Part shown: positions 1 through 64,000 of the stretch, piece by piece | Layout: every line of letters starts with the position of its first letter | Position numbering within the stretch: the stretch's first letter is position 1 | Assembly: GCA_017437785.1 (NCBI GenBank) | Contig: JAFRXH010000098.1 | Span: 27,367 to 91,366 of the forward strand | Direction of reading: 5' to 3' | DNA from: Lachnospiraceae bacterium | GTDB lineage: Bacteria; Bacillota; Clostridia; Lachnospirales; Lachnospiraceae | Length of the DNA stretch: 64,000 nucleotides | The notes under the pieces: generated by a model | The model's input: only the letters and a program-made list of their open reading frames with translations | Databases searched by the model: none | What the model was told of the DNA's origin: nothing | Translations under genes and position numbers: made by a program

Positions 1-1217
1 CTGCCGCGTCTTACCGAAACATCTATTATCGCTACTCCGGCCTGGAAGCGGAACTTATGATCATTACCGGTCTTTTCAAGTTCCTTTATCACGCCGTCCA
101 GCTGCGACTTAAGCTGTGCCTCATCGGTAAACTCCATAAGCAGCGCAAAGCTCGAAGATGTCACATGGGCTATCAGTGCGCTCTTTCCAAGATATCCGCC
201 CAGCGTATGATAAACTTTCCACAGAGCCCTCTTGCCGGCCTCAAGCGAATGGATCATACAGTAATTTCTGTACTTTACAAAATACAGATTGACCAGAGCG
301 TATCTGCGTCCCGCGTTGCGCCTCTTGCACAGGAGCTTCTCGGCATAAACCAGAAACCACAGCCAGTTATTTCCGTCCGTATCATCATCCATGAACAGGA
401 GATTGGTGATCTCTTTCTGCCTGCGTATGCTCTTTATCACACTGAAAACAAGGATAACGAATATCAGAAGGTTGATCAGTATGAACGCCTCTACCAAAGC
501 TACTATCAGCTCCATGTCATCGACATCCATACCTATTGTGACTTTTGCCACCAGTGTCTGTCCGCGGCTTATCCTTACAGGCAGCCACACCGGAATGGAA
601 TCCGCCATGTCTTCCATGTTGAGCAGACCGAATCCCGGCTTGCTCACGGATATATCCCGCAGTATCTCTTCGCCGCTCTTTACGTTGAGATCTTCATCTT
701 CACCGAGCGCCTCTTTTATATGCTCTTCATGCTCCTTCACTGCTTCCGCAAGAGCGGATCCCTCATCCGCGGTATCACCGCCGTCCAGCCTAATGCCCAC
801 AAAGCCCCACAGGCCTTTGTCAAAATAATCATTTTCCGTATCGGTATATACAAATATCTTCCGTCCGAACAGGGGCATGCCCAGATCGACGCCTTCGTTG
901 CTGCAGGTGATCTTTCCTTTTTGATAGATGATCTTTCCGTTGATGTCCCTGACAAAGAAGGGTCTGTCATCGGCATCCAGTATCTTTAAGGTATTTGCAT
1001 CGCCCAGCCTCTCTGCCTCCTGGTACATATTAGCCAGGTATTCGATGGAACTGTACTGGCCGTTGACCTTGGCAAAGAGGATGTTATAAAAAACGATCGC
1101 GAGAACAGCGATAAGCAGTAAAGTCACCACATGGTAAGCAATAAAATAGAAAACTATAGACAGCCATGCATGTCCTTTGGTGATCCTGCTTATCTTTTTC
1201 TCGCGCTCTCTGGCCAT
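1..1217 (-). CDS. Membrane GGDEF-like signalling protein, C-terminal part outside window
   Basis: An open frame starts at ATG 1217 and runs without a stop off the left edge (about 405 codons seen). GGGAG, inside the end of iorB, lies about 10 bases upstream of the start, and only 3 bp separate the genes. Residues about 17-40 form a membrane helix. A roughly 170-residue extracytoplasmic region follows, then a second helix near 215-235 and a cytoplasmic part. That part begins with a DxxTDGNN-type stretch and resembles the first half of a GGDEF domain (F...YAEKLL, later FRFQAGVAIVD). The usual SD/GGDEF signature is missing where expected (it reads TSSSFALLMEF), so the domain is probably catalytically inactive. 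An EAL domain may follow beyond the window, since degenerate GGDEF domains often precede EAL. The sensor region is not one I recognise. Membership of the GGDEF family is likely but not certain. Confidence 0.6.
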   Translation of the reverse strand, partial: MAREREKKISRITKGHAWLSIVFYFIAYHVVTLLLIAVLAIVFYNILFAKVNGQYSSIEYLANMYQEAERLGDANTLKILDADDRPFFVRDINGKIIYQKGKITCSNEGVDLGMPLFGRKIFVYTDTENDYFDKGLWGFVGIRLDGGDTADEGSALAEAVKEHEEHIKEALGEDEDLNVKSGEEILRDISVSKPGFGLLNMEDMADSIPVWLPVRISRGQTLVAKVTIGMDVDDMELIVALVEAFILINLLIFVILVFSVIKSIRRQKEITNLLFMDDDTDGNNWLWFLVYAEKLLCKRRNAGRRYALVNLYFVKYRNYCMIHSLEAGKRALWKVYHTLGGYLGKSALIAHVTSSSFALLMEFTDEAQLKSQLDGVIKELEKTGNDHKFRFQAGVAIIDVSVRRG

Positions 1218-1220
1218 TGA

Positions 1221-1793
1221 TTATGCCTTTTCTCCCAGTTCAAAAGCCTTCCTGTTCATATCCAGGAATTTGGCGGGTACCATTGCCTCCATAGCCTTCA
1301 TCCAGGCATCGCGGGGCATATCAAAATAATGCGAAAGTCTTCCCATCAGCACTATGTTTACCGCCTTTGACGATCCGGCTTCTTCAGCAAGCTTAAGGCA
1401 GTCCAGTGCATCCACCTTTACACCTTCATCCGTCATCTTCTTTACCAGTTCTTCCGGATAGCTCATAGCTCCGGTGATCACCGGCATGGGATCTATCTGC
1501 TGTATATTGGTAACGATCTGTCCGCCGGGTTTAAGATATTCCATCCAGCGTGCAGCCTCCAGTAATTCAAAACTTACGATAACATCAGCCTCGCCCTTAT
1601 CGATAACGGGTGAATAGACCTTATCACCGTAACGTACATATGTCACCACGCTTCCGCCGCGCTGGCTCATACCATGCACCTCGGATACCTTTACGTCATA
1701 TCCCGCATCCAGCAAAAGCTTTCCAAGAAGCTTGCTGGCAAGCAAAGATCCCTGTCCGCCGACACCTACTATCATTACATTCTTAGTTTCCAT
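1221..1793 (-). CDS. iorB: Indolepyruvate:ferredoxin oxidoreductase, beta subunit
   Basis: This 190-residue protein is the gamma-type domain of the 2-oxoacid:ferredoxin oxidoreductase family. The N-terminus carries GVGGQGSLLASKLLG (about residues 11-25), followed by EVHGMSQRGGSVVTYVRYG, both characteristic of IorB. With IorA it oxidatively decarboxylates aryl pyruvates (indolepyruvate, phenylpyruvate) from aromatic amino acid transamination to aryl-acyl-CoA, passing electrons to ferredoxin in the cytoplasm. Length is normal for the family. The start at ATG 1793 is supported by an AGGAGGGG 11 bases upstream. The gene follows iorA by 18 bp and is surely co-transcribed with it. Confidence 0.93.
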   Translation of the reverse strand: METKNVMIVGVGGQGSLLASKLLGKLLLDAGYDVKVSEVHGMSQRGGSVVTYVRYGDKVYSPVIDKGEADVIVSFELLEAARWMEYLKPGGQIVTNIQQIDPMPVITGAMSYPEELVKKMTDEGVKVDALDCLKLAEEAGSSKAVNIVLMGRLSHYFDMPRDAWMKAMEAMVPAKFLDMNRKAFELGEKA

Positions 1794-1811
1794 GATCCTT
1801 AAGTCCCCTCC

Positions 1812-3536
1812 TTATTCGAATGCGCCCACAGGGCAGAGCTGACTGCATACTCCGCATCCTACGCAGAGAGTATTGTCCACATGAGCCTTGCCTGCCTTAA
1901 TGCTGATGGCAGGGCAGCCTATGCGCATGCAGGACTTACAGCCTATGCACTTATCGGTATTCACCTTAAGAGGTGCATTGTGCTTAACGTATTTAAGCAG
2001 GGCGCAGGGCCTGCGTGAGATTATCACCGAAGGCTCATCGGCCGCAAGCTCTTCCTTAACAGCTTCATCGCACTGCTTTAAGTCATAAGGATCAACCACA
2101 CGTACCCTGTTAAAGCCCATGGCACGGCACAGTGCTTCCAGATCTATCTTCCCGGCGGGATTGCCTTTGATATTGTATCCCGTCGTAGGATTCTGCTGGT
2201 GTCCGGTCATACCGGTTATGGAATTATCCAGTATTATGACAGTGGAGTTCGACTGGTTGTACGCGATATTTGCCAGGCCGGTCATACCGCTGTGCATAAA
2301 GGTTGAATCACCTATTACCGCAACGGTCTTCTTTTCGTTTTCGCCCTCCCCTGCGATATTATATCCGTGAATAGCAGAAAGAGATGCGCCCATGCAGAGC
2401 GTCATATCTATTGATGAGAGAGGCGCTACCGCACCCAGGGTGTAGCATCCTATATCACCCAGCACCGTGCACTTGTTCTTGCTGAGCGTGTAGAACAGGC
2501 CTCTGTGAGGACAGCCCGCACACATAACGGGAGGACGCATGGGTATCTGATCCTTAACTGCCTTGCCGGCCGGAACATCCTTACCCAGTGCCTTTCTTAT
2601 AAGGTTCTGTGAGAATTCACCCTCAAGAGGCAGAAGATCCTTGCCCTCAACCTTAAGTCCCAGTGCTTTGCAGTGGTTCTCTATGATGGGATCCAGCTCC
2701 TCAACTACCACCAGTCTGTCGACGGAAGCGGCGAAATCCTTTATCAGCTGAACAGGCAGGGGATTGACCATACCAAGTTTAAGAACGGATACGCTGTCGC
2801 CGAATACCTCTTTCACATACTGATAACTGGTAGATGAAGTGATGATACCCAGTTCCTTGCCGCCCTTTTCCACGCGGTTTATCTTTGCACTCTCAGCCCA
2901 TGCGGCAAGCTTACGTGTACGCTCTTCCACAAAAGGATGGCGTCTGATGGCGTTGCCGGGCATCATGACATACTTGGGGATATTTTTCTCATATGCCTTC
3001 TTTTCAGGAACAACACGCTCCGAAGTCTCCACTACCGACTGTGAATGTGCCACTCTGGTACACATCTTTATGATAACGGGAGTATCGTATTCCTCAGAAA
3101 GCTCATAAGCTATCTTTACAAATTCAAGGCTCTCCGCCGAATCGGAGGGCTCTAACATGGGCACCTTTGCCGCGATGGCATGATGCCTCGAATCCTGCTC
3201 GTTCTGGGATGAGTGCATACCCGGATCATCTGCAACGCCTATGATAACACCGCCGTTAACACCGGTATATGCCATAGTGTAGAGAGGATCTGCCGCCACG
3301 TTAAGGCCGACATGCTTCATGCCGCAGAATACCCTCCTGCCTGCTAAAGACGCTCCGAAGGCTGCCTCCATAGCCACCTTCTCATTGGGCGCCCACTCAC
3401 AGTAGATATCATCAAACTTAACCGCCTCTTCCGTTATCTCGGTACTGGGGGTGCCGGGATAGCTGGATACAAAGCAGCATCCCGCTTCGTAAAGACCGCG
3501 GGCGAAAGCCTTGTTACCTAACATCAGTTCTTTCAT
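1812..3536 (-). CDS. iorA: Indolepyruvate:ferredoxin oxidoreductase, alpha subunit
   Basis: This 574-residue catalytic subunit has the IorA domain order. The N-terminal pyrimidine-binding domain contains SYPGTPSTEITEEAV near residue 24. A thiamine-diphosphate-binding domain spans about 355-450, with GDIGCYTLG, GDSTFMHSG and the metal-binding LDNSITGMTG. Two C-terminal 4Fe-4S clusters follow: CIGCKSCMRIGCP from about residue 530 and CVGCGVCSQLCP from about 558. It catalyses CoA-dependent decarboxylation of indolepyruvate-type acids and reduces ferredoxin. In fermentative Clostridia the enzyme serves aromatic amino acid degradation or, in reverse, synthesis from aryl acetates. AAAGGAAG precedes ATG 3536, and a good promoter lies 35-63 bases upstream. 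Nothing looks truncated. Confidence 0.95.
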   Translation of the reverse strand: MKELMLGNKAFARGLYEAGCCFVSSYPGTPSTEITEEAVKFDDIYCEWAPNEKVAMEAAFGASLAGRRVFCGMKHVGLNVAADPLYTMAYTGVNGGVIIGVADDPGMHSSQNEQDSRHHAIAAKVPMLEPSDSAESLEFVKIAYELSEEYDTPVIIKMCTRVAHSQSVVETSERVVPEKKAYEKNIPKYVMMPGNAIRRHPFVEERTRKLAAWAESAKINRVEKGGKELGIITSSTSYQYVKEVFGDSVSVLKLGMVNPLPVQLIKDFAASVDRLVVVEELDPIIENHCKALGLKVEGKDLLPLEGEFSQNLIRKALGKDVPAGKAVKDQIPMRPPVMCAGCPHRGLFYTLSKNKCTVLGDIGCYTLGAVAPLSSIDMTLCMGASLSAIHGYNIAGEGENEKKTVAVIGDSTFMHSGMTGLANIAYNQSNSTVIILDNSITGMTGHQQNPTTGYNIKGNPAGKIDLEALCRAMGFNRVRVVDPYDLKQCDEAVKEELAADEPSVIISRRPCALLKYVKHNAPLKVNTDKCIGCKSCMRIGCPAISIKAGKAHVDNTLCVGCGVCSQLCPVGAFE

Positions 3537-3570
3537 TATGTATGCTTCCTTTCATCAAGATTTAAAGATT

Positions 3571-3599
3571 ATTTTATCACAGGGCACATGGTTTCACAA
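3571..3599 (-). promoter_or_regulatory. Sigma-70-type promoter of iorAB
   Basis: Read on the minus strand, TTGTGA (3599-3594) is followed after 17 bases by TAAAAT (3576-3571). This gives a start of transcription near 3564 and a leader of about 28 nt before the iorA start at 3536. Three mismatches to consensus over the two hexamers and an ideal spacer make it credible. It would also serve the GGDEF-like gene downstream of iorB. Confidence 0.55.
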
Positions 3600-3621
3600 A
3601 GCTAACTCTGCCCGGAATACC

Positions 3622-4557
3622 CTATCTCTCCCACACTATATGCAAAAAACGGCTTATCTCTTTCCAGGCTTCTTTAGCCTCCGGATAAAGATTAAAGCCC
3701 ATCTGGAAAATATGCCACATACCCGGGTATACATGAACCTTAACGCGGCCGCCGGCATGACGTGCCTTTGCCCCTACTGAGAGCGTATCATCCAGCAGCA
3801 TCTCCATCTCTCCCACCTGCATAAGCAGCGGGGGAAAACCGCGGAAATTGCCGTTTATCGGGGAAATATACGGATCCATGGGATCATGGTCCGCATAGTA
3901 ACCTTCTTTATACACCAGACTCTTGCGGGTACCGCCGAAGACCGGATCGGCATCATATTTTTCCTGATAGGAATCGCCGCTCTTGGTAAGATCTGTCCAT
4001 GCGCTCATCGTGATGATGCCTGCCGGCATGGGCATACCGTGATCTCTGAGATACAGTCCCAGTGCCAGCGACAGTCCGCCCCCCGCACTGTCCCCGGCCA
4101 CCACTATATGCTCCGGAGAGTAGTCATGTTCCAGAAGCCAGCGGTAGGATTCTACCGCATCTTCCAATGCTGCCGGGAAAGGGTGATCAGGTGCAACCCT
4201 GTAATCGGGAGAGAGCACATCCGCACCCCCGCTCATGTCTATATACATCGCTGCCGAATCCCTGTAGGTATTATGGATACGGCCGTAATAACCGCCGCCG
4301 TGCAGCTGCAGTATCACATAACGGTCCCACATCATATCATACTGGTCCGCAGGACTTATCATCTCCATGGTATAGTTATCCATGTCGATGATGGTGCGCC
4401 GCAGCTCCTCCGGGCATCGCCACTCGGGCTCCAGATTGCTTTTGATATTCTGCAGGTCGCCGTTCACCCTCAGCTGTCCCAGCACCGGAAAATGATTGGC
4501 TGCATTTACTATACGCCGGGCAGTCTGGCCACGCAGGCTTGTAGTATCTTTATCCAC
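3622..4557 (-). CDS. Alpha/beta-hydrolase esterase, hormone-sensitive-lipase type
   Basis: This 311-residue cytoplasmic hydrolase has the oxyanion-hole motif HGGG at residues 86-89 and the nucleophile elbow GDSAGG at 155-160 (Ser157). The likely acid is Asp256 or Asp257, and the histidine is His282 in PGMWHIF. This is the HSL/GDXG esterase family, which hydrolyses short acyl or aryl esters. The start is GTG 4557, chosen because AGGAGGG stands 3-9 bases upstream; no ATG in frame is better. It is the last of three genes (acyltransferase, zinc-ribbon membrane protein, hydrolase) separated by 16 bp or overlapping, so it may act on the ester made by the first. The physiological substrate is unknown. 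Confidence 0.85.
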   Translation of the reverse strand: MDKDTTSLRGQTARRIVNAANHFPVLGQLRVNGDLQNIKSNLEPEWRCPEELRRTIIDMDNYTMEMISPADQYDMMWDRYVILQLHGGGYYGRIHNTYRDSAAMYIDMSGGADVLSPDYRVAPDHPFPAALEDAVESYRWLLEHDYSPEHIVVAGDSAGGGLSLALGLYLRDHGMPMPAGIITMSAWTDLTKSGDSYQEKYDADPVFGGTRKSLVYKEGYYADHDPMDPYISPINGNFRGFPPLLMQVGEMEMLLDDTLSVGAKARHAGGRVKVHVYPGMWHIFQMGFNLYPEAKEAWKEISRFLHIVWER

Positions 4558-4573
4558 AGCTCCCTCCTTGTGA

Positions 4574-5269
4574 CTAAACGTGAAACCTTCTCTTAAGCTC
4601 TCTCTTAACAGCTCTTTCGCCCAAGAGTATGGTGCCGAAGAAATACAGAACGGTTACTATAACACATATTATGGGCAGGATCAGACTGCTCTTTTTCACC
4701 GCTATATCAAGGCTTATTATGCTTACACTGCATACCCCCAGAAACAGAAGCAGCAGCGTGTAGCTCCACCAGCGGCTGCGGTTGAGCATCATAAGGAAGA
4801 ATACGATACCGTCGCCGAAGAGTATCACGCCGGGTATCGCCCATTGCAGCGCCCAACCGTAATTACCGGTATTCCTGTCTATAACATACAGTATTATCAT
4901 CGTTGTGACTATCTGGAGCCACACCTTTAAGGCAAAGCCCGAATCGTGCTTGACCCAATACAGAAGGAAAAGATATCCGTATACAAATGCAGCTCCCGTT
5001 ATCGCAGACCAGTATACATGAGGCGAGGTATAGTGATTGATGACAATCAGTATGGCTTCACTCACCATAAAAGAGAAGAGTATCAGGCGCAGCCAGAACC
5101 GCAGTATCCTCTGGCGCCTTTGCGCGTTGGGATAAGGCGCTCCGTTGCCGTAGCGCATGCGTACCGCTTCCTGCTGCTCTTCGCTCAGTTCTTCTGTCAC
5201 GCAATGGCACAAAGGGCAGGTATCATAATCCTGCAAAAGACTTATGTTACACTGGGGGCATCTGACCAT
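4574..5269 (-). CDS. Zinc-ribbon multi-pass membrane protein (DUF6320-like)
   Basis: The protein has 231 residues. The N-terminus forms a small zinc ribbon, with C4-x2-C7 and C18-x2-C21 (CPQC...CPLC), followed by a charged linker. About six membrane helices then run from residue 54 to the end. No catalytic motif is visible. The start ATG 5269 lies inside the end of the preceding acyltransferase gene (23 bp overlap) and has GGAGGAAGAAG directly upstream, so translation is probably coupled. I recall zinc-ribbon membrane proteins of this kind beside condensation-fold acyltransferases in Lachnospiraceae under the name DUF6320, but that name is from memory and unchecked. Role unknown; a partner or scaffold for the neighbouring acyltransferase is an inference. 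Confidence 0.7.
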   Translation of the reverse strand: MVRCPQCNISLLQDYDTCPLCHCVTEELSEEQQEAVRMRYGNGAPYPNAQRRQRILRFWLRLILFSFMVSEAILIVINHYTSPHVYWSAITGAAFVYGYLFLLYWVKHDSGFALKVWLQIVTTMIILYVIDRNTGNYGWALQWAIPGVILFGDGIVFFLMMLNRSRWWSYTLLLLFLGVCSVSIISLDIAVKKSSLILPIICVIVTVLYFFGTILLGERAVKRELKRRFHV

Positions 5270-6620
5270 CTTCTTCCTCCTTTCCGTCCTTTGCTTCTTC
5301 CGTATTTTTTCCCTGATCAGCTTCCGATATGGGAGGCAGGTACTCGTTGGTCTCCAAAGCAGCCTCTACGCCGTCTTTGGCTATGGACTGGAAGAAGCGC
5401 TTCTGTATGGAAACATCCGTAAGACAGGTTGTGAACGTCACTATCAGGGTTCCGTTATAAGATGCTATAGCCGCCTTGATGTTCTGCCCGCGGCTCATGG
5501 AAAGCATTCCGTAAAAATGCTCGATATATTTTTTATACTGCTCCTTCACCTCTACATTTCCCACATTGGTCATGGTCGAAGTGGCTGTATCGGCAGAAAG
5601 CATGTATACATACTTGATCGCGATATTCTTTATGAATATGGGTATCGTACGCAAAAAACGGTTCTGCTCATTGGATACATTATAAGAGAGTATGTTATCG
5701 AGATTCTGCGGATCCATCTGTTCCTTTAAGCTGTCCGCGGCTATCTTAAGCACTTCCTCGCGGGAGTAGCTCTCCTGAGTGGGAAGGAACTTGGATGCTA
5801 TTATCACGAAGAAGTTCTTCATGGTATGCGATTCGTAACGGCTGCGCAGATCCACAGGCACGCAGCAGCTGATGGGCAGTTTTGAAGTTCCGGCCTTTAA
5901 ATACTCCCTGTATATTGCATATACGTAATTACCTACCAGATACTGGTTAATGGTAAGACCGTATTTCTTTGCGGCCGCCTTGAGCTCGTCTACTTTAAAA
6001 TAGCCGTGCATCACATTGAGCTCGCCTTTGGGACGTTTCTCACCTTTTATGACCAGCGCTTTCTTTGATCCGTATGCGGTATCATGGCTGGCGCCTTTTT
6101 TGAAATTCTTAAGATAGCTGTCCTCCATATCCATGAAGATACCGGAGCTTATCCTGTCCTTTTCTCCCGCATATTCTTCAGGGTGCGCCAGACGCAGATA
6201 CTGATACGCCAGCTCCTTTAAGAATACCAGTCCGCCATATCCGTCAGTCAGGGCATGGAACACTTCCAGGTTGATACGCTTTTTGTAATACGTTACGCGG
6301 AACATATAATGGTTGTTACGGCTTTTGTTTATATATGCTCCGGGATAAAGCTCCTCTTCCCTCACCCTGGGAACAGGACGGTCGTTTTCCTCAAAATAAT
6401 ACCAGAACAGACCCATACGAAGGCGCATACGGAATATAAGGAACTGTGGCAGCAGTTTCTCAAGAGCCTGCTGCAGCAGCTCTCCGTCCACATCCTCCGT
6501 TAAAGACACACTCTCACGGTAAACACTGGTCATTCCCTCCGTACTTATTACAGGGAAGAGAAGGGCAGTGTTATCAAGTTTAGCCCATACCGGTTGTTTT
6601 TTTCTGATCTTGGGTATCAA
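5247..6620 (-). CDS. Condensation-fold acyltransferase (alcohol acetyltransferase-like)
   Basis: This 457-residue protein has the chloramphenicol-acetyltransferase / condensation-domain motif HxxxDG (HALTDG, residues 122-127, catalytic His122). The second half contains the family's bridging region (PVDLRSRY near 250). No phosphopantetheine carrier or adenylation domain is present, so this is a free-standing acyltransferase like fungal alcohol acetyltransferase or PapA-type enzymes, not a peptide synthetase module. The start is TTG 6620, with AGGAG 10 bases upstream; no ATG start fits. The C-terminal tail (about 430-457) is highly acidic. The gene overlaps the zinc-ribbon membrane protein by 23 bp and heads a three-gene unit ending with an esterase. 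Acyl donor and acceptor are unknown. Confidence 0.75.
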   Translation of the reverse strand: MIPKIRKKQPVWAKLDNTALLFPVISTEGMTSVYRESVSLTEDVDGELLQQALEKLLPQFLIFRMRLRMGLFWYYFEENDRPVPRVREEELYPGAYINKSRNNHYMFRVTYYKKRINLEVFHALTDGYGGLVFLKELAYQYLRLAHPEEYAGEKDRISSGIFMDMEDSYLKNFKKGASHDTAYGSKKALVIKGEKRPKGELNVMHGYFKVDELKAAAKKYGLTINQYLVGNYVYAIYREYLKAGTSKLPISCCVPVDLRSRYESHTMKNFFVIIASKFLPTQESYSREEVLKIAADSLKEQMDPQNLDNILSYNVSNEQNRFLRTIPIFIKNIAIKYVYMLSADTATSTMTNVGNVEVKEQYKKYIEHFYGMLSMSRGQNIKAAIASYNGTLIVTFTTCLTDVSIQKRFFQSIAKDGVEAALETNEYLPPISEADQGKNTEEAKDGKEEEDGQMPPV

Positions 6621-6731
6621 TATCTACTCCTGTTTTTTAATGACCTGCTTCTATCAAGATCCCCGCTCAGGAAAGTCCGGCGACGTAAATCGCAGATCTT
6701 CCGCCTCACTTTTTCGCTTCGCCCGGGGTGG

Positions 6732-7988
6732 CTAAGCTGTAAAAACAGATAACAGTTCAAAGCCTGCCTGCACATCATTGCCTTCGCTCTTATGCCATGC
6801 CGGACCTCCGCTTACCATTTCACCGACTGTATATCCCAGCTCACCGGGCGTACCGATGATACGTATCTTAAGTTCGTGCTCTTTTGCCTGCGGCTCTGTA
6901 TCCTTATACTTTGCCAGCGCCTCCGCGCTGTGTTCATATTTTGCGGGGCTGCAGTCTTTCTTCGTCTGGCCGGTGACCACGCAGCCGTGGCGCATTACGG
7001 GTATCACAGAAAGGCAGTCGCCCCAGTCCTGGTCAAAATTCGCATCCAGCATCACCGCATTATCTTCATCACCGTCCACAACAGCCAATGCCACGGGAGC
7101 CGGACGCTTCACCGTACGCCTGAACTGAACGGATATCTCGCTGCAGTTTAATTTAAATATTATCTCATCGCCGGCTTTCTTTCCCGACCACCCGCCGCGG
7201 AAATGATCTGCCGGATATTCTTTTTCCTTCGTATCTTTCTCAAAACCCTTAAGTACCGCTTCCGTATCGGCATGCTGCAGGCGCTTTGCATTCTCCCAGG
7301 CATTGATGCCAAGCGGCGCGGGAAGCGGTCCTTCAGCTTCTTCGGCAGCAGCCTCATGCTTTATCGTATCTAAAAAGTCCGCTGCCATCGCGGCTATCAT
7401 GGCATGCCCGCGATCGTTGGGATGCAGCATATCCTGAGTAAACTCCGCGGCTTTGATGAGGCCGTCTTTAAGCTTAGCATATATGCTGCTGACACAGCTT
7501 ATACAGGGCAGATCATAGTGCCGGCCTATCTCAAGGTGATGAGGCTGCGCGCTGATACCGCTGTCGTACTGTACGAAAAATAACAGCACCACTGCAGGAT
7601 GTGAAGAGCTTTTTATGATGCGGCGCAGCAGTCCCTCGTATGTTTCCGCATAGAATTCATTATCGGCGTCGTTTACGGTAAAGTCCACAAACACCACGTC
7701 CGGCTCATACTTAAGGACATCCCCTTCGACCCTTGCCGCTCCGTAATCGGAGCCTGTCCCGCCTATGCCGGCATTCACGTAACTGATATTGCTTCCCGGA
7801 AACTCCCTGACCCACCAGTCATGAATAAGTTTTGCATAGCATTTATCATGGGAGGTTGATGAATACCCTTCCGTTATGGACCCGCCGATAAAGGCAATAC
7901 AGAGATCTTCACCCCTGCGGGCTTTATCCATGGCTTTTATAAGCCTTGTGTGGTTTCCGGAATTGATGACCGGGTTGTAGGATGGCAT
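6732..7988 (-). CDS. SGNH/GDSL hydrolase, probable carbohydrate esterase
   Basis: The protein has 418 residues with an SGNH esterase domain in the first 200. GGS (35-37, nucleophile Ser37) is block I, AGIGGTGSDYG (72-82) is block II, VND (104-106, Asn105) is block III, and DxxHPND (Asp185, His188) is block V. A second, beta-rich domain of about 190 residues follows, as in two-domain acetyl-xylan or sugar esterases. There is no signal peptide, so it acts in the cytoplasm, probably on acetylated oligosaccharides taken up. The start ATG 7988 has GGAG 14 bases upstream, which is rather far. It is followed by a 111-bp gap in which I see no clear terminator. Confidence 0.85.
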   Translation of the reverse strand: MPSYNPVINSGNHTRLIKAMDKARRGEDLCIAFIGGSITEGYSSTSHDKCYAKLIHDWWVREFPGSNISYVNAGIGGTGSDYGAARVEGDVLKYEPDVVFVDFTVNDADNEFYAETYEGLLRRIIKSSSHPAVVLLFFVQYDSGISAQPHHLEIGRHYDLPCISCVSSIYAKLKDGLIKAAEFTQDMLHPNDRGHAMIAAMAADFLDTIKHEAAAEEAEGPLPAPLGINAWENAKRLQHADTEAVLKGFEKDTKEKEYPADHFRGGWSGKKAGDEIIFKLNCSEISVQFRRTVKRPAPVALAVVDGDEDNAVMLDANFDQDWGDCLSVIPVMRHGCVVTGQTKKDCSPAKYEHSAEALAKYKDTEPQAKEHELKIRIIGTPGELGYTVGEMVSGGPAWHKSEGNDVQAGFELLSVFTA

Positions 7989-8010
7989 AATGCAGTGTAC
8001 TCCTTAATAG

Positions 8011-9177
8011 TCAGGATCCTATGATCTCATCAAACGCCTGCTGGTTCTTCTTCTGGTACTCTTCCATAAAGCTCCGTGCATTGTCACAGAGTTCCTTAGC
8101 TTTCTCATCACTCTCAAGAAGCTCTATGATTGCATCGGCAAAGGCTTCATCATCGTCTGTGACCTTTGCTATGGGAAGATCCGATCTGAGACCGCGGACG
8201 CCTATACTGTGCGATACCAACGGCTTGGTATAGCTGAGTGCCTCTATTGTCTTTATATTTAAACCTGTACCATGGCGCACCGGATTGATCACCACCCTGG
8301 CATTACGGTAGGTCTCACCCACATCGTCCACTATACCCAGCTTCTCGTAATCGTCGCTGTCGGGGATATGTTTGCATATCGTCCCGGCTATCTGGAAATT
8401 GTAGTCAACACCTTTCTTTTTAAGAAAAGGAAGTATATCCTGTGTAAAATGCTTTATGCCGTCCCTGTTAACGACATAAAAACTGCCTATAAAAAGGATG
8501 TTCTTATTGGGCGCGACAGCCGCCTCTTTAAGGGGCATGTTCTCACCTATTGTACATACTTTGGTGGACTGCGGCACTATAGTCCGGAAAAAGTCCGCTT
8601 CCTCTTCCTGTATCGCTACCACCCAGTCGGCACGTGACAGTCCCTTTGCCTCTTCTTCCTTTGTGAGGGCAAATTCATAATTCTTATATCCTACGGCTTC
8701 GTACATCTGACGCTTGAAAGTAAATGCATTGTGTGTATCGATCACTTTTACCACACCTTCCGGCACGGAAAGAAGCGGCCTGGAGTTAAATATGTACTCG
8801 ATCCAGACCACATCGTATTTATGTTCTTTAAAGAATTCCGTCATAAAGCCGTCTATGGCGGGATCCATCTTCTCATCTATTGAAAAATACTTGAACAGCC
8901 CCGGGATATGAAGTATCTCCAGCACCTTACGCACCTTGCGTTTGCAGAATACGCCAAAGGAGCGCTTTTTGTTTTCTACGGTATAGAAATGGTCTTCGCC
9001 TATCCACTCACGGGTCTTCGCCACATCCTCGTTCGAATATGTATGCAGGTACAGAAAATCTACCGTACACCCCGCTTCTTTAGCCAGATTGATCAGATTG
9101 TAGACCCTTTTGCGGTTTCCCCGCTCTATGGGTATCACCACTGTCTCGGATATGAATAAGATCCTCTTGCCCGCCAT
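8011..9177 (-). CDS. GT4-family glycosyltransferase
   Basis: This 388-residue GT-B protein has the N-terminal acceptor domain (RILFISETVVIPIERGNRKR) and the C-terminal nucleotide-sugar domain. The latter has IGSFYVVNRDG near 230 and HGTGLNIKTIEALSYTKPLV near 315; the Glu in IEAL is the family's conserved nucleotide-sugar contact. It resembles cytoplasmic enzymes of exopolysaccharide assembly; donor and acceptor cannot be read. It stands 22 bp upstream of the SGNH esterase and is probably co-transcribed with it. Its own promoter with an extended -10 lies just upstream. Confidence 0.85.
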   Translation of the reverse strand: MAGKRILFISETVVIPIERGNRKRVYNLINLAKEAGCTVDFLYLHTYSNEDVAKTREWIGEDHFYTVENKKRSFGVFCKRKVRKVLEILHIPGLFKYFSIDEKMDPAIDGFMTEFFKEHKYDVVWIEYIFNSRPLLSVPEGVVKVIDTHNAFTFKRQMYEAVGYKNYEFALTKEEEAKGLSRADWVVAIQEEEADFFRTIVPQSTKVCTIGENMPLKEAAVAPNKNILFIGSFYVVNRDGIKHFTQDILPFLKKKGVDYNFQIAGTICKHIPDSDDYEKLGIVDDVGETYRNARVVINPVRHGTGLNIKTIEALSYTKPLVSHSIGVRGLRSDLPIAKVTDDDEAFADAIIELLESDEKAKELCDNARSFMEEYQKKNQQAFDEIIGS

Positions 9178-9214
9178 ATAGCGCCTTCATCCCTTCATCC
9201 AAAAATACCCATAT

Positions 9215-9247
9215 ATTATAACACATTATCGGGGATTTATAAATCCC
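9215..9247 (-). promoter_or_regulatory. Extended -10 promoter with palindrome in the -35 region
   Basis: On the minus strand, TGTTATAAT (9223-9215) is a perfect -10 hexamer with the TGn extension, about 40 bases before the GT4 start at 9177. The -35 position is occupied by a perfect 16-bp palindrome, GGGATTTATAAATCCC (9232-9247). The palindrome could be an operator; no regulator gene is adjacent. Confidence 0.5.
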
Positions 9248-9273
9248 TTATCATCCTCTTGACTAAACGGGTC

Positions 9274-11661
9274 TTACTCCGCTTGAAGAAACCATATTTC
9301 CTCACCGTCCATACTCATCCACTGATATAAATTGCCTTCCTGATCGGTATAGAACTGCACTTCATAAGTTTCCTCTTTGTATAGATCTTCTACATAGAAC
9401 CCGTCCGGATCATCAAATGTCATTATCATGCTGTACTCATCTTCCCTCTCCAGTGTAAAGCTGCTCGATTTCGAAGCCGTGGGATAATCCGTTGATAAAA
9501 ATATCGTGCCGCTGCCATCTCCGTATAAGGTCATTTTTAAGGTTATCCCTTCGGCAGTGATGGGCACAAGCCTGTCAGATTGCGCATGATAAGCCTCCCA
9601 CCTTGTTATCCTGTTATCATACTCAATGATCACAGGCTCAAGCTCATATTTAGCGATCACATCTTCCTTACCGGCCTCTTCATTATCCTTACTGAAATCC
9701 TGCGCGGCACACCTCTTTTCATATTCTTCCCTGTCCGCTACCGTAAGCAGAGAATAATACCGTCTGCTGTTACGCATACCGTCATAGGCGGCTTCGATCT
9801 GATCTTTAGCTTTGCAATCCGGTGTATAACATATGAGGATAAGATTCCCGTCTTTTTTATCAAGAAAAGCTTTTTCGTCGAACGTTGTCAGGTTATCGGG
9901 TAAAAACACCGAACTGACAGGACAATTGTGAAAAGCAGCCTCACCAAGGATAGTCAGGCTGTCCGGAAGTCTTACAAACTGCAGATCGGCGCAATCGGAG
10001 AAAGCATTCTCAGCTATCACACTGCATCCTTCCGGTATCACCACCCTTGTTAATCCGCTCATTTCAAATGCCGATCCGCCTATGGTTTCCAGGCCTTCAT
10101 ACAGATCTATACTCTTTAAGGATCTGCAGCCGCAAAATGCATGATCCCCTATATTTTTAAGTCCCTGTGGCAGAACGATCTCTTTAAGGGTCGAACAGGA
10201 CAAAAATGCAGAATCTCCGATGCTCTTTACTCCCTCCGGCAAAACGACTCTCTTTAAATTCCTGCAGCCTTTAAATAACTCTTCTGTTATAGTATCCGTG
10301 CTGCCCAGTAATGTTACTTCTTCCAGATCAAAACAATTTCCCAATATACCCAGCTCTGTTACGGCATTTGCGGGTATAGTCAGTCTCTTTAAGCCGCTTC
10401 CACTAAAGGCATAAGAACCGATGCTTTCAAGACTCTCCGGTAATCTGACTGTTGAAAAAAGCATGCAATCCTCAAAAGCTCTGTCACCTATTGTTTTTAA
10501 TCCGTCCGGCAGATCGATACTGCTTAGATACCTGCACCCGGAAAAAGCACACTCCCCTATACTTACAACATCACCGAACAAGAAAACTTTTTCAAGCCCC
10601 CTGCACTTCTCAAAAGCAGCAGAGCCGATGGAAACCTTATTGCCGTGGATCGTCACGCTTCTGATCGTATCACAGCCTGCAAATGCCCCATCCGAAATAC
10701 CGCAGTCATTAAGTATCAGCTTCGTCCGGTCCGGGAAATTTACCGGCGTAGCGCATACATCTTTAGCATTCTGTGTTCCGTTTATTTCAAATATCTTTAA
10801 TGACGGACATCCCTGAAATGAAGAAGCACTTACGTCACTTAAGCTTGTCGTATAAGTAATCTGCTCAAGTTCTTTATAAGTGTTAAAGGAATCGCCGCTG
10901 ATCCTTTTCACCGTTTCCGGAATGACAACCGAAAGGACTCCGCTTTTTTTCTTTGATGAAGTATTGCCGAAATCATTCAAGGCGACAATATCCACGCCTT
11001 CCACACGGGACGGGATCACGATCTCTGTTTTATATCCGTTATAAGCAGTGATCTCTATACCGTCATCTGCAGCCGTCATCTCCCATTCATTTATGATATA
11101 TCCCCTGTTTGCAAATACTGTCAGCAGAACGATCCCGGCGGCTGCACATATCACGTCCGTGATCCGCGCTATCATAAGCCTCGTCTCTGATCCGTCTTCA
11201 GACTTATGCGCATTAGCCCATTCCGGTTTTTCCGTATAATAAGTCTTTAGAATATCCTCTGTATCTTCCTTCTTACGCTCGCTTATACCCACCTCGATCT
11301 CTTTGGTGTATTCGGGTACTATGCTTTCTCCCACACCTTTATACAGGATCAGTTTTGCGCCGTTAAAGGTATAGCTGTATTCTTCGGCGTTATACTTTTT
11401 CCCGCGGTAGACAAAATGATCCCTGCACAGCTTAAATATGCTGATGTAGTGTAAAAGGATCGTCAGCATCAAAAAAATAAAGAAGGCTCCCAAATATACC
11501 AGAGCTGTCTTTTTCGGTATATATGCATTCATGAATATTTTTTTATATGCATGAACAGCTGTCATGATCAGATTAAAGACTGCACCTGCCAGGCATAAAA
11601 ACTTCTTTATTCTGATATCCTTTAATCTGCAGTAAATGCGTACAGTATATAATTCATCCAT
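9274..11661 (-). CDS. Membrane-anchored BspA-type leucine-rich-repeat protein
   Basis: The protein has 795 residues. Two membrane helices (about 22-42 and 53-75) and a third near 172-192 frame a soluble loop of about 95 residues containing a short EYSYTFNGAKLILYKG module. From about 205 to 590 run at least twelve LRR_5 (BspA, Treponema pallidum type) repeats of about 23 residues. Their repeated core resembles IGDSAFLSCSTLKEIVLPQG. A C-terminal domain (about 650-795) follows, predicted beta-rich, with no known motif. With three helices the repeats should lie outside the cell. BspA repeats mediate binding to host or microbial surfaces in other bacteria. No signal peptide or sortase motif is present. 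The gene is monocistronic in appearance, lying between a hairpin upstream (11702-11731) and the GT4 promoter downstream. Confidence 0.85.
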   Translation of the reverse strand: MDELYTVRIYCRLKDIRIKKFLCLAGAVFNLIMTAVHAYKKIFMNAYIPKKTALVYLGAFFIFLMLTILLHYISIFKLCRDHFVYRGKKYNAEEYSYTFNGAKLILYKGVGESIVPEYTKEIEVGISERKKEDTEDILKTYYTEKPEWANAHKSEDGSETRLMIARITDVICAAAGIVLLTVFANRGYIINEWEMTAADDGIEITAYNGYKTEIVIPSRVEGVDIVALNDFGNTSSKKKSGVLSVVIPETVKRISGDSFNTYKELEQITYTTSLSDVSASSFQGCPSLKIFEINGTQNAKDVCATPVNFPDRTKLILNDCGISDGAFAGCDTIRSVTIHGNKVSIGSAAFEKCRGLEKVFLFGDVVSIGECAFSGCRYLSSIDLPDGLKTIGDRAFEDCMLFSTVRLPESLESIGSYAFSGSGLKRLTIPANAVTELGILGNCFDLEEVTLLGSTDTITEELFKGCRNLKRVVLPEGVKSIGDSAFLSCSTLKEIVLPQGLKNIGDHAFCGCRSLKSIDLYEGLETIGGSAFEMSGLTRVVIPEGCSVIAENAFSDCADLQFVRLPDSLTILGEAAFHNCPVSSVFLPDNLTTFDEKAFLDKKDGNLILICYTPDCKAKDQIEAAYDGMRNSRRYYSLLTVADREEYEKRCAAQDFSKDNEEAGKEDVIAKYELEPVIIEYDNRITRWEAYHAQSDRLVPITAEGITLKMTLYGDGSGTIFLSTDYPTASKSSSFTLEREDEYSMIMTFDDPDGFYVEDLYKEETYEVQFYTDQEGNLYQWMSMDGEEIWFLQAE

Positions 11662-11674
11662 TATCGGTCCTTAT

Positions 11675-11731
11675 CGTCCTTTCGGCGGCTTAGCGTTATA
11701 AAAGGCCGCCTCATGTTTACAGGACGGCCTT
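11675..11731 (-). terminator. Hairpin after the glycan operon, with alternative pairings in the LRR gene leader
   Basis: Ten bases after the radical SAM gene, the minus-strand RNA can form AAGGCCG(U)CC / GGCGGCCUU (11731-11722 with 11710-11702), followed by a short UUAUAA. This is a plausible but not strong terminator. The GCCGCC/GGCGGC strand of that hairpin (11705-11710) can instead pair with 11684-11689, freeing GUCC to pair with GGACG (11675-11679) near the LRR gene's ribosome site. This is read by eye; no folding energy was computed. Confidence 0.45.
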
Positions 11732-11741
11732 ATGTATGTTC

Positions 11742-12665
11742 TTATGCTTTTGGTTTGCCTTTGATCATCCTTCTTAATGTATTCTTTGTATTCTCCTTGA
11801 ACACTTCCATTTTGTATTCGGAAAGAGGCTTGGCTTCATGACAGTGTCTGCAGAGCAGATCTTCATCTCCCACGCCGTCAGACTGCATGCGCTTACGGAA
11901 AGCCTGCTTCTTTTCACCTTCAGCTATCTCTTCATAGCTTTGTGTATTAAGATTTCCGATGATATTATCAAGTCCCCAGTCCATAGGACATATCAGTACC
12001 GATCCGTCCGGAAGCAGATAGTTCACATCCAGCGCATGACCGTGACACTTTGAACAAGCCAGCTTACCCATCTTGGGTTTGTCAACTGTTATTGTCACGC
12101 CTTCCTTATCTTCAAGGTTTCCGGCCCTGTCGTATATCTCACGCAGCACCGGTACATCCGGTATCTTCTTCATCATTTCAGCGATCTGCGGATGGAAATC
12201 CCCATGAACGGAAACCGTAGTGATGGGAAACTTCTTACTGATATGGTCCTCGATAACAGCATTAAGCTTATCCAGATATTCCGCGTTCACGGGTATCTTT
12301 GCATTCATATCTTTATCCGCCACATGCAGAACAAAGTAATGTATCTTCATTTCCCTCAGCTTCCTGTAATCATCCATGGACATACCTACCAAAGTAGTAT
12401 ACATATCCACATCATGACCTTTCTTAAATGCATACTCGACCATATCGATGCACCGGTCATTAAGGAATGGCTCGCACATGCCCGAAAACAGGATATTTAC
12501 ATCCACAGGGATCTTGTCTATGAACTTTTTATAGTTTTCAAGAGTCATCACCGTCTCACGTTTCGGATCATCTTTATAATATCTGCTGAGAGTATGTTTC
12601 TGCGGGCAGTATCTGCAGTCTACCCTGCATCCCATTCTTACTGTTATCTCCATTTTTCTTGGCAT
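11742..12665 (-). CDS. Radical SAM protein with C-terminal cysteine (SPASM-like) domain
   Basis: The protein has 307 residues. The iron-sulfur motif is C13-x3-C17-x2-C20 (CRVDCRYC) for the S-adenosylmethionine radical cluster. From about residue 200, LACSKCHGHA, a CPMDWG and a terminal CRHCHEA supply cysteines like those of a SPASM/twitch domain binding auxiliary clusters. LPDGSVLICPMDWGLDNIIG is typical of SPASM proteins. Such enzymes modify peptides, sugars or lipids by radical chemistry. Here it is the last gene of a surface-glycan operon and follows an acyltransferase, so a sugar or lipid substrate is likelier than a peptide; no precursor peptide is visible nearby. AGGAGG precedes ATG 12665. 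Confidence 0.8.
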   Translation of the reverse strand: MPRKMEITVRMGCRVDCRYCPQKHTLSRYYKDDPKRETVMTLENYKKFIDKIPVDVNILFSGMCEPFLNDRCIDMVEYAFKKGHDVDMYTTLVGMSMDDYRKLREMKIHYFVLHVADKDMNAKIPVNAEYLDKLNAVIEDHISKKFPITTVSVHGDFHPQIAEMMKKIPDVPVLREIYDRAGNLEDKEGVTITVDKPKMGKLACSKCHGHALDVNYLLPDGSVLICPMDWGLDNIIGNLNTQSYEEIAEGEKKQAFRKRMQSDGVGDEDLLCRHCHEAKPLSEYKMEVFKENTKNTLRRMIKGKPKA

Positions 12666-12712
12666 GGTTGTATTCCTCCTGTTATGTGTAGATAAGATCC
12701 TTCGCCGGAATG

Positions 12713-13843
12713 TTAAACTTTCCCGGGGCGTTTTGGGATCATATTTTTAATATGTCTGCCTAATACCGAAATACCTACAGGCAGAGCTATACCTGCCGCA
12801 AGATAAAATATCAGTGAATAATACGGCAGCTGCGGCGGCGTGTAATAATACCACAGATCAGATTTGTATGCAGCCATATCAAAATCAAGGAAGTGCCCCG
12901 TATACTTTGCAAACAATGCATATACGGTCTTTACTGCCATAAATCCCATGAACTGGTGTATCATTATCGAATAGCTGTTATCCGCTATCGCATTGACTGT
13001 TTTATCCTTTCCAAGCCCCCATTCAAGCCATTTGCATATGCGCAGCCAGAATGCTATACCCAGCGTTCCCGTTATAAAAGGTACCACAGGGCCTTCCGGA
13101 AAATCTTCACACCAGGATATGACATATATCGGAATCCTGTGGAATACGAAGAGCATTCCCATCTGTATCAATGCGATGAGCCCGAAGTATATTATGTTGG
13201 GCAGCCTGTCATACCTTTCCACCGCACGTTTGTAATATGCACCCATGGCATAGAAAGCAAAGAAATATGCAAAGCGCGGGATCATTAACCACCAGCCCTT
13301 ATGATAACCCATGTTTGCAAGCTGTAATCCTGCGATACCCACGATGAGCGGCGGCAGGAATACAAGAGTCTCCGGAAGATGCAGCTTAAGTTTTTTAAGC
13401 AGCAGTCTGTAAAACATATAAGCTGCTTCCGCCATAAAGAGCGGTACCACAAACCAGCCCGCCAGATTGAATCCAAACTGATGCCCGTCATATAAAGGAG
13501 CCAGCAGGAGATTCTTAAGCGTAAGTTCACCGCCTATGGAAAAACCGAAATGCTTAAGTCCCATCACCAGCAGGCCGTATACGAGATTCCATATATACAA
13601 AGGGATAAGCAGGCGTTTTGTTTTTTTCCACAGGAATTTAAGCGGTTCCTCCCCGGATGAATCTTTATAAAAATATCCCGAAGCAAAGATAAGTATCGCA
13701 AGATGCGTTCCCATATACGGGATCCATTCATAAAAAAGATCCAGTGCTCCGTCCTGACAATGCCCGCTGACGATCTGTATCATCGCGATCGCATAGAGGA
13801 GCTTAAAGCGATGATCCGTTGATCTGTCCTTATTATCAGACAT
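12713..13843 (-). CDS. Acyltransferase-3 family integral membrane protein
   Basis: This 376-residue protein has about ten membrane helices and the acyltransferase-3 N-terminal pattern: basic residues, the first helix, and the presumed catalytic His28 in SGHCQDG. Members (OatA, WecH, NodX) O-acylate sugars of peptidoglycan, lipopolysaccharide or capsule on the outer face of the membrane. The start ATG 13843 has AAAGGAG five bases upstream and overlaps the preceding gene by 8 bp. It probably decorates the glycan made by this operon, and the acyl group cannot be told. Confidence 0.85.
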   Translation of the reverse strand: MSDNKDRSTDHRFKLLYAIAMIQIVSGHCQDGALDLFYEWIPYMGTHLAILIFASGYFYKDSSGEEPLKFLWKKTKRLLIPLYIWNLVYGLLVMGLKHFGFSIGGELTLKNLLLAPLYDGHQFGFNLAGWFVVPLFMAEAAYMFYRLLLKKLKLHLPETLVFLPPLIVGIAGLQLANMGYHKGWWLMIPRFAYFFAFYAMGAYYKRAVERYDRLPNIIYFGLIALIQMGMLFVFHRIPIYVISWCEDFPEGPVVPFITGTLGIAFWLRICKWLEWGLGKDKTVNAIADNSYSIMIHQFMGFMAVKTVYALFAKYTGHFLDFDMAAYKSDLWYYYTPPQLPYYSLIFYLAAGIALPVGISVLGRHIKNMIPKRPGKV

Positions 13844-15743
13844 CGCTGCTCCTTTCTATCACCGCACTGTCGATGCGGATATCATCTACGGTATAATTCT
13901 GCATATTAAACTCCACATGGTAAGTATTTTCAGGCACTGCAATACTGTATATCTTTTCATCACCGGCCTGTGATACACAGTTTATGTCAAGCTGCTCTGC
14001 TCCGAAATCCGCGGTAGCCGATACATCGAGACGGTCGAGCCCTTCTCCCGTAATGCGCAGTTCATAACTGCCTGTATAGAAAGTCATGTTGGGGCCGCTC
14101 GTTGAAGAACCGTTATGGAGTATCCAGGATCCGTCTATACTCTCTCCTTCGTTAAGATAGTCCTCATCATCCAGATCATAATTATGATCACTCAACGCAC
14201 AGAGCATATCCTCACGACTGTCAAAACCATATGCGACATACGCATCATTCCTGTATGCCACATCATCTTCAGTAAGATACTCGACCAGCGGGCACAGGGT
14301 TTCTTCCTCAGCACTCAGTAATATAAATATCTTCCCGTCAGGTTTCTTATCGTAATGTGATACAGGCTGAAGCCACACATAAAGCTCCTCAACATCAACC
14401 TTACCGTCCACATAATCATCCCAGTTAAACATTTCAAAACGGCCTTCCGAAAGCTCCGTCATGATATTTCCGTTCCAGTAGGAAGCATAGCCGTACTGAT
14501 ATCCCTGCGATACCAGTGAATCCGACAGCTGCTTAAGCGGGGTAGTCAGATCGCTGCGCCACAGCCCCGGATATCTGCCGCAGCCTGCGATCAATACTGC
14601 CGCACATACCGCTACCGGGATAACGGAAGTACTGAATATCTTAAACTTTTTTTGACCGTCCAAAGCATGCTTAAGCGCAAATGCCGCCAGCGGCGCTGCG
14701 AATACGATCACCGGAAGCGCGTAGCGGTCTTCGTAATACATATCCGTAAACAGGTAAAGCAAAAAATATACCGCTGTTATCATAACGGCAGCACCTGCTA
14801 CAAATATCTCTTTTACATCTTTTTCCTTACGATGGGACAGACTCACAAAATAAAGTATGATACCTCCCGCTATCGCAAAGGCCGCCGCATTCTTTATGAG
14901 CGCCGCAGAGAATACCCCCTCCTGAGTATAGCCGTATTCATGCATGATACCCATTATCAGTGTCTGTGCTTTTTCGAAAGAAAAATCCGTGAAGTTTATA
15001 TTATCCCAGCTGTTAAAATGATAGCTTTTTGAGAGAACGAATTTGTTTATGGCAAATCCGATCGCGCCTCCGGCAAATGATATAAGAGCTCCCGGATAGA
15101 CAAGCTTTCCCTGCACGATGCTCTGCCATATACATAATAAAAGCAGCGGAAGGAAACAGATGATGATCTGTCTGGGACCGCCCAGTCCTGCGGCAATGCA
15201 AAGAAGCAATAGCAGTGCCGTCAGTATATAAGCTTTGCTTTGCTTCCCTGTCTTTGATATATGAAGTATAAGAGCCAGTGTGGTAAAACTGATGGCCACA
15301 TGAGGGATATAATAAAGTCCGTATAAGATTATGTATGCATAATCGGCAGAGAACGGCAGAAACAATAATGCCCCCGCATAAGGGAAATACTTCTTTACTC
15401 CCGCCTGTACGCATAAGTAATAAAAGCTCGCTCCGTATACCGCAAACAGCGCCAGACCCGAAAGAAGGCGTGAGAGCCGGTAGCTTTTAGTCAGCATCAG
15501 AAAGAAACTGAAGAATATCTGATTGTTCAATACGCGTATCTCTGTCGAATACTTCCAGCTCTTTGTAATAATACCGTGTTCTTTTGCAAGTATATCAGAA
15601 AGGACCATCTCGCTGGACATATCCGCATCCAGCAGCCTCTCAACCCTTAACAGATAGAACAATACCCAGCCTCCTGCCATTGCGATAAAAAACAGCCATG
15701 GCATCACATCCCTTAATTGTATCTTTTTCTTTTCAGACTTCAT
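13836..15743 (-). CDS. Large membrane protein, GT-C-like, with C-terminal extracytoplasmic domain
   Basis: The protein has 635 residues: about eleven membrane helices in the first 400, then a soluble C-terminal domain (about 400-635) that should face outside. The first external loop contains LLDADMSSEMVLSDILAKE, an Asp/Glu-rich loop of the kind where GT-C glycosyltransferases keep their catalytic acid. It resembles the diverse GtrII/ArnT-like proteins that transfer sugar from a polyprenyl phosphate. I do not recognise a specific family. It overlaps both neighbours (8 and 11 bp), so it belongs firmly to the glycan operon. AAAGGAAG abuts the ATG, an unusually short spacing. Confidence 0.6.
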   Translation of the reverse strand: MKSEKKKIQLRDVMPWLFFIAMAGGWVLFYLLRVERLLDADMSSEMVLSDILAKEHGIITKSWKYSTEIRVLNNQIFFSFFLMLTKSYRLSRLLSGLALFAVYGASFYYLCVQAGVKKYFPYAGALLFLPFSADYAYIILYGLYYIPHVAISFTTLALILHISKTGKQSKAYILTALLLLLCIAAGLGGPRQIIICFLPLLLLCIWQSIVQGKLVYPGALISFAGGAIGFAINKFVLSKSYHFNSWDNINFTDFSFEKAQTLIMGIMHEYGYTQEGVFSAALIKNAAAFAIAGGIILYFVSLSHRKEKDVKEIFVAGAAVMITAVYFLLYLFTDMYYEDRYALPVIVFAAPLAAFALKHALDGQKKFKIFSTSVIPVAVCAAVLIAGCGRYPGLWRSDLTTPLKQLSDSLVSQGYQYGYASYWNGNIMTELSEGRFEMFNWDDYVDGKVDVEELYVWLQPVSHYDKKPDGKIFILLSAEEETLCPLVEYLTEDDVAYRNDAYVAYGFDSREDMLCALSDHNYDLDDEDYLNEGESIDGSWILHNGSSTSGPNMTFYTGSYELRITGEGLDRLDVSATADFGAEQLDINCVSQAGDEKIYSIAVPENTYHVEFNMQNYTVDDIRIDSAVIERSSDV

Positions 15744-16476
15744 CTTCCTTTAAAAATGCCTCCAGCTCCTTCGGTGTTCCCAGAACATGCACCTGCGCAG
15801 GCGGCACATCCGAAATATAGATCTCGCCGCCCTTTGATAAAAGGAAATCATATAAAGGCGCAACGTATTTTTCTCCGTTTACACTATGGCCGCTTTCTTT
15901 ATAATATTCGTCGTAAAGCTCTTTATATAAAGCGCAGCTCTTGAAATAATAAGCTCCCAGCGTACAGTGATCGGATATCCTCTGCTTTTCCTTTATCTCT
16001 GCGACTCTGCCCTTATCATCAAGGCGGACAAAACTCCAGTGATCTCCCTGTGCTTTAAAGCAGGGAATAAAACCGTCTCCCTTAAGCTCTGCGCTGTTCA
16101 TGCACATGGGCTCGACATAAGTATCTATGTTGTATATGAGCAGTGCATGTGAAGGATCCCAGTATTTTTCCGCCAGCATGGCGGTGGTAGCCTGACCGTC
16201 GGTAAGGTGATCCAGTATGATCACCTTGGGATCCCTGATGTTTAACAGTTCACACTTACTGCGGATAAACTGTTCCACATCTGCAGTTTCATCCTGCATG
16301 GCAAGGAAGATAAAACGATCTGCGCTGTCACGATAGCCTTCAAGGCTTATCAGTGACCACTCAAACAATGTCTTTCCTTTGGCTTCTATCATGTATTTGG
16401 GGACGGTATAGCCGGCCTCCCTGAAACGGGAGCCCAGGCCGCCCATGGTTATGACTATATCAAGTTTTGTTTCCAT
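15733..16476 (-). CDS. Sugar-phosphate-type nucleotidyltransferase
   Basis: The protein has 247 residues from ATG 16476. I chose this start over an upstream one at 16509 because AGGAG lies six bases before it and the family's glycine-rich motif follows directly. The N-terminus ITMGGLGSRFREAGYTVPKY has the GGxGSRF...PK signature of NTP transferases, and YNIDTYV near 125 supplies a metal-binding Asp. The enzyme should activate a phosphorylated sugar or alcohol as an NDP derivative. It works in a cassette with the HAD protein and kinase-like protein upstream; this trio suggests a dedicated activated substituent. The nucleotide (CTP, UTP or GTP) and the phosphate acceptor are not readable. Confidence 0.8.
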   Translation of the reverse strand: METKLDIVITMGGLGSRFREAGYTVPKYMIEAKGKTLFEWSLISLEGYRDSADRFIFLAMQDETADVEQFIRSKCELLNIRDPKVIILDHLTDGQATTAMLAEKYWDPSHALLIYNIDTYVEPMCMNSAELKGDGFIPCFKAQGDHWSFVRLDDKGRVAEIKEKQRISDHCTLGAYYFKSCALYKELYDEYYKESGHSVNGEKYVAPLYDFLLSKGGEIYISDVPPAQVHVLGTPKELEAFLKEDEV

Positions 16477-16515
16477 ATTTTCTCCTTCAGAAGCCCCCGC
16501 TCCGCTCATGCGCCT

Positions 16516-16929
16516 TCATTGGGAAGACTTTTGATTATCTTTGCAGCGGGAGTTTGCACAGATCTCCTCAAGTTCTTCCGGGGTTTTATTTAAGAATTCA
16601 TCGGGACGTACGGTGCGGTCATCGACATAAAAGCCTTTCTTTCCGGGCCACACTTTTCCGTATACTATCTCATCGTAAGGGATATCCCATTTCTTAAGCC
16701 ACTCGGAAAGCACTGCTGCCGTGTACTTGTTGATAAGTCCCAGATTCCCGTTATAGCTGTTCATATTACGGGAAGTATAGAGGATTATCTTTGCCCCGTT
16801 GTCCTTGTAATAACGGATCTTTTCCACTATCTCGGGATATGGCACCAGATCCTCATAGCGCTCGTCTTTAGATTTAATGGGACATATCGTCCCGTCTATA
16901 TCAAATACGAAGGAATAATCCTCAAACAT
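16516..16929 (-). CDS. HAD-family hydrolase, capsule-biosynthesis type
   Basis: This 137-residue minimal HAD fold has motif I FDIDGTICP (Asp10 nucleophile, Asp12 acid), motif II ILYTSRN, a conserved lysine region GKVWPGKKGFYVDDR, and motif IV VDD. There is no cap domain, so it may act on a phosphate held by another protein or on a small phosphosugar. The family is common in capsule loci, often beside nucleotidyltransferases. It overlaps the kinase-like gene by 8 bp and precedes the nucleotidyltransferase by 39 bp. The substrate is unknown. An alternative is a structural rather than catalytic role, but all catalytic residues are present. Confidence 0.82.
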   Translation of the reverse strand: MFEDYSFVFDIDGTICPIKSKDERYEDLVPYPEIVEKIRYYKDNGAKIILYTSRNMNSYNGNLGLINKYTAAVLSEWLKKWDIPYDEIVYGKVWPGKKGFYVDDRTVRPDEFLNKTPEELEEICANSRCKDNQKSSQ

Positions 16930-18376
16930 CTTTTTCTATCTCCTTAAGTATCTTTTTAACATTCAGTATAAAGCCCAGTACTTTGAGCGGATTATCCATA
17001 TGCAGAGGCAGCATCGAAAGGAATAATGAAGCCTCATATATACGCACGCTCAGCCAGTCAAAGCCGCTCTGCTGCAGCCTTCTCTTAAATATCTCCACAT
17101 AGGGTGTATTATCAAACGCTATCTCCAGATACGGCGTAAAATCCTCACTCATATGTATGTCAAACAGCGCATTATTAAAGAAATCATAGCTTCCGCATAC
17201 CGAATGGCTGAGTTTGGCCACATCATAATACGGGTTACTCCACAGCTCATCTTCCGTGACCGCACCTCTCGGATCGATGAACTTAAGCGTCTTGGTGGAT
17301 TTATTGTATAAAGCATTTGCAAAGCAGGGATCGCCATGACTGATCACCAGCTTAAGCGGATATTTATTTTTTTTCTCAATTTTTTCTTTGAGGGTAAAAT
17401 ACCGCCCTGCAAGCGTATCAACATCATCAGCGCCTGTGGCCGATAATAGTCTCTCGATCTTTTTATAATCCTTATGCGCCTTAAGCTTTTCTATCCTGTC
17501 TTTAACCTTATCCGAATACAGCGCCTCCGAAACAGCCCTGTATTCTTCCGCACTGCATTTCTTTTCATGACGGCAGGAGAAGAAATAAAAATACTTATCC
17601 ATCAGTTCTTCAAATTCCGCTTCATCCATGGAACCGTGAACCCATTTAATGGCAAGGTCCGTCATATGCAGACGCTCCATTGTATAGCTTGCTTCGTCCG
17701 CACTCTCCTTATAATCAAAAGGCATAACGAACCAGTACCTCATATCTTCGGGAAGAAGATGATAGAACTGATACTCCGCATGTATCTTTTCTTTATTCTT
17801 TGAGCTTTTGACTATCGTATATTCATTGCCTTTTAAAGAATTAAAATAACGCGAATCAAAATTACCCGTAACGCACTGGATAAAATTACCTATCTTTCCT
17901 ATATCCACCAGGCCTTCTATCTCGCAGCGGTCCTTAAACTCACGTATAAGCTCCCTGGGCTTCTTTCCGGAACTTATCTCCCTGCAAAAAGAAAGATAGC
18001 TCTCTGCCGAAGGAAACATTGCCGCAACAGCCTTGTTATCGGCCATCACCGCATAGGGTTTATCTATATAATTAAGCTTCTTATAAGTCAGTCTTGCTCT
18101 CTCTCCGTCGGTTATGAGGAAATCCGAAAGGCAGTGCAGTATCTTCATATCACCCGGCACTCGGTATTCCGGTTCTTCCGCCAGATCGGCAAATTCAAAG
18201 ATCGAATGCAGCTTCTGCCACGACAGATCCGGGAATTCTTTTTTCAGTTCATCACGATAGTATTCTTCCAGACGGCGCTTTTTAACGACCACGTCCGCAA
18301 AGCCCTTATCACCGATGATATCCGATATGACCTCGCTTTTCTTTGCGGTATCATCAAACACAAGCGTAACTTTCAT
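16922..18376 (-). CDS. Protein with C-terminal choline/aminoglycoside-kinase-like domain
   Basis: The protein has 484 residues. The C-terminal half (about 185-450) has the APH/choline-kinase catalytic motifs: HGDPCFAN (HxD...N, near 344) and a metal-binding FIDPRG (near 365). Arg and Lys residues in ERLHMTDLAIKW probably correspond to the ATP lobe. The first 150 residues are a separate domain that I do not recognise, with NTP-transferase or GT-A character (HCLSDFLITDGERARLTYKK). Phosphorylation of a small alcohol or sugar for the next two enzymes is the natural reading. It overlaps the HAD gene by 8 bp and the UPF0104 gene by 4 bp (ATGA), which implies translational coupling. Confidence 0.7.
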   Translation of the reverse strand: MKVTLVFDDTAKKSEVISDIIGDKGFADVVVKKRRLEEYYRDELKKEFPDLSWQKLHSIFEFADLAEEPEYRVPGDMKILHCLSDFLITDGERARLTYKKLNYIDKPYAVMADNKAVAAMFPSAESYLSFCREISSGKKPRELIREFKDRCEIEGLVDIGKIGNFIQCVTGNFDSRYFNSLKGNEYTIVKSSKNKEKIHAEYQFYHLLPEDMRYWFVMPFDYKESADEASYTMERLHMTDLAIKWVHGSMDEAEFEELMDKYFYFFSCRHEKKCSAEEYRAVSEALYSDKVKDRIEKLKAHKDYKKIERLLSATGADDVDTLAGRYFTLKEKIEKKNKYPLKLVISHGDPCFANALYNKSTKTLKFIDPRGAVTEDELWSNPYYDVAKLSHSVCGSYDFFNNALFDIHMSEDFTPYLEIAFDNTPYVEIFKRRLQQSGFDWLSVRIYEASLFLSMLPLHMDNPLKVLGFILNVKKILKEIEKDV

Positions 18377-19236
18377 TTCTTACTCCTTTTTCCCATAAGG
18401 GTTTCCGCCAGCTTGATGCAGGCGTATGCAAATATGAGCAGCAGAATGGTAAATACCACAAAACGTTTAAGCTCCGGCGAAGTACCTATTCCCAATGCTG
18501 CAGACAGATAACGCGATACCGCATCGGCGGGCACCCCATCCGGTCCGTGCAACAGATAAAGACTTCCGATCTCTGCCCCCCAGGCCAGCATTGAAAGTAT
18601 ATACAGAAGACTTCCGCGTCCTCTCAGCACAGTGCGTATCTCACTGTAAATGCGATTGGCCGCATCCAAAAGCTTTAGCAGCGAAAGCTTATGTGCCGTA
18701 GCTTTTGAAGAAAGCAGGTAATCTTTCCATACACCGTACATCCCGGGAAAAGCCAGATATATCATTACCACCAGGGCCAGGAAGATCAGAAAACCATATA
18801 CCAGGACCGGCAGTACACCTCCGCTCATTACCCATAGTATGAGCATCATCGTAACCAAAGCCATGGTATCAAAGAAGCGGTCGAGCAATATGATCACCAC
18901 ACCCTTTAAAATACTGCCAAGCTCATTTCCCAGACAGTACATGCGGAAAAACTCTCCCAGCTTCCACGGAAGCACCACGCCAACCGGTGTCACCTTGCAA
19001 TACAGCTTCATGCATACGCTGCTGTCGATGTCCGATCCGTACAGTGCCAGATACAGACGGCATACTTTAAGCGCATGCACTATCACCACCGTAAGGATCA
19101 CTACCGGTATGACTTCCATATCCATCAGTTCTGTAAGCTTGCCCGGCAATACATATCCGTACACGAACAAAGCTGCGGATATAAACAGCACTGCCAGATT
19201 GATCAGATTGTATACCGCTGTCCTGCGCTGTTTCAT
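18373..19236 (-). CDS. UPF0104 / lysylphosphatidylglycerol-synthase-like membrane protein
   Basis: This 287-residue protein has seven or eight membrane helices. GVVLPWKLGEFFRMY (near 95) matches the P-x-R/K-x-GE motif of the UPF0104 (AglD/MprF transmembrane) family. Such proteins are implicated in transfer or flipping of lipid-linked groups and are often paired with DPM-type glycosyltransferases, as here (4 bp overlap with the GT2 upstream). No aminoacyltransferase domain follows, so it is not an MprF. It may flip the polyprenyl-phosphate sugar made by that GT2. Confidence 0.7.
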   Translation of the reverse strand: MKQRRTAVYNLINLAVLFISAALFVYGYVLPGKLTELMDMEVIPVVILTVVIVHALKVCRLYLALYGSDIDSSVCMKLYCKVTPVGVVLPWKLGEFFRMYCLGNELGSILKGVVIILLDRFFDTMALVTMMLILWVMSGGVLPVLVYGFLIFLALVVMIYLAFPGMYGVWKDYLLSSKATAHKLSLLKLLDAANRIYSEIRTVLRGRGSLLYILSMLAWGAEIGSLYLLHGPDGVPADAVSRYLSAALGIGTSPELKRFVVFTILLLIFAYACIKLAETLMGKRSKK

Positions 19237-20042
19237 TCCCTGTACAGATCCTCTGCTATCACCTCTGCCGAATACTCATCCACTTCTTTATCGCGGTGCT
19301 CGGCTTCTATAAATCCTTTTTTGTTTATGATATACGATCCAAGCATTTTAAGTACCGTAAGTGCCTGGTTCATCATCTTCACATTCGATACCTGGTCGTC
19401 CTCTCTCCAGCATATGGGGAAGAAGCGTATATTGTGACCGTAATAAGCCGATCCCAGTATCATGCAGTAATTAAACATGAGATTATCCTTATACTTAAGA
19501 TAAAAACGGTCCTTAAGCATCGCGGTGCTGTACATATTGAGTCCCGAACCCAGATCCAGCACCCTGCGTCCCGTTCCCAGCGAAAAGAGTATGTTATATA
19601 CCACATTTCCGAAGCTGCGGAATAAGGAGTATCCTTCAAGACGCGATCCGTTCATAAAACGCGCCCCCAAAAGACAATCATACTTTCTGTGTATGCCGCG
19701 TCTTAAATACGGTATCAGATCCGTGATACTGCCCTGGTCATCACCATGCAGCATTATCACATAATCAAAGCCCTGCTTAACAGCACGGTCAAAAGCCAGC
19801 TTCTGCGATCCTCCCAGACCATAGTTCTCGTTATTCCTGAGCAGCTTGACATCCGTATGTATCTCATGACTGTCAAGGTAGGATATAACAGCCTGCTCCC
19901 CGTCATCCGTACTGCGGTTGTTAAGTATTATCACTTCCTGTATGTATTCGCAGACCTCATCGGTAAACTGGTCCAGAACCCTCGTGATCTGTTTTTCGCA
20001 GTTATACATCGGTATAAATAAAAGGATCTTATCCTTCATCAC
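19233..20042 (-). CDS. GT2-family glycosyltransferase, DPM1-like
   Basis: This 269-residue GT-A enzyme has PMYNCEKQITRVLDQF at the N-terminus, the nucleotide-binding RSTDDG near 44 and the metal-binding MLHGDDQGSI near 98. RFMNGSRLEGYSLFR and NMYST match the dolichyl/undecaprenyl-phosphate sugar synthase group. There is no C-terminal membrane helix pair, which the membrane proteins on either side may supply. It probably makes a polyprenyl-phosphate-linked sugar at the inner membrane face. It overlaps both neighbours by 4 bp. Confidence 0.82.
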   Translation of the reverse strand: MMKDKILLFIPMYNCEKQITRVLDQFTDEVCEYIQEVIILNNRSTDDGEQAVISYLDSHEIHTDVKLLRNNENYGLGGSQKLAFDRAVKQGFDYVIMLHGDDQGSITDLIPYLRRGIHRKYDCLLGARFMNGSRLEGYSLFRSFGNVVYNILFSLGTGRRVLDLGSGLNMYSTAMLKDRFYLKYKDNLMFNYCMILGSAYYGHNIRFFPICWREDDQVSNVKMMNQALTVLKMLGSYIINKKGFIEAEHRDKEVDEYSAEVIAEDLYRE

Positions 20043-22897
20043 TCTACCTCCCTGAGCTTATATAATCTGTATTCTTTAACAGCAGGAAGCGCTGTCTGCT
20101 CCCCGTAATACTGTGCGCTGATATTTATCTCTGCGTGGGAATTGAGCAGCCATCCTGCGCCGCTGCCCAGGGGTATCAGCAGTTTTCCCTGCCCGAATGA
20201 GCAGTTCATACCGTGTATCTCTCCCGCATCATCCTCCCAGGTCAGCAATATAGTCTTTCCCGGATTATGATCCCTCTTCATCAAAGCAGTGGCAAAGGGT
20301 GAATCATCCTCCTGCACCGCATCAAAGATATGATCGATAAGGATATTCTCGTATGTTCCGTCACTATTGTCAAAATCTATGTACAGAAAATCCGCATCCT
20401 GTGACTCGCCCGGGATCTTTACCGACACAGCCGATCCGGCATTTTCCGCACTGCCGCCGGGCCTTTGCGTAAACAGGGCGTTTAAGCTGTCCATCGAAAG
20501 CCCCCAGGAAGACGGCGTAAGCCCCAGCTCTCTCCACTCCGGCGCGATAGCCGCAGCTTTATTGGCAGTATATGCATCCTCTGCACTGCCCGTATTGGGA
20601 TAAAACTTTCTGCTTTGTGCCGACCAGCTGTATTCACCGGAAGTCATCAGCCAGTGATACAGATAATAATAAGCAAAAGAATCGATCCCGGAAACAACCG
20701 TATGCTGCGAACGGAGTATATCCACTGTTTCCTTCGCGGCATTGAATCCTCTTATCGTCATGGCTTCCATGACCGATCCGCCTTTTATATCATAAAGATA
20801 ATAGTATCCGAAGTCTCCAAGTCCCAGATAACTCTCATCCGGCTTAAGGGCGATATCCTTTTCACGCCTGGACAGAAGTTTATCATAAACATCACCGCGG
20901 ATAAAGACCGCTCCCAGCCGTGGTATGGTTTCATCGGAAACTCCCGTATACCCCTCCGGTACCGTATAGGCCGCAGAAAGCTTCTGTGCACCGTCTATTC
21001 CGCTTAGGCTCTCACCCGTGACCGCAACTACCAGAAATACCGCAAACGCGCTGATGATGCTGCGCATCAGTGAATTACCGCAATATCTGGCACTTAAGAT
21101 GATAAACATCACCGCGCAGGCAAATATCATCCCCGCACTGCGGGCATAGATGTCATATACATCCATACGTACAAAAGTGTAACTGAAAGCTATCAGCATG
21201 GCAATACCCATGCTTATGCATAAAGCGGCTGCCTCCGGATCGGCTATCCTTAACTTTTTACCTTCTATTCTGATACCGCCGGTCTTCATGCTCATAATCG
21301 CAGACACCCATATCACGGCCACCGGGATCAGAAAACTGAACAGATCATAAAGCAGTATCCTCAGTCCGTCGGATGAGATACCTGCAAAGAACTGATCCGG
21401 CACACCCTGCCCGAAGCGTGAGAGCCCGTCTGCAAAAACAGTCTGGGAGCTCATCGCCAGCATATGTTTGAGCGTACCCAGGAGCAGCGGTATGCAAAGT
21501 ACTACCGGCAGTATACACAGCGCCCATCCCAGCCAGAATGCAGGCGTTTTGATGTCTTTTTTCAGACTGCTCTTTGCATAGCTTATTATCTGCCACAAAA
21601 ACATGGGCATGAAAGCTATGCATACCGCCGCTCCAAAGAGCGGATAATAAAGCCCCTGGATAAAGCTCGATATGAACCACGCCTTGATCCAAAGCCCTTT
21701 CTTTTTAATGAGCTCCGGCCATGACAGAAGCAGCATCACCGGCAGGATGAGCGCGATACGGTTATAACGGAGCAGCGGAAACAAAAGTACTATCAAAAGC
21801 ACCCTGCTGCCTTTAAGCTGCCTTGTCGCAAAAAATACCAGAAGCGCCGCTACCGCCAGATAGAAAAGATTCTCGGTGACATTATAGTATGCATAATATC
21901 CCTTTCCGAACACAGCAAGGAACGCACCCTGTATAACGGAATACAGCCCCGATACCGGTATGAATTCCGAAAAGGGCTTCTGCCCCAGCTCAAATATCTG
22001 AGAGAAAGCGATGATGTTTTCGAAGGGGTGATGCAGATCCGCGGATATGATCTGCCCGCAGCCGCTGTATCCGTTAAAATTCATGATACAGCAAAGCGTC
22101 CCGAAAGAAATGAGCTCATCCGCACCTGCATTCTTTTCGCCGCTCTTTTTGATCTTAAGCGCCGCAAGTATCAGAAAGAAGATAAGCACACACCATACAG
22201 GAAGCGCGATCCTTTTAGGTATATCGGGCGTTATAATTTCCTCACCGTATCTGTAGGCCGAGCTTAAAAATACCAGGAGACTTAATGGGATAAACATCTG
22301 TATTGCGGGTATGAATGTAAGGAACAGATCTTTTTTGGCCCTGTGCGAACAGATCAGGAGCATCATGGTAACGATAAAGGATACCACGATAAGCTCTCCC
22401 AGAGACGTATCCTTATCCGTTCCGGCAAATACACAAAACCTGTATATACCGCATAAAGCATACAGTGTCAGGACATATGATATCATTGCCGAAAATGCAT
22501 ATGCGGAAGCACTGATACTGAGCAGTATCCACAGCATGGTCAGTGCAAAGAGCATAGCATTGACTTCTGAATATATCAGATACTCCGCTCCCATAGCCGT
22601 CAGCAGGATAAGGCCGCAGATGTTCATGGATCTGCCGGCTTCGCTTTTTACAAAGGTCTGTGATTTTTTATTGTAAATCAGGTAAAATAAAAAGACAGCG
22701 GATGTTCCCAGGATGGACAGAAGATATACCATATCCTGCTCCGCCGATTTATTGCTTCCTTCCGCCGAGGTGAGTTCCTCTACCACATCCGTAAATACCT
22801 GCGGCGTATTTCCGAAGCGGGCCAGCCAGAAATATATGAAGACCGCTCCGGAAAGGAACAGAAGCACCAGAAATATAGGCTGCGAACGTTTATTCAT
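20039..22897 (-). CDS. Very large membrane protein of the glycan operon, GT-C-like
   Basis: The protein has 952 residues with about 16 membrane helices in the first 640, then a roughly 310-residue extracytoplasmic C-terminal domain. The loop after one helix carries DLHHPFENIIAFSQIFELGQ, and neighbouring helices look like those of polyprenyl-phosphate-dependent (GT-C) transferases. The C-terminal part contains beta-rich stretches (ADFLYIDFDNSDGTYENILI) that may bind carbohydrate. I do not recognise a named family. The start has only a weak ribosome site (CAGAG), and the gene follows the diguanylate cyclase by 28 bp with no room for a terminator. Confidence 0.55.
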   Translation of the reverse strand: MNKRSQPIFLVLLFLSGAVFIYFWLARFGNTPQVFTDVVEELTSAEGSNKSAEQDMVYLLSILGTSAVFLFYLIYNKKSQTFVKSEAGRSMNICGLILLTAMGAEYLIYSEVNAMLFALTMLWILLSISASAYAFSAMISYVLTLYALCGIYRFCVFAGTDKDTSLGELIVVSFIVTMMLLICSHRAKKDLFLTFIPAIQMFIPLSLLVFLSSAYRYGEEIITPDIPKRIALPVWCVLIFFLILAALKIKKSGEKNAGADELISFGTLCCIMNFNGYSGCGQIISADLHHPFENIIAFSQIFELGQKPFSEFIPVSGLYSVIQGAFLAVFGKGYYAYYNVTENLFYLAVAALLVFFATRQLKGSRVLLIVLLFPLLRYNRIALILPVMLLLSWPELIKKKGLWIKAWFISSFIQGLYYPLFGAAVCIAFMPMFLWQIISYAKSSLKKDIKTPAFWLGWALCILPVVLCIPLLLGTLKHMLAMSSQTVFADGLSRFGQGVPDQFFAGISSDGLRILLYDLFSFLIPVAVIWVSAIMSMKTGGIRIEGKKLRIADPEAAALCISMGIAMLIAFSYTFVRMDVYDIYARSAGMIFACAVMFIILSARYCGNSLMRSIISAFAVFLVVAVTGESLSGIDGAQKLSAAYTVPEGYTGVSDETIPRLGAVFIRGDVYDKLLSRREKDIALKPDESYLGLGDFGYYYLYDIKGGSVMEAMTIRGFNAAKETVDILRSQHTVVSGIDSFAYYYLYHWLMTSGEYSWSAQSRKFYPNTGSAEDAYTANKAAAIAPEWRELGLTPSSWGLSMDSLNALFTQRPGGSAENAGSAVSVKIPGESQDADFLYIDFDNSDGTYENILIDHIFDAVQEDDSPFATALMKRDHNPGKTILLTWEDDAGEIHGMNCSFGQGKLLIPLGSGAGWLLNSHAEINISAQYYGEQTALPAVKEYRLYKLREVE

Positions 22898-22925
22898 AAC
22901 TCTGTAACTTCAACATCTTAACCGG

Positions 22926-24317
22926 TCAGACACGCCGTAATATCTCCGGATGTTTTTCGTAGAAGCGCTCCTTATCCTTATACATTTTCTTATCTGCTTC
23001 ATGCAGTGCATCACGCACATCGGCACCTTCTTCGCAGTAACAGCCTCCCACGGCAAAGCATACATGAGTGAAATCGACCACACTGTCTGCCAGCACCTTA
23101 AGCGAATTCATACGTGTATAGAATTCGTATTCATTGATCCCCGGCGCAAATACCATGAACTCATCGCCGCCGGCACGGTATACTTCGTAACCGTCAAAAA
23201 TATCCTTAAGTATCTCTGCCGCACTCTTTAAGAGTTCATCACCTCTGGCATGTCCTGAAGTATCATTCGTATATTTGAGGCAGTTAAGATCGGCGAATAT
23301 AACACCAAAGGGTTCATCCGAACAAGTAGTATAGGAATCGATACGGTTGTTCATAGCGTTACGGTTGTAAACACCCGTCAAAAGATCCGTACGGCTCATC
23401 TGCTCCATCTTATCATACATCTGTCTGTTTGCTATCTCTGCAGAAAGGATGAAGGTCGTAGCCTCTAAGATCTCCTTAATGGCAAGGGTTCTTTCCGTAT
23501 CGAAGTTTAATGCCCAGAAAAAGCCTATAACATCTTCATTTGATTTGAGCGGATAGAGTATCACGCTTTTGGCTCCCGCAGCATCAAGCGAATCCGCCCA
23601 GGTAGGATTAACTTCCCTGAGAGCCTGCCAGTCGGTAACATTACTGACAGCCACACAATTGCTGCCGGCCATAGTATCCATCCATGTCTCTACAATGCCG
23701 AAAAACTCATTATCCAGATATGTCTCCATAGGCAGCATGCCGCTGCCGCCGCGTATAGCCTCACTCAGTACTGAGCACTCACGCTTAGCAAAATCCGTGA
23801 GCAGTATACAGCTGTAATCAGCATCGCAGATCTCGCGGATATCTTCTGTAATGGAATCCATGGATTCATTGAAATCACCCGATTCACGCAGCAGGATACA
23901 GGTTTTGAGTACCTGTTCCGCAGATTCCGCAGATGTATCCGCAAGCTTGGCCGGATCCACGCTAAAGTCCATATCATAGGAAAACAGGCAATAACTTATC
24001 CCCTCGGTATCGGATCTGAGAGGCAGATAAAAAAGTGAGAGCCATGCATCAAACACAGGTGCATTAACATAGCTGTGTATAGGTTTTTTCTCTACTATAC
24101 ATCTTAAGCAGAGACTCTCAAAGTTTAAGTCCCTGTCCATCGCATCGGTATATAACATACCGGGAACGAATTCCTTACCCCTTTCGCTCACGGCTTCTTT
24201 ATACAGATCATTTCCCGCAACTATCCTTATGGTACCATAAGTATCTCCGGGATTCATATCCACGGAAACAACCGCTGCTATCTGTTCATAGCTGTCCGCG
24301 ATAGCCTGATAATCCAT
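22926..24317 (-). CDS. Diguanylate cyclase with N-terminal GAF-like sensor
   Basis: This soluble protein has 463 residues. Residues about 130-290 have a GAF-like pattern, and the last 160 form an intact GGDEF domain. SRTDLLTGVYNRNAMN begins the domain, FADLNCLKYTNDTSGHARGDELL supplies the metal Asp, and the active loop GGDEF begins at residue 383. The RxxD product-inhibition site expected 9 to 6 residues upstream reads FDGY, so feedback inhibition is absent. It makes cyclic di-GMP. The start ATG 24317 was chosen over one ten codons upstream because GGAGGG lies seven bases before it. It stands first in a ten-gene glycan operon. Confidence 0.88.
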   Translation of the reverse strand: MDYQAIADSYEQIAAVVSVDMNPGDTYGTIRIVAGNDLYKEAVSERGKEFVPGMLYTDAMDRDLNFESLCLRCIVEKKPIHSYVNAPVFDAWLSLFYLPLRSDTEGISYCLFSYDMDFSVDPAKLADTSAESAEQVLKTCILLRESGDFNESMDSITEDIREICDADYSCILLTDFAKRECSVLSEAIRGGSGMLPMETYLDNEFFGIVETWMDTMAGSNCVAVSNVTDWQALREVNPTWADSLDAAGAKSVILYPLKSNEDVIGFFWALNFDTERTLAIKEILEATTFILSAEIANRQMYDKMEQMSRTDLLTGVYNRNAMNNRIDSYTTCSDEPFGVIFADLNCLKYTNDTSGHARGDELLKSAAEILKDIFDGYEVYRAGGDEFMVFAPGINEYEFYTRMNSLKVLADSVVDFTHVCFAVGGCYCEEGADVRDALHEADKKMYKDKERFYEKHPEILRRV

Positions 24318-24366
24318 ATCGCATCCCTCCAAAATAATACCCGTCACGAGTTATCAACCACTATAT

Positions 24367-24395
24367 ATTGTGCCTTTTTTAGTGCTATTTGTCAA
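24367..24395 (-). promoter_or_regulatory. Promoter of the diguanylate cyclase / glycan operon
   Basis: On the minus strand, a perfect -35 TTGACA (24395-24390) is separated by 17 bases from CACAAT (24372-24367). The -10 has two mismatches. The start of transcription falls near 24360, giving a leader of about 40 nt. No internal terminator is visible down to 11742, so this promoter could drive about 12.6 kb. Confidence 0.55.
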
Positions 24396-24443
24396 CCTAT
24401 CAATACAGCGGACAAATGTATGTTCGTATGTTACATACTGCGC

Positions 24444-24472
24444 TTGTACACGGCTTTTTTTTGTTATATAAT
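24444..24472 (+). promoter_or_regulatory. Promoter of the small membrane protein gene
   Basis: TTGTAC (24444-24449) lies 17 bases before a perfect TATAAT (24467-24472), with a T-tract in the spacer. Transcription should begin near 24479, leaving a leader of about 63 nt. It is divergent from the operon promoter about 50 bp away. Confidence 0.65.
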
Positions 24473-24541
24473 ACTTTGCGGATCTGCGGTATAGCGCATA
24501 TCGCAGACCGTGATGATCTTACGGTAAAGAAGGGGTTTAAG

Positions 24542-24943
24542 ATGGGTAATTGGGGAGACGACAGCGATTTCGAAGTTAAGGCTCTGAAAGATTTCGAATT
24601 CAATTTTACTTTCAATTTCAAAAAAATATACATGTATGTGGATGAGGTTTCCGAGAGGACGCTGGAAGTAAACGAAAAGCATCCCAAGGACTCTCTTATG
24701 AAGCTCTGGGCAGGAACTATGCTGGGCTTCTTTATCTTCATGCTGCTTTCCTATAAGCTGCTGGCCCTTGTCATGATCCCTTTCTTCGCCTTTTACATAC
24801 TGGCACTGGTAAGGATATATAAATGCTGGAAAGGATTCAAGTATAACGGTTTCCAATACTGGGCGATGAGCCTTGTGACACTCATCGCGGTCTTTGCCCT
24901 CTCAAGGGTAGCCCAATACCTTGCGCTTCTTATAATAGGATAA
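24542..24943 (+). CDS. Small membrane protein of unknown function
   Basis: The protein has 133 residues from ATG 24542, chosen because GAAGGGG stands about eight bases upstream and the promoter lies after any earlier start codon. The first 60 residues are charged and Phe-rich (FEFNFTFNFKKIYMY) and should be cytoplasmic. Three membrane helices follow, at about 62-80, 82-98 and 110-130. No motif is recognisable. It is the only plus-strand gene between 1 and 36.8 kb and is a self-contained unit with its own promoter and strong terminator. Confidence 0.8.
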   Translation: MGNWGDDSDFEVKALKDFEFNFTFNFKKIYMYVDEVSERTLEVNEKHPKDSLMKLWAGTMLGFFIFMLLSYKLLALVMIPFFAFYILALVRIYKCWKGFKYNGFQYWAMSLVTLIAVFALSRVAQYLALLIIG

Positions 24944-24947
24944 ACTT

Positions 24948-24977
24948 AAAGACCCGGTCCTGCGGCCGGGTCTTTTT
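24948..24977 (+). terminator. Rho-independent terminator of the small membrane protein gene
   Basis: A 10-bp stem (AAAGACCCGG with CCGGGTCTTT) has an 8-nt loop and ends in TTTTT. It is strong on the plus strand. On the minus strand it follows the hybrid-kinase stop codon by 20 bases and could also work there, though with a poorer U-tract. Confidence 0.85.
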
Positions 24978-24997
24978 CAGGCTTAGTCCCATCTTCC

Positions 24998-27900
24998 CTA
25001 TTCGTTACCTTCACCATTCGGGAAAAACTCTATCACATCCGCGTCATCATCATCTTCTGCAGACGCTCCGTCTTGTGACAGATCCATGCCTTCTATCAGT
25101 GCTACGGTCCGCTTTAATTCTTCTATGAATTGCGGATGATACTCATTAACCTTATCCATATCGCCTTCCTTTGCGTATCTTTCAAGATCGGCCGCCATTT
25201 CCGAAAGCTGTGTCGCTCCTATAGTACGTGAAACACTCTTCAGTGCATGCACCTTTATGGCGTATGTATGCATATCGGAATCTGTAAGCGCCCCGGAAAG
25301 CTCCGATGATCTTTCCGGATAAGAATCCAGATAATCCCTTAAAAGCTCGTGATAGAAGGCCTCATCACCGGCGCAGTACTTAAGCCCCTCCTCTGTATCA
25401 AGACCGGTTTTTTCTGATGATACCGAAGCGGCTTTACCGTTGTCTTTAATGCTGCTGCCCGCCTTATCCGATCTGCTGCGTACTGACCACTTATCCTTTG
25501 TAAGATATTTTTTAAGTATGCTCTCCAGCGCCGGTACTTCCACAGGCTTGGACAGATAATCATCAAAACCTGCCTCCAGATATTTCTCCCTGGCACCCAC
25601 CACGGCATTGGCCGTAAGAGCGATCACCGCACAGCCGCTCTGTATCAGTCCGCCTTCTTTCGCCCGCTGCAGTGTTTCTATACCATCCATCTGCGGCATC
25701 ATATGATCCAGCAGTACGATATCGTACTTATTATCCTTAAGCTTATCAAGCGCTGCAGCTCCCGAAGCTGCCCTGTCCGGTACGATGCCGTTTAGCTTTA
25801 ACAGATTGGTGATGACTTTAAGGTTCATATCATTATCATCAACAGCCAGAAGACGTGCATCGGGCGCATAAACATACTTATCATCGTCTTCCTTATCTTT
25901 TGCCTCTTTTGCTTTTATCTCGTAGTCACCTATCGGAGCCGCATCCACGATATTCTGTTTTACGGTAAATGAAAACGTCGAGCCTTTTCCGTATTCACTC
26001 TCCACCTCAAGAGTTGAATCCATCATCTTAAGCAGCCTGTTGACGATGGCCATACCCAGTCCGGTACCCTCAATGCTCCTGTTTCGTTTTTCCTCAAGCC
26101 TGGTAAAGGATTCAAACAGCCGGCCTATATCCTCTTCCTTTATACCTATACCGGTATCCTTAACACTCATCCTTAAGCTGAGCGAACCTTCCGAGTCTCT
26201 CTCTCCGCTTATATAAAGATCAACCCTGCCTTCCCTTGTATACTTGACTGCATTTGTAAGCAGGTTGACCGCTACCTGGGTCACTCTCATATCATCACCG
26301 AACAGGGTGACCGGCAGATCACTGTCTATATGAGCTTCAAATAACAATCCCTTATCCTCTGCCCTTTGTGATACGGAATTTATGATAGTACTGATCATCG
26401 ATGAAGTATCATATCTGACCGGTATTATCTCCATCTTGCCTTCCTCTATCTTTGAGAAGTCAAGTATGGTGTTGATAAGCCCCAGCAGATTCCTGCCTGC
26501 CGAGCGGATATTTTCCGCATAATCCCTTATCGACTCATCATCGGATTCACGCAGTATCATCTCGTTCATTCCCAGTACGGCATTGATAGGTGTACGTATT
26601 TCATGGGACATCTGCGCCAGGAAGCGGGATTTGGCTTTCTCTGCTGCAACCGCGGTATCGGCAGCCTTTACCAGTTTTTCATTGGTCTCCTCCTGCCAGT
26701 GGGCAAATCTGTTGATCAGAGTCAGGACTGCCAGGATGGATCCCGTGATCAGAAGAAGGAATACCAGGCCCACTATGATAAGCGTGCCGTATATACTCCA
26801 CCAGTTCTGTACCACTATGACGGTAAAGCCCGAAAGCGTACTCTTCCGGGCACAGCAGGTTACAGCACGTCCGTCGTGATCCTTCATCCAGAAAACATCG
26901 CCTTTATGATAAACATCGGCATACAGTGTATCTTCTATATTGACTGCTCTTGTGGTACTTATCTCATACTGCTTATCGGGATGGTTTATTATGATACCGT
27001 CCTGGTCTACCATAAATGCATAGCTGTTGCCGCTATAGCTGTCATCCAGCACGTCGATCAGCTTATCCAGCAGACAGTCGATAGCAAATATGCCAAGAAA
27101 CTCTCCGTCAGAGGAATACACTATCCTTGAAAACGTTATGCAGTATAATCCGGTCTGGGCATCAAAATACGGTGCGGAAATACTGTAACCGTCGCCGGAG
27201 CGCTCCGTATCGATATACCACTGTCTCTCCTCAACCTTATAATCGTTGTCCGGAACCCAGCCGTTGTTCATTATGATCGCATGTTCCGTATTATAAGGAT
27301 TGGCCATATATGCAAAAGTCATTTCACTGTAATTCTTTGCAACTTCATCAAGCCAGGCTACAGCCGCATCATAATCATCAAGTATCTTAGGATCCGCAGC
27401 TATCACATCGGCAAACATCCTAAGTATGCTCTGCTTCTGCTGCATCCATAACGTCACTTCATTATTATATCTGTCAGCTTCCCTGCTTATGCGCGCAGCA
27501 CCCCATCTGGATGTGGTCGCACTAAACATTGCCAGTCCCAGAAACATCGCCACTATCAGTATCCCGGTCACGGCGTTTCTGATAAACCTGCTGGATGCTG
27601 TTCCTTTTATATGCTTTTTCTTATTGACCGTATCCCCTGTTTCATCATCCGATCGCAGTATGCTCGAATACGAAAACAGATTGTCCAGCTTCTCTTTGAG
27701 CCTTACACCGGCCGAACTTATCTCCCTGAACGCTCCCTCCTGTTCACTCTGCATGCTGTATGAATCACTGATACGCATTATCTGGTTTAAGGGACCGCGC
27801 AGATCTTCCGAAAGGGACGCTATAAAACTCTTGGTCGCGGCAAGGGTATCTTCCGCCCGTTGCTGGTTATTGATACTCACCATATAGAATACTATTATCA

Positions 27901-29473
27901 CAGCCACCATCAGCAGATCCACAGCACCCAGCATTATCATGCGGTTGACCATCTCGGCGAAGAAAGCCGAATGATCGACTACAAGTATCAGTCTCCAGCC
28001 GTTGCTGGTCCCGCTGCCAAATACTATCTTGCGGCTGCCGTCTATCTTTGTATTAAAGCTCCTGTGTTCATTAGACGCCTTGACCCTTTCAAATATGTCC
28101 GTATATTTAGGCAATACTTCCGAGAGCACAGCGCCCTGATAAGTATCTTCCGAACATCCCACTATCATACCGTTTTCGGTAACTATCATTGCAAACTGTT
28201 CTTCGTCACCTGCCATCCTGGACACTATATCCTGAACCCTTCCCAGAGTGTAATCCATGGCAACAACGGTTTTGCTGTCAGAAAGGATATTGGAAAAGGT
28301 ATAGCAGAGCATACCCGTATCCGCATCTATGTACGGTTCGGAAATATATACCTTTCCGGGGCTTTTCTTTGCACCGGTATACCATACCCTTTCCACTGCA
28401 TGATACTCTTGTGGCATATCAAAATCGGGAATGATGGTCCATTCCGGAGCTGCGGCATATACGTTAAAGCAGGCTCCGGAGCTCATATCGGCATAATTCT
28501 TCTTCTGATCCCTGATATATGTTTCTATATCTTCAAGGGACGCTTCTTCATTTATCAGCTGTTCGAGTCCGATGGAATAACGCAGCAGATGGCTTTCCGA
28601 ATCCGAGATTGTCTGCTGCAGTTCACCCTTTAAGTTGTTGATCTGGGTCTCACCTATCCTTCCGCCCTGATCGGTACCGGCATGGTAGATAAGGTTTATG
28701 TTCATTGCGATCACAGTAAGGAAAATGAGTGCTATCACTATGATAAAGGATTTGTTCATCCTTGGATTTTTACCAAGACGCTCGACCCCCTCCCTTACCT
28801 CTAAAAGAAGCATGAACCCAAGGAAGCCTATGGCTTCGAAGAAAAGCTCTACTGTTATAGAGAAGAAGCATTGTATGGCTATACCCAGAACGGCTATGGA
28901 CATCAGTATGAACGTGGATGTACGATCGAGCTTCGATATGCTGCTCATGTTCTTTAAGAAAAAGCCTATACCGTACAGCACATAAAAGACAGCCACGGCA
29001 TAAAGCACCCACATGAAGCTGCCCCTGTTATATTGCATGTTTTCGTCTATATAGAATAAGAGTCTTGTGAAAGGATTGGTGATAACCAGAAGCTCGGCAA
29101 CGATCACCGGCAGGGTAAAGAAATAAAAGAACTTTTTACCCTTTTTTTTCAGTGCCTTAGTCATACTGATGATATACAGTGTGAACATCAGTGAAAGCAG
29201 AGTATGAAAAACGAAATAGATCTCGTTAAGAAGATCCATTATCAAAATGCTCTTAAACGCAAAGTATTTTTCCATGCCCACTTCAAGCACGGAAGATACC
29301 GAAGAAATCATAAGCGTTACCAAAAGAGACAGATAGATAAAATGCTGGTCTTTCAGCTTATTTATCAATCCCTTTGGCAATGGCAGATAAAGCTCTTTTC
29401 TGTTTTTCAGACAATCCACAAAACAGAATAAAGCTACGCCAAACGCGGATATCTCCAGTATCATCTCATTCAT
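24998..29473 (-). CDS. Hybrid sensor histidine kinase with two Cache modules, receiver and HPt
   Basis: The protein has 1,491 residues. Domains in order: about seven membrane helices (1-230); a helix near 245; an extracytoplasmic dCache sensor (about 265-530); a helix; and a degenerate dimerisation domain in which SEDLRGPLN has Glu556 where the phospho-accepting His should be. Then come a helix near 630, a second dCache sensor (about 655-890), a helix, an active HisKA (SHEIRTPIN, His957), an ATPase domain (VNLLTNAVKYTREG, then DTGIGI and GTGLGMAIV), a receiver (LLDHMMPQMDG, Asp1256) and an HPt domain (VHALKSVS, His1409). A full phosphorelay can thus run within one chain. No response regulator with DNA-binding output is visible nearby. 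ATG 29473 overlaps the stop of the giant helicase gene (ATGA). Confidence 0.92.
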   Translation of the reverse strand: MNEMILEISAFGVALFCFVDCLKNRKELYLPLPKGLINKLKDQHFIYLSLLVTLMISSVSSVLEVGMEKYFAFKSILIMDLLNEIYFVFHTLLSLMFTLYIISMTKALKKKGKKFFYFFTLPVIVAELLVITNPFTRLLFYIDENMQYNRGSFMWVLYAVAVFYVLYGIGFFLKNMSSISKLDRTSTFILMSIAVLGIAIQCFFSITVELFFEAIGFLGFMLLLEVREGVERLGKNPRMNKSFIIVIALIFLTVIAMNINLIYHAGTDQGGRIGETQINNLKGELQQTISDSESHLLRYSIGLEQLINEEASLEDIETYIRDQKKNYADMSSGACFNVYAAAPEWTIIPDFDMPQEYHAVERVWYTGAKKSPGKVYISEPYIDADTGMLCYTFSNILSDSKTVVAMDYTLGRVQDIVSRMAGDEEQFAMIVTENGMIVGCSEDTYQGAVLSEVLPKYTDIFERVKASNEHRSFNTKIDGSRKIVFGSGTSNGWRLILVVDHSAFFAEMVNRMIMLGAVDLLMVAVIIVFYMVSINNQQRAEDTLAATKSFIASLSEDLRGPLNQIMRISDSYSMQSEQEGAFREISSAGVRLKEKLDNLFSYSSILRSDDETGDTVNKKKHIKGTASSRFIRNAVTGILIVAMFLGLAMFSATTSRWGAARISREADRYNNEVTLWMQQKQSILRMFADVIAADPKILDDYDAAVAWLDEVAKNYSEMTFAYMANPYNTEHAIIMNNGWVPDNDYKVEERQWYIDTERSGDGYSISAPYFDAQTGLYCITFSRIVYSSDGEFLGIFAIDCLLDKLIDVLDDSYSGNSYAFMVDQDGIIINHPDKQYEISTTRAVNIEDTLYADVYHKGDVFWMKDHDGRAVTCCARKSTLSGFTVIVVQNWWSIYGTLIIVGLVFLLLITGSILAVLTLINRFAHWQEETNEKLVKAADTAVAAEKAKSRFLAQMSHEIRTPINAVLGMNEMILRESDDESIRDYAENIRSAGRNLLGLINTILDFSKIEEGKMEIIPVRYDTSSMISTIINSVSQRAEDKGLLFEAHIDSDLPVTLFGDDMRVTQVAVNLLTNAVKYTREGRVDLYISGERDSEGSLSLRMSVKDTGIGIKEEDIGRLFESFTRLEEKRNRSIEGTGLGMAIVNRLLKMMDSTLEVESEYGKGSTFSFTVKQNIVDAAPIGDYEIKAKEAKDKEDDDKYVYAPDARLLAVDDNDMNLKVITNLLKLNGIVPDRAASGAAALDKLKDNKYDIVLLDHMMPQMDGIETLQRAKEGGLIQSGCAVIALTANAVVGAREKYLEAGFDDYLSKPVEVPALESILKKYLTKDKWSVRSRSDKAGSSIKDNGKAASVSSEKTGLDTEEGLKYCAGDEAFYHELLRDYLDSYPERSSELSGALTDSDMHTYAIKVHALKSVSRTIGATQLSEMAADLERYAKEGDMDKVNEYHPQFIEELKRTVALIEGMDLSQDGASAEDDDDADVIEFFPNGEGNE

Positions 29474-32400
29474 AGATTATTTCCCATACTCACCTTTCCG
29501 TCATCACTTTCGGAAAAGATCCCTTTTTCTATACCATCATCCAGTGCATAGTTAAGTACCGCTTCCATGGACGGCCCCAGCCTCTGGAAACCGAAGGCTT
29601 TAGCGCACAGTTTGAGCAGATCCTCACGTGATACACTGACCTGCTGCTGCAGAATATCCGTCATTGCTACTTTTATCTCCTGTGAAGGAATATCCTCCAT
29701 GCCCCGCATAGCATTTTCCTTAGCTTCCACACGGTACTTATCGTACTCATCGGGCTTCTGCTCTGCTCCCCAGTAAAACGCCATATCATGTTCCGTTATC
29801 ACATTACAGGGCACAAAACGGCTGGCCGTCTCAAATGCTTGCTCCACACGCGGTGTGGTACGGCTCACTCCCCAGTCGTTTAAGCACTTCTTCATCAGCA
29901 GTCTCCTGCTTATGGGAGCCTCGATATTCAGAAAACGCAGAATGGTCTTAGCTATAGACCTTGCATTCTGCACATCAAACTGTTCCGCACTTCCTGCATT
30001 CAGGGCTATGGCATGAACATATTCACTCCTGTGCTCCGATGCCGCGATCGCTTCTTCATCGCGCTCAAAGGTAAAGCCCGCTATCTTAACATGATCCTTA
30101 TCATCTTCCGGCTGTGTTTCTTCCGGCATTTTTTCCGCTTCTTCTTTAAGCCCTTCTTCCTCTGCTGCGGCTTCTTCGGCTTTAGCTGCCTTAGCCTGCT
30201 CTGCAGCTTCCTTTATCCTCTGTATAACAGGTGCCGGATCATCAAGCCATTCAAGCGTCCATATACGAAGGAGTCTCCAGCCCAGCCCGCCAAGTACCGA
30301 AGGCTGCACCGCAAAGCGGTCATCTACCGTCGCCGACGCCTTCATATTCTCTCCGTCCAGGATCAGTCCCAGAAGGTAATTTCCCGGATCGTCCGGATCC
30401 ACGATACCTATATCCATACGGTATGCCGAACATCCTATGTTGGTCCTGGTCTCATATCCTTCCTTACTGATGGCTGCAGCTATATCCTTTACCAGCTCAT
30501 CATCACGGACCACGCTAAGGCCCTCACGCCCCGCGAGCATGCCCTGACCGTGCTGCGCAAATTCCAGGAAGCCCTTAAGCCCCGCCACACCTTCCGAAGC
30601 AGTACGGTTAAGATCGATCTGTTCGGGACGGAGTACCGCAAATACCGTCATCTCCTTACGTGCCCTGGATATTGCTACATTAAGACGTCTCCAGCCTCCG
30701 TCGCGGTTAAGCGGGCCGAAGTTCATTGATACCTTTCCGTTTGCATCCGGTCCGTAACATACGGAGAAGAGGATAACATCCCTTTCATCTCCCTGTACAT
30801 TCTCAAGGTTCTTGACAAATATAGGCTCCGCACAGGAGCGTACATACTCATCCAGTTCGGGATTCTTTGCAAACTCATCGGATAACATATCCTCTATAAG
30901 GTTCTGCTGTACCACGCTGAAGGTTACTACGCCTATCGAATCCTTCTTAAGCTTGGGATCACGCAGACGCCTGATCACTTCATTAACTACAGCTTCTGCC
31001 TCCGCACGGTTTACCCTGGTCTTTCCGTGATCGTACACACCATCCACATGCACAAGACGTACCTGTGATACGCTGTCATTCGGCGAAGGGAAGGTATAGA
31101 GCTTATTATCATAATACTTCATATTGCTGTATGCTATCAGGCTCTCATGCCTTGAACGGTAATGCCACTTAAGGTATTCCTGAGGCATGGATATAGCAAG
31201 GCAGTCATCCAGCAGGCTTTCAAGATCTTCCTGCTCACTGTTGTCCTCGTCCTCTTTATTGGACTTAAAGAAGCTGGTAGGAGGAAGCTGCTTGGGATCG
31301 CCTACGATCACCACGTTCTCACCTCTTGCGATGGTACCCACAGCCTCACTGGTAGGCAGCTGGCTGGCCTCATCGAATACCACCAGATCAAATTTGGGGA
31401 ATAACGGATCTATATACTGCGCAACGGATATAGGGCTCATCAGCATGCATGGACACAGCTTGCGCAGCAGTGTAGGTATCTGGTCAAAAAGTTTACGTAT
31501 GGACATCATACGTCCGTTAGACTTGATAGCCTTCTTTAAGATACCAAGCTCGGATGAAGCAGCTGCTTCTCCGCCGCCTGAAGGTATATTGGCAGAAAGC
31601 TTAGCAACCAGTTCCTGTACAGTAAGCTTTCTGAATTCGTTGAGCTTCTGTGTATATCTTTCAATGAGTCCCTCATATTGGACTCCACGGAAATCCGCCA
31701 GCTTGGGATCGGCCGCGATAAGCTCGGAAACCAGCCTGTAATCAAGCGCACAGAAAAATGCATCTTCTGCTTCGGTCGCAGGAAGACTGCCCTTTTCAAC
31801 CTCACAGCATACGCACTCCAGTCCAAGCGATACAGCCTGCTGTTTAAGACGCTGGTATCCCGTCCATTCGCGCAGACGGTGTGTATTTTCCGAATAGCGT
31901 TCAAATCTTTCTTTTACCGCTGCTATCCAGTCGGTATTGCCGTTTATGGGATCTATATGCTCTGCCGCTTCGGCTGCATCCGTATCATTTATGAATTTCT
32001 TTAAGCAGTTGTATTCTGCCTCAGGTGCTCTTACTCCCGAAGCTGCCGCAGTACTGAATGCCTCAAACACCGAAGCTCCCAGCTCTGCCTTAAGGCTTAC
32101 GGCTGCCTGCGCCTTATCAAGAGCCTTTTCTATAGCCGCGATGTCACTGTTTTCGCCGTTATAGAGTCCGCATAGCGCCGATGTCACAGCAGGAGGTGCC
32201 GAGTTTACGTTCATCCTCAGCTGTTCAAAGGCAGATAAGCGCTCGAGCAGCGCACCTATATTGTTCTTATCAACAACAGTACCGTTCTGTGCGTATGCCT
32301 TCAGTTCTTTTACCGCTTTACTTATGCCCATTGCCTTGGGTATGAACCAGCTGCCTTCTGCCGTCTTGTATCTGATCAGAGCGGCACCTGCAGCAAAGCC

Positions 32401-35322
32401 TCCCGAAGGCATAAAGGCCTGGGGAAGGAACATGGCTGACAGTTCATTATATTCGCTCCTAAGCTGTGATAAGAGCGACAGGTACTGCCTTATCTGCCCA
32501 AGGAGCGCCTCGTAAGTCTGCGACTGTACCAGCTCTGCCGGGTATACTCCGTCATTTTTAAGAAAGTCGCATATCCTAAACAGCTTTTCTATACCCTTGC
32601 GGTCGGCAGGTATATCTATAGAAAGAGCTGTCTTTATCTGCGAAAAAGCATTGGCAGCCTCCGTCGCCCCCAGCGATAGTCTGCTCCATTCGGACTGCAG
32701 TCTGTCACGCTTTTCCATCGTGTATTCCGAAGCATTTATCCCCTTAAGCGGATGATCCTTTAGATCCTCTATGGTTGATGCCGTTGTTTCGTATTCTCTT
32801 AATACTTCCTGCCAGCGTGATATCTGCTCTGCGCTGACAGCAGCTGCCGAGAATGAATTCTCCGGAAGTTTTACCCTGCCCTGCGATGACTTAAAGCTTT
32901 CATATTCCGATATCAGATCATAGAGGCTCCTGCCGAAAGAACGCTTTTTATGGACTGCATCGATCACATGTCCCAGTTCGGTCCTTAGCTCAAGAAGCTT
33001 CTTTGCCGCATCCGCATATTCTTCGGCATGCTTAAGCCTGCCCACTTCCAGGGTTTTCTCAAGCTGTCCCAATACGGCAGTTTTATTGGACTTATTTGAA
33101 TGCAGTTCCAGACAGAAGGGGTCTAAGCCTATCTTTGCCAGTCTGTTCTGCACAACGGAAAGTGCCGCCATTTTTTCGGCAACAAAAAGTACGGATTTTC
33201 CTTGATACAGCGCATTGGCTATCATATTGGTGATGGTCTGGGACTTACCTGTTCCGGGAGGTCCGTGGAGCACAAAGCTCTGTCCCTTGGCCGCCGTTGC
33301 CACTGCCACCATCTGCGAAGAGTCCACACTTAAAGGAACAGCCATGTCCTCCGGCTTATACTGCTCATCCATATGCTCCGCACTGATCCCAAGATCCTCT
33401 GCTTCCCAGGTCATATGACCTTCCAGCAGGCTGTTGACTACTTTATTTTTCTTAAGATCATCGGTACGGTTACGCAGATCGTTCCACATAACGAACTGTC
33501 CGAAGGAGAACAGCCCCAAAAATGCCATGTTCTCTACATTCCACTTTTTCTTATCCATTACCGCCTGGCGTATGGTATGGAATACCAGCGGCAGGTCTAT
33601 ACCATGTTCATCCTCGGGCAGGGGATCAAGACCGCCTATTGCCAGTCCGTGATCCTGTCTTAAATATTCAAGCAGGGTCACGTTGATCTGAGTCTCTTCA
33701 TTACGGCTCCTGAGTACATAGCCCTTCTTCCTCACGCTCTTTACCACTTCCACCGGGAGCAGGACCAAAGGGGCATAACGCGGCTTTTCGGACAGATCGG
33801 TCTCGTACCAGCGCAGGAAACCTATAGCCAGAAAGAGTGTATTTGCACCGTTTTCCTCCAGACTTAACTTAGCAGCACGCTGGATGCTCTTTAACGAAAC
33901 GGCCAGCTTATCTTCACTCAAGAAAGTGCGTATCCTGTGGTTACGCAGCTCCTCCGCTGCCATAGCCTCAAACATATCCTTCTGATTGTCGATGGCATAC
34001 ATCTTCTCATCACGAAGGCTGTTTTTAAATTCGGACGGCAGCTCAAGAATGCTGTATTCGGAATTGTCTGCCAGTCCGTCTTCAAGTGCCGGCAGATCGA
34101 CCGCCATCAGCTGTATGGTGTTTTTGGTAACACGGAAATTAAGGAGCGAATTACGCAGGCTGAAGTCCAAAAGCTTCCTTTCCCACATCTGAAGCTTTCC
34201 TATGGTAACTTCGCCTTCCTTAAAGCTTCCCTTCAGATTCTGTACCAGTTCCGAAGGGGCCGCCACCATACCCGGCTCTGCGGCTGACGCAGATGCATAC
34301 GATTCTTTAGCATCCTCAAGTTTTTCCGGGATAGGACGTACACCACTGTTGCGGCAGCGCAGCACATCTATCACGCACTCAAAATCATCGATATTGCCCA
34401 GCTTATTCTTTCCATGGGCTACCGCTTTGTCAAAATCGACATCCTTACCATCGACAGCATCCGTCATCTCAATAAGCAGTATCTCCTCTGCGCCCTCGGC
34501 GGTACGCTTTGTAAGCGCAGATACATCATCAATGGCACAATCGGCGAAACTCTCCTCTTCCAGCCAGCAGCCGGCAAAGGCATGGCCGCGCGTGATCACT
34601 AAAAGCGGCCGCAGTCCCGCAGCTTCCAGACAGGATGCGTACAGCAGTGTCAGATCCAGGCATGTGCCCTGTCTGTGATCGATCACGGTGTGCGCCAGAC
34701 GCACCCTCTGTCCCGCATTTTCAAAGCTGGCAGGAGGTACCACATAATTGATCGAAAGTGACCTTACCGCTGCATATATCGCAGCCATCTGTCTTTTTAC
34801 CGTATTAACATTCTGTGTCTGATATGCTGTAAATGAAGGAGATTCATTCCAGCTTTTTAAGAAATCTGCCGCTTTGTTAAGAAGTGCGGCTATCTTAGGA
34901 TGATTGGGGGTAACAAAGGCGCAAATCAGCTCCGGCATGATGTTAATGCCGCTCCACTGATCACAGGCCAAAAGTGCTGTCTGAGGGCTTAGGGTGGATA
35001 TAGCTTCCTCTTCACCGTCTTTATATACGGAGATAGTCATATGGCCGTCAATACGCTCTGAGAGTCCGAAGAAATACTCAGTGGAAAGCTGTATCTTGAC
35101 GGGGCTTATCTCCAGGGAACCCTTAGCCTCTATCCTGTCGATATTGCAGGTATATTCCCCGGCGAATGCCGGGTCAAAAGTGATCTTAAGCTTAAGCGCC
35201 TCAAGCGGCGCATCCGTCATATTCTTCAGCGTGATGTTTCGTATGAGCGGTACATAATTCTGCTGCATCGCAAAATTGACCGCATTCATCACTCCTGCCT
35301 GTATGGTAAGCTGTTCGTTCAT
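29470..35322 (-). CDS. Giant transglutaminase / DUF4011 / SF1 helicase / Vsr-like nuclease / DUF3320 protein
   Basis: The protein has 1,950 residues from ATG 35322 (AAGGGGGG upstream; an ATG 60 bases earlier sits at the predicted transcription start). Domains: an N-terminal beta region; a transglutaminase-like domain with Cys221 (GTCLDL), His247 (GHAFAG) and an Asp near 264; DUF4011 from about 380 (LLDFSLRNSLLNF); and a superfamily-1 helicase core with Walker A GPPGTGKS (Lys693) and Walker B VFDEASQLP (Asp1317-Glu1318). The core continues with GDPKQLPPTSFF and NVAISRARKE near 1550. After it come a Vsr/MTES_1575-like endonuclease region (ILDGENM, Asp1656), an acidic linker near 1740, and a DUF3320-like C-terminus. 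Related helicases occur in phage-defence islands. Substrate (DNA or RNA) is unknown. Confidence 0.85.
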   Translation of the reverse strand: MNEQLTIQAGVMNAVNFAMQQNYVPLIRNITLKNMTDAPLEALKLKITFDPAFAGEYTCNIDRIEAKGSLEISPVKIQLSTEYFFGLSERIDGHMTISVYKDGEEEAISTLSPQTALLACDQWSGINIMPELICAFVTPNHPKIAALLNKAADFLKSWNESPSFTAYQTQNVNTVKRQMAAIYAAVRSLSINYVVPPASFENAGQRVRLAHTVIDHRQGTCLDLTLLYASCLEAAGLRPLLVITRGHAFAGCWLEEESFADCAIDDVSALTKRTAEGAEEILLIEMTDAVDGKDVDFDKAVAHGKNKLGNIDDFECVIDVLRCRNSGVRPIPEKLEDAKESYASASAAEPGMVAAPSELVQNLKGSFKEGEVTIGKLQMWERKLLDFSLRNSLLNFRVTKNTIQLMAVDLPALEDGLADNSEYSILELPSEFKNSLRDEKMYAIDNQKDMFEAMAAEELRNHRIRTFLSEDKLAVSLKSIQRAAKLSLEENGANTLFLAIGFLRWYETDLSEKPRYAPLVLLPVEVVKSVRKKGYVLRSRNEETQINVTLLEYLRQDHGLAIGGLDPLPEDEHGIDLPLVFHTIRQAVMDKKKWNVENMAFLGLFSFGQFVMWNDLRNRTDDLKKNKVVNSLLEGHMTWEAEDLGISAEHMDEQYKPEDMAVPLSVDSSQMVAVATAAKGQSFVLHGPPGTGKSQTITNMIANALYQGKSVLFVAEKMAALSVVQNRLAKIGLDPFCLELHSNKSNKTAVLGQLEKTLEVGRLKHAEEYADAAKKLLELRTELGHVIDAVHKKRSFGRSLYDLISEYESFKSSQGRVKLPENSFSAAAVSAEQISRWQEVLREYETTASTIEDLKDHPLKGINASEYTMEKRDRLQSEWSRLSLGATEAANAFSQIKTALSIDIPADRKGIEKLFRICDFLKNDGVYPAELVQSQTYEALLGQIRQYLSLLSQLRSEYNELSAMFLPQAFMPSGGFAAGAALIRYKTAEGSWFIPKAMGISKAVKELKAYAQNGTVVDKNNIGALLERLSAFEQLRMNVNSAPPAVTSALCGLYNGENSDIAAIEKALDKAQAAVSLKAELGASVFEAFSTAAASGVRAPEAEYNCLKKFINDTDAAEAAEHIDPINGNTDWIAAVKERFERYSENTHRLREWTGYQRLKQQAVSLGLECVCCEVEKGSLPATEAEDAFFCALDYRLVSELIAADPKLADFRGVQYEGLIERYTQKLNEFRKLTVQELVAKLSANIPSGGGEAAASSELGILKKAIKSNGRMMSIRKLFDQIPTLLRKLCPCMLMSPISVAQYIDPLFPKFDLVVFDEASQLPTSEAVGTIARGENVVIVGDPKQLPPTSFFKSNKEDEDNSEQEDLESLLDDCLAISMPQEYLKWHYRSRHESLIAYSNMKYYDNKLYTFPSPNDSVSQVRLVHVDGVYDHGKTRVNRAEAEAVVNEVIRRLRDPKLKKDSIGVVTFSVVQQNLIEDMLSDEFAKNPELDEYVRSCAEPIFVKNLENVQGDERDVILFSVCYGPDANGKVSMNFGPLNRDGGWRRLNVAISRARKEMTVFAVLRPEQIDLNRTASEGVAGLKGFLEFAQHGQGMLAGREGLSVVRDDELVKDIAAAISKEGYETRTNIGCSAYRMDIGIVDPDDPGNYLLGLILDGENMKASATVDDRFAVQPSVLGGLGWRLLRIWTLEWLDDPAPVIQRIKEAAEQAKAAKAEEAAAEEEGLKEEAEKMPEETQPEDDKDHVKIAGFTFERDEEAIAASEHRSEYVHAIALNAGSAEQFDVQNARSIAKTILRFLNIEAPISRRLLMKKCLNDWGVSRTTPRVEQAFETASRFVPCNVITEHDMAFYWGAEQKPDEYDKYRVEAKENAMRGMEDIPSQEIKVAMTDILQQQVSVSREDLLKLCAKAFGFQRLGPSMEAVLNYALDDGIEKGIFSESDDGKVSMGNNL

Positions 35323-35385
35323 GAGCGTGCCCCCCTTCGTACCGGCCTTCTTACTCCGGGCAAATGCCCTCCGGACCCGCATTTT

Positions 35386-35414
35386 ATCTTATCACACAAG
35401 CAGGTAAATGTAAA
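35386..35414 (-). promoter_or_regulatory. Promoter of the giant helicase / hybrid kinase pair
   Basis: On the minus strand, TTTACA (35414-35409) is 17 bases from TAAGAT (35391-35386), which is preceded by TGA (extended -10). The start of transcription lies near 35379, giving a leader of about 57 nt with a GGGCATTTGCCC palindrome (35358-35369). This shows that the pair is transcribed independently of the upstream gene. Confidence 0.55.
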
Positions 35415-35443
35415 TTTACTATCACTGACGCCGCATTATAAGA

Positions 35444-35477
35444 AAAAAGCCTTCCGGTGTTGAACGGAAGGCTTTTT
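35444..35477 (-). terminator. Strong bidirectional terminator
   Basis: A 13-bp perfect stem (AAAAAGCCTTCCG with CGGAAGGCTTTTT) has an 8-nt loop. T-runs are present on either strand. It lies 16 bases after the stop of the secreted-protein gene and isolates it from the helicase gene. Confidence 0.9.
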
Positions 35478-35493
35478 GATCACATGTCTGTTA

Positions 35494-36534
35494 TCACGGT
35501 TTTCTTATATAAACAGGATCACCAGTTATATTATTTCCCTTAGGAGTAAGTACGATATAGGTAATACCGTCATGTACTTCTGTTGACTTGTAAAACTCTT
35601 TGTTAGAAAGCTTTTTCCACTTTTTCCAGCCTTCCCAGGTGCTGCTGCCTGTATCTTCCGGCATATCATACTCTGTCCTGGCACGAAGATGTGAGAACTT
35701 TCTTCCGATTATGAATCCCCAGCCGCTCTTAGTCACAGTGATTATGGGAGTCAGTGCTTCATTGGCTATAAGCTGGTTTGTAATAAGAGGATCGATATTA
35801 AACTCAATATGTGTTTTCTTAGCTGCTTTATTCAGTTTCTTTAATCCCTTATTGAAGTTCTTAAGTGCTTTACCCTTTAAACCTACGCTCTTAGCAGCGG
35901 TCTTATTTACTTTATACTTTACGGTAAAGTATGAACCGGAATTAGCATTGGTATTCTTCTTTGCTGTAAACTTCGCTTCGATCAGACCGGCAGTGCTGCT
36001 TACGCCAAGGTCTTTAGCCAGTTTCTCAAGACTTGCACTGCTTGCCTTTGCGTTAAGATCCTCTAAAGGTTTGATCTTTCTGCCACGATAACTTATATTA
36101 CCGTAATAAGTAACACTTCCTGTAAGGTTATAGGTAGTGCCGTTGATCACAACCGGATCTGCAACGATGGTGCCGGACTTCTGGTTCTTAGCATATATAT
36201 GAGAAACAGATGCCTCAGCCAGCTCACCTTCCTCTACAACCACATCTTCACCGACAGCTGATGAAATAAGAGCTCTTTCATATGAAAGCTCTTCGCCTTC
36301 ACCTAAAACGATCTCTTCATCCTCTTCGCCCAGCTCGATCTCAACAGTATCAACTGCCTCTTCAACTACCTGGGGCTCTGCCTCAGCTTCCTGTCCTGCT
36401 TCCTCTTCAGTCTCTTCTACTACTACTGCATTTTCGCTTACAACCACATCTGCGTCATCAGCTGCGATAACGGGCAGCATCTGTGCGGTGAGCACTGTGA
36501 ATGAAAGCAGACCTGCTAACAGTTTTTTCTTCAT
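35494..36534 (-). CDS. Secreted protein with acidic N-terminal and lysine-rich C-terminal halves
   Basis: The protein has 346 residues. The start ATG 36534 has a perfect GGGAGG six bases upstream. A Sec signal peptide (MKKKLLAGLLSF..., cleavage near residue 24 after VIAA) is followed by a very Glu/Val-rich segment (about 25-110), including VVVSENAVVVEETEEE. A basic region follows (about 165-260, TAAKSVGLKGKALKNFNKG). A Trp-rich segment (TWEGWKKWKK) precedes the C-terminus. The strong charge separation suggests self-association or attachment to the negatively charged wall. No sortase motif, lipobox or known domain is seen. It is monocistronic, with its own promoter and terminator. Function unknown. 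Confidence 0.78.
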   Translation of the reverse strand: MKKKLLAGLLSFTVLTAQMLPVIAADDADVVVSENAVVVEETEEEAGQEAEAEPQVVEEAVDTVEIELGEEDEEIVLGEGEELSYERALISSAVGEDVVVEEGELAEASVSHIYAKNQKSGTIVADPVVINGTTYNLTGSVTYYGNISYRGRKIKPLEDLNAKASSASLEKLAKDLGVSSTAGLIEAKFTAKKNTNANSGSYFTVKYKVNKTAAKSVGLKGKALKNFNKGLKKLNKAAKKTHIEFNIDPLITNQLIANEALTPIITVTKSGWGFIIGRKFSHLRARTEYDMPEDTGSSTWEGWKKWKKLSNKEFYKSTEVHDGITYIVLTPKGNNITGDPVYIRKP

Positions 36535-36555
36535 ATCAAACCTCCCTATTAACTG

Positions 36556-36620
36556 CGGGGCCTGTACCCCGATACTACATAAGCATGTAGATAATATCAC
36601 AAAGCCCCCTAAAAAAGCAA
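36556..36620 (-). promoter_or_regulatory. Promoter and structured leader of the secreted-protein gene
   Basis: On the minus strand, TTGCTT (36620-36615), an 18-base spacer and TATTAT (36596-36591) with the TGn extension form the promoter. An inverted repeat CTACAT-4-ATGTAG (36575-36590) covers the predicted transcription start and could be an operator. A second hairpin, CGGGG-6-CCCCG (36556-36571), lies in the leader. The 320-bp interval 36535-36855 otherwise holds the divergent mazG promoter; between 36621 and 36760 I see nothing. Confidence 0.5.
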
Positions 36621-36762
36621 TCCCTATTTCACGGAAAAACAAAGAAATGCGACGATCAGATTTTATATTTGGATCTTCGTTTGTTGTTCAGCCAGATCAA
36701 AAGCCGGAGCCATACGGCGTTTTTCTGCTTCGGATATACCATCTCTCCCCCCACAGCTTTGC

Positions 36763-36820
36763 TTGTGCATACGGTCGTTTCTATTGTATAATGGATCATC
36801 CTTATTATTATAGAAGAGGT
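36763..36820 (+). promoter_or_regulatory. Promoter and ribosome site region before mazG
   Basis: TTGTGC (36763-36768) and a perfect TATAAT (36787-36792) are separated by 18 bases. A purine-rich GAAGAGG follows at 36813-36819. That site is about nine bases from an in-frame ACG (36829) but 36 from the first ordinary start codon, GTG 36856. Confidence 0.5.
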
Positions 36821-36855
36821 AGAGATCCACGTCCGAATTAGAACATCTTAAAGAA

Positions 36856-37302
36856 GTGGTAGAAAAACTGCGCGCAGAGGACGGCTGTCCCTGGGACAGG
36901 GCTCAGACCCATACTTCCCTTAAGGCAGCCTGCATAGAGGAAGCGGCCGAGGTAGTCGCCGGCATCAACATCCTGGATAAGACGAAAAATGCGGATAACT
37001 TAAAGGAAGAACTGGGGGATCTGCTGCTGCAGGTGTATTTTCATGCCGTGATAGCCGAGGAAGAAGGACTCTTTACCCTGGAAGATGTGGCAAAAGGCAT
37101 CTCGGATAAAATGATACGCAGACACCCTCACGTCTTTTCCGGAGTGAACTATGCCGATGACGCCGAAAGAAAAGCTGCCTGGGATAAGATAAAGAAAGAG
37201 GAAAAACAGGGGAAAGAGTGGCAGGAAAGCTACCTGGCCGAAGCTATGGATGAAGCCATAGCGCTTATAGGTGTCGCAAAAGAGAGGAAAGGTTTTAAGT
37301 AA
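36856..37302 (+). CDS. mazG: MazG-family nucleoside triphosphate pyrophosphohydrolase
   Basis: This 148-residue single-domain MazG begins, after the start, with the family signature EDGCPWDRAQTHTSL. The metal site is formed by EEAAEVV (EExxE) and EELGDLLLQVYFHA (ExxxD). RRHPHVF and the region after it match the MazG C-terminal half. It cleaves NTPs to NMP and pyrophosphate, a housekeeping or stress role. The start is uncertain: GTG 36856 has a poor ribosome site and drops about eight residues usual in the family, whereas the better-placed upstream codon is ACG 36829. It is followed after 15 bp by the GH8 gene. Confidence 0.88.
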   Translation: MVEKLRAEDGCPWDRAQTHTSLKAACIEEAAEVVAGINILDKTKNADNLKEELGDLLLQVYFHAVIAEEEGLFTLEDVAKGISDKMIRRHPHVFSGVNYADDAERKAAWDKIKKEEKQGKEWQESYLAEAMDEAIALIGVAKERKGFK

Positions 37303-37317
37303 AGGAGGATTTAAGAA

Positions 37318-38433
37318 ATGGACCGTGCCTATCCCAATCTGTTTTCCCGTATAGGGATCAGCGATGAAGAAGTAAACGAACGGATCAACGCCTGCTTTGA
37401 GACAATATTCTTTGACCCGGAAGAAAACTTTTATCATGAACATGATACCGATCCGGAAAGTGCCTGCATGGTGGATACCGGAAACATCGACGCACGTACA
37501 GAGGGCATGAGCTATGGCATGATGATGTGCGTACAGATGGACAGGAAGGATATATTTGATAAGCTGTGGCAGTTTTCAAAACGCTATATGTATCACGAGG
37601 ACGGAAAGTACGAAGGTTATTTTGCCTGGTCGGTGGGTCTTGACGGAAAGCACAATGCCGAAGGTCCCGCACCCGATGGTGAGGAATATTATGCAATGGC
37701 TCTGTTTTTTGCAGCAGCTCGCTGGGGTAACGGCGAAGGCATTTTCGATTATGAAGCTCAGGCAAAGGACATACTGCGACACTGTATACACCAGGATGAG
37801 CTGGTAAACGGCGGCAGAGCCATGTGGGATAGGGATAATCATCTGATCCGCTTCGTACCCGAAGCCGACTATTCCGATCCCAGCTATCATCTCCCGCATT
37901 TTTATCAGTTGTTTGCGGAACGCGCAGATAACGCAGACAGGGATTTCTGGAAGCAGGCTGCAGAAGCCAGCCGCGCATATATAGCTTTAAGCGCAGATCC
38001 AAGGACCGGCATGTGCGCAGAGTATGCGGAATATGACGGTACACCTATACTTAAGTTTAAGAAAAACTTCAGCTTTTATTCAGATGCCTACCGCGTGGCA
38101 ATGAATATCGTCCTGGATACGCTGTGGTTCGGACGCCGGGAAGAGACCGCTGCCGTTGCAACACATCTGCAGGATTTCTTTTACGGTATACCCGCCGAAG
38201 AATACAAGGCTTATCAGACAGACGGTACAGCCACTGAGGAACCTGCCATGCACCCTCTTGCCATCACCGCAACACTGGCTGCAGCATCGATCGCAAGCAG
38301 CAGTGAACACGCGGATGAATACCTTCGCACTTTCTGGAACACTCCCCTTCGCAAGGGAGTGCGACGCTACTACGATAACTGCCTGTACTTCTTCTGCCTC
38401 ATGATGCTGGGGGGAAGATATAGGGTATATTAA
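37318..38433 (+). CDS. rexA: GH8 reducing-end xylose-releasing exo-oligoxylanase
   Basis: This 371-residue cytoplasmic glycoside hydrolase of family 8 has no signal peptide. RTEGMSYGMMMCVQMDRKD near residue 60 contains the general acid Glu of the Rex group. GYFAWSVGLDGKHNAEGPAP and DGEEYYAMALFFAAARWGNG (about 98-140) form the substrate cleft characteristic of Rex enzymes rather than endo-acting GH8 cellulases. Length fits Rex (about 380). It removes xylose from the reducing end of imported xylo-oligosaccharides, evidence for plant-fibre use. AGGAGG precedes ATG 37318. It is co-transcribed with mazG, with no functional link apparent. Confidence 0.9.
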   Translation: MDRAYPNLFSRIGISDEEVNERINACFETIFFDPEENFYHEHDTDPESACMVDTGNIDARTEGMSYGMMMCVQMDRKDIFDKLWQFSKRYMYHEDGKYEGYFAWSVGLDGKHNAEGPAPDGEEYYAMALFFAAARWGNGEGIFDYEAQAKDILRHCIHQDELVNGGRAMWDRDNHLIRFVPEADYSDPSYHLPHFYQLFAERADNADRDFWKQAAEASRAYIALSADPRTGMCAEYAEYDGTPILKFKKNFSFYSDAYRVAMNIVLDTLWFGRREETAAVATHLQDFFYGIPAEEYKAYQTDGTATEEPAMHPLAITATLAAASIASSSEHADEYLRTFWNTPLRKGVRRYYDNCLYFFCLMMLGGRYRVY

Positions 38434-38440
38434 AGTAATG

Positions 38441-38473
38441 CCCTGAAGGAGAAGACGTCGGGCTCAGGGTTTT
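38441..38473 (+). terminator. Weak hairpin after the GH8 gene
   Basis: CCCTGA (38441-38446) and TCAGGG (38464-38469), 17 bases apart, are followed by TTTT. The stem is short and the loop long. It lies between convergent genes and overlaps the stop codon of the lipoprotein gene on the other strand. Confidence 0.35.
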
Positions 38474-39339
38474 GAGAGGATCAGCTCGCTTCCCGGGGTA
38501 AGTATCTCTGCCCCGGGAGCGTTAAATTTCCCGGCATTTTCCATATCAAACAGAGTTACGTCGGCAGCTCCGCTGTGGTAGGGTATGTTCACCTTTGCTC
38601 CGACTAAAGCAGCGCATTCCGCTGCCTCAGCCGCTCCCATGTTGTAGACCCCATCGCAGCAATATAAAGCATAGTCAAGATCTCTGCTGCCTAGTTCCTG
38701 CATCTGATCCGTCTTTGATGTATCACCGCTCACATACAGGCTTACGCCGTTTTCAAATGTAAGTATGTATCCGACACATTTGTTCCTGTCGTGATTTTTA
38801 TTATATGCCTCTACAGCCTCGATATTTACATATCCCAGATCAAAGCTTTTGTATGCTCCGTTACTCAAAGCTTGCTTCTGTGTTATCACCACACAGTCAT
38901 CGTTTCTTAAACTCACCTTCGAAAGGTCTTTGTGATCGTAATGATCGTGTGTCTGCAGGATCAGATCCGCAGGCAGGTCGTATCCCTCACCGCAAAAAGG
39001 ATCGATATAGATCACTTTATCGTCCCCGCTCACTATCCTTAAACTGGCGTGTCCCATATAAAGCAATACCGGATCTTTCATACTTTCTTCCTCCTTTTCA
39101 TCTACGGGTGCAGTAATATCTGCATCTGTTATCTCTTCCGTTATTTTTTCTTTAACCTCATCCTCCTCTACCGGAGGGGTTATAATATCTTCTGCGGCGG
39201 TTTCAGACTTCCCGTCATCTATATTCTCTTCAGCTCTTACTGCAGTATTCTCTCCTGCGCGGCCGGCACTATCAGTTTCACCACAGGCACAGAGCATCCA
39301 TGCGGTAAGCAGCGCAGTCCATAATATCTTCTTTTTCAT
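38464..39339 (-). CDS. Metallo-beta-lactamase-fold lipoprotein
   Basis: The protein has 291 residues. A lipoprotein signal with lipobox LCAC (Cys19) is followed by an acidic linker (about 25-85). The metallo-hydrolase domain, UlaG/YtkL-like, has YMGHASLRI, THDHYDHKDLS (HxHxDH metal motif), SGDTSKTDQM and a final IPYHSGA (metal His). All metal ligands appear present. Most UlaG-like proteins are cytoplasmic, so display on the outer face is unusual. The substrate is unknown. It follows another lipoprotein gene by 9 bp, with AGGAG nine bases before ATG 39339. Confidence 0.8.
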   Translation of the reverse strand: MKKKILWTALLTAWMLCACGETDSAGRAGENTAVRAEENIDDGKSETAAEDIITPPVEEDEVKEKITEEITDADITAPVDEKEEESMKDPVLLYMGHASLRIVSGDDKVIYIDPFCGEGYDLPADLILQTHDHYDHKDLSKVSLRNDDCVVITQKQALSNGAYKSFDLGYVNIEAVEAYNKNHDRNKCVGYILTFENGVSLYVSGDTSKTDQMQELGSRDLDYALYCCDGVYNMGAAEAAECAALVGAKVNIPYHSGAADVTLFDMENAGKFNAPGAEILTPGSELILSKP

Positions 39340-39348
39340 CTTATGCTC

Positions 39349-41073
39349 CTATTTCTTATGGCAGAATGCATACCAGGAACCGTATGTCCCGTCATCATAT
39401 AAATATGATACAAACACCTGGATCTTATTTTTATGAAGACTTACTACGGTAAATGCGGTTTCGGAAGGATCATCCGGTACTTTAAAATACGTCCCCTCAT
39501 AATAAGGTCCGTTATCCGTCTGCCATTGTGCAATATCACTCTCATTCGTTCCGTATGCACCCTTTGTGATAAGCTGTAGCGTATCGTCTTCGATAATAAA
39601 GCTCATGCTTTCGTTATTATCTGCAGGGACCTCTTCGCTTCCTTCTACCGTATATCTGTCTACTATCCATTCACCCTGTATATCATCCAGGGCAAAATTA
39701 CCCTGATCCCAGGCATCGGACCATATTGTCTTGTAGAAATAATTCGTACCTCTTCCGTCTTTCAGCTCACCCATATCGATCATAACATGGTTTATTGAAG
39801 TAAGGTTAAACGCCATTGTCGAACCGAAATCCTCTTCGGGTATCCTGTAACATTCCGCATATGTCAGAAAGATCTTATCTCCGTACTTAAATGCTTCCTG
39901 AACGAAATCCCAGCTGTTAAACAGGCGGTCTTCCTGATCGTCCGGCCACGTAATAAAGTTATCATAAGATGCTTCCACAAAGTTTTCGGTATCTGTATAA
40001 TATCCGACTGTTCCATGTTTATAGTCACTGAAGCCCACTTCGTCCGGTGCATGCTCTCCCCAGAGTATGTTTCCCTGCTGATCCAGAAACAGGCTTCTCT
40101 CAAAACCGTCCTCAAAAGTAACCATGGGCTGCAGGCTGTTCTCTTCATTTACATTACCCGTGTATACAATGCTGGCATTAAGATAATGTACCGCCCCGTC
40201 GTAATATCCGCAGACTATTGCAAAATCACTTCCGTTACTTACGAAACCGTACTGCTCGGGTCTTAAGGGATAAGCTTCTCCATCATAATCAAGAAAGTAT
40301 CCCAGCTCTGTAGTCACACCATCAGGATCGACCCCGTAAATATACGTAGTAGTCGAATCATCCGCCCGGGAATAAAGCATTGTATCACCGGCAAACCCTA
40401 CGAATTGTGATGAATATCCGATCGCATCCGTTGTGTCCGCGATCAACTTACCGCCGCTGTACATCTTGGTCACTATCCGGCCGTTGTCCGATATCTCATT
40501 TATCGCCACATATTTACCGTCATCCGATACCCCCACGGGAACACCGTTATAATAGGCGAATTCCTCCAACCCGTCAGGTCTTATCAGATTGCAGCCTCCT
40601 CTGCCGTCTGCTATAAGGAAGCCGTCTTCGGTAGCATACATATGCCCGCTGCCATATACACCGCATATGGTCTTTACTTCATCAAGGTTGATATCATAAT
40701 ACGAAAGCATTGAGCTGAACTCTGCATTATCATATCCAAGAAAAGTATTCCCCGTCACAGTACGTTCAACTGCATACGGATCGTATTCCCTGAAATACAG
40801 CTTATCTCCGATCAGAACAGTCTCGTATCCGTTATGGATCACCTGTGAGTTTGTAAAATAACTGCTCCACTCACCGTCTGTCTCCGATTCAGGCCCGGGC
40901 TCAGGCGCCGGCTCGGTCGGTACCGGTGTCTCCACAGGCTTCACTTCTGCCTGAGTCGGTTCGATCTCATCACCTTCGTATATTCCCCTGCTTCCGGGTT
41001 TATCACCCGTGCACGCACATAGCATTACTGCTGTTAAGATAAAACTTCCGGTTCTTAAAAATCTTCTTTTCAT
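39349..41073 (-). CDS. Large lipoprotein of unknown function
   Basis: The protein has 574 residues. The lipobox LCAC (Cys21) is followed by a Pro/Glu linker (about 35-65, TPVPTEPAPEPGPESE). A long beta-rich region (about 70-450) with repeats of 'DGKYVAI', 'GDTMLYS' and 'GVDPDGV' type looks like a beta-propeller. The C-terminal 120 residues (GEWIVDRYTVEG ... LQLITKGAYG) resemble a lipocalin-like fold. No catalytic motif is seen. It lies 18 bp after the acyltransferase and 9 bp before the MBL lipoprotein, so it may be the tail of the glycan operon or a unit of two. Confidence 0.7.
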   Translation of the reverse strand: MKRRFLRTGSFILTAVMLCACTGDKPGSRGIYEGDEIEPTQAEVKPVETPVPTEPAPEPGPESETDGEWSSYFTNSQVIHNGYETVLIGDKLYFREYDPYAVERTVTGNTFLGYDNAEFSSMLSYYDINLDEVKTICGVYGSGHMYATEDGFLIADGRGGCNLIRPDGLEEFAYYNGVPVGVSDDGKYVAINEISDNGRIVTKMYSGGKLIADTTDAIGYSSQFVGFAGDTMLYSRADDSTTTYIYGVDPDGVTTELGYFLDYDGEAYPLRPEQYGFVSNGSDFAIVCGYYDGAVHYLNASIVYTGNVNEENSLQPMVTFEDGFERSLFLDQQGNILWGEHAPDEVGFSDYKHGTVGYYTDTENFVEASYDNFITWPDDQEDRLFNSWDFVQEAFKYGDKIFLTYAECYRIPEEDFGSTMAFNLTSINHVMIDMGELKDGRGTNYFYKTIWSDAWDQGNFALDDIQGEWIVDRYTVEGSEEVPADNNESMSFIIEDDTLQLITKGAYGTNESDIAQWQTDNGPYYEGTYFKVPDDPSETAFTVVSLHKNKIQVFVSYLYDDGTYGSWYAFCHKK

Positions 41074-41091
41074 AATATGCCCCCTTGATCA

Positions 41092-42147
41092 TCATAAAAA
41101 CTTTTTTACGAGTGGTATACGCTTTAATACAAAAGTTATTACGCTCCCCAATGTAAAACTTAGTACCAGCCATCCAAGTGAGAAAAGTATATTGGCATAA
41201 GAATCTCCGAAGAGGTCGGTATACGGTGCATAAAACGCCCTCTTGAAAAAAGGGTCCAGCAGGTAAATCCCGAAAGTAAGCGGTGCGATAAAACGTACAC
41301 ACTTTGCAAAAACAGAGTCATCCTTATCCCTGTGCATCGTGAGTTTCTTTACCGTAAGGAATATGGTGAACGTATACAGCCATGAATACATCTGCCAGTG
41401 CGGCCGCAGAAAGTATAGGCCGGATATCAGCATTCCTGCAACGCAGCCTGCATATAATAAAACAAAATGTTTTGCTTTAAGCGAATCTATATCTACTTTA
41501 CGATCCAGATAATACCCGCACAGACTGAAAAAGAACGCGTCAAAGAGCGAAAGCGGAAATGAGAGATCTCCGGTGAATCCCAGTGTGTCGTTAAACGCCT
41601 CCTCGAAAATATGATTAAATAGCGGTACCAGGTTCTCAAAGAATATACGTATCACCAGCAGCAGAATGAATTCCTGTTTTCCCATATGCTTTGCTGCCGG
41701 ACGTATAAATGGCAGCAAAAACATGAGCGAAAGGTATGCATACAAAAACCAGTAGAACTCCGTACCGTCCAGACCATTTGCAAAAAGAGCTTTAAGATAT
41801 CCCCACCAGCTTATGTCCGCTTCAAAACCATGCTTTACCGCTACCAGGGCGTTGATAAAATACATGCCTGTAAAGACAACAAAAAGCACTGCTGCGATCC
41901 TTAATATCCTTTTTATGAATAATTCGGACATGCTCTCCTCTTTATCCAAAAGCAGCATTCCCGTAAGCATAAAGAATATCGGAACATCCGTGATGATCAC
42001 AAACGAAAGAAGCCCGTCAAAAAGTGATAACGGAAACGCATGATAGCTATGCAGATCCACGGACGGCAGATGATTTAAGATGACCAGCATGGTTGCTGCC
42101 ACCCGCAGTATATCCGGATATAATAATCTCTTTCTTTCGTTACTCAT
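41092..42147 (-). CDS. Acyltransferase-3 family membrane protein
   Basis: This 351-residue protein has about ten membrane helices. It has the family's N-terminal YPDILRVAATMLVILNHLPS with the presumed catalytic His. It probably O-acetylates a sugar of the surface glycan using cytoplasmic acyl donors. Its first four bases overlap the stop of the GT10 gene (ATGA). It is the second acyltransferase-3 gene in this locus, which suggests two acylated positions. Confidence 0.85.
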   Translation of the reverse strand: MSNERKRLLYPDILRVAATMLVILNHLPSVDLHSYHAFPLSLFDGLLSFVIITDVPIFFMLTGMLLLDKEESMSELFIKRILRIAAVLFVVFTGMYFINALVAVKHGFEADISWWGYLKALFANGLDGTEFYWFLYAYLSLMFLLPFIRPAAKHMGKQEFILLLVIRIFFENLVPLFNHIFEEAFNDTLGFTGDLSFPLSLFDAFFFSLCGYYLDRKVDIDSLKAKHFVLLYAGCVAGMLISGLYFLRPHWQMYSWLYTFTIFLTVKKLTMHRDKDDSVFAKCVRFIAPLTFGIYLLDPFFKRAFYAPYTDLFGDSYANILFSLGWLVLSFTLGSVITFVLKRIPLVKKFL

Positions 42148-43136
42148 TTTCTCTTTCTTTTCTGCTTGCGCAGTTTGCCCAGCATATGTACCGGGCGGTT
42201 TACCAGATCCATTGCCGACCTTACTTTGATCGCTGCATACATGCGCTCCTGATATATCTTTCCGGCATATACCATATTACGGCGCTTTGCTTTCTTCAGA
42301 TCCTGATCAAAGATATTACGAAGAAAAGCATCTGTATAATCTTCCTTAAGGCAGGCATCACCGATGCTGCCGGGCAGCACCATGGGTGCCTTCATCATAG
42401 CCAGATATTTTTCATCATCCTCCCATACTGCCTTTACAGCCTCGACCGCTTCGGCGGTATTTTTATACTTCATGCAGTTGATAAACGCCGCGGGATTAAA
42501 CTCATTCTCTATTCCCGGATCCCCCCAGTAGATGGGGACGGTCTCTCCGGCAAAAGCCTGCAGTATCTTCTCCGTAACATAGCCGGGAGTGCACGAATTC
42601 TCGTATGCAAGGGTAAAGCGGTAATCACGCTCAAATGCTATCTTATCCTTAACGGGATGGCCTATATTATTACCGTATCTTCCGCCGCTGTCTACTTTCT
42701 TAAAAGCATCCAGCGCATTGAACATAGCCTCTCTTTCACCGGAGGCATCCGGATTGGAAACAACACGGTTACAGAATTTCTTTTTAGCAAGATAATACTC
42801 ATCACTGTGAGTATGCTTCTTAAGCGCAGGCTCGATATCCTTATCATACAGCGCATAGTGCGGCAGACGCAGATACCTGTCCTCAAAAGTGATGTGATTA
42901 AAACCCATGGCATAATCGTACAGATTAAAATCGGGTATCACATTTTCTCCCATGTAGAGGATCTTAACACAATTACGGTAGCGGAAATGTTTCTGGGAAA
43001 AGTAAGAACAGAAAACATAATCCGGATGATCGCTGATCTCCACATTATAATATTTTTTCAGTCTGTTATAAAAATAATTATCGGTCTTTATAAAGTCCGA
43101 CCAGAAATCCACAAAATCTATCTTGATCGTTTTCAT
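42144..43136 (-). CDS. GT10-family fucosyltransferase
   Basis: The protein has 330 residues from ATG 43136; AGGTGGG lies four bases upstream, and an earlier GTG overlaps that ribosome site. The family GT10 donor-binding core is clear: LAYENSCTPGYVTEKIL followed by AFAGETVPIYWGDPG (about 175-210), with NPAAFINC after it. In the N-terminal half, YMGENVIPDFNLYDYAMGF is also typical. GT10 enzymes transfer fucose from GDP-fucose in alpha-1,3/1,4 linkage to GlcNAc or related sugars. The C-terminal tail is basic, which may aid membrane association. No GDP-fucose synthesis gene is in the window. Confidence 0.88.
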   Translation of the reverse strand: MKTIKIDFVDFWSDFIKTDNYFYNRLKKYYNVEISDHPDYVFCSYFSQKHFRYRNCVKILYMGENVIPDFNLYDYAMGFNHITFEDRYLRLPHYALYDKDIEPALKKHTHSDEYYLAKKKFCNRVVSNPDASGEREAMFNALDAFKKVDSGGRYGNNIGHPVKDKIAFERDYRFTLAYENSCTPGYVTEKILQAFAGETVPIYWGDPGIENEFNPAAFINCMKYKNTAEAVEAVKAVWEDDEKYLAMMKAPMVLPGSIGDACLKEDYTDAFLRNIFDQDLKKAKRRNMVYAGKIYQERMYAAIKVRSAMDLVNRPVHMLGKLRKQKRKRK

Positions 43137-43145
43137 ATATCCCAC

Positions 43146-44249
43146 CTATATAAGCCTGTTAAGAAACGGTATCTTTTTAGCAATCCTGACAGATACAAAA
43201 CTTAATGCGAATACTGCCGCTATCCAGATCACGGAAGGTATCAATAACGTGATGCCGTTAAAGCATCCAAAAAAGCTATCCCGTAATCTGCCTATTATAC
43301 TGATCCTGTCCAAAAATACTCCGTGTATCAGGTATATGCCGAATACGCTTTCTCCGAGGATCCGGCTGATACTTTTTTTGTTTTCGCTTATCTTTCCGTC
43401 ACATATAACACGGATCAGTACAAATATACATACAGCATGGAAAAGGTTTATCTTTCCCCTGAAACTGTCGCTGACTGCGTTTATCCCCTGTGCCACATTC
43501 TTCTGATACGCCAGATAAGTATAATATATCAGTGCGGCAATATCAGCTGCAGCCAGCGGCAATATGATCCTTTTGATCTTACGCATATCAGCCTTCTCAT
43601 GCAGCCAGTATCCAAGTACCGGAAAGACAACGACCGTATTCATTATCCAGTCCCAGCGCAGGTCCCCTTCCATATGATATACATTCCCAAAAAGCTTTTC
43701 AACAGAAGGGATGACATATCTTAATACTATGCATAAAACGAAAAAGTACAGCCCTGTCTTCTCATCAATGACCGAAGCTATCCCGCGCAGGAACGGCAAC
43801 GTTATCAAAAAAGCAAGATACGCATACAGATACCATAACGGTGCGATCCTGGGTTCACTGTAAAGTGATGCAAAAAACTTTGCGGGAGCTGCCTTTTCCA
43901 TATCATAGAGCATATCAAACAAAAGATACATAAGGCTTACCAGTATGAGCACGATCACCATCTTAAGGATACGCTTTTTCCACAGTTCCCCGACAGTCTC
44001 CTTTTTGCCGAGCAGAAGTGCTCCCGATATCATAAAAAATATCACGGGAGAAAAGGATATGAACATGGATATGAACATACACACAGTATAGGAAATACTC
44101 CCAAGAGGCATCTTAAGATAAAGCGATCCTGCATCAGTGTGGATCGCAAGCACGGCAAGGATCGCCACTACCCTCATCACATCAAGATAAACGTAGTTCT
44201 TATTATGCTCCTTAACTGCTCTGTCTGTTGAAGGCTTACTCTTTTTCAT
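43146..44249 (-). CDS. Acyltransferase-3 family membrane protein
   Basis: This 367-residue protein has about ten membrane helices and starts YVYLDVMRVVAILAVLAIHTD, the acyltransferase-3 signature with catalytic His. The later GSISYTVCMFISMFISFSPV and FMISGALLLGKKE are conserved in the OatA-like branch. It probably acylates the surface glycan. It overlaps the Wzy-like gene by 14 bp, and its ribosome site (AAAAGAAG) is poor, suggesting coupling. It lies directly upstream of the GT10 gene. Confidence 0.85.
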   Translation of the reverse strand: MKKSKPSTDRAVKEHNKNYVYLDVMRVVAILAVLAIHTDAGSLYLKMPLGSISYTVCMFISMFISFSPVIFFMISGALLLGKKETVGELWKKRILKMVIVLILVSLMYLLFDMLYDMEKAAPAKFFASLYSEPRIAPLWYLYAYLAFLITLPFLRGIASVIDEKTGLYFFVLCIVLRYVIPSVEKLFGNVYHMEGDLRWDWIMNTVVVFPVLGYWLHEKADMRKIKRIILPLAAADIAALIYYTYLAYQKNVAQGINAVSDSFRGKINLFHAVCIFVLIRVICDGKISENKKSISRILGESVFGIYLIHGVFLDRISIIGRLRDSFFGCFNGITLLIPSVIWIAAVFALSFVSVRIAKKIPFLNRLI

Positions 44250-45381
44250 CTTCTTTTATGTATGTTTCTTTTCCCGTAATGAGCGGCAGATACGCTACGG
44301 CCGCTATCCAGATCATATTCTTGTTCATATACGGAAGGAAGCTTTCTGCCAGTGCATAGAATGCAAATCCCAATACCAGCAGCATCCCGCATTTATCCTT
44401 TGCCTTATGCATCTTATAAAGCAGGAAATACAATAAGACCACAAACAGCAGGATAAACACTATCCCCTCATTATATAAGGAATTAACAAAACCTATCTCT
44501 GTCCCGTCTTCCACTTCGGAAAGGCCGAATACTCCCGGCAGCTGACGCAGGAACTGGTCTCTGGCATGCCAAAGTCGGCCGCTGGTCACTTCATTCATAT
44601 AGTCCCATAAATTTCTCGCATCGCCTATATGTACCTGAGGATAGGGCAGTATTCCCAATGTATATATCAGTAAAAGCTCGGCGCTTAACATAACGCATCC
44701 CGGATAAAATATCACATCTTCTGCTTTATCTTTGAGCGCCGGTATACGCAGTATCAGATCCGCAGCTGCAAACATAAGATACATTGCCAGCGCTATCTTT
44801 GAACGACTGAGCACCAGAGGTGCGGCGCATACTGCATCGGCTATGAGCATTCCGTATAACGGCAGCTTATCCCTGTAAAGATATATAAACATGATAAACT
44901 GTCTTATCCAGAAAAAAGAAAAACCGTTGGGGTGGAAAAAGCCGAAAGTATATCGTCTTTCAGTTTCATGCCTGAACAGTTCTTCCAGATACAGCGGATT
45001 ACCTGTACCGGTCAAGGAAAACACAAGCCCCAGCGCTATGATGGCAAAGCTTCCGTAAAAGAAAAACTTTATCATACTGCGAACGTCACGCCGCGATGCA
45101 GATAAAAGAAACAATCCTATCCTGAGTACCAGAGCCCTGCGCTGGAAATAAAAACACAAAAGACCGAATGCACAGATCAGAAGGATCGCTTTCCAATCCT
45201 TTTTAATATCCATCGCAAAAAACAGGCTTAGCGAAAACAAAAACATGCCAAGCAGGATGATAAGCTTTTCATGATAATCTCCGAAAAGATAACCCGACGG
45301 CGAGACAATAAGCTCGCAGGCCATTGCCCCCCAGAACGCTGCATCGCCTATCTTTTTACCAATAGCATCCGTTTTCGACAT
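44236..45381 (-). CDS. Wzy-like O-antigen / exopolysaccharide polymerase
   Basis: This 381-residue protein has about eleven membrane helices. The large external loop contains RRYTFGFFHPNGFSFFW, a pattern (FGxxHPN) found in O-antigen ligase/polymerase-type proteins of Gram-positive loci. It should join lipid-linked repeat units outside the cell. AGGAG stands nine bases before ATG 45381, and the gene overlaps its upstream neighbour by 26 bp. The polymerase family is very divergent, so the call rests on topology, that motif and its neighbours. Confidence 0.68.
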   Translation of the reverse strand: MSKTDAIGKKIGDAAFWGAMACELIVSPSGYLFGDYHEKLIILLGMFLFSLSLFFAMDIKKDWKAILLICAFGLLCFYFQRRALVLRIGLFLLSASRRDVRSMIKFFFYGSFAIIALGLVFSLTGTGNPLYLEELFRHETERRYTFGFFHPNGFSFFWIRQFIMFIYLYRDKLPLYGMLIADAVCAAPLVLSRSKIALAMYLMFAAADLILRIPALKDKAEDVIFYPGCVMLSAELLLIYTLGILPYPQVHIGDARNLWDYMNEVTSGRLWHARDQFLRQLPGVFGLSEVEDGTEIGFVNSLYNEGIVFILLFVVLLYFLLYKMHKAKDKCGMLLVLGFAFYALAESFLPYMNKNMIWIAAVAYLPLITGKETYIKEDEKE

Positions 45382-46294
45382 TCTCTACTCCTGCTTTAAG
45401 CCCTTCACTCTTAAGCGGGTATACCCAGGCATCATTATAAAAGGGCTTAAGCTCTTTCATATCTTTCCATCTCGAACCCATTACGCCAAACAGAAGCTGC
45501 AGTGACCCGCCTATATGTATCGCGCTCTTTCCCGCCTGCTTGAGTCTGGCCGATAGCGGTAATCCGTATGCTCCGCATGCGATCAGCGCCACATCAAAGT
45601 CTTCCTTAAGAGCTTCTTCATACATATGATCGAGCGCATCAAACCAGCTGTCAAACTCCGATCTTTCACCCATCAGTGTCTGTACCGCTTTTACAACTCG
45701 CAGATCAAACTCCGGTAATATATTACTTCCCGGAAACAGTTTTTCCCTTTTCCGGTACTGGCTTATTATACTCTCCGCAAAAGGATGTATGACCACCACC
45801 CGTTTACCTTTTAGAGCGGCAGTCCAGGGATCGTCCGGAACATACCAGGGCTCCAGGCCCTCCAGCTTGCCATACTTAAGATCATCCCTGCCGTAGTGCT
45901 TTAATATATAATCTTCCATCTGATTGAACCATACGCCCATCAGATCGATCTCTTTTATCTGATCCAGCATCATAGAGCAGAAACGGTCATAATCCTCCAT
46001 GGTGCCGAAGAATCCGGATAGACTCTGCAGCAGCCCGTAACGGTCCTGCTTCTGCTTAGCATCCTTAAACTCCGGCTGTGCCGATACCAGCGCCCTAAGC
46101 TCTGTCCCGCCAAGCCTGGCCGCAGTGAACACCCTTCCTGATGTCAGCGCTTCCTTAAGCCACGCTCCTGTGCCTTTTATATCAAGTATATCTTTGCCGT
46201 AATACTTCTTTTTTTCTATGGGCATCCCCATGTGTGTGTGCAGATACATCTGCACCTTCCACTGAATACGCTTATACTTCCATTCAATGCTCAT
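45356..46294 (-). CDS. GT-D-fold glycosyltransferase-like protein
   Basis: The protein has 312 residues and is soluble. FTAARLGGTELRAL near residue 40 resembles the DxE-type start of GT-D (DUF1792) enzymes. DVALIACGAYGLPLSARLKQ followed by GKSAIHIGGSLQLLFG (about 228-265) matches the family's C-terminal nucleotide-sugar region. Proteins of this kind occur in many capsule loci, mostly unannotated. The metal-binding pattern is not complete by eye, so it could be another type of glycan enzyme. It overlaps the Wzy-like gene by 26 bp. Confidence 0.6.
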   Translation of the reverse strand: MSIEWKYKRIQWKVQMYLHTHMGMPIEKKKYYGKDILDIKGTGAWLKEALTSGRVFTAARLGGTELRALVSAQPEFKDAKQKQDRYGLLQSLSGFFGTMEDYDRFCSMMLDQIKEIDLMGVWFNQMEDYILKHYGRDDLKYGKLEGLEPWYVPDDPWTAALKGKRVVVIHPFAESIISQYRKREKLFPGSNILPEFDLRVVKAVQTLMGERSEFDSWFDALDHMYEEALKEDFDVALIACGAYGLPLSARLKQAGKSAIHIGGSLQLLFGVMGSRWKDMKELKPFYNDAWVYPLKSEGLKAGVENVENGCYW

Positions 46295-46333
46295 AGCTGT
46301 ATTCTTCCCCGATAATTCTTATTATGCTTCCTT

Positions 46334-47473
46334 TTATTCACCTTCGATAACATCAAACAGCTTTGTGACGGCGCACAGATTATTCTCAGCCGTAAACTCT
46401 CTGAGCGCACGCTCCTTTCCCGCTGCTCCCATACTCTTTCTTAACGCGGGATCTTCGATCATTTTTTTCATGGCTTCTGCAAGGCCATGTATATCATTAT
46501 ACAGAATACCGGTAGTCCCATCGCTTACTATCTCGGGTGTAGCTCCGCTTCTGTAACCTATCACCGGCATGGAATCTAACATATACTCCACAGTCACCAG
46601 ACCAAAGCCTTCGTATTCCGAAGCGATGATACCCACATCGCATTTCTTAAGAAGTGAAGCTACATCGTCCACAAAACCCGACAGTTTAGCTTCTTTAAGA
46701 GAGTTTGCGGATATATAATCTTCAAGCTTCTTTGTATAGGCTGCTTCCCCGCTGCCCGCAAGTATCAGTTTAAATCCCGATACTCCTTCTTTTTTAAGTG
46801 CCGCTGCTGCCTTTAAAACCTCAAGCTGATGCTTTTTCGGAAACAGGTATCCCGTATAAACGAAGACAACATCCTCTGTACTTTTGCCGGTCTCCGAAGC
46901 AGCAGTCTCTTTTTTTGCATCTACCCCGTCGTAGATCCTTACGGTATGTGCAGACGGATACAGTCTGTCATAATACTCCTTTAGTGCATCCGATATCAGT
47001 ATAAGACGTTTTGCGCTGTTATAGTATCTGTCAACCGTATCCTGCGGATAGAAATATCTCATGCCGTAATGCTCGCGGGCAAATTCCCTTATATGCCATA
47101 CATGCGCGCATCCAAGTTTTTCCGCCAGCATCGCACCTGTTCCTATAACACTTGAATTTGAATGTATCAGATCGATATGCTTATCTTTAAAATGATCGTA
47201 AAGAATTGAAAGCTCTGCTTCTATCTGTTTGACTCTCTTGTGTTTCTTTATCGCAAAACTGATGCTTTCCCTGTATACAGCCTGCCACTGCGTCACACCG
47301 CAGATAAAGCATTCTATCCCTTCTGCCTTAAGGAGCTTTGTCATTTCTCCTTCTGCCGGTATCACTAAAAGGGGCTCATGACGCCCCTGTCTTTTAAGTC
47401 CCAGCATCAGGGATAGCAGCGCCCTGTTAGCCCCGTAAAGATTATCGTAGTGACTGATAAAGAGTATGCGCAT
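46334..47473 (-). CDS. GT4-family glycosyltransferase
   Basis: This 379-residue GT-B protein has N-terminal FISHYDNLYGANRALLSLM and C-terminal FVYTGYLFPKKHQLEVLKAA. The family's E-x7-E appears in SEYEGFGLVTVEYMLDSMPV. It transfers a sugar to the growing lipid-linked oligosaccharide on the cytoplasmic face; donor unknown. AGGAG lies five bases before ATG 47473, and it abuts the ABC flippase gene (1 bp overlap). Confidence 0.88.
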   Translation of the reverse strand: MRILFISHYDNLYGANRALLSLMLGLKRQGRHEPLLVIPAEGEMTKLLKAEGIECFICGVTQWQAVYRESISFAIKKHKRVKQIEAELSILYDHFKDKHIDLIHSNSSVIGTGAMLAEKLGCAHVWHIREFAREHYGMRYFYPQDTVDRYYNSAKRLILISDALKEYYDRLYPSAHTVRIYDGVDAKKETAASETGKSTEDVVFVYTGYLFPKKHQLEVLKAAAALKKEGVSGFKLILAGSGEAAYTKKLEDYISANSLKEAKLSGFVDDVASLLKKCDVGIIASEYEGFGLVTVEYMLDSMPVIGYRSGATPEIVSDGTTGILYNDIHGLAEAMKKMIEDPALRKSMGAAGKERALREFTAENNLCAVTKLFDVIEGE

Positions 47474-49245
47474 CAGCTCTCCTTAAGTACTTCCGCCTTA
47501 TCACACAGCGTTGCCTTTCCGCCGTTTATCTCATAGATCTTATCACAGTTACGTATGGTACTTAAACGGTGTGCCACGATTATCATGGTCTTACTGCCCT
47601 GCAGTGATTCTATAGCTTCCATGACTGCTGTTTCCGTTTCGTTATCCAGAGCGCTGGTCGCTTCATCGAGCACCAGTATCTGCGGATCGTCATAAAGCGC
47701 ACGCGCAATAGCTATACGCTGTCTCTGTCCGCCGGATAAACGCACACCGCGTTCGCCTACCATGCTGTTAAGACCTTCCGGCTGTTTCCTTATGTAATCC
47801 GCCAGCTGTGCTTCTTCAAGAGCCCGCCATACACGGTCTTCATCTATATCTTTTTCGTCTATGCCAAAGGCAACATTGCAGCGGATGGTATCATCCGTGA
47901 GATAAACTGCCTGAGGAACATATCCTATCACCTTAGACCATGCCGAAGGATGCTCGTAAACATCCACGCCATCCAAAAGAACATTACCCTTTTGCGGCTT
48001 AAGCAGGCCCAGTATCACATCCGCCATGGTTGTCTTACCTGCACCCGAGGGTCCTATCAGGGCTATGGATTCACCTTTGCTTATCACAAAACCGGCACCC
48101 TTAAGCACATCTTCCTGCCCCGTAGGATATCTCCATACGATATCTTTTATCTCAAGCTTCTTTTCAAAGCCCAGTCTTTCTCCCTTATCTTCCTTAAGAC
48201 GGGTAACATATTCTTCATCATTCTCTATCTCTTTCAGATTAGTATATACATAATCCAGACGCACGCGGTTGTAGATCATACCGTTCGTATTGGTCGTAAG
48301 TCTTCCCATGGAGGGGAAGAGACGGAAGGCTGCCAGCGCTACCGTACCCAACTTGGTTACAAAATCACCGATATCGTCTACGACCCTTAGCCTTATTATC
48401 ACTATGGCCAGGAAACCGCATATACATACCATTTCATAGATATTTGTCGTGATGCTGTTTAGGAAATAATTGATCTTTGTCGCACGCGCATTTGTGGCAC
48501 TGGCGTCTTCAAAGGCATCGACAAAGTATTTCTGTCTGTTTTTGACCAGTATCTCTTTTATACCGTTAAAGGCCTGCGTAAGATACTGCAGCATCCTGCC
48601 CTCACAGTTCTGCTCCTGGCGGCTGAAAAACTTCATGAGTTTCTTTAAGCCGAATATCAGAAGCAGCATACAGCTGCCCAGTATCAGGATAAGAGATACG
48701 GCCATTACAGGATCCAGTACTATGATCAGAAGACTGATAGCCGCAAGGGTAAACAGCTCCGATACTATACGGAAAAGATAAAAGAACATACCGAATACTC
48801 CGGCCACGTCCTGGTTAACACTTCTTATCAGTATCGAAGAATTATGATCCAGATGGAAAAGATAAGAGCTGCCAAGATATGTACGGGTAAGTCTTACAGA
48901 AAGGTCTTTCTGTACTCCGGTGGAAAACGCAGCCTGTACATATGTTGAAAACATCAGATATATGTTTTTGACAATGTATATGACTATCATGATAAGCCCC
49001 AGTATAGTCATGCGCTGCACCGGATCGGTCGCTCCGAACATCTCTGTGACCAGAGCGCTATACCACTGCTCTTCCGCTTTTTCGGGAGTCATGACTGTCG
49101 TGAGAAAGGGGATTATGGATGCCACACCAAGAAGTTCCCACATGGAACCTATAAAAGCTACGATATAAACAAAGACCAGTTTACGCTTCTGCTTTGGGGT
49201 GGTGATGTAATTCAGTTTTTTAAGGATGTCCAGGATTGCTTTCAT
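47473..49245 (-). CDS. ABC half-transporter, PglK-like lipid-linked oligosaccharide flippase
   Basis: This 590-residue fusion has a six-helix membrane domain (about 20-320) and an ATPase. Motifs are IGPSGAGKTT (Walker A, near 390), LSGGQRQRIAIARAL (signature), ILVLDEATSALD (Walker B) and VAHRLSTI (switch His). Length and context (polymerase, GT4s, polyprenyl GT2s) fit PglK/WlaB-type flippases, which move lipid-linked oligosaccharides outward in place of Wzx; no Wzx is seen in the window. A lipid or peptide exporter cannot be excluded. The upstream stretch has no Shine-Dalgarno: a tandem repeat (49255-49310) lies about ten bases before ATG 49245. Confidence 0.78.
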   Translation of the reverse strand: MKAILDILKKLNYITTPKQKRKLVFVYIVAFIGSMWELLGVASIIPFLTTVMTPEKAEEQWYSALVTEMFGATDPVQRMTILGLIMIVIYIVKNIYLMFSTYVQAAFSTGVQKDLSVRLTRTYLGSSYLFHLDHNSSILIRSVNQDVAGVFGMFFYLFRIVSELFTLAAISLLIIVLDPVMAVSLILILGSCMLLLIFGLKKLMKFFSRQEQNCEGRMLQYLTQAFNGIKEILVKNRQKYFVDAFEDASATNARATKINYFLNSITTNIYEMVCICGFLAIVIIRLRVVDDIGDFVTKLGTVALAAFRLFPSMGRLTTNTNGMIYNRVRLDYVYTNLKEIENDEEYVTRLKEDKGERLGFEKKLEIKDIVWRYPTGQEDVLKGAGFVISKGESIALIGPSGAGKTTMADVILGLLKPQKGNVLLDGVDVYEHPSAWSKVIGYVPQAVYLTDDTIRCNVAFGIDEKDIDEDRVWRALEEAQLADYIRKQPEGLNSMVGERGVRLSGGQRQRIAIARALYDDPQILVLDEATSALDNETETAVMEAIESLQGSKTMIIVAHRLSTIRNCDKIYEINGGKATLCDKAEVLKES

Positions 49246-49254
49246 GGTAATAAT

Positions 49255-49310
49255 TTACTTTTTCGTTTCGCTCAGGATGACTTTACTTTTTTGTTTCGCT
49301 CAGGATGACA
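49255..49310. repeat. Dispersed repeat, locus A: two 28-bp tandem copies
   Basis: Units 49255-49282 and 49283-49310 differ at two positions and share the core GTTTCGCTCAGGATGAC. The same core occurs at loci B and C. On the minus strand it reads CATCCTGAGCGAAAC. It overlaps the last dozen codons and the stop of the gene at 49272-50690. Confidence 0.9.
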
Positions 49311-50690
49311 AGTGCTCCGTATCATATTTTCCAGCAGCCAGATGCCGGCCATATAGAAAAGTGCCATATTGTATATCATGTAGCGGCTCTGGCAGAAGAT
49401 AAGCGCTGCTGCCACGCCTGTGTTTACACACATGGCTATCAGTACATATATGCCTCCGCGGCCGCAGGCGCGCCTTTTATCCGCCTCCGGGATATTCTTT
49501 ACAAAAAGCATACATACTGACAGTATTGCGACGATGATCACTGCCGCAAGGGCGTAGATATCAAGCAGGGTATTGCGCTTTGCCACGGTATTTATGATAC
49601 CGTTTAAAAAGCTTGCCAGATATACTTTAATATATGTTCCCAGATTATCGGCAAAGAGGCTCTTTACTATCACGCCGCTCATGCGGTCTGCTTCCTGTTC
49701 TGCATCAAGGCCCTGCGCAAAGCCACGCTCTATAGCGTATTCCACGAACAGCGGTCCTGTGGTATCCACCGTGATCACATCAAAGTGATCCTCATAATGC
49801 TCTTCCAGAGCACTCCAGCCTTTCCCCGCATAGCTGTAGTTACTCTTGCTCTCGTCCAATATATCCATGGTACGGATAAAAAGCTCACGCACCGCATCTT
49901 CTTCTATCAATACCGAGTCCGATTTATCGGACACATACAGACTTGTGGTCAGCACCAGGTTCATGTCCCTGGTATTCTGTGTAAACTCTCCGCGCAGCAC
50001 GTAATTATAGAGGCGCGTACCGGCCAGTGCGACGATCACGCTTAGCACTATGCCTCCCGTCAGAACAGCAAGTCTTTTGAAATACTGCTTTGGCTTATCA
50101 CGGCCTATCCTTGCTATTACCATGGCACCAAACAATGTGATATATGCCACGGCCATCTGCTTTCTGGTATCGGTCATCACAGCAGCCAGTATCAATGCCC
50201 CGGCCAGCTTACGATGATCACACTCCTCGACTATATCAAACACAAGAGCCATAAAGATCAGCCAGCAGCTCATGGTGATGCCTTCGGTCATTATGTTATT
50301 TGAATATATACTGCCGCGCTCTGCAGCAAACTGACATAATACCGCCACACCTGCATGCACCGCATACATCCCGGTCAGGCTGAGCAGGCTTTTGCAATAG
50401 CGTTTCCACAGCTTCTCGGTGCAGAACCATACTGCATAGCCCATCAGTATATTCTGAAAGACCACCACTGCCCAAAGATATATATCTTTTCCGAATATGC
50501 TCCTGAATATCCACAGCAATATAGGATATACCGGCTCTCTGGCAGATATCATCTCTATGTAGCCGCGTGAATCCGCACCGATCACCGGTCCGCTTATAAA
50601 GCAAAAGACCAGATAGAATACGATGCATCCTGCCAGCCGCAGCCGAAGATACAGGGGTTTCGTCTCCCCGGCAGTGTCGGACTTTTTCAT
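49272..50690 (-). CDS. Polytopic membrane protein of the glycan locus, tail encoded by a repeat
   Basis: This 472-residue protein has about eleven membrane helices. An Asp-containing first external loop (SGPVIGADSRGYIEMISARE) fits a GT-C-like topology. A larger external loop (about 230-340) contains TDTRKQMA and SLYVSDKSDS. I do not recognise a family. The C-terminal residues CHPERNKKVKSS come from the dispersed repeat, so the native end was probably different; the fold itself should be intact. AGGAG precedes ATG 50690, which overlaps the GT2 gene by 4 bp. Confidence 0.6.
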   Translation of the reverse strand: MKKSDTAGETKPLYLRLRLAGCIVFYLVFCFISGPVIGADSRGYIEMISAREPVYPILLWIFRSIFGKDIYLWAVVVFQNILMGYAVWFCTEKLWKRYCKSLLSLTGMYAVHAGVAVLCQFAAERGSIYSNNIMTEGITMSCWLIFMALVFDIVEECDHRKLAGALILAAVMTDTRKQMAVAYITLFGAMVIARIGRDKPKQYFKRLAVLTGGIVLSVIVALAGTRLYNYVLRGEFTQNTRDMNLVLTTSLYVSDKSDSVLIEEDAVRELFIRTMDILDESKSNYSYAGKGWSALEEHYEDHFDVITVDTTGPLFVEYAIERGFAQGLDAEQEADRMSGVIVKSLFADNLGTYIKVYLASFLNGIINTVAKRNTLLDIYALAAVIIVAILSVCMLFVKNIPEADKRRACGRGGIYVLIAMCVNTGVAAALIFCQSRYMIYNMALFYMAGIWLLENMIRSTCHPERNKKVKSS

Positions 50691-51634
50691 CCCAGCTCCT
50701 TCATACGCTCGCGCTTATCGGCATGTATCTCGTTTAATCTGAGCTCGAATTCACGGCGGTTCTTGGTAACCATATCGGAAAGTATAAGCCCCGCAAAGAA
50801 AGCCAGCACCGCAGCCAGAGCTATAAAGCCGCTGACTATGAGCGTAGGCATGTTTTCTACCAGGTGGGTATTTAAAAATCTGGCAAATACCCAGATGAAC
50901 ATTCCTGCTGCGACCAGCATCATAAGTGAAGCTATCATTGAAAAGAAGCCAAACGGCTTATAATTCTTGTAAAGCCTTACGATGGTACTTAATACCTTTG
51001 CACCGTCGGAATATGTATTTAACTTGGATATACTGCCCTCGGGACGGTTACGGAATTCCACGGGGACATTGGCAATGACCATTTCATTAAATACCGCATG
51101 TATGGTCATCTCGGTCTCTATCTCAAAACCGCGGCTCAGTACCGGATAGCTCTTTACGAATTCATAACTCATTGCACGGTAGCCGGTCATGATATCCTTT
51201 ATCTCGCACTTAAACAGACCGTTGATGGTGGAGCGGACCATGCTGTTTCCCATATTATGGAAAGGCCGTTTGTTTTCCTTAAAGTATGTTGAGGAAAGCC
51301 TGTCACCCACTACCATATCGGCCTGCTCTTCCAGTACCAGACGCGCCATCTCGGGCGCGAACTCAAGCGGATAAGTATCATCACCGTCGATGCAGATATA
51401 ACACAGGGCATCGATCTCCCTGAACATCCTGCGCATGACAAAGCCTTTGCCCTGACGGGGTTCACGGCGTACTACGGCACCTGCTTCTTTGGCCAGCTGC
51501 GCTGTCTTATCGGTGGAGTTATTGTCATAAACATATACAACAGCATCGGGAAGCGCGGCTTTCGCATCAGCCACGACCTTAGCAACTGTCTTCTCCTCGT
51601 TATAGCAAGGTATGAGTACTGCTATCCTGTCCAC
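50687..51634 (-). CDS. GT2 polyprenyl-phosphate glycosyltransferase with two membrane helices
   Basis: The protein has 315 residues. The GT-A domain (about 1-225) has IPCYNEEKTVAKVV, DNNSTD and the metal motif DGDDTYPLEF. Two helices at about 232-255 and 262-285 follow, as in undecaprenyl-phosphate mannose or glucose synthases. It should build a polyprenyl-phosphate sugar for the GT-C-like proteins of this locus. The start is GTG 51634, backed by GAGGAAA five bases upstream. Confidence 0.85.
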   Translation of the reverse strand: MDRIAVLIPCYNEEKTVAKVVADAKAALPDAVVYVYDNNSTDKTAQLAKEAGAVVRREPRQGKGFVMRRMFREIDALCYICIDGDDTYPLEFAPEMARLVLEEQADMVVGDRLSSTYFKENKRPFHNMGNSMVRSTINGLFKCEIKDIMTGYRAMSYEFVKSYPVLSRGFEIETEMTIHAVFNEMVIANVPVEFRNRPEGSISKLNTYSDGAKVLSTIVRLYKNYKPFGFFSMIASLMMLVAAGMFIWVFARFLNTHLVENMPTLIVSGFIALAAVLAFFAGLILSDMVTKNRREFELRLNEIHADKRERMKELG

Positions 51635-51642
51635 TTATTTCC

Positions 51643-52044
51643 TCATTTCTTCCCGACGAACCTTAAGAATTCGTCGTAATCGCGTATATAATCACTCTCG
51701 TCATAATACTTTGATGCAAATACCATAAGTACCGCACCTTCGGAGAATTCGCTCATCTCTCTCCACATATTATTGGCCACATAAAGGCCTTCATAGGGGT
51801 TATCCAGGATGAGTGTTTTTTTCTCGCTGCCGTCGTCTAAGAGTATCTTTACGGAACCATGTACACATACCAGCAGCTGCTCTAACGATTTGTGTGCATG
51901 CATGCCCCTGACCACGCCGGGCTTGGTGTCAAACATATAGTAAACCCTTTTTATCTCAAAAGGCACATCTATCTTTTCTTCAAAGGAGACAAGGTGTCCG
52001 CGCTCGTCTCCGTGCTGCTGGAGTTTATAGGTTATTATTTCCAT
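51643..52044 (-). CDS. Cupin sugar 3,4-ketoisomerase (FdtA/QdtA family)
   Basis: This 133-residue single cupin has DERGHLVSFEE near residue 11, YYMFDTKPGVVRGMHAHKSL (about 36-55) with catalytic His pair, and PYEGLYVANNMWREM near 82. This is the WxcM-like domain of dTDP-4-keto-6-deoxyglucose 3,4-ketoisomerases, which start synthesis of dTDP-3-amino-3,6-dideoxy sugars (Fuc3NAc, Qui3NAc). The usual aminotransferase and acetyltransferase partners and the rml genes are not in the window. AGGAAG precedes ATG 52044, which lies within the GT2 gene (20 bp overlap). Confidence 0.87.
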   Translation of the reverse strand: MEIITYKLQQHGDERGHLVSFEEKIDVPFEIKRVYYMFDTKPGVVRGMHAHKSLEQLLVCVHGSVKILLDDGSEKKTLILDNPYEGLYVANNMWREMSEFSEGAVLMVFASKYYDESDYIRDYDEFLRFVGKK

Positions 52045-53014
52045 CGTTGTCTTCCTTTTTGTTTATCCTGTTTTCTTCATCATAATAAAGCTTGCGGACG
52101 TGGTATTGTACATCCTCCATTATCTTGCGGTTAGCGGAGATAACATCCGCCAGCATGCCTATGACGAAGGTCATAAAGCCTATGATCATAAGTGTACAGG
52201 CAAGTATCAGCGACTGGACATGACCTGCGCTGTTGCCGCTAAAATAAAATACCAGGAAACGTATGCCTATCCCCAGACCGATAAGGAAGGGGATTAGTCC
52301 CACAGCGGTAAGCACTGCCAGTGAACGGTACATTAAAAGCGCACGCAGTATGGTAAGCATGGACTTCTTGATGTATCCGCCCATGCTGTGGAACAGACGC
52401 GACTCCCTAAGCTGCGGATTGGTACGTATGGGTACAGAAGTGATGGCCATCTTATTACGTCCGGCCTGCACTATTGTCTCCAGTGTATATGTATATTCAT
52501 TCACAACATTTATGTGCATGGCTGCCTCGCGCGAAAACGCCCTGAAGCCCGAAGGCGCATCAGGTATTCCCGTACGCGATGCCATACGCACTACCCAGCT
52601 TCCGAAGTGCTGAAGCTTTTTCTTTAACCAGGAAAAATGCGGCGTTTTATCAATAGGGCGCTCGCCGATCACTATGTCGGCCTTGCCTTCCAGTATGGGT
52701 TTTACCAGCACAGCTATATCCTCACCGCAATACTGGTTATCCGCATCCGTATTTACTATTATGTCCGCCCCGTAGCTTAAACATGCGTCCAGTCCGGCCA
52801 TAAAACCTTTGGCCAGACCTTTATTGCGGGCAAATGATACCACATGGTGCACACCCCAGTTAACGGCTACTTCGACAGTCTTATCCGTACTGCCGTCATC
52901 TATGATGAGATATTCTATCTCATCAATGCCGTCTATGTGTTTGGGCAGATCATTAAGTGCGATCTCTAAGGTTTCCGCCTCGTTATAACAGGGGATCTGT
53001 ATTATTAATTTCAT
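52025..53014 (-). CDS. GT2 DPM1-like glycosyltransferase with two membrane helices
   Basis: The protein has 329 residues. IPCYNEAETLEIAL begins the GT-A domain, IDDGSTDKT and VNTDADNQY carry the nucleotide and metal contacts, and IGERPID follows. Two membrane helices (about 232-255 and 268-292) end the protein. It resembles polyprenyl-phosphate mannose/glucose synthases. GGAG lies nine bases upstream of ATG 53014, just beyond repeat locus B. It probably supplies lipid-linked sugar to the membrane transferase encoded upstream (53114-55162). Confidence 0.86.
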   Translation of the reverse strand: MKLIIQIPCYNEAETLEIALNDLPKHIDGIDEIEYLIIDDGSTDKTVEVAVNWGVHHVVSFARNKGLAKGFMAGLDACLSYGADIIVNTDADNQYCGEDIAVLVKPILEGKADIVIGERPIDKTPHFSWLKKKLQHFGSWVVRMASRTGIPDAPSGFRAFSREAAMHINVVNEYTYTLETIVQAGRNKMAITSVPIRTNPQLRESRLFHSMGGYIKKSMLTILRALLMYRSLAVLTAVGLIPFLIGLGIGIRFLVFYFSGNSAGHVQSLILACTLMIIGFMTFVIGMLADVISANRKIMEDVQYHVRKLYYDEENRINKKEDNDGNNNL

Positions 53015-53048
53015 GTATTGGCTCCGTTAATTATTCAGGATCCTTCGC

Positions 53049-53120
53049 TTCGCTCAGGATGACAGTCGGTACTTCATTCATGATGACTGCCGGTGCTTTA
53101 CTCAGGATGACAGTCAGTCT
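53049..53120. repeat. Dispersed repeat, locus B: three 24-bp tandem copies
   Basis: Units 53049-53072, 53073-53096 and 53097-53120 share TCAGGATGACxGTCGGT with a few substitutions. An additional CCTTCGCTTCG half-copy lies in front, from about 53039. It fills nearly all of the 99-bp interval between two genes and begins at the stop codon of the gene at 53114-55162. Confidence 0.85.
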
Positions 53121-55162
53121 TTTTTCATCATTACTATAGGTGTTTTTAATTTCTCCCAGTCCTTGGGATAGGGCGGGAATGTATCGTTTAAGCTTTCCAG
53201 CGAACCGCCTTCCGCATATACATGCAGCATGGGCGTCCAGCCTTCATGCGTTCCGACCAGTCCGCCTGTATCTATACTCAATAAGAATACCTTATCGAAA
53301 TCCTTATCAAGCCTGTCCATCTGTTTCTGTATCTCAGATGCCCTTACAAAGTATACAGCCGCGCCGCTGAGCGCCTTTATCGGGAAAGCGAAGATCCTCT
53401 GGCAGCGGTAACCCTGTTCGTTTATGAGCACCGCATCGTTTTCCCCTATGCAGGATGTTATATCCATAAGGGTACGGTAACTGCAATATGTAAGATCCTG
53501 TCCTTTATATAATGCCCTGCTCTGGAAGAGCATCAGTGATGCGATGATGCCGGCTGCGGCGATCTGTGCTTTTTTAGGCAATACCCACGAGTACAGACCC
53601 GCTATCACTATCGGAAGGAATATAAACGGCGCCAGGTAGCGCACGTAATAATAATATACCGAAACCTCCGGCATAACGAATACACAGTACAGCCATACCA
53701 CATATGTGAGGGCTAAACTCAGCGCAAAGAAACGCCGGTCTGAAAGAAACTCCCCGCCCTTTATCACCATTACCGCCAGCGCCGCCGGAAATATCACGAA
53801 CCCCAGCATATACACAAAGCCCAGGACAGTCATGAGCGGGTAGCAGTAGCTTTTATCCGCACGCTCCACAAACTCAGCGATTATGGCTATGAGCATCGCC
53901 GCCATGGACACTATCATAAATATCCTGCAGCCGGTATAGCCTCTTTCGCTGCTGCCTATCCTTTTGACCAGTCTGCGCAGCAGCCCCCTGCGGCCCCTTA
54001 TCATAAATACCAGGCTTAAGAACATACAGATCAGGGTTACTGTCCACACGATAGTCAGGATATTATCCTTATTGAGCACATAGTCCGTACCGTAATAGAT
54101 CCTTAAGTAATTACCGTCCGTATAATTGGAAAACTTAAGCTTCATCATACTGAAGCCCAGAGCATATTGTGCCAGCGCAAACATTATGGTCATCAAAAAG
54201 CTCTTTTTGCCCCTTATGAAGAAAGAACCCCAGTATATCAGCACTATCATAGGCATCAGGGCTGATGAAAGTATATGCAGTACACACAGCCCTCCAAGAG
54301 GCAGCAGCGCCAATAGCTGCACGCCTTCTTCGCTCGAGGCGGTCAGTATCACAAACCACCCGGTGACGAACATGGTCAGTACTATCTCTGTCAATGTATT
54401 GGTACCGCACCACACCACGATGGGCGATACGGCAAATATAAGCGCCGCGATATTTGCGAACAGCTTCTTTTCTTCCTTGATATTACGGCATATGAGCCAC
54501 ACGTTTCCGATGGATATCAGATAGCATGTCATCATCACGTGGTTCATATATTCAAGGCCAAAGAGCCTTCCCCACAATGCCATGATGGCAGGCAGTACTC
54601 CCAGTCCGTGTAGCACGCCTTTTATTGTGCCGTATTGTTCATGGAAATCGTAATCAGGATGATAACCTAAAAGGTCACGTATCTCTTCACCGTACAGTTC
54701 CGCTTCGTACTTACTCTCGGTAATAAGCTCGTATTCCCTGAAAAACACATCCGTATCCGTCTGATCCATGTAATAATACATGGCGCGGATCTGGTAGAGG
54801 CCTTCATCCTGTCCGGTACCGTGGTATCCCGTAATGTTCCCACGAGATATGAATGCACAGAGTATCAGTATTATTGCGAGCGGCAGGTATTCCTTCCAGC
54901 GGTAGCGTATCATGGGCACTTCAAAGCGCTTTACTGCCAGCTGGATCAGGAATATCACCAAAAGCACGATCGCAGTGATCACCGCACAGCGTACCACCAT
55001 GAACATTTCCAGCAAAAAGAGCATACCGCTGACAAATGCATATGCGGCAAAATATCCTCCGCATCCCAGTATCAGTACTTTTGCGAAATCAACTTTCTTA
55101 TGTGCAAAAGCCACTATACCGGCACTGAGCATAAGCCCTGCCAGAAATACGAACATCAGCAT
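53114..55162 (-). CDS. GT-C-like large membrane glycosyltransferase
   Basis: This 682-residue protein has about thirteen membrane helices and a short C-terminal external domain (about 580-682). The first large external loop contains YHGTGQDEGLYQIRAMYYYM, with the acidic pair (QDEG) typical of the catalytic loop in GT-C enzymes of the ArnT/PMT type. It presumably uses polyprenyl-phosphate sugars made by the GT2 encoded downstream. Its acceptor may be the polysaccharide or a protein. It overlaps the GT4 gene by 7 bp and has no strong ribosome site, so translation is probably coupled. Confidence 0.7.
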   Translation of the reverse strand: MLMFVFLAGLMLSAGIVAFAHKKVDFAKVLILGCGGYFAAYAFVSGMLFLLEMFMVVRCAVITAIVLLVIFLIQLAVKRFEVPMIRYRWKEYLPLAIILILCAFISRGNITGYHGTGQDEGLYQIRAMYYYMDQTDTDVFFREYELITESKYEAELYGEEIRDLLGYHPDYDFHEQYGTIKGVLHGLGVLPAIMALWGRLFGLEYMNHVMMTCYLISIGNVWLICRNIKEEKKLFANIAALIFAVSPIVVWCGTNTLTEIVLTMFVTGWFVILTASSEEGVQLLALLPLGGLCVLHILSSALMPMIVLIYWGSFFIRGKKSFLMTIMFALAQYALGFSMMKLKFSNYTDGNYLRIYYGTDYVLNKDNILTIVWTVTLICMFLSLVFMIRGRRGLLRRLVKRIGSSERGYTGCRIFMIVSMAAMLIAIIAEFVERADKSYCYPLMTVLGFVYMLGFVIFPAALAVMVIKGGEFLSDRRFFALSLALTYVVWLYCVFVMPEVSVYYYYVRYLAPFIFLPIVIAGLYSWVLPKKAQIAAAGIIASLMLFQSRALYKGQDLTYCSYRTLMDITSCIGENDAVLINEQGYRCQRIFAFPIKALSGAAVYFVRASEIQKQMDRLDKDFDKVFLLSIDTGGLVGTHEGWTPMLHVYAEGGSLESLNDTFPPYPKDWEKLKTPIVMMKKD

Positions 55163-56292
55163 CTTGTCACCATCTCGTTATAGATATCTTCTATGCCGCC
55201 CAGCATATCTTCCATCGGGAAGGTCTTTTCGGGCACTTCTTCAAATGCGTCTTCCCTTCCCTCGATCACGGCCTGAAGCTTATCAGCCAGATCAGCCGCA
55301 TTCCTGTTCTTAAACGAACGGCATTTACCGTATGCCACTTCCGGAAGGGATCCGCCGTCACTGTATATAAGCGGCGTCCCGCTCTGACAGGTCTCAAGCG
55401 CGGAAAAACCGAAGCCCTCGGTAAGCGACGGCACCACTACACAGTCCGCCTGCCTGATACATGCTGCCAGATCCTCCCTTGAAAGCGAAGGACGTACCCT
55501 GACCTGCCCGCGCAGATGATCGTTACGCATACGCTCCAGGAACTGACGTCTGGGCTTGACTGGTTCCTTTCCCAGAAGGAAACAGAAACGCACATTACTC
55601 AGATCCACGCCTCTCTTTACGAGCAGACAGATCGCTTTTTCATATACATACACACCCTTGGTCTTGCCGGGGCGGCCGTAGAAAAGGAAGATAAACTGAT
55701 CCTTTACCTTAAAGTATTCCCTTATATTAAAGTCTTTATTTACAGGCTGTTCTTCCCTGCCCATATCGTTGGCAAGATATACGCGGCGCACATCTTTCTT
55801 TTTCCCGCAGTACTTCTGATAGTCGTTTTTAGTTGCATCGGATATCGCGTGGTAAACATCAAACTTCTGACGGCAGCAATACTGTTCCACCACATCATAA
55901 AGAACTGCCCTGTGAACAGCATCAGACCAGAACCACTTATTTCCGCGCACTTCAAAAACCGTAAGCAGAGCAGGTTTATTGTATTTCTTTGCCAGCTTAC
56001 TGACTATGGGAGATGTGGTAAATATGGAGGTGTGTACCACATCACACCACTCTATCTGCGGTTCAATATCCTTTTTCTTCGGGAACGGATGTCCGAAGGC
56101 GCTCTTCCATTTGCAGTACCATACATCTATCCCGTCCACATTCATGACACCGTTGTGCTCATCATCAACTTTCTCTGCTACAACATGCACCTCATGGCCA
56201 CGTTCTATCATACCCTTTGCCAGTTCATAGAACATGGTCTCCGCACCACCCACGTACGGATAAAAATGTGGTAATATCATCGCGATCTTCAC
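55156..56292 (-). CDS. GT4-family glycosyltransferase
   Basis: This 378-residue GT-B enzyme has HFYPYVGGAETMFYELAKGM at the N-terminus (donor loop GGAE), FLFYGRPGKTKGV for the C-terminal domain, and E-x7-E in SLTEGFGFSALETCQSGTPL. It is a typical capsule or lipid-linked oligosaccharide enzyme. It starts with GTG 56292, whose GTGA overlaps the asnB stop, so it is coupled to the amidotransferase. Confidence 0.88.
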   Translation of the reverse strand: MKIAMILPHFYPYVGGAETMFYELAKGMIERGHEVHVVAEKVDDEHNGVMNVDGIDVWYCKWKSAFGHPFPKKKDIEPQIEWCDVVHTSIFTTSPIVSKLAKKYNKPALLTVFEVRGNKWFWSDAVHRAVLYDVVEQYCCRQKFDVYHAISDATKNDYQKYCGKKKDVRRVYLANDMGREEQPVNKDFNIREYFKVKDQFIFLFYGRPGKTKGVYVYEKAICLLVKRGVDLSNVRFCFLLGKEPVKPRRQFLERMRNDHLRGQVRVRPSLSREDLAACIRQADCVVVPSLTEGFGFSALETCQSGTPLIYSDGGSLPEVAYGKCRSFKNRNAADLADKLQAVIEGREDAFEEVPEKTFPMEDMLGGIEDIYNEMVTRC

Positions 56293-58142
56293 TTGTTGTT
56301 ACCCCCTCTGTACCACTGTTCAAGCATAAGCACATTCCATATCAGTCTGGGTGAGCGGCCGTTCTTCAAAAACTCCGCCCACAGTTTAAGCATCTCTTTT
56401 TTGTTGATCAGTTCATCGGAAGCCGCCCTGCTGTTGGTAATAAGCTCATCGGCCCACTCCTTTGTATCGCCCTCCTTAAGCCAGCGCTCAAGCGGTACCG
56501 CAAAACCTTTCTTGGGCCTGTCCATCATTTCCTTGGGCACATATCGATACAGCACTTCCTTAAGCACCCTCTTCGCCGTACTGCCGTCGTACTTATACGC
56601 GGAAGGCAGGCTGAGTGCAAACGCGACAACATCCTTATCAAGCATCGGAATCCTGTTTTCCAATGATACCGCCATACCGGCCCGGTCTACCTTTACCAGT
56701 ATATCCTCCGGATGATACCTCATCAGATCATCCAGCATCATCTGCTGCAACTCGTTGCCGGGCAGTGCGGTTCTTATTATCGATACAGGACCATCCGTAA
56801 GCTTGTCGATAAAAGGATCATAATGATCCACTGCTTCCTTAAACTCCAGTATATTGCCGGCCTTAAGACACATCCCCGCACGGTAAGCCTTGGGGATACT
56901 GCCGGTTATACTGCCGGCCACGCCTCCCGCTGCCATACGCAGCGGCTTAGGCACTCCTTTTATCTTATTCCACAGATCGAGCATCTGCGGATATGTCCTG
57001 TAACCGCAGAAAAGCTCATCGCCCGCATCACCGCTCAGACACACGGTGACTTTGGTCTTTGCCAGGGCGCTTACCAGATAAGTAGGTATCTGCGAAGAAT
57101 CCGCATAGGGTTCCCCGTAGATAGAGGCGATACGCGGTATCACTTCTTTAAGATCCTTTTCCGTCACATAACGCTGTGTATGGTCTGTCCCCAGATGTTT
57201 TGCTATAGCCTCTGCTTCCGGTGCCTCATCATATTTCTTATCATCAAAGCCTATGGAAAATGTCTTGACATCTCCGGGCCTTAATCTGCTCATGATGCCC
57301 ACTACCGTAGCCGAATCGATGCCGCCTGACAGATAGGCGCCAAGAGGTACATCGCTGGCCAGCTGGCCCTTAACCGCTTCCGTCAAAAGACGCTGCAGTT
57401 CATCGGCCGCCTCCTCAAAGCTGCCCGTAAAAGGCTGCTCCAGGGCACGCTGCGCCACCTTCTTGATATTATAATACTTGCCTATCTTAACATCCTGCAC
57501 GGCGAAGGGTTCTTTGACCCTGAATATCCCGCCCGGCTTCAGTTTATACACTTCCTCATATATGGTATGCGGTGCAGGTATATATCCATAAAGCATATAG
57601 GTGCTGATCACCGCTCTGTTTATCTTACCCTCAAATCCGGGAAAACGTGTGATGGCGGATAACTCCGACGCAAAGACGCAGCTTCCGTTCACCCTGCCGA
57701 AGTACAGCGGTTTCTCGCCGATGCGGTCACGCATAAGAGTAAGACTGCGTTCCCAGCGGTCATAAAGGGCTATCGCAAACATGCCCTTTACAGCCTCTAA
57801 AGTTTTTTCGATCCCCAGACGCTCAAAAGCCTCCAAAAGCACCTCCGTATCGGAGCTGCCCCTGTACTTAACGCCCGGCATCTTCGCCTTTAATTCCTCT
57901 GCGTTATAAACCTCACCGTTATATGCGATAACAAAGCGTCCCGATGCACTGATCATGGGCTGGGCACCCGTCTCACTCAGATCCCTGATCGAAAGACGTC
58001 TGTGTCCCAGACTCACGCCGCTGTCCTTGTCCAGCCAGAACCCTTCCGCATCCGGGCCCCTGTGGACAAGGGCATCGGTCATGCTTTTTAAAACGCCCGC
58101 CCTATCTACGTTTCCGTCGATAAAGCCCGCTATGCCACACAT
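56289..58142 (-). CDS. asnB: Glutamine-hydrolysing asparagine synthase family amidotransferase
   Basis: The protein has 617 residues from ATG 58142. I chose this start because MCGIAGF exposes Cys2, the glutaminase nucleophile, and GGGGGAAA lies four bases upstream. The N-terminal glutaminase domain has LGHRRLSI and YNGEVYN, and the C-terminal ATP-pyrophosphatase domain has LSGGIDSATVV and SGDAGDELFCGY. It may make asparagine. As the first gene of a surface-glycan locus, however, it is more likely to amidate a sugar acid, as proposed for asparagine-synthase homologues in O-antigen clusters. All catalytic residues are present. Confidence 0.9.
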   Translation of the reverse strand: MCGIAGFIDGNVDRAGVLKSMTDALVHRGPDAEGFWLDKDSGVSLGHRRLSIRDLSETGAQPMISASGRFVIAYNGEVYNAEELKAKMPGVKYRGSSDTEVLLEAFERLGIEKTLEAVKGMFAIALYDRWERSLTLMRDRIGEKPLYFGRVNGSCVFASELSAITRFPGFEGKINRAVISTYMLYGYIPAPHTIYEEVYKLKPGGIFRVKEPFAVQDVKIGKYYNIKKVAQRALEQPFTGSFEEAADELQRLLTEAVKGQLASDVPLGAYLSGGIDSATVVGIMSRLRPGDVKTFSIGFDDKKYDEAPEAEAIAKHLGTDHTQRYVTEKDLKEVIPRIASIYGEPYADSSQIPTYLVSALAKTKVTVCLSGDAGDELFCGYRTYPQMLDLWNKIKGVPKPLRMAAGGVAGSITGSIPKAYRAGMCLKAGNILEFKEAVDHYDPFIDKLTDGPVSIIRTALPGNELQQMMLDDLMRYHPEDILVKVDRAGMAVSLENRIPMLDKDVVAFALSLPSAYKYDGSTAKRVLKEVLYRYVPKEMMDRPKKGFAVPLERWLKEGDTKEWADELITNSRAASDELINKKEMLKLWAEFLKNGRSPRLIWNVLMLEQWYRGGNNK

Positions 58143-58176
58143 ATCTTTTCCCCCAGACATAGTTTCATGACTATAT

Positions 58177-58185
58177 ATTGTAGCA
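58177..58185 (-). promoter_or_regulatory. Extended -10 promoter of the second glycan locus
   Basis: On the minus strand, TGCTACAAT (58185-58177) is a -10 element with the TGn extension, about 35 bases before the asnB start. No good -35 is present. The sequence ACAATATATAG also follows the operon promoter at 24367, a hint that the two glycan loci share promoter type. Confidence 0.45.
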
Positions 58186-58230
58186 CATAATCCTTCATTT
58201 GACTATATCGAATTATGTAACCCACGCCAC

Positions 58231-58259
58231 AAAAAAACCACGGGGACGTCCCCGTGGTT
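58231..58259 (-). terminator. Strong terminator of the amino acid transporter operon
   Basis: A perfect 24-bp palindrome, AACCACGGGGACGTCCCCGTGGTT (58236-58259), is followed on the minus strand by a run of T. It lies 7 bp after the ATPase stop codon and separates the transporter from the glycan locus. Confidence 0.93.
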
Positions 58260-58266
58260 CGTGGTC

Positions 58267-59082
58267 TTAGAGTACTTTGGAGAGGAAATCCTTCAGGCGG
58301 GGATGCTTAGGATCGCCGAAGAACTCGGCGGGTGTGGCGCTTTCAAGGATAACGCCTTCGTCTATGAAGAGCACGCGGTTGGCCACCTCACGTGCAAAGC
58401 CCATTTCATGGGTAACTATGATCATGGTCATGCCCTCTGCAGCCACTTCACGCATAAGGTCCAAAACTTCACCTACCATCTCGGGATCGAGTGCACTGGT
58501 AGGCTCATCAAAAAGGATGACCTTCGGCTTCATGGCCAGCGCGCGCACTATGGCCACACGCTGCTTCTGTCCGCCGGATAAAGTGGATGGATATACATCG
58601 GCTTTGTCCTCAAGTCCGATGCGCTTAAGAAGCTCCATGGCTTCTTTCCGGGCTTTATCCTTTATCTCGGCGACAGATGAATAACCGCTCTTTTCCTTGA
58701 GTTTGCGGAAGGCTTTCTTTCCGGTATGCACCGGAGCGAGCATGATATTCTGAATAACGGTCTTATTGTTGAAAAGATTGAAATGCTGGAAGACCATGCC
58801 CATATTCTGTCTGTGGAGATTGATATCCACAGACATATCCGCAAGATCTTCGCCATCGAACATGATATGACCTGCAGTGGGATCCTCCATACAGTTTAAG
58901 CAGCGCAGGAAAGTACTCTTGCCAGAGCCTGAAGGCCCGATTACACAGATGATATCGCCGCGATTGACGGTAAGGTCTATCCCGTTGAGCACATGCTTAT
59001 CACCAAAGTCCTTTTTAAGGCCTTCGACTTTAAGTATCACTTCATCTGCTGCACTTGTGTTTACTGCTTTGGTCTCACTCAT
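58267..59082 (-). CDS. Polar amino acid ABC transporter, ATP-binding protein
   Basis: The protein has 271 residues. Walker [10 protein letters not shown] (49-57), the Q-loop in [14 protein letters not shown], signature [15 protein letters not shown], Walker [13 protein letters not shown] and switch [12 protein letters not shown] define the GlnQ/HisP family. An insert of some 15-20 residues after [11 protein letters not shown] lengthens the helical domain compared with GlnQ. It powers uptake of a polar amino acid with the permease encoded upstream (ATGA overlap). Confidence 0.92.
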
Positions 59083-59789
59083 TTTCTTCTGTCACTTTTT
59101 GCAAAATGATGTTCCATCAGTTTAATAAGAATAGTAATGATAACTACCAGCACTATGTATATCAGAGCCATAACGATATACGGCACCATGAATTCGTAAC
59201 TGTTGCTGCCTATGTAATTAAACGCCACGTAGAGGTCGGATGCACCTACGAAACTTACTACAGAGGTTTCCTTGATAAGAGCGATGAACTCGTTGCCTAA
59301 TGTGGGCAATATGTTCTTGATGGCCTGAGGTATGACTATCATCATCATGGTCGCCGAGAAGGAAAGACCCACTGCCCTTCCGGCCTCCATCTGCCCCGGA
59401 TCCACGGACTGTATACCTGCACGCATCATCTCGGAGATGTATGCCCCGGAATTAAGGGAGAATACCAGGACGGATACCTGTACACTGCTTATCTTTATTC
59501 CCAGAATGGGCAGCAGCACATAATAGAACAGCAAAAGCTGCACCACCATTGGCGTCCCCCTGAAGAAACCGACATAGAACGAGCAGATGCCGTTTAATAT
59601 CCTGGGCAGCCTTTTATATTTTGGCATTACCCTTACCGCCGCGATAAGAGTACCTATAAGCGTGCCGAAAAGGAGCCCAAGAACAGCTATGATAAGCGTG
59701 TTCTTAAGCCCTGTCTGCACTCTTTTGTATCCCTCATACTCTATAAAGTACTTGAGGAACCTGTCCCATTTTTGAGAAATATCACCCAT
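59079..59789 (-). CDS. Polar amino acid ABC transporter, permease
   Basis: The protein has 236 residues with about five or six membrane helices and the HisM/GlnP pattern: [36 protein letters not shown] and the ATPase-coupling loop [10 protein letters not shown] near 133. It forms a homodimeric channel with the ATP-binding protein. The gene lies 5 bp after the binding-protein gene and has a poor ribosome site, so it depends on coupling. Confidence 0.92.
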
Positions 59790-59794
59790 TCAGA

Positions 59795-60679
59795 TCACTG
59801 AAGATTGTTGATGGACTCTGCTATGAACTTTGCCGGTGCGGCATCGATTATAACATAATCCAGGTTACCGTTTAACAGATCCTGTACAGCCAGCGAACCA
59901 TTCTTATAGCCTGTTGTAGTCATATTAAATCCGTCAAAGCCCCATTCCTCATCGCCTTCGCAATAGAACTGGCCTGTGGTACCGTTCTGCACACCAACCT
60001 TAACGGATGAATCCTTGCCTTTAAGTATAGCCTCGATATCTGCAGCTCCCGAAACAGAATCAAATTCCGTATTATCGGAGCGGATGATAAGGCGCTGTGA
60101 TGCGGTATAGTATGATGTGGTAAAGTTAACTATCTCCTTACGCTCGTCGGTAACGGTAAGACCGCTCATGGACATATCTGACTTGCCCTGGTTTACCGAA
60201 AGGAGCACTGCATCAAAATCCATGTTCTGAATGACCAGCTCCTTGCCAAGATAATTGGCCAGGCCCTGTGCGATCTCCATATCCACACCGTAGTAGTTAT
60301 CGCCTTCCATATACTCGAAGGGAGCGAAGGCCGCATTGGTAGCTACCAGAAGCTGCTCCTTTGAAGGATCTTCCGCTGCGCTTACGATCGGGGTAGGTGT
60401 TCCGTTTCCGAAATATTTTTCGCAGATGGCATCGAAAGTACCGTCAGATTTGATCTGCGCGATGTACTCGTTTACAGAGCTCAAAAGCTCGGGCTGGTTC
60501 TGGTCTACCGCAAAAGCATACTCTTCCTCGGTAAGGTCAAACTCAAGAACCTTTGCCTTAACCTTTTCTGCCCCTGATGCACCTGCAGTGCCGGTTCCGG
60601 AACCGCTGTTTGTGCAGGCCGCAAGGGTGCTTACAGCCATAGCGGCTGCTAATACTGTTGCAACAATCTTCTTTTTCAT
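59795..60679 (-). CDS. Amino-acid-binding lipoprotein with circularly permuted SBP_bac_3 domain
   Basis: The protein has 294 residues. The lipoprotein signal ends at LAAC (Cys22). Residues about 40-95 read KVLEFDLTEEEYAFAV ... VNEYIAQIKSDGTFDAICEKYF, which in ordinary family members is the last segment of the domain. Only then, at about residue 108, comes the usual start (LLVATNAAFAPFEYM), followed by GVDMEIAQGLANYLGKEL, MSGLTVTDERKEIVNF and VGVQNGTTGQFYCEGDEEWG. The protein ends at DYVIIDAAPAKFIAESIN, just where the moved segment would normally follow. The order is thus permuted while all parts of the two lobes are present. AGGAGAGG precedes ATG 60679. It captures the substrate for the transporter encoded downstream. 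Confidence 0.88.
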   Translation of the reverse strand: MKKKIVATVLAAAMAVSTLAACTNSGSGTGTAGASGAEKVKAKVLEFDLTEEEYAFAVDQNQPELLSSVNEYIAQIKSDGTFDAICEKYFGNGTPTPIVSAAEDPSKEQLLVATNAAFAPFEYMEGDNYYGVDMEIAQGLANYLGKELVIQNMDFDAVLLSVNQGKSDMSMSGLTVTDERKEIVNFTTSYYTASQRLIIRSDNTEFDSVSGAADIEAILKGKDSSVKVGVQNGTTGQFYCEGDEEWGFDGFNMTTTGYKNGSLAVQDLLNGNLDYVIIDAAPAKFIAESINNLQ

Positions 60680-60708
60680 AATCCTCTCCTTATTACTGTC
60701 TTACTGTT

Positions 60709-60736
60709 ATCTTATGGATGAATACCATTCTGTCAG
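60709..60736 (-). promoter_or_regulatory. Possible promoter of the transporter operon, -35 inside a repeat
   Basis: On the minus strand, CTGACA (60736-60731) lies 16 bases before TAAGAT (60714-60709), about 30 bases before the lipoprotein start. The -35 is the last part of repeat locus C. Moderate match only; read-through from carB is the alternative. Confidence 0.4.
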
Positions 60737-60822
60737 GATTCTTCGCTCCGCTCAGAATGACACTGGGGCACCCTCAGGATGACTTGAAATCCTGTCATTC
60801 TGAGGGCTCTGCCCGAAGAATC
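60731..60822. repeat. Dispersed repeat, locus C: inverted pair around a degenerate copy
   Basis: The arm GATTCTTCG...CTCAGAATGACA (60737-60745, 60751-60762) pairs with TGTCATTCTGAG...CGAAGAATC (60793-60804, 60814-60822). A further degenerate copy, CCTCAGGATGACTT, lies between them near 60772-60785. In the carB transcript it would form a long hairpin directly after the stop codon. It is of the same family as loci A and B. Confidence 0.88.
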
Positions 60823-63800
60823 TTATTTAATGCTCTCGTGCCAGGTCTGCAGGGCCTTGACATCGCTTCTGCCGTGCTTGCGCACATGGCGGATACCGTC
60901 TGCTGCCGCTGCTGCCGCTGCAACTGTTGTGATATAAGGTATATGCGCCTTTATGGCTGCCTTTCTTAAGTAGCTGTCGTCGCTGATGCTGTCCTTGCCG
61001 GCAGGAGTATTAACGATAAGCTGTATATCACCGTTGGTGATCAGATCCAGTATATTGGGTCTGCCTTCGCAGAGCTTCTTGACTTTCTCTGCGGGGATGC
61101 CTGCTTCTACGATCAGATCGCAGGTAGTGCCTGTAGCCATGATCTTAAAGCCTGCCTCGTGGAAGCTCTTTGCTACAGCTGCTATCTCGGGCTTATCCTT
61201 ACGGTTAACGGAAATGAGCACCGTTCCTTCAAGAGGAAGGCCTGCGCTTGCAGCCTCTTCTGCCTTATAGAATGCACCGGCCAGGGATTTGCTGATACCC
61301 AGCACTTCACCGGTAGAACGCATCTCGGGTCCAAGGATGGGATCCACTTCCTGGAACATATTGAAGGGAAATACGGCTTCCTTTACGCCGTAGTAAGGTA
61401 TCTCCTTCTCCTTAAGTTCCGGTACCGGCGAAGGTCTGCCGGTAAGCGATCCGGTAATGATATCGGTCGCAATGGGTACCATACGCACGCCGCATACCTT
61501 AGAAACCAGAGGCACGGTACGGCTGGCACGGGGATTTGCCTCCAGAACAAATACCTTTCCGTCCTCGATAGCATACTGCATGTTCATAAGACCTACGACA
61601 TGCATCTCCTCTGCGATCTTTCTGGTATATTCCTTGATGGTTTCAAGATTCTCTGCAGGTATATGCTTGGACGGGATAATGCAGGCACTGTCACCTGAAT
61701 GTATACCGGCCAGCTCTATATGCTCCATTACAGCGGGTACGAATGCATGTGTACCATCGCTGATAGCATCTGCCTCACACTCTAATGCATGATGCAGGAA
61801 TCTGTCGATAAGGATAGGTCTGTCGGGTGTTACACCAACAGCAGCCTTCATATATTCGGTAATGCTCTCTTCGTCATAAACCACTTCCATACCGCGGCCG
61901 CCCAGCACGTAGGAAGGACGTACCATTACGGGATAGCCTATCTTTTCTGCGATAGCCTTTGCCTCTTCAACTGTAGTAGCCATACCGCTTTCGGGCATCG
62001 GGATACCCAGCTTATCCATCATTGCACGGAACTGGTCACGGTCCTCAGCCAGATCGATGACCTCGGGGCTGGTACCTAAGATGTTCACGCCGTTTTTCTT
62101 AAGGTCTGCTGCCAGGTTAAGAGGTGTCTGGCCGCCGAACTGTGCGATAACACCTACGGGCTTCTCCTTGTGATAGATGCTCAGTACATCTTCAAGGGTA
62201 AGAGGCTCAAAATACAGTCTGTCGGAAGTATCGTAATCGGTTGATACGGTCTCGGGGTTGCAGTTTACGATGATCGTCTCAAAGCCCAGTTTCTTAAGAC
62301 TCATAGCTGCATGTACGCAGCAGTAGTCAAACTCGATACCCTGACCTATACGGTTGGGACCGCCGCCCAGGATCATTATCTTCTGCTTATCCGTAGAGTC
62401 GTGTACATCGCTGTCGATGTTGTAACTGCTGTAGTAATAGCAGCTGTCCTGTGTGCCGGATACGTGCACCTTATCCCAGTGCTCTTCGCAGCCTGCCTTA
62501 AGACGTGCATTACGGATATCATCTTCGGATACCTCGAGTATCTCGCTTAAGTACTTATCTGAGAAACCATCCTTCTTTGCCTGTACCAGATCAGCATCTG
62601 CGGGTACCTTGCCCTTATATGCAGCGACAAGCTTTTCTTCCTCTTCCACCAGTTCCTTCATCTGCTCGATGAAATATTTCTTTACCTTTGTGATCTCGTG
62701 GATCTCGTCTACAGTAGCGCCTTTTCTTATAGCCTCATACATCTGGAAGTGACGCTCCGAATTGGGTGTGATAAGCTTCTGCAGCAGCTCTTCCTTGCTG
62801 AGCTCGTAGAAGTTCTTCACATGGCCCAGACCGTAACGGCCTTTCTCAAGTGAACGTACAGCCTTCTGGAAAGCTTCCTTATAGTTCTTACCGATGCTCA
62901 TTACCTCGCCTACGGCGCGCATCTGGGTTCCCAGCTTATCCTCCACACCCTTGAACTTCTCAAATGCCCAGCGTGCGAACTTGACTACAACATAGTCTCC
63001 GCCGGGTACGTACTTATCTAGTGTACCGTACTTACCGCAGGGGATCTCGGAAAGTGTGAGTCCGCTTGCCAGCATTGCGCTTACCAGTGCGATAGGGAAG
63101 CCTGTTGCCTTGGAAGCCAGTGCGGAAGATCGTGAAGTACGGGGATTGATCTCTATTACTATGATACGGTCACTTACGGGATCATGTGCGAACTGTACAT
63201 TGGTACCGCCGATGACCTGTATACGGTCTACAATCTTATATGCCTGCTCCTGCAGTCTCTTCTGCAGATCCTCTGATATCGTGAGCATAGGTGCGGTACA
63301 GAAGGAATCACCGGTATGTACGCCCATGGGATCAACGTTCTCGATAAAGCATACGGTGATCATTTTGCCTTCTTTGTCACGGACAACTTCCAGCTCCAGC
63401 TCTTCCCAGCCTGCCACACATTCCTCAACCAGTACCTGGCCAACGGGGCTTGCCTGAAGACCTCTTGCACATACGGTCTTTAACTCTTCTTTGTTGTATA
63501 CCAGACCGCCGCCGGTACCGCCCATTGTATATGCGGGGCGCAGAACTACGGGATATCCCAGATCATCCGCTATCTTTAAAGCCTCGTCCACGCTGTAGCT
63601 TACTTCGCTGCGCGCCATGCCTATGCCAAGGCTTTCCATTGTCTCCTTGAATTCGATACGGTCCTCACCGCGCTCGATGGCATCTACCTGTACACCGATG
63701 ACTTTTACGTTGTACTTATCAAGTATGCCCTTCTTATTAAGCTCTGCACAGAGGTTGAGTCCCGACTGACCTCCCAGATTGGGAAGCAGCGCATCCGGTC

Positions 63801-64000
63801 TTTCTTTTGCGATGATCTGCTCCAGTCTGTCTGCATTAAGAGGCTCGATGTAAGTAACATCAGCCATTTCGGGATCTGTCATGATCGTCGCAGGATTGGA
63901 GTTGACCAGTATTATCTTATATCCCAGCTTACGCAGCGCCTTGCAGGCCTGTGAGCCGGAATAGACAAACTCGCAGGCCTGACCTATGATGATCTGTCCG
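60823..64000 (-). CDS. carB: Carbamoyl-phosphate synthase large subunit, 5' end outside window
   Basis: About 1,058 residues are visible; only some 13 N-terminal residues should be missing, since the first codons read GQIIIGQACEF, which lies near residue 14 of CarB. Two homologous ATP-grasp halves are present: the first with PAYTMGGTGGG and the second with PSYVLGGRGMEVVYDEES. The second-half start motif is GGGPNRIGQGIEFDYCC. The C-terminal MGS-like allosteric domain has ATGTTCDLIVEAG and STOP-proximal KHGRSDVKALQTWHESIK. The enzyme makes carbamoyl phosphate from glutamine-derived ammonia, bicarbonate and two ATP, for arginine and pyrimidines. Its carA partner is presumably just outside the window. 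Nothing is broken. Confidence 0.97.
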   Translation of the reverse strand, partial: GQIIIGQACEFVYSGSQACKALRKLGYKIILVNSNPATIMTDPEMADVTYIEPLNADRLEQIIAKERPDALLPNLGGQSGLNLCAELNKKGILDKYNVKVIGVQVDAIERGEDRIEFKETMESLGIGMARSEVSYSVDEALKIADDLGYPVVLRPAYTMGGTGGGLVYNKEELKTVCARGLQASPVGQVLVEECVAGWEELELEVVRDKEGKMITVCFIENVDPMGVHTGDSFCTAPMLTISEDLQKRLQEQAYKIVDRIQVIGGTNVQFAHDPVSDRIIVIEINPRTSRSSALASKATGFPIALVSAMLASGLTLSEIPCGKYGTLDKYVPGGDYVVVKFARWAFEKFKGVEDKLGTQMRAVGEVMSIGKNYKEAFQKAVRSLEKGRYGLGHVKNFYELSKEELLQKLITPNSERHFQMYEAIRKGATVDEIHEITKVKKYFIEQMKELVEEEEKLVAAYKGKVPADADLVQAKKDGFSDKYLSEILEVSEDDIRNARLKAGCEEHWDKVHVSGTQDSCYYYSSYNIDSDVHDSTDKQKIMILGGGPNRIGQGIEFDYCCVHAAMSLKKLGFETIIVNCNPETVSTDYDTSDRLYFEPLTLEDVLSIYHKEKPVGVIAQFGGQTPLNLAADLKKNGVNILGTSPEVIDLAEDRDQFRAMMDKLGIPMPESGMATTVEEAKAIAEKIGYPVMVRPSYVLGGRGMEVVYDEESITEYMKAAVGVTPDRPILIDRFLHHALECEADAISDGTHAFVPAVMEHIELAGIHSGDSACIIPSKHIPAENLETIKEYTRKIAEEMHVVGLMNMQYAIEDGKVFVLEANPRASRTVPLVSKVCGVRMVPIATDIITGSLTGRPSPVPELKEKEIPYYGVKEAVFPFNMFQEVDPILGPEMRSTGEVLGISKSLAGAFYKAEEAASAGLPLEGTVLISVNRKDKPEIAAVAKSFHEAGFKIMATGTTCDLIVEAGIPAEKVKKLCEGRPNILDLITNGDIQLIVNTPAGKDSISDDSYLRKAAIKAHIPYITTVAAAAAAADGIRHVRKHGRSDVKALQTWHESIK

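Follow-up and report, generated by a model that had tools for sequence, protein, structure and literature searches.

What arrangement does the gene at positions 59795..60679 (reverse strand) of the window encode? By the window we mean the whole 64,000-nucleotide stretch of DNA that was analysed. Binding proteins of the SBP_bac_3 family canonically carry their segments in the order N-M-C, where N denotes the N-terminal part of lobe 1, M lobe 2 and C the C-terminal segment. A preliminary description placed the segment that ends ordinary members of the family directly behind the lipobox of this protein and read the arrangement as a circular permutation rather than a truncation. This raises the questions of whether the order is real and under selection, which lobe it attaches to the membrane, and how often it has arisen. 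Here, we report that the 294-residue product is a real and conserved natural circular permutation, very probably a functional one, and that it is one of several within the family.

Segment order and conservation of the lipoprotein

SBP_bac_3 (PF00497) is the sole Pfam family above its cut-off in the 294-residue protein (111.9 bits against 26.4). Its match is split into two stretches, and no type I family is found among the three matches listed. In a whole-genome profile search, positions 97-131 of the profile fell upstream of positions 1-106 within a single open frame, out of the N-to-C order of the profile. The same swap appears against canonical proteins of solved structure. For 4zv1, query residues 109-284 match chain residues 11-172, and query residues 43-91 match chain residues 184-232 (i-Evalue 2e-4, strengthening to 3e-7 with a 51-sequence profile); chain residues 199-245 of 5t0w correspond to query residues 44-90, and residues 191-241 of 5eyf to query residues 45-95. 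The alignment to 5tuj is swapped likewise. The expected correspondence between residues of about 40-95 and the C-terminal stretch of canonical members was thus found (4zv1, 5t0w, 5eyf). Since every canonical part occurs one time, with residues 43-91 ahead of residues 107-294, the protein is permuted and not truncated, and its order C-N-M, termed type A, is confirmed.

The open reading frame encodes 294 amino acids plus a stop, and all of its features lie on the reverse strand. A signal peptide and lipobox (LAAC) occupy residues 1-22 (60614..60679) and end in Cys22, which is invariant in 51/51 aligned sequences. Residues 43-91 (60407..60553) are the canonical end of a binding protein, comprising, by alignment to solved chains and mapping on GlnBP, the last lobe-2 strand, hinge strand 2 (residues 50-54) and the C-terminal part of lobe 1. 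Residues 92-109 (60353..60406) form a linker from the canonical C-terminus to the canonical N-terminus, with a mean top-residue share of 0.76 compared with 0.74-0.83 in the domains and 0.46 in the spacer after the lipobox. By alignment, residues 110-194 (60098..60352) make up hinge strand 1 (residues 190-194) and, before it, the canonical N-terminal portion of lobe 1; they hold G173, T175 and R180, the equivalents of ligand contacts. Residues 195-294 (59798..60097) supply the remainder of lobe 2, stop short of its last strand and contain D279, the equivalent of GlnBP D157, which we take to be a ligand-site residue.

The gene heads an operon in which binding protein, permease and ATPase follow one another on one strand, the adjacency expected of a GlnHPQ-type importer. 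The permease subunit (59079..59789, reverse strand) is of the polar amino acid type by profile search, with BPD_transp_1 and HEQRo_perm_3TM both above cut-off. For the ATPase subunit (58267..59082, reverse strand), the best NCBIfam match is GlnQ, below the cut-off of that equivalog, and ABC_tran lies above cut-off. Among 107 scanned C-N-M reading frames, a number that includes repeat fetches of the same gene, 95 are followed by a permease and then an ATPase, four by a permease only, three by an ATPase only and three by neither; two lie at the edge of the fetched stretch. Further out (56289-63882), the importer is flanked by what we presume, by recognition from sequence, to be carB on its upstream side and, downstream, a glutamine-dependent synthetase resembling AsnB. 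In flanks of up to 4 kb, some of them shorter, carB relatives occur near 6/80 type A loci, the nearest relatives of the window, and asnB relatives near 2/80. Because these relatives are so rarely present, the link to glutamine hinted at by carB was dropped, and the neighbours provide no ligand name.

A species-level scan (one genome per species) confirmed 154 relatives, mostly from Lachnospiraceae as judged by record titles, which agrees with the preliminary description. The best 80 loci, at 55-90% identity, were kept, and all 80 have the order C-N-M, the permease being fused on in two. Several come from records without a metagenome-assembly label (L010, L023, L034, L058, L081), L023 being from Eubacterium ruminantium FB3002 and L058 from Blautia sp. 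Marseille-P3201T. Of 397 genomes of the window's family, 40 contain a match that reaches E<=1e-60 and covers most of the model's 287 positions, and none of the 40 shows an internal stop. The permuted gene is under purifying selection, with dN/dS of 0.068-0.096 in five pairs of the window protein and a relative, two of which (L049, L008) have saturated dS. Two relatives carry the permuted protein and the permease as one in-frame fusion (L025, 3989-5581; L033, 4001-5602). Both fusions keep a lipobox-like start and may be anchored at both ends.

The cut mapped on GlnBP

The window protein was aligned to E. coli GlnH (L214). Extracts of PMC7400645 and PMC13229503 give GlnBP a large lobe of residues 5-84 and 186-224, a small lobe of residues 90-180, and hinges at 85-89 and 181-185; PMC13229503 prints the limits of the last hinge as '181, and 189'. 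On this numbering, the window chain starts near residue 171 and ends near residue 170, placing the cut at about 170/171, inside lobe 2 (90-180). Both hinges are intact: hinge 1 (85-89) corresponds to window residues 190-194 and hinge 2 (181-185) to residues 50-54. With the cut inside lobe 2, lobe 1 would therefore be continuous (C part, 18-residue linker, N part) and lobe 2 split between the chain ends; the first ordered element past the lipobox would be the last lobe-2 strand, and the tether would sit on lobe 2. The preliminary description, which had assigned the tether to the C-terminal element of lobe 1, was thus right about the permutation and wrong about the tethered lobe, and it was incomplete in that the family holds several permutations.

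The ligand site largely follows the canonical pattern. The residues predicted to be retained, GlnBP G68, T70, R75 and D157, are matched by window G173, T175, R180 and D279, all four invariant in 51/51 aligned sequences. Two of five GlnBP contacts named in the extract of PMC7400645, which include D10, A67, G68, T70 and R75, differ in the window protein (D10 to N115 and A67 to S172).

Given the conserved order of the segments, the purifying selection on the gene, its operon and the occasional permease fusions, all of them observed, we consider it highly likely that the gene encodes the working, naturally circularly permuted binding lipoprotein of a GlnHPQ-type amino-acid importer, with a type II fold, a lobe-2 tether and a tandem origin. 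The product would fold as an ordinary two-lobed binding protein (type II, cluster F), bind an amino acid via the usual Arg/Asp pair, close like a Venus flytrap about its two intact hinge strands and deliver the ligand to the neighbouring permease. Its chain appears to have been opened in lobe 2 (at about GlnBP 170/171) and its old ends joined by the 18-residue linker, so that lobe 1 would run without a break as an insert in lobe 2 and the lipid anchor would hang on lobe 2, not lobe 1. Probably, two domains first came to lie in tandem in one frame, and the outer parts were then lost. This route, already put forward in the preliminary description, is plausible, and we infer it from the existence of in-frame tandems of complete canonical domains, among them three near-identical copies joined to a permease (L144). 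Rearrangements of this kind probably took place more than once in the phylum (Bacillota, judged by named relatives), with different cut points.

Other permutations in the phylum and their origins

A search for relatives revealed a second order, M-C-N (type B; L102, L103, L105, L109, L111), opened at about residues 97/98 by GlnBP mapping. That the type A cut severs hinge 2 and the type B cut hinge 1 was ruled out, since this mapping puts the cuts in lobe 2. Near-full-length type B matches, defined as starting no later than model position 27 and ending no earlier than 260, occur in 38/392 genomes of the order, a count that leaves out the triple tandem of G266 and multi-domain or sub-threshold matches in G690, G683 and G506. 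Thirty type B loci were fetched, of which 16 read M-C-N and 14 M-C-N-permease.

At the level of the phylum, 398 genomes were surveyed with a C-to-N junction query and architecture scans, and rotated proteins were found in at least 13. These are C-N-M in G000 and G251, M-C-N in G332, G826, G930, G843, G757, G877 and G955, M-C-N-permease in G328, and split proteins, which begin with the second half of lobe 2, continue with C and N and end with its first half, in G842, G1025 and G978. Profile coordinates place the cut of the split proteins midway through lobe 2; five proteins with the family code f45 are cut slightly past the type B position, as judged by eye with one of the five displayed. Junction-bearing tandems or unclassed proteins occur in G880, G789, G1034, G1110 and G951, and the protein of G1058 is canonical. 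Judged from these sequences, then, permutation is found at two or three points in the phylum besides the type A cut, in some cases with fusion to a permease. Every cut seen falls within lobe 2, in a survey whose query needs a contiguous C-to-N junction, favours lobe-2 cuts and would miss cuts in lobe 1.

Several candidates were set aside. In L202 (1358-2905, G251), a 516-residue protein, Pfam finds a diverged SBP_bac_3 stretch and, at E<=0.001, nothing else; with a single such stretch, no permease and a very long branch, it was dropped as M-C-N and from the counts. L199, L200, L201 and L204 scan as C-N-P or M-N-P, where P denotes the permease; each lacks a detected segment, and they are uncounted. 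A plasmid search matched 162 records, of which one covers at least 80% of the junction and proved to be a canonical tandem, N-M-C-N-M-C-P, rather than a rotated protein. A scan of viral contigs with type B returned no relative. When solved sequences were compared with the junction profile, the best match crossed the junction only in the tandem 6h30, among the 60 of 485 matches listed.

The number of origins was addressed with trees of sequences rotated to one order. In a tree of 102 rows, 20/21 C-N-M rows fall into one clade (100/100), and L149 (G538), also C-N-M, groups with canonical proteins (100/96); two changes are needed for C-N-M and six for M-C-N, the doubtful L202 included. All approximately unbiased (AU) tests followed sight of the first tree. 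A single clade of all permuted rows was rejected both in this tree with L202 included (p 2.9e-6) and in a tree of the 74 rows that remained after long or distant ones were pruned (p 2.8e-4), and in the latter a single clade of all M-C-N rows was rejected as well (p 0.0037). The 74-row tree omits L202, L153, L154, L155, L168, five f45 rows, three split rows and GlnH, which are long, distant or their company, together with the canonical L001, L036, L056, L065, L104, L180, L183, L185, L186 and L189-L193, where present. A single clade was not rejected for all C-N-M rows (p 0.243) or for main A and main B together (p 0.308), which leaves the number of origins uncertain, and a rejected clade on its own is still compatible with one gain and later reversals. 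On the simplest reading, the permutation has at least two origins; our own estimate is four or more. Linkers of type A and main type B are no more alike than shuffled sequences (mean score 8.04 against 8.44, s.d. 0.31) and therefore lend no support to a shared tandem ancestor. A quick tree of 95 permeases places the partners of permuted L136 and L149 closest to the permease of canonical L108, and the partner of permuted L102 closest to the permease of canonical L187; both forms of binding protein therefore serve related permeases.

These observations suggest a broader pattern, to which we give slightly less than an even chance: type II amino-acid-binding proteins of the phylum may have been reopened in lobe 2 repeatedly, at about four positions and in at least two (probably at least four) events, always with lobe 1 as a continuous inserted lobe, the hinges spared and the anchor or permease on lobe 2. 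If true, selection would have acted convergently on the choice of tethered lobe, and these proteins would offer a natural experiment on how tethering relates to closure and docking in ABC import.

Alternative explanations, precedents and arrays

The draft state of the window's genome (107 contigs) could raise the suspicion of an assembly or annotation artefact, or of a decaying remnant of a deleted tandem. This suspicion is refuted by the order shared by 80/80 kept loci, several of them not labelled as metagenome assemblies, by dN/dS of 0.07-0.10 and by intact frames, internal stops being absent from the 40 matches in genomes of the family; we regard it as almost certainly wrong. A different concern is raised by canonical relatives with swapped C-terminal elements, which are known (Thermotoga ArgBP). 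Residues 43-91 might pack on lobe 1 of a neighbouring molecule, making the permutation an oligomerisation device, and the conserved linker (top-residue share 0.76) fits an ordered role of this kind. However, 18 residues could bridge the neighbouring canonical ends within one chain, and the two permease fusions would suggest a part that acts in place, so that a domain-swapped dimer appears improbable.

Compatible with the fold that we propose is a permutation that is real yet selectively neutral, having spared the hinges and been fixed by drift after tandem duplication, without effect on tethering or docking. The rearrangement leaves the two hinge strands and the main ligand residues as they were, and permuted and canonical forms serve related permeases (L136 and L149 with L108, L102 with L187), all of which fits neutrality; its weak points are the occurrence of more than one origin with different cuts and the confinement of all seen cuts to lobe 2, albeit in a survey biased that way. 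We treat neutrality as a serious possibility, if on the doubtful side. A working, naturally permuted importer component remains our preferred explanation of the gene.

With type II cluster F proteins of the SBP_bac_3 family (GlnH/GlnBP, HisJ, ArtJ, AncQR), the window protein shares all segments, the main ligand-site residues, the lipobox and the operon partners. It differs from the canonical N-M-C members in its C-N-M order and, by mapping, in its continuous lobe 1, split lobe 2 and tether on lobe 2. The closest precedent is Tp0684 (MglB-2) of Treponema pallidum, described in the extract of PMC4990184 as a crystallised, naturally permuted type I glucose-binding lipoprotein, for which 'Type Ic/Cluster Bc' is proposed and whose authors raise a possible link between permutation and anchoring or tethering. 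Each is a tethered, lipobox-bearing ABC binding protein that is circularly permuted by nature. According to the same extract, the sugar-binding fold of Tp0684 is of type I, and a fourth crossover is added to its three canonical hinge segments; the window protein, in contrast, belongs to a type II family and, by sequence mapping, keeps the usual pair of hinge strands without an extra crossover. Tandems of the GlnPQ type fused to a permease (6h30; E. faecalis L215) also contain a contiguous C-to-N junction, and L215 a fusion of binding protein and permease, but they consist of whole canonical domains in series (N-M-C-N-M-C), unlike the single rotated domain of the window. Binding proteins can tolerate engineered permutation, and a chapter by Clifton et al. 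reportedly covers engineered circularly permuted binding proteins for biosensors; such permutants are man-made, whereas the family described here is natural and conserved.

A literature search by title and abstract opening, with most subscription papers and all bioRxiv preprints outside its reach, found no natural permutation of the SBP_bac_3 amino-acid-binding family among the papers listed, in keeping with the preliminary description, which knew of none; the extracts of PMC2912341 and PMC7683729 concern other matters. Natural permutation, known for a type I protein (Tp0684), is here extended to the other main class, in many genomes, more than one time and with different cuts. Permuted proteins beside canonical relatives on related permeases provide matched pairs with which the role of the tethered lobe in closure, docking and transport could be tested. 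For annotation, it matters that the Pfam profile displays a permuted protein as two stretches of an ordinary family.

Rotated and canonical domains also occur in longer arrays. The 973-residue open frame of L144 (1413-4331, G266:C2) consists of three near-identical canonical domains in series and a permease, apparently a recent in-frame triplication. M-C-N repeats with a permease are found in L145, L146, L150 and L169, some segments being undetected. The 1527-residue frame of L146 (G683) contains five N segments, and the 1001-residue frame of L150 (G097), which starts in lobe 2, contains three; in both, other segments are partly undetected and a permease stands at the end. L151 (1588-5034, G045; 1149 residues) joins two rotated domains (M-C-N repeats), permease and ATPase in one open frame, and L152 (G069; 910 residues) does so with a single rotated domain. 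Where (M-C-N)n repeats end in a permease, the leading M-C may even close up with the final N, enclosing complete domains, and the ends of the arrays of diverged domains (L146, L150) may pair with each other.
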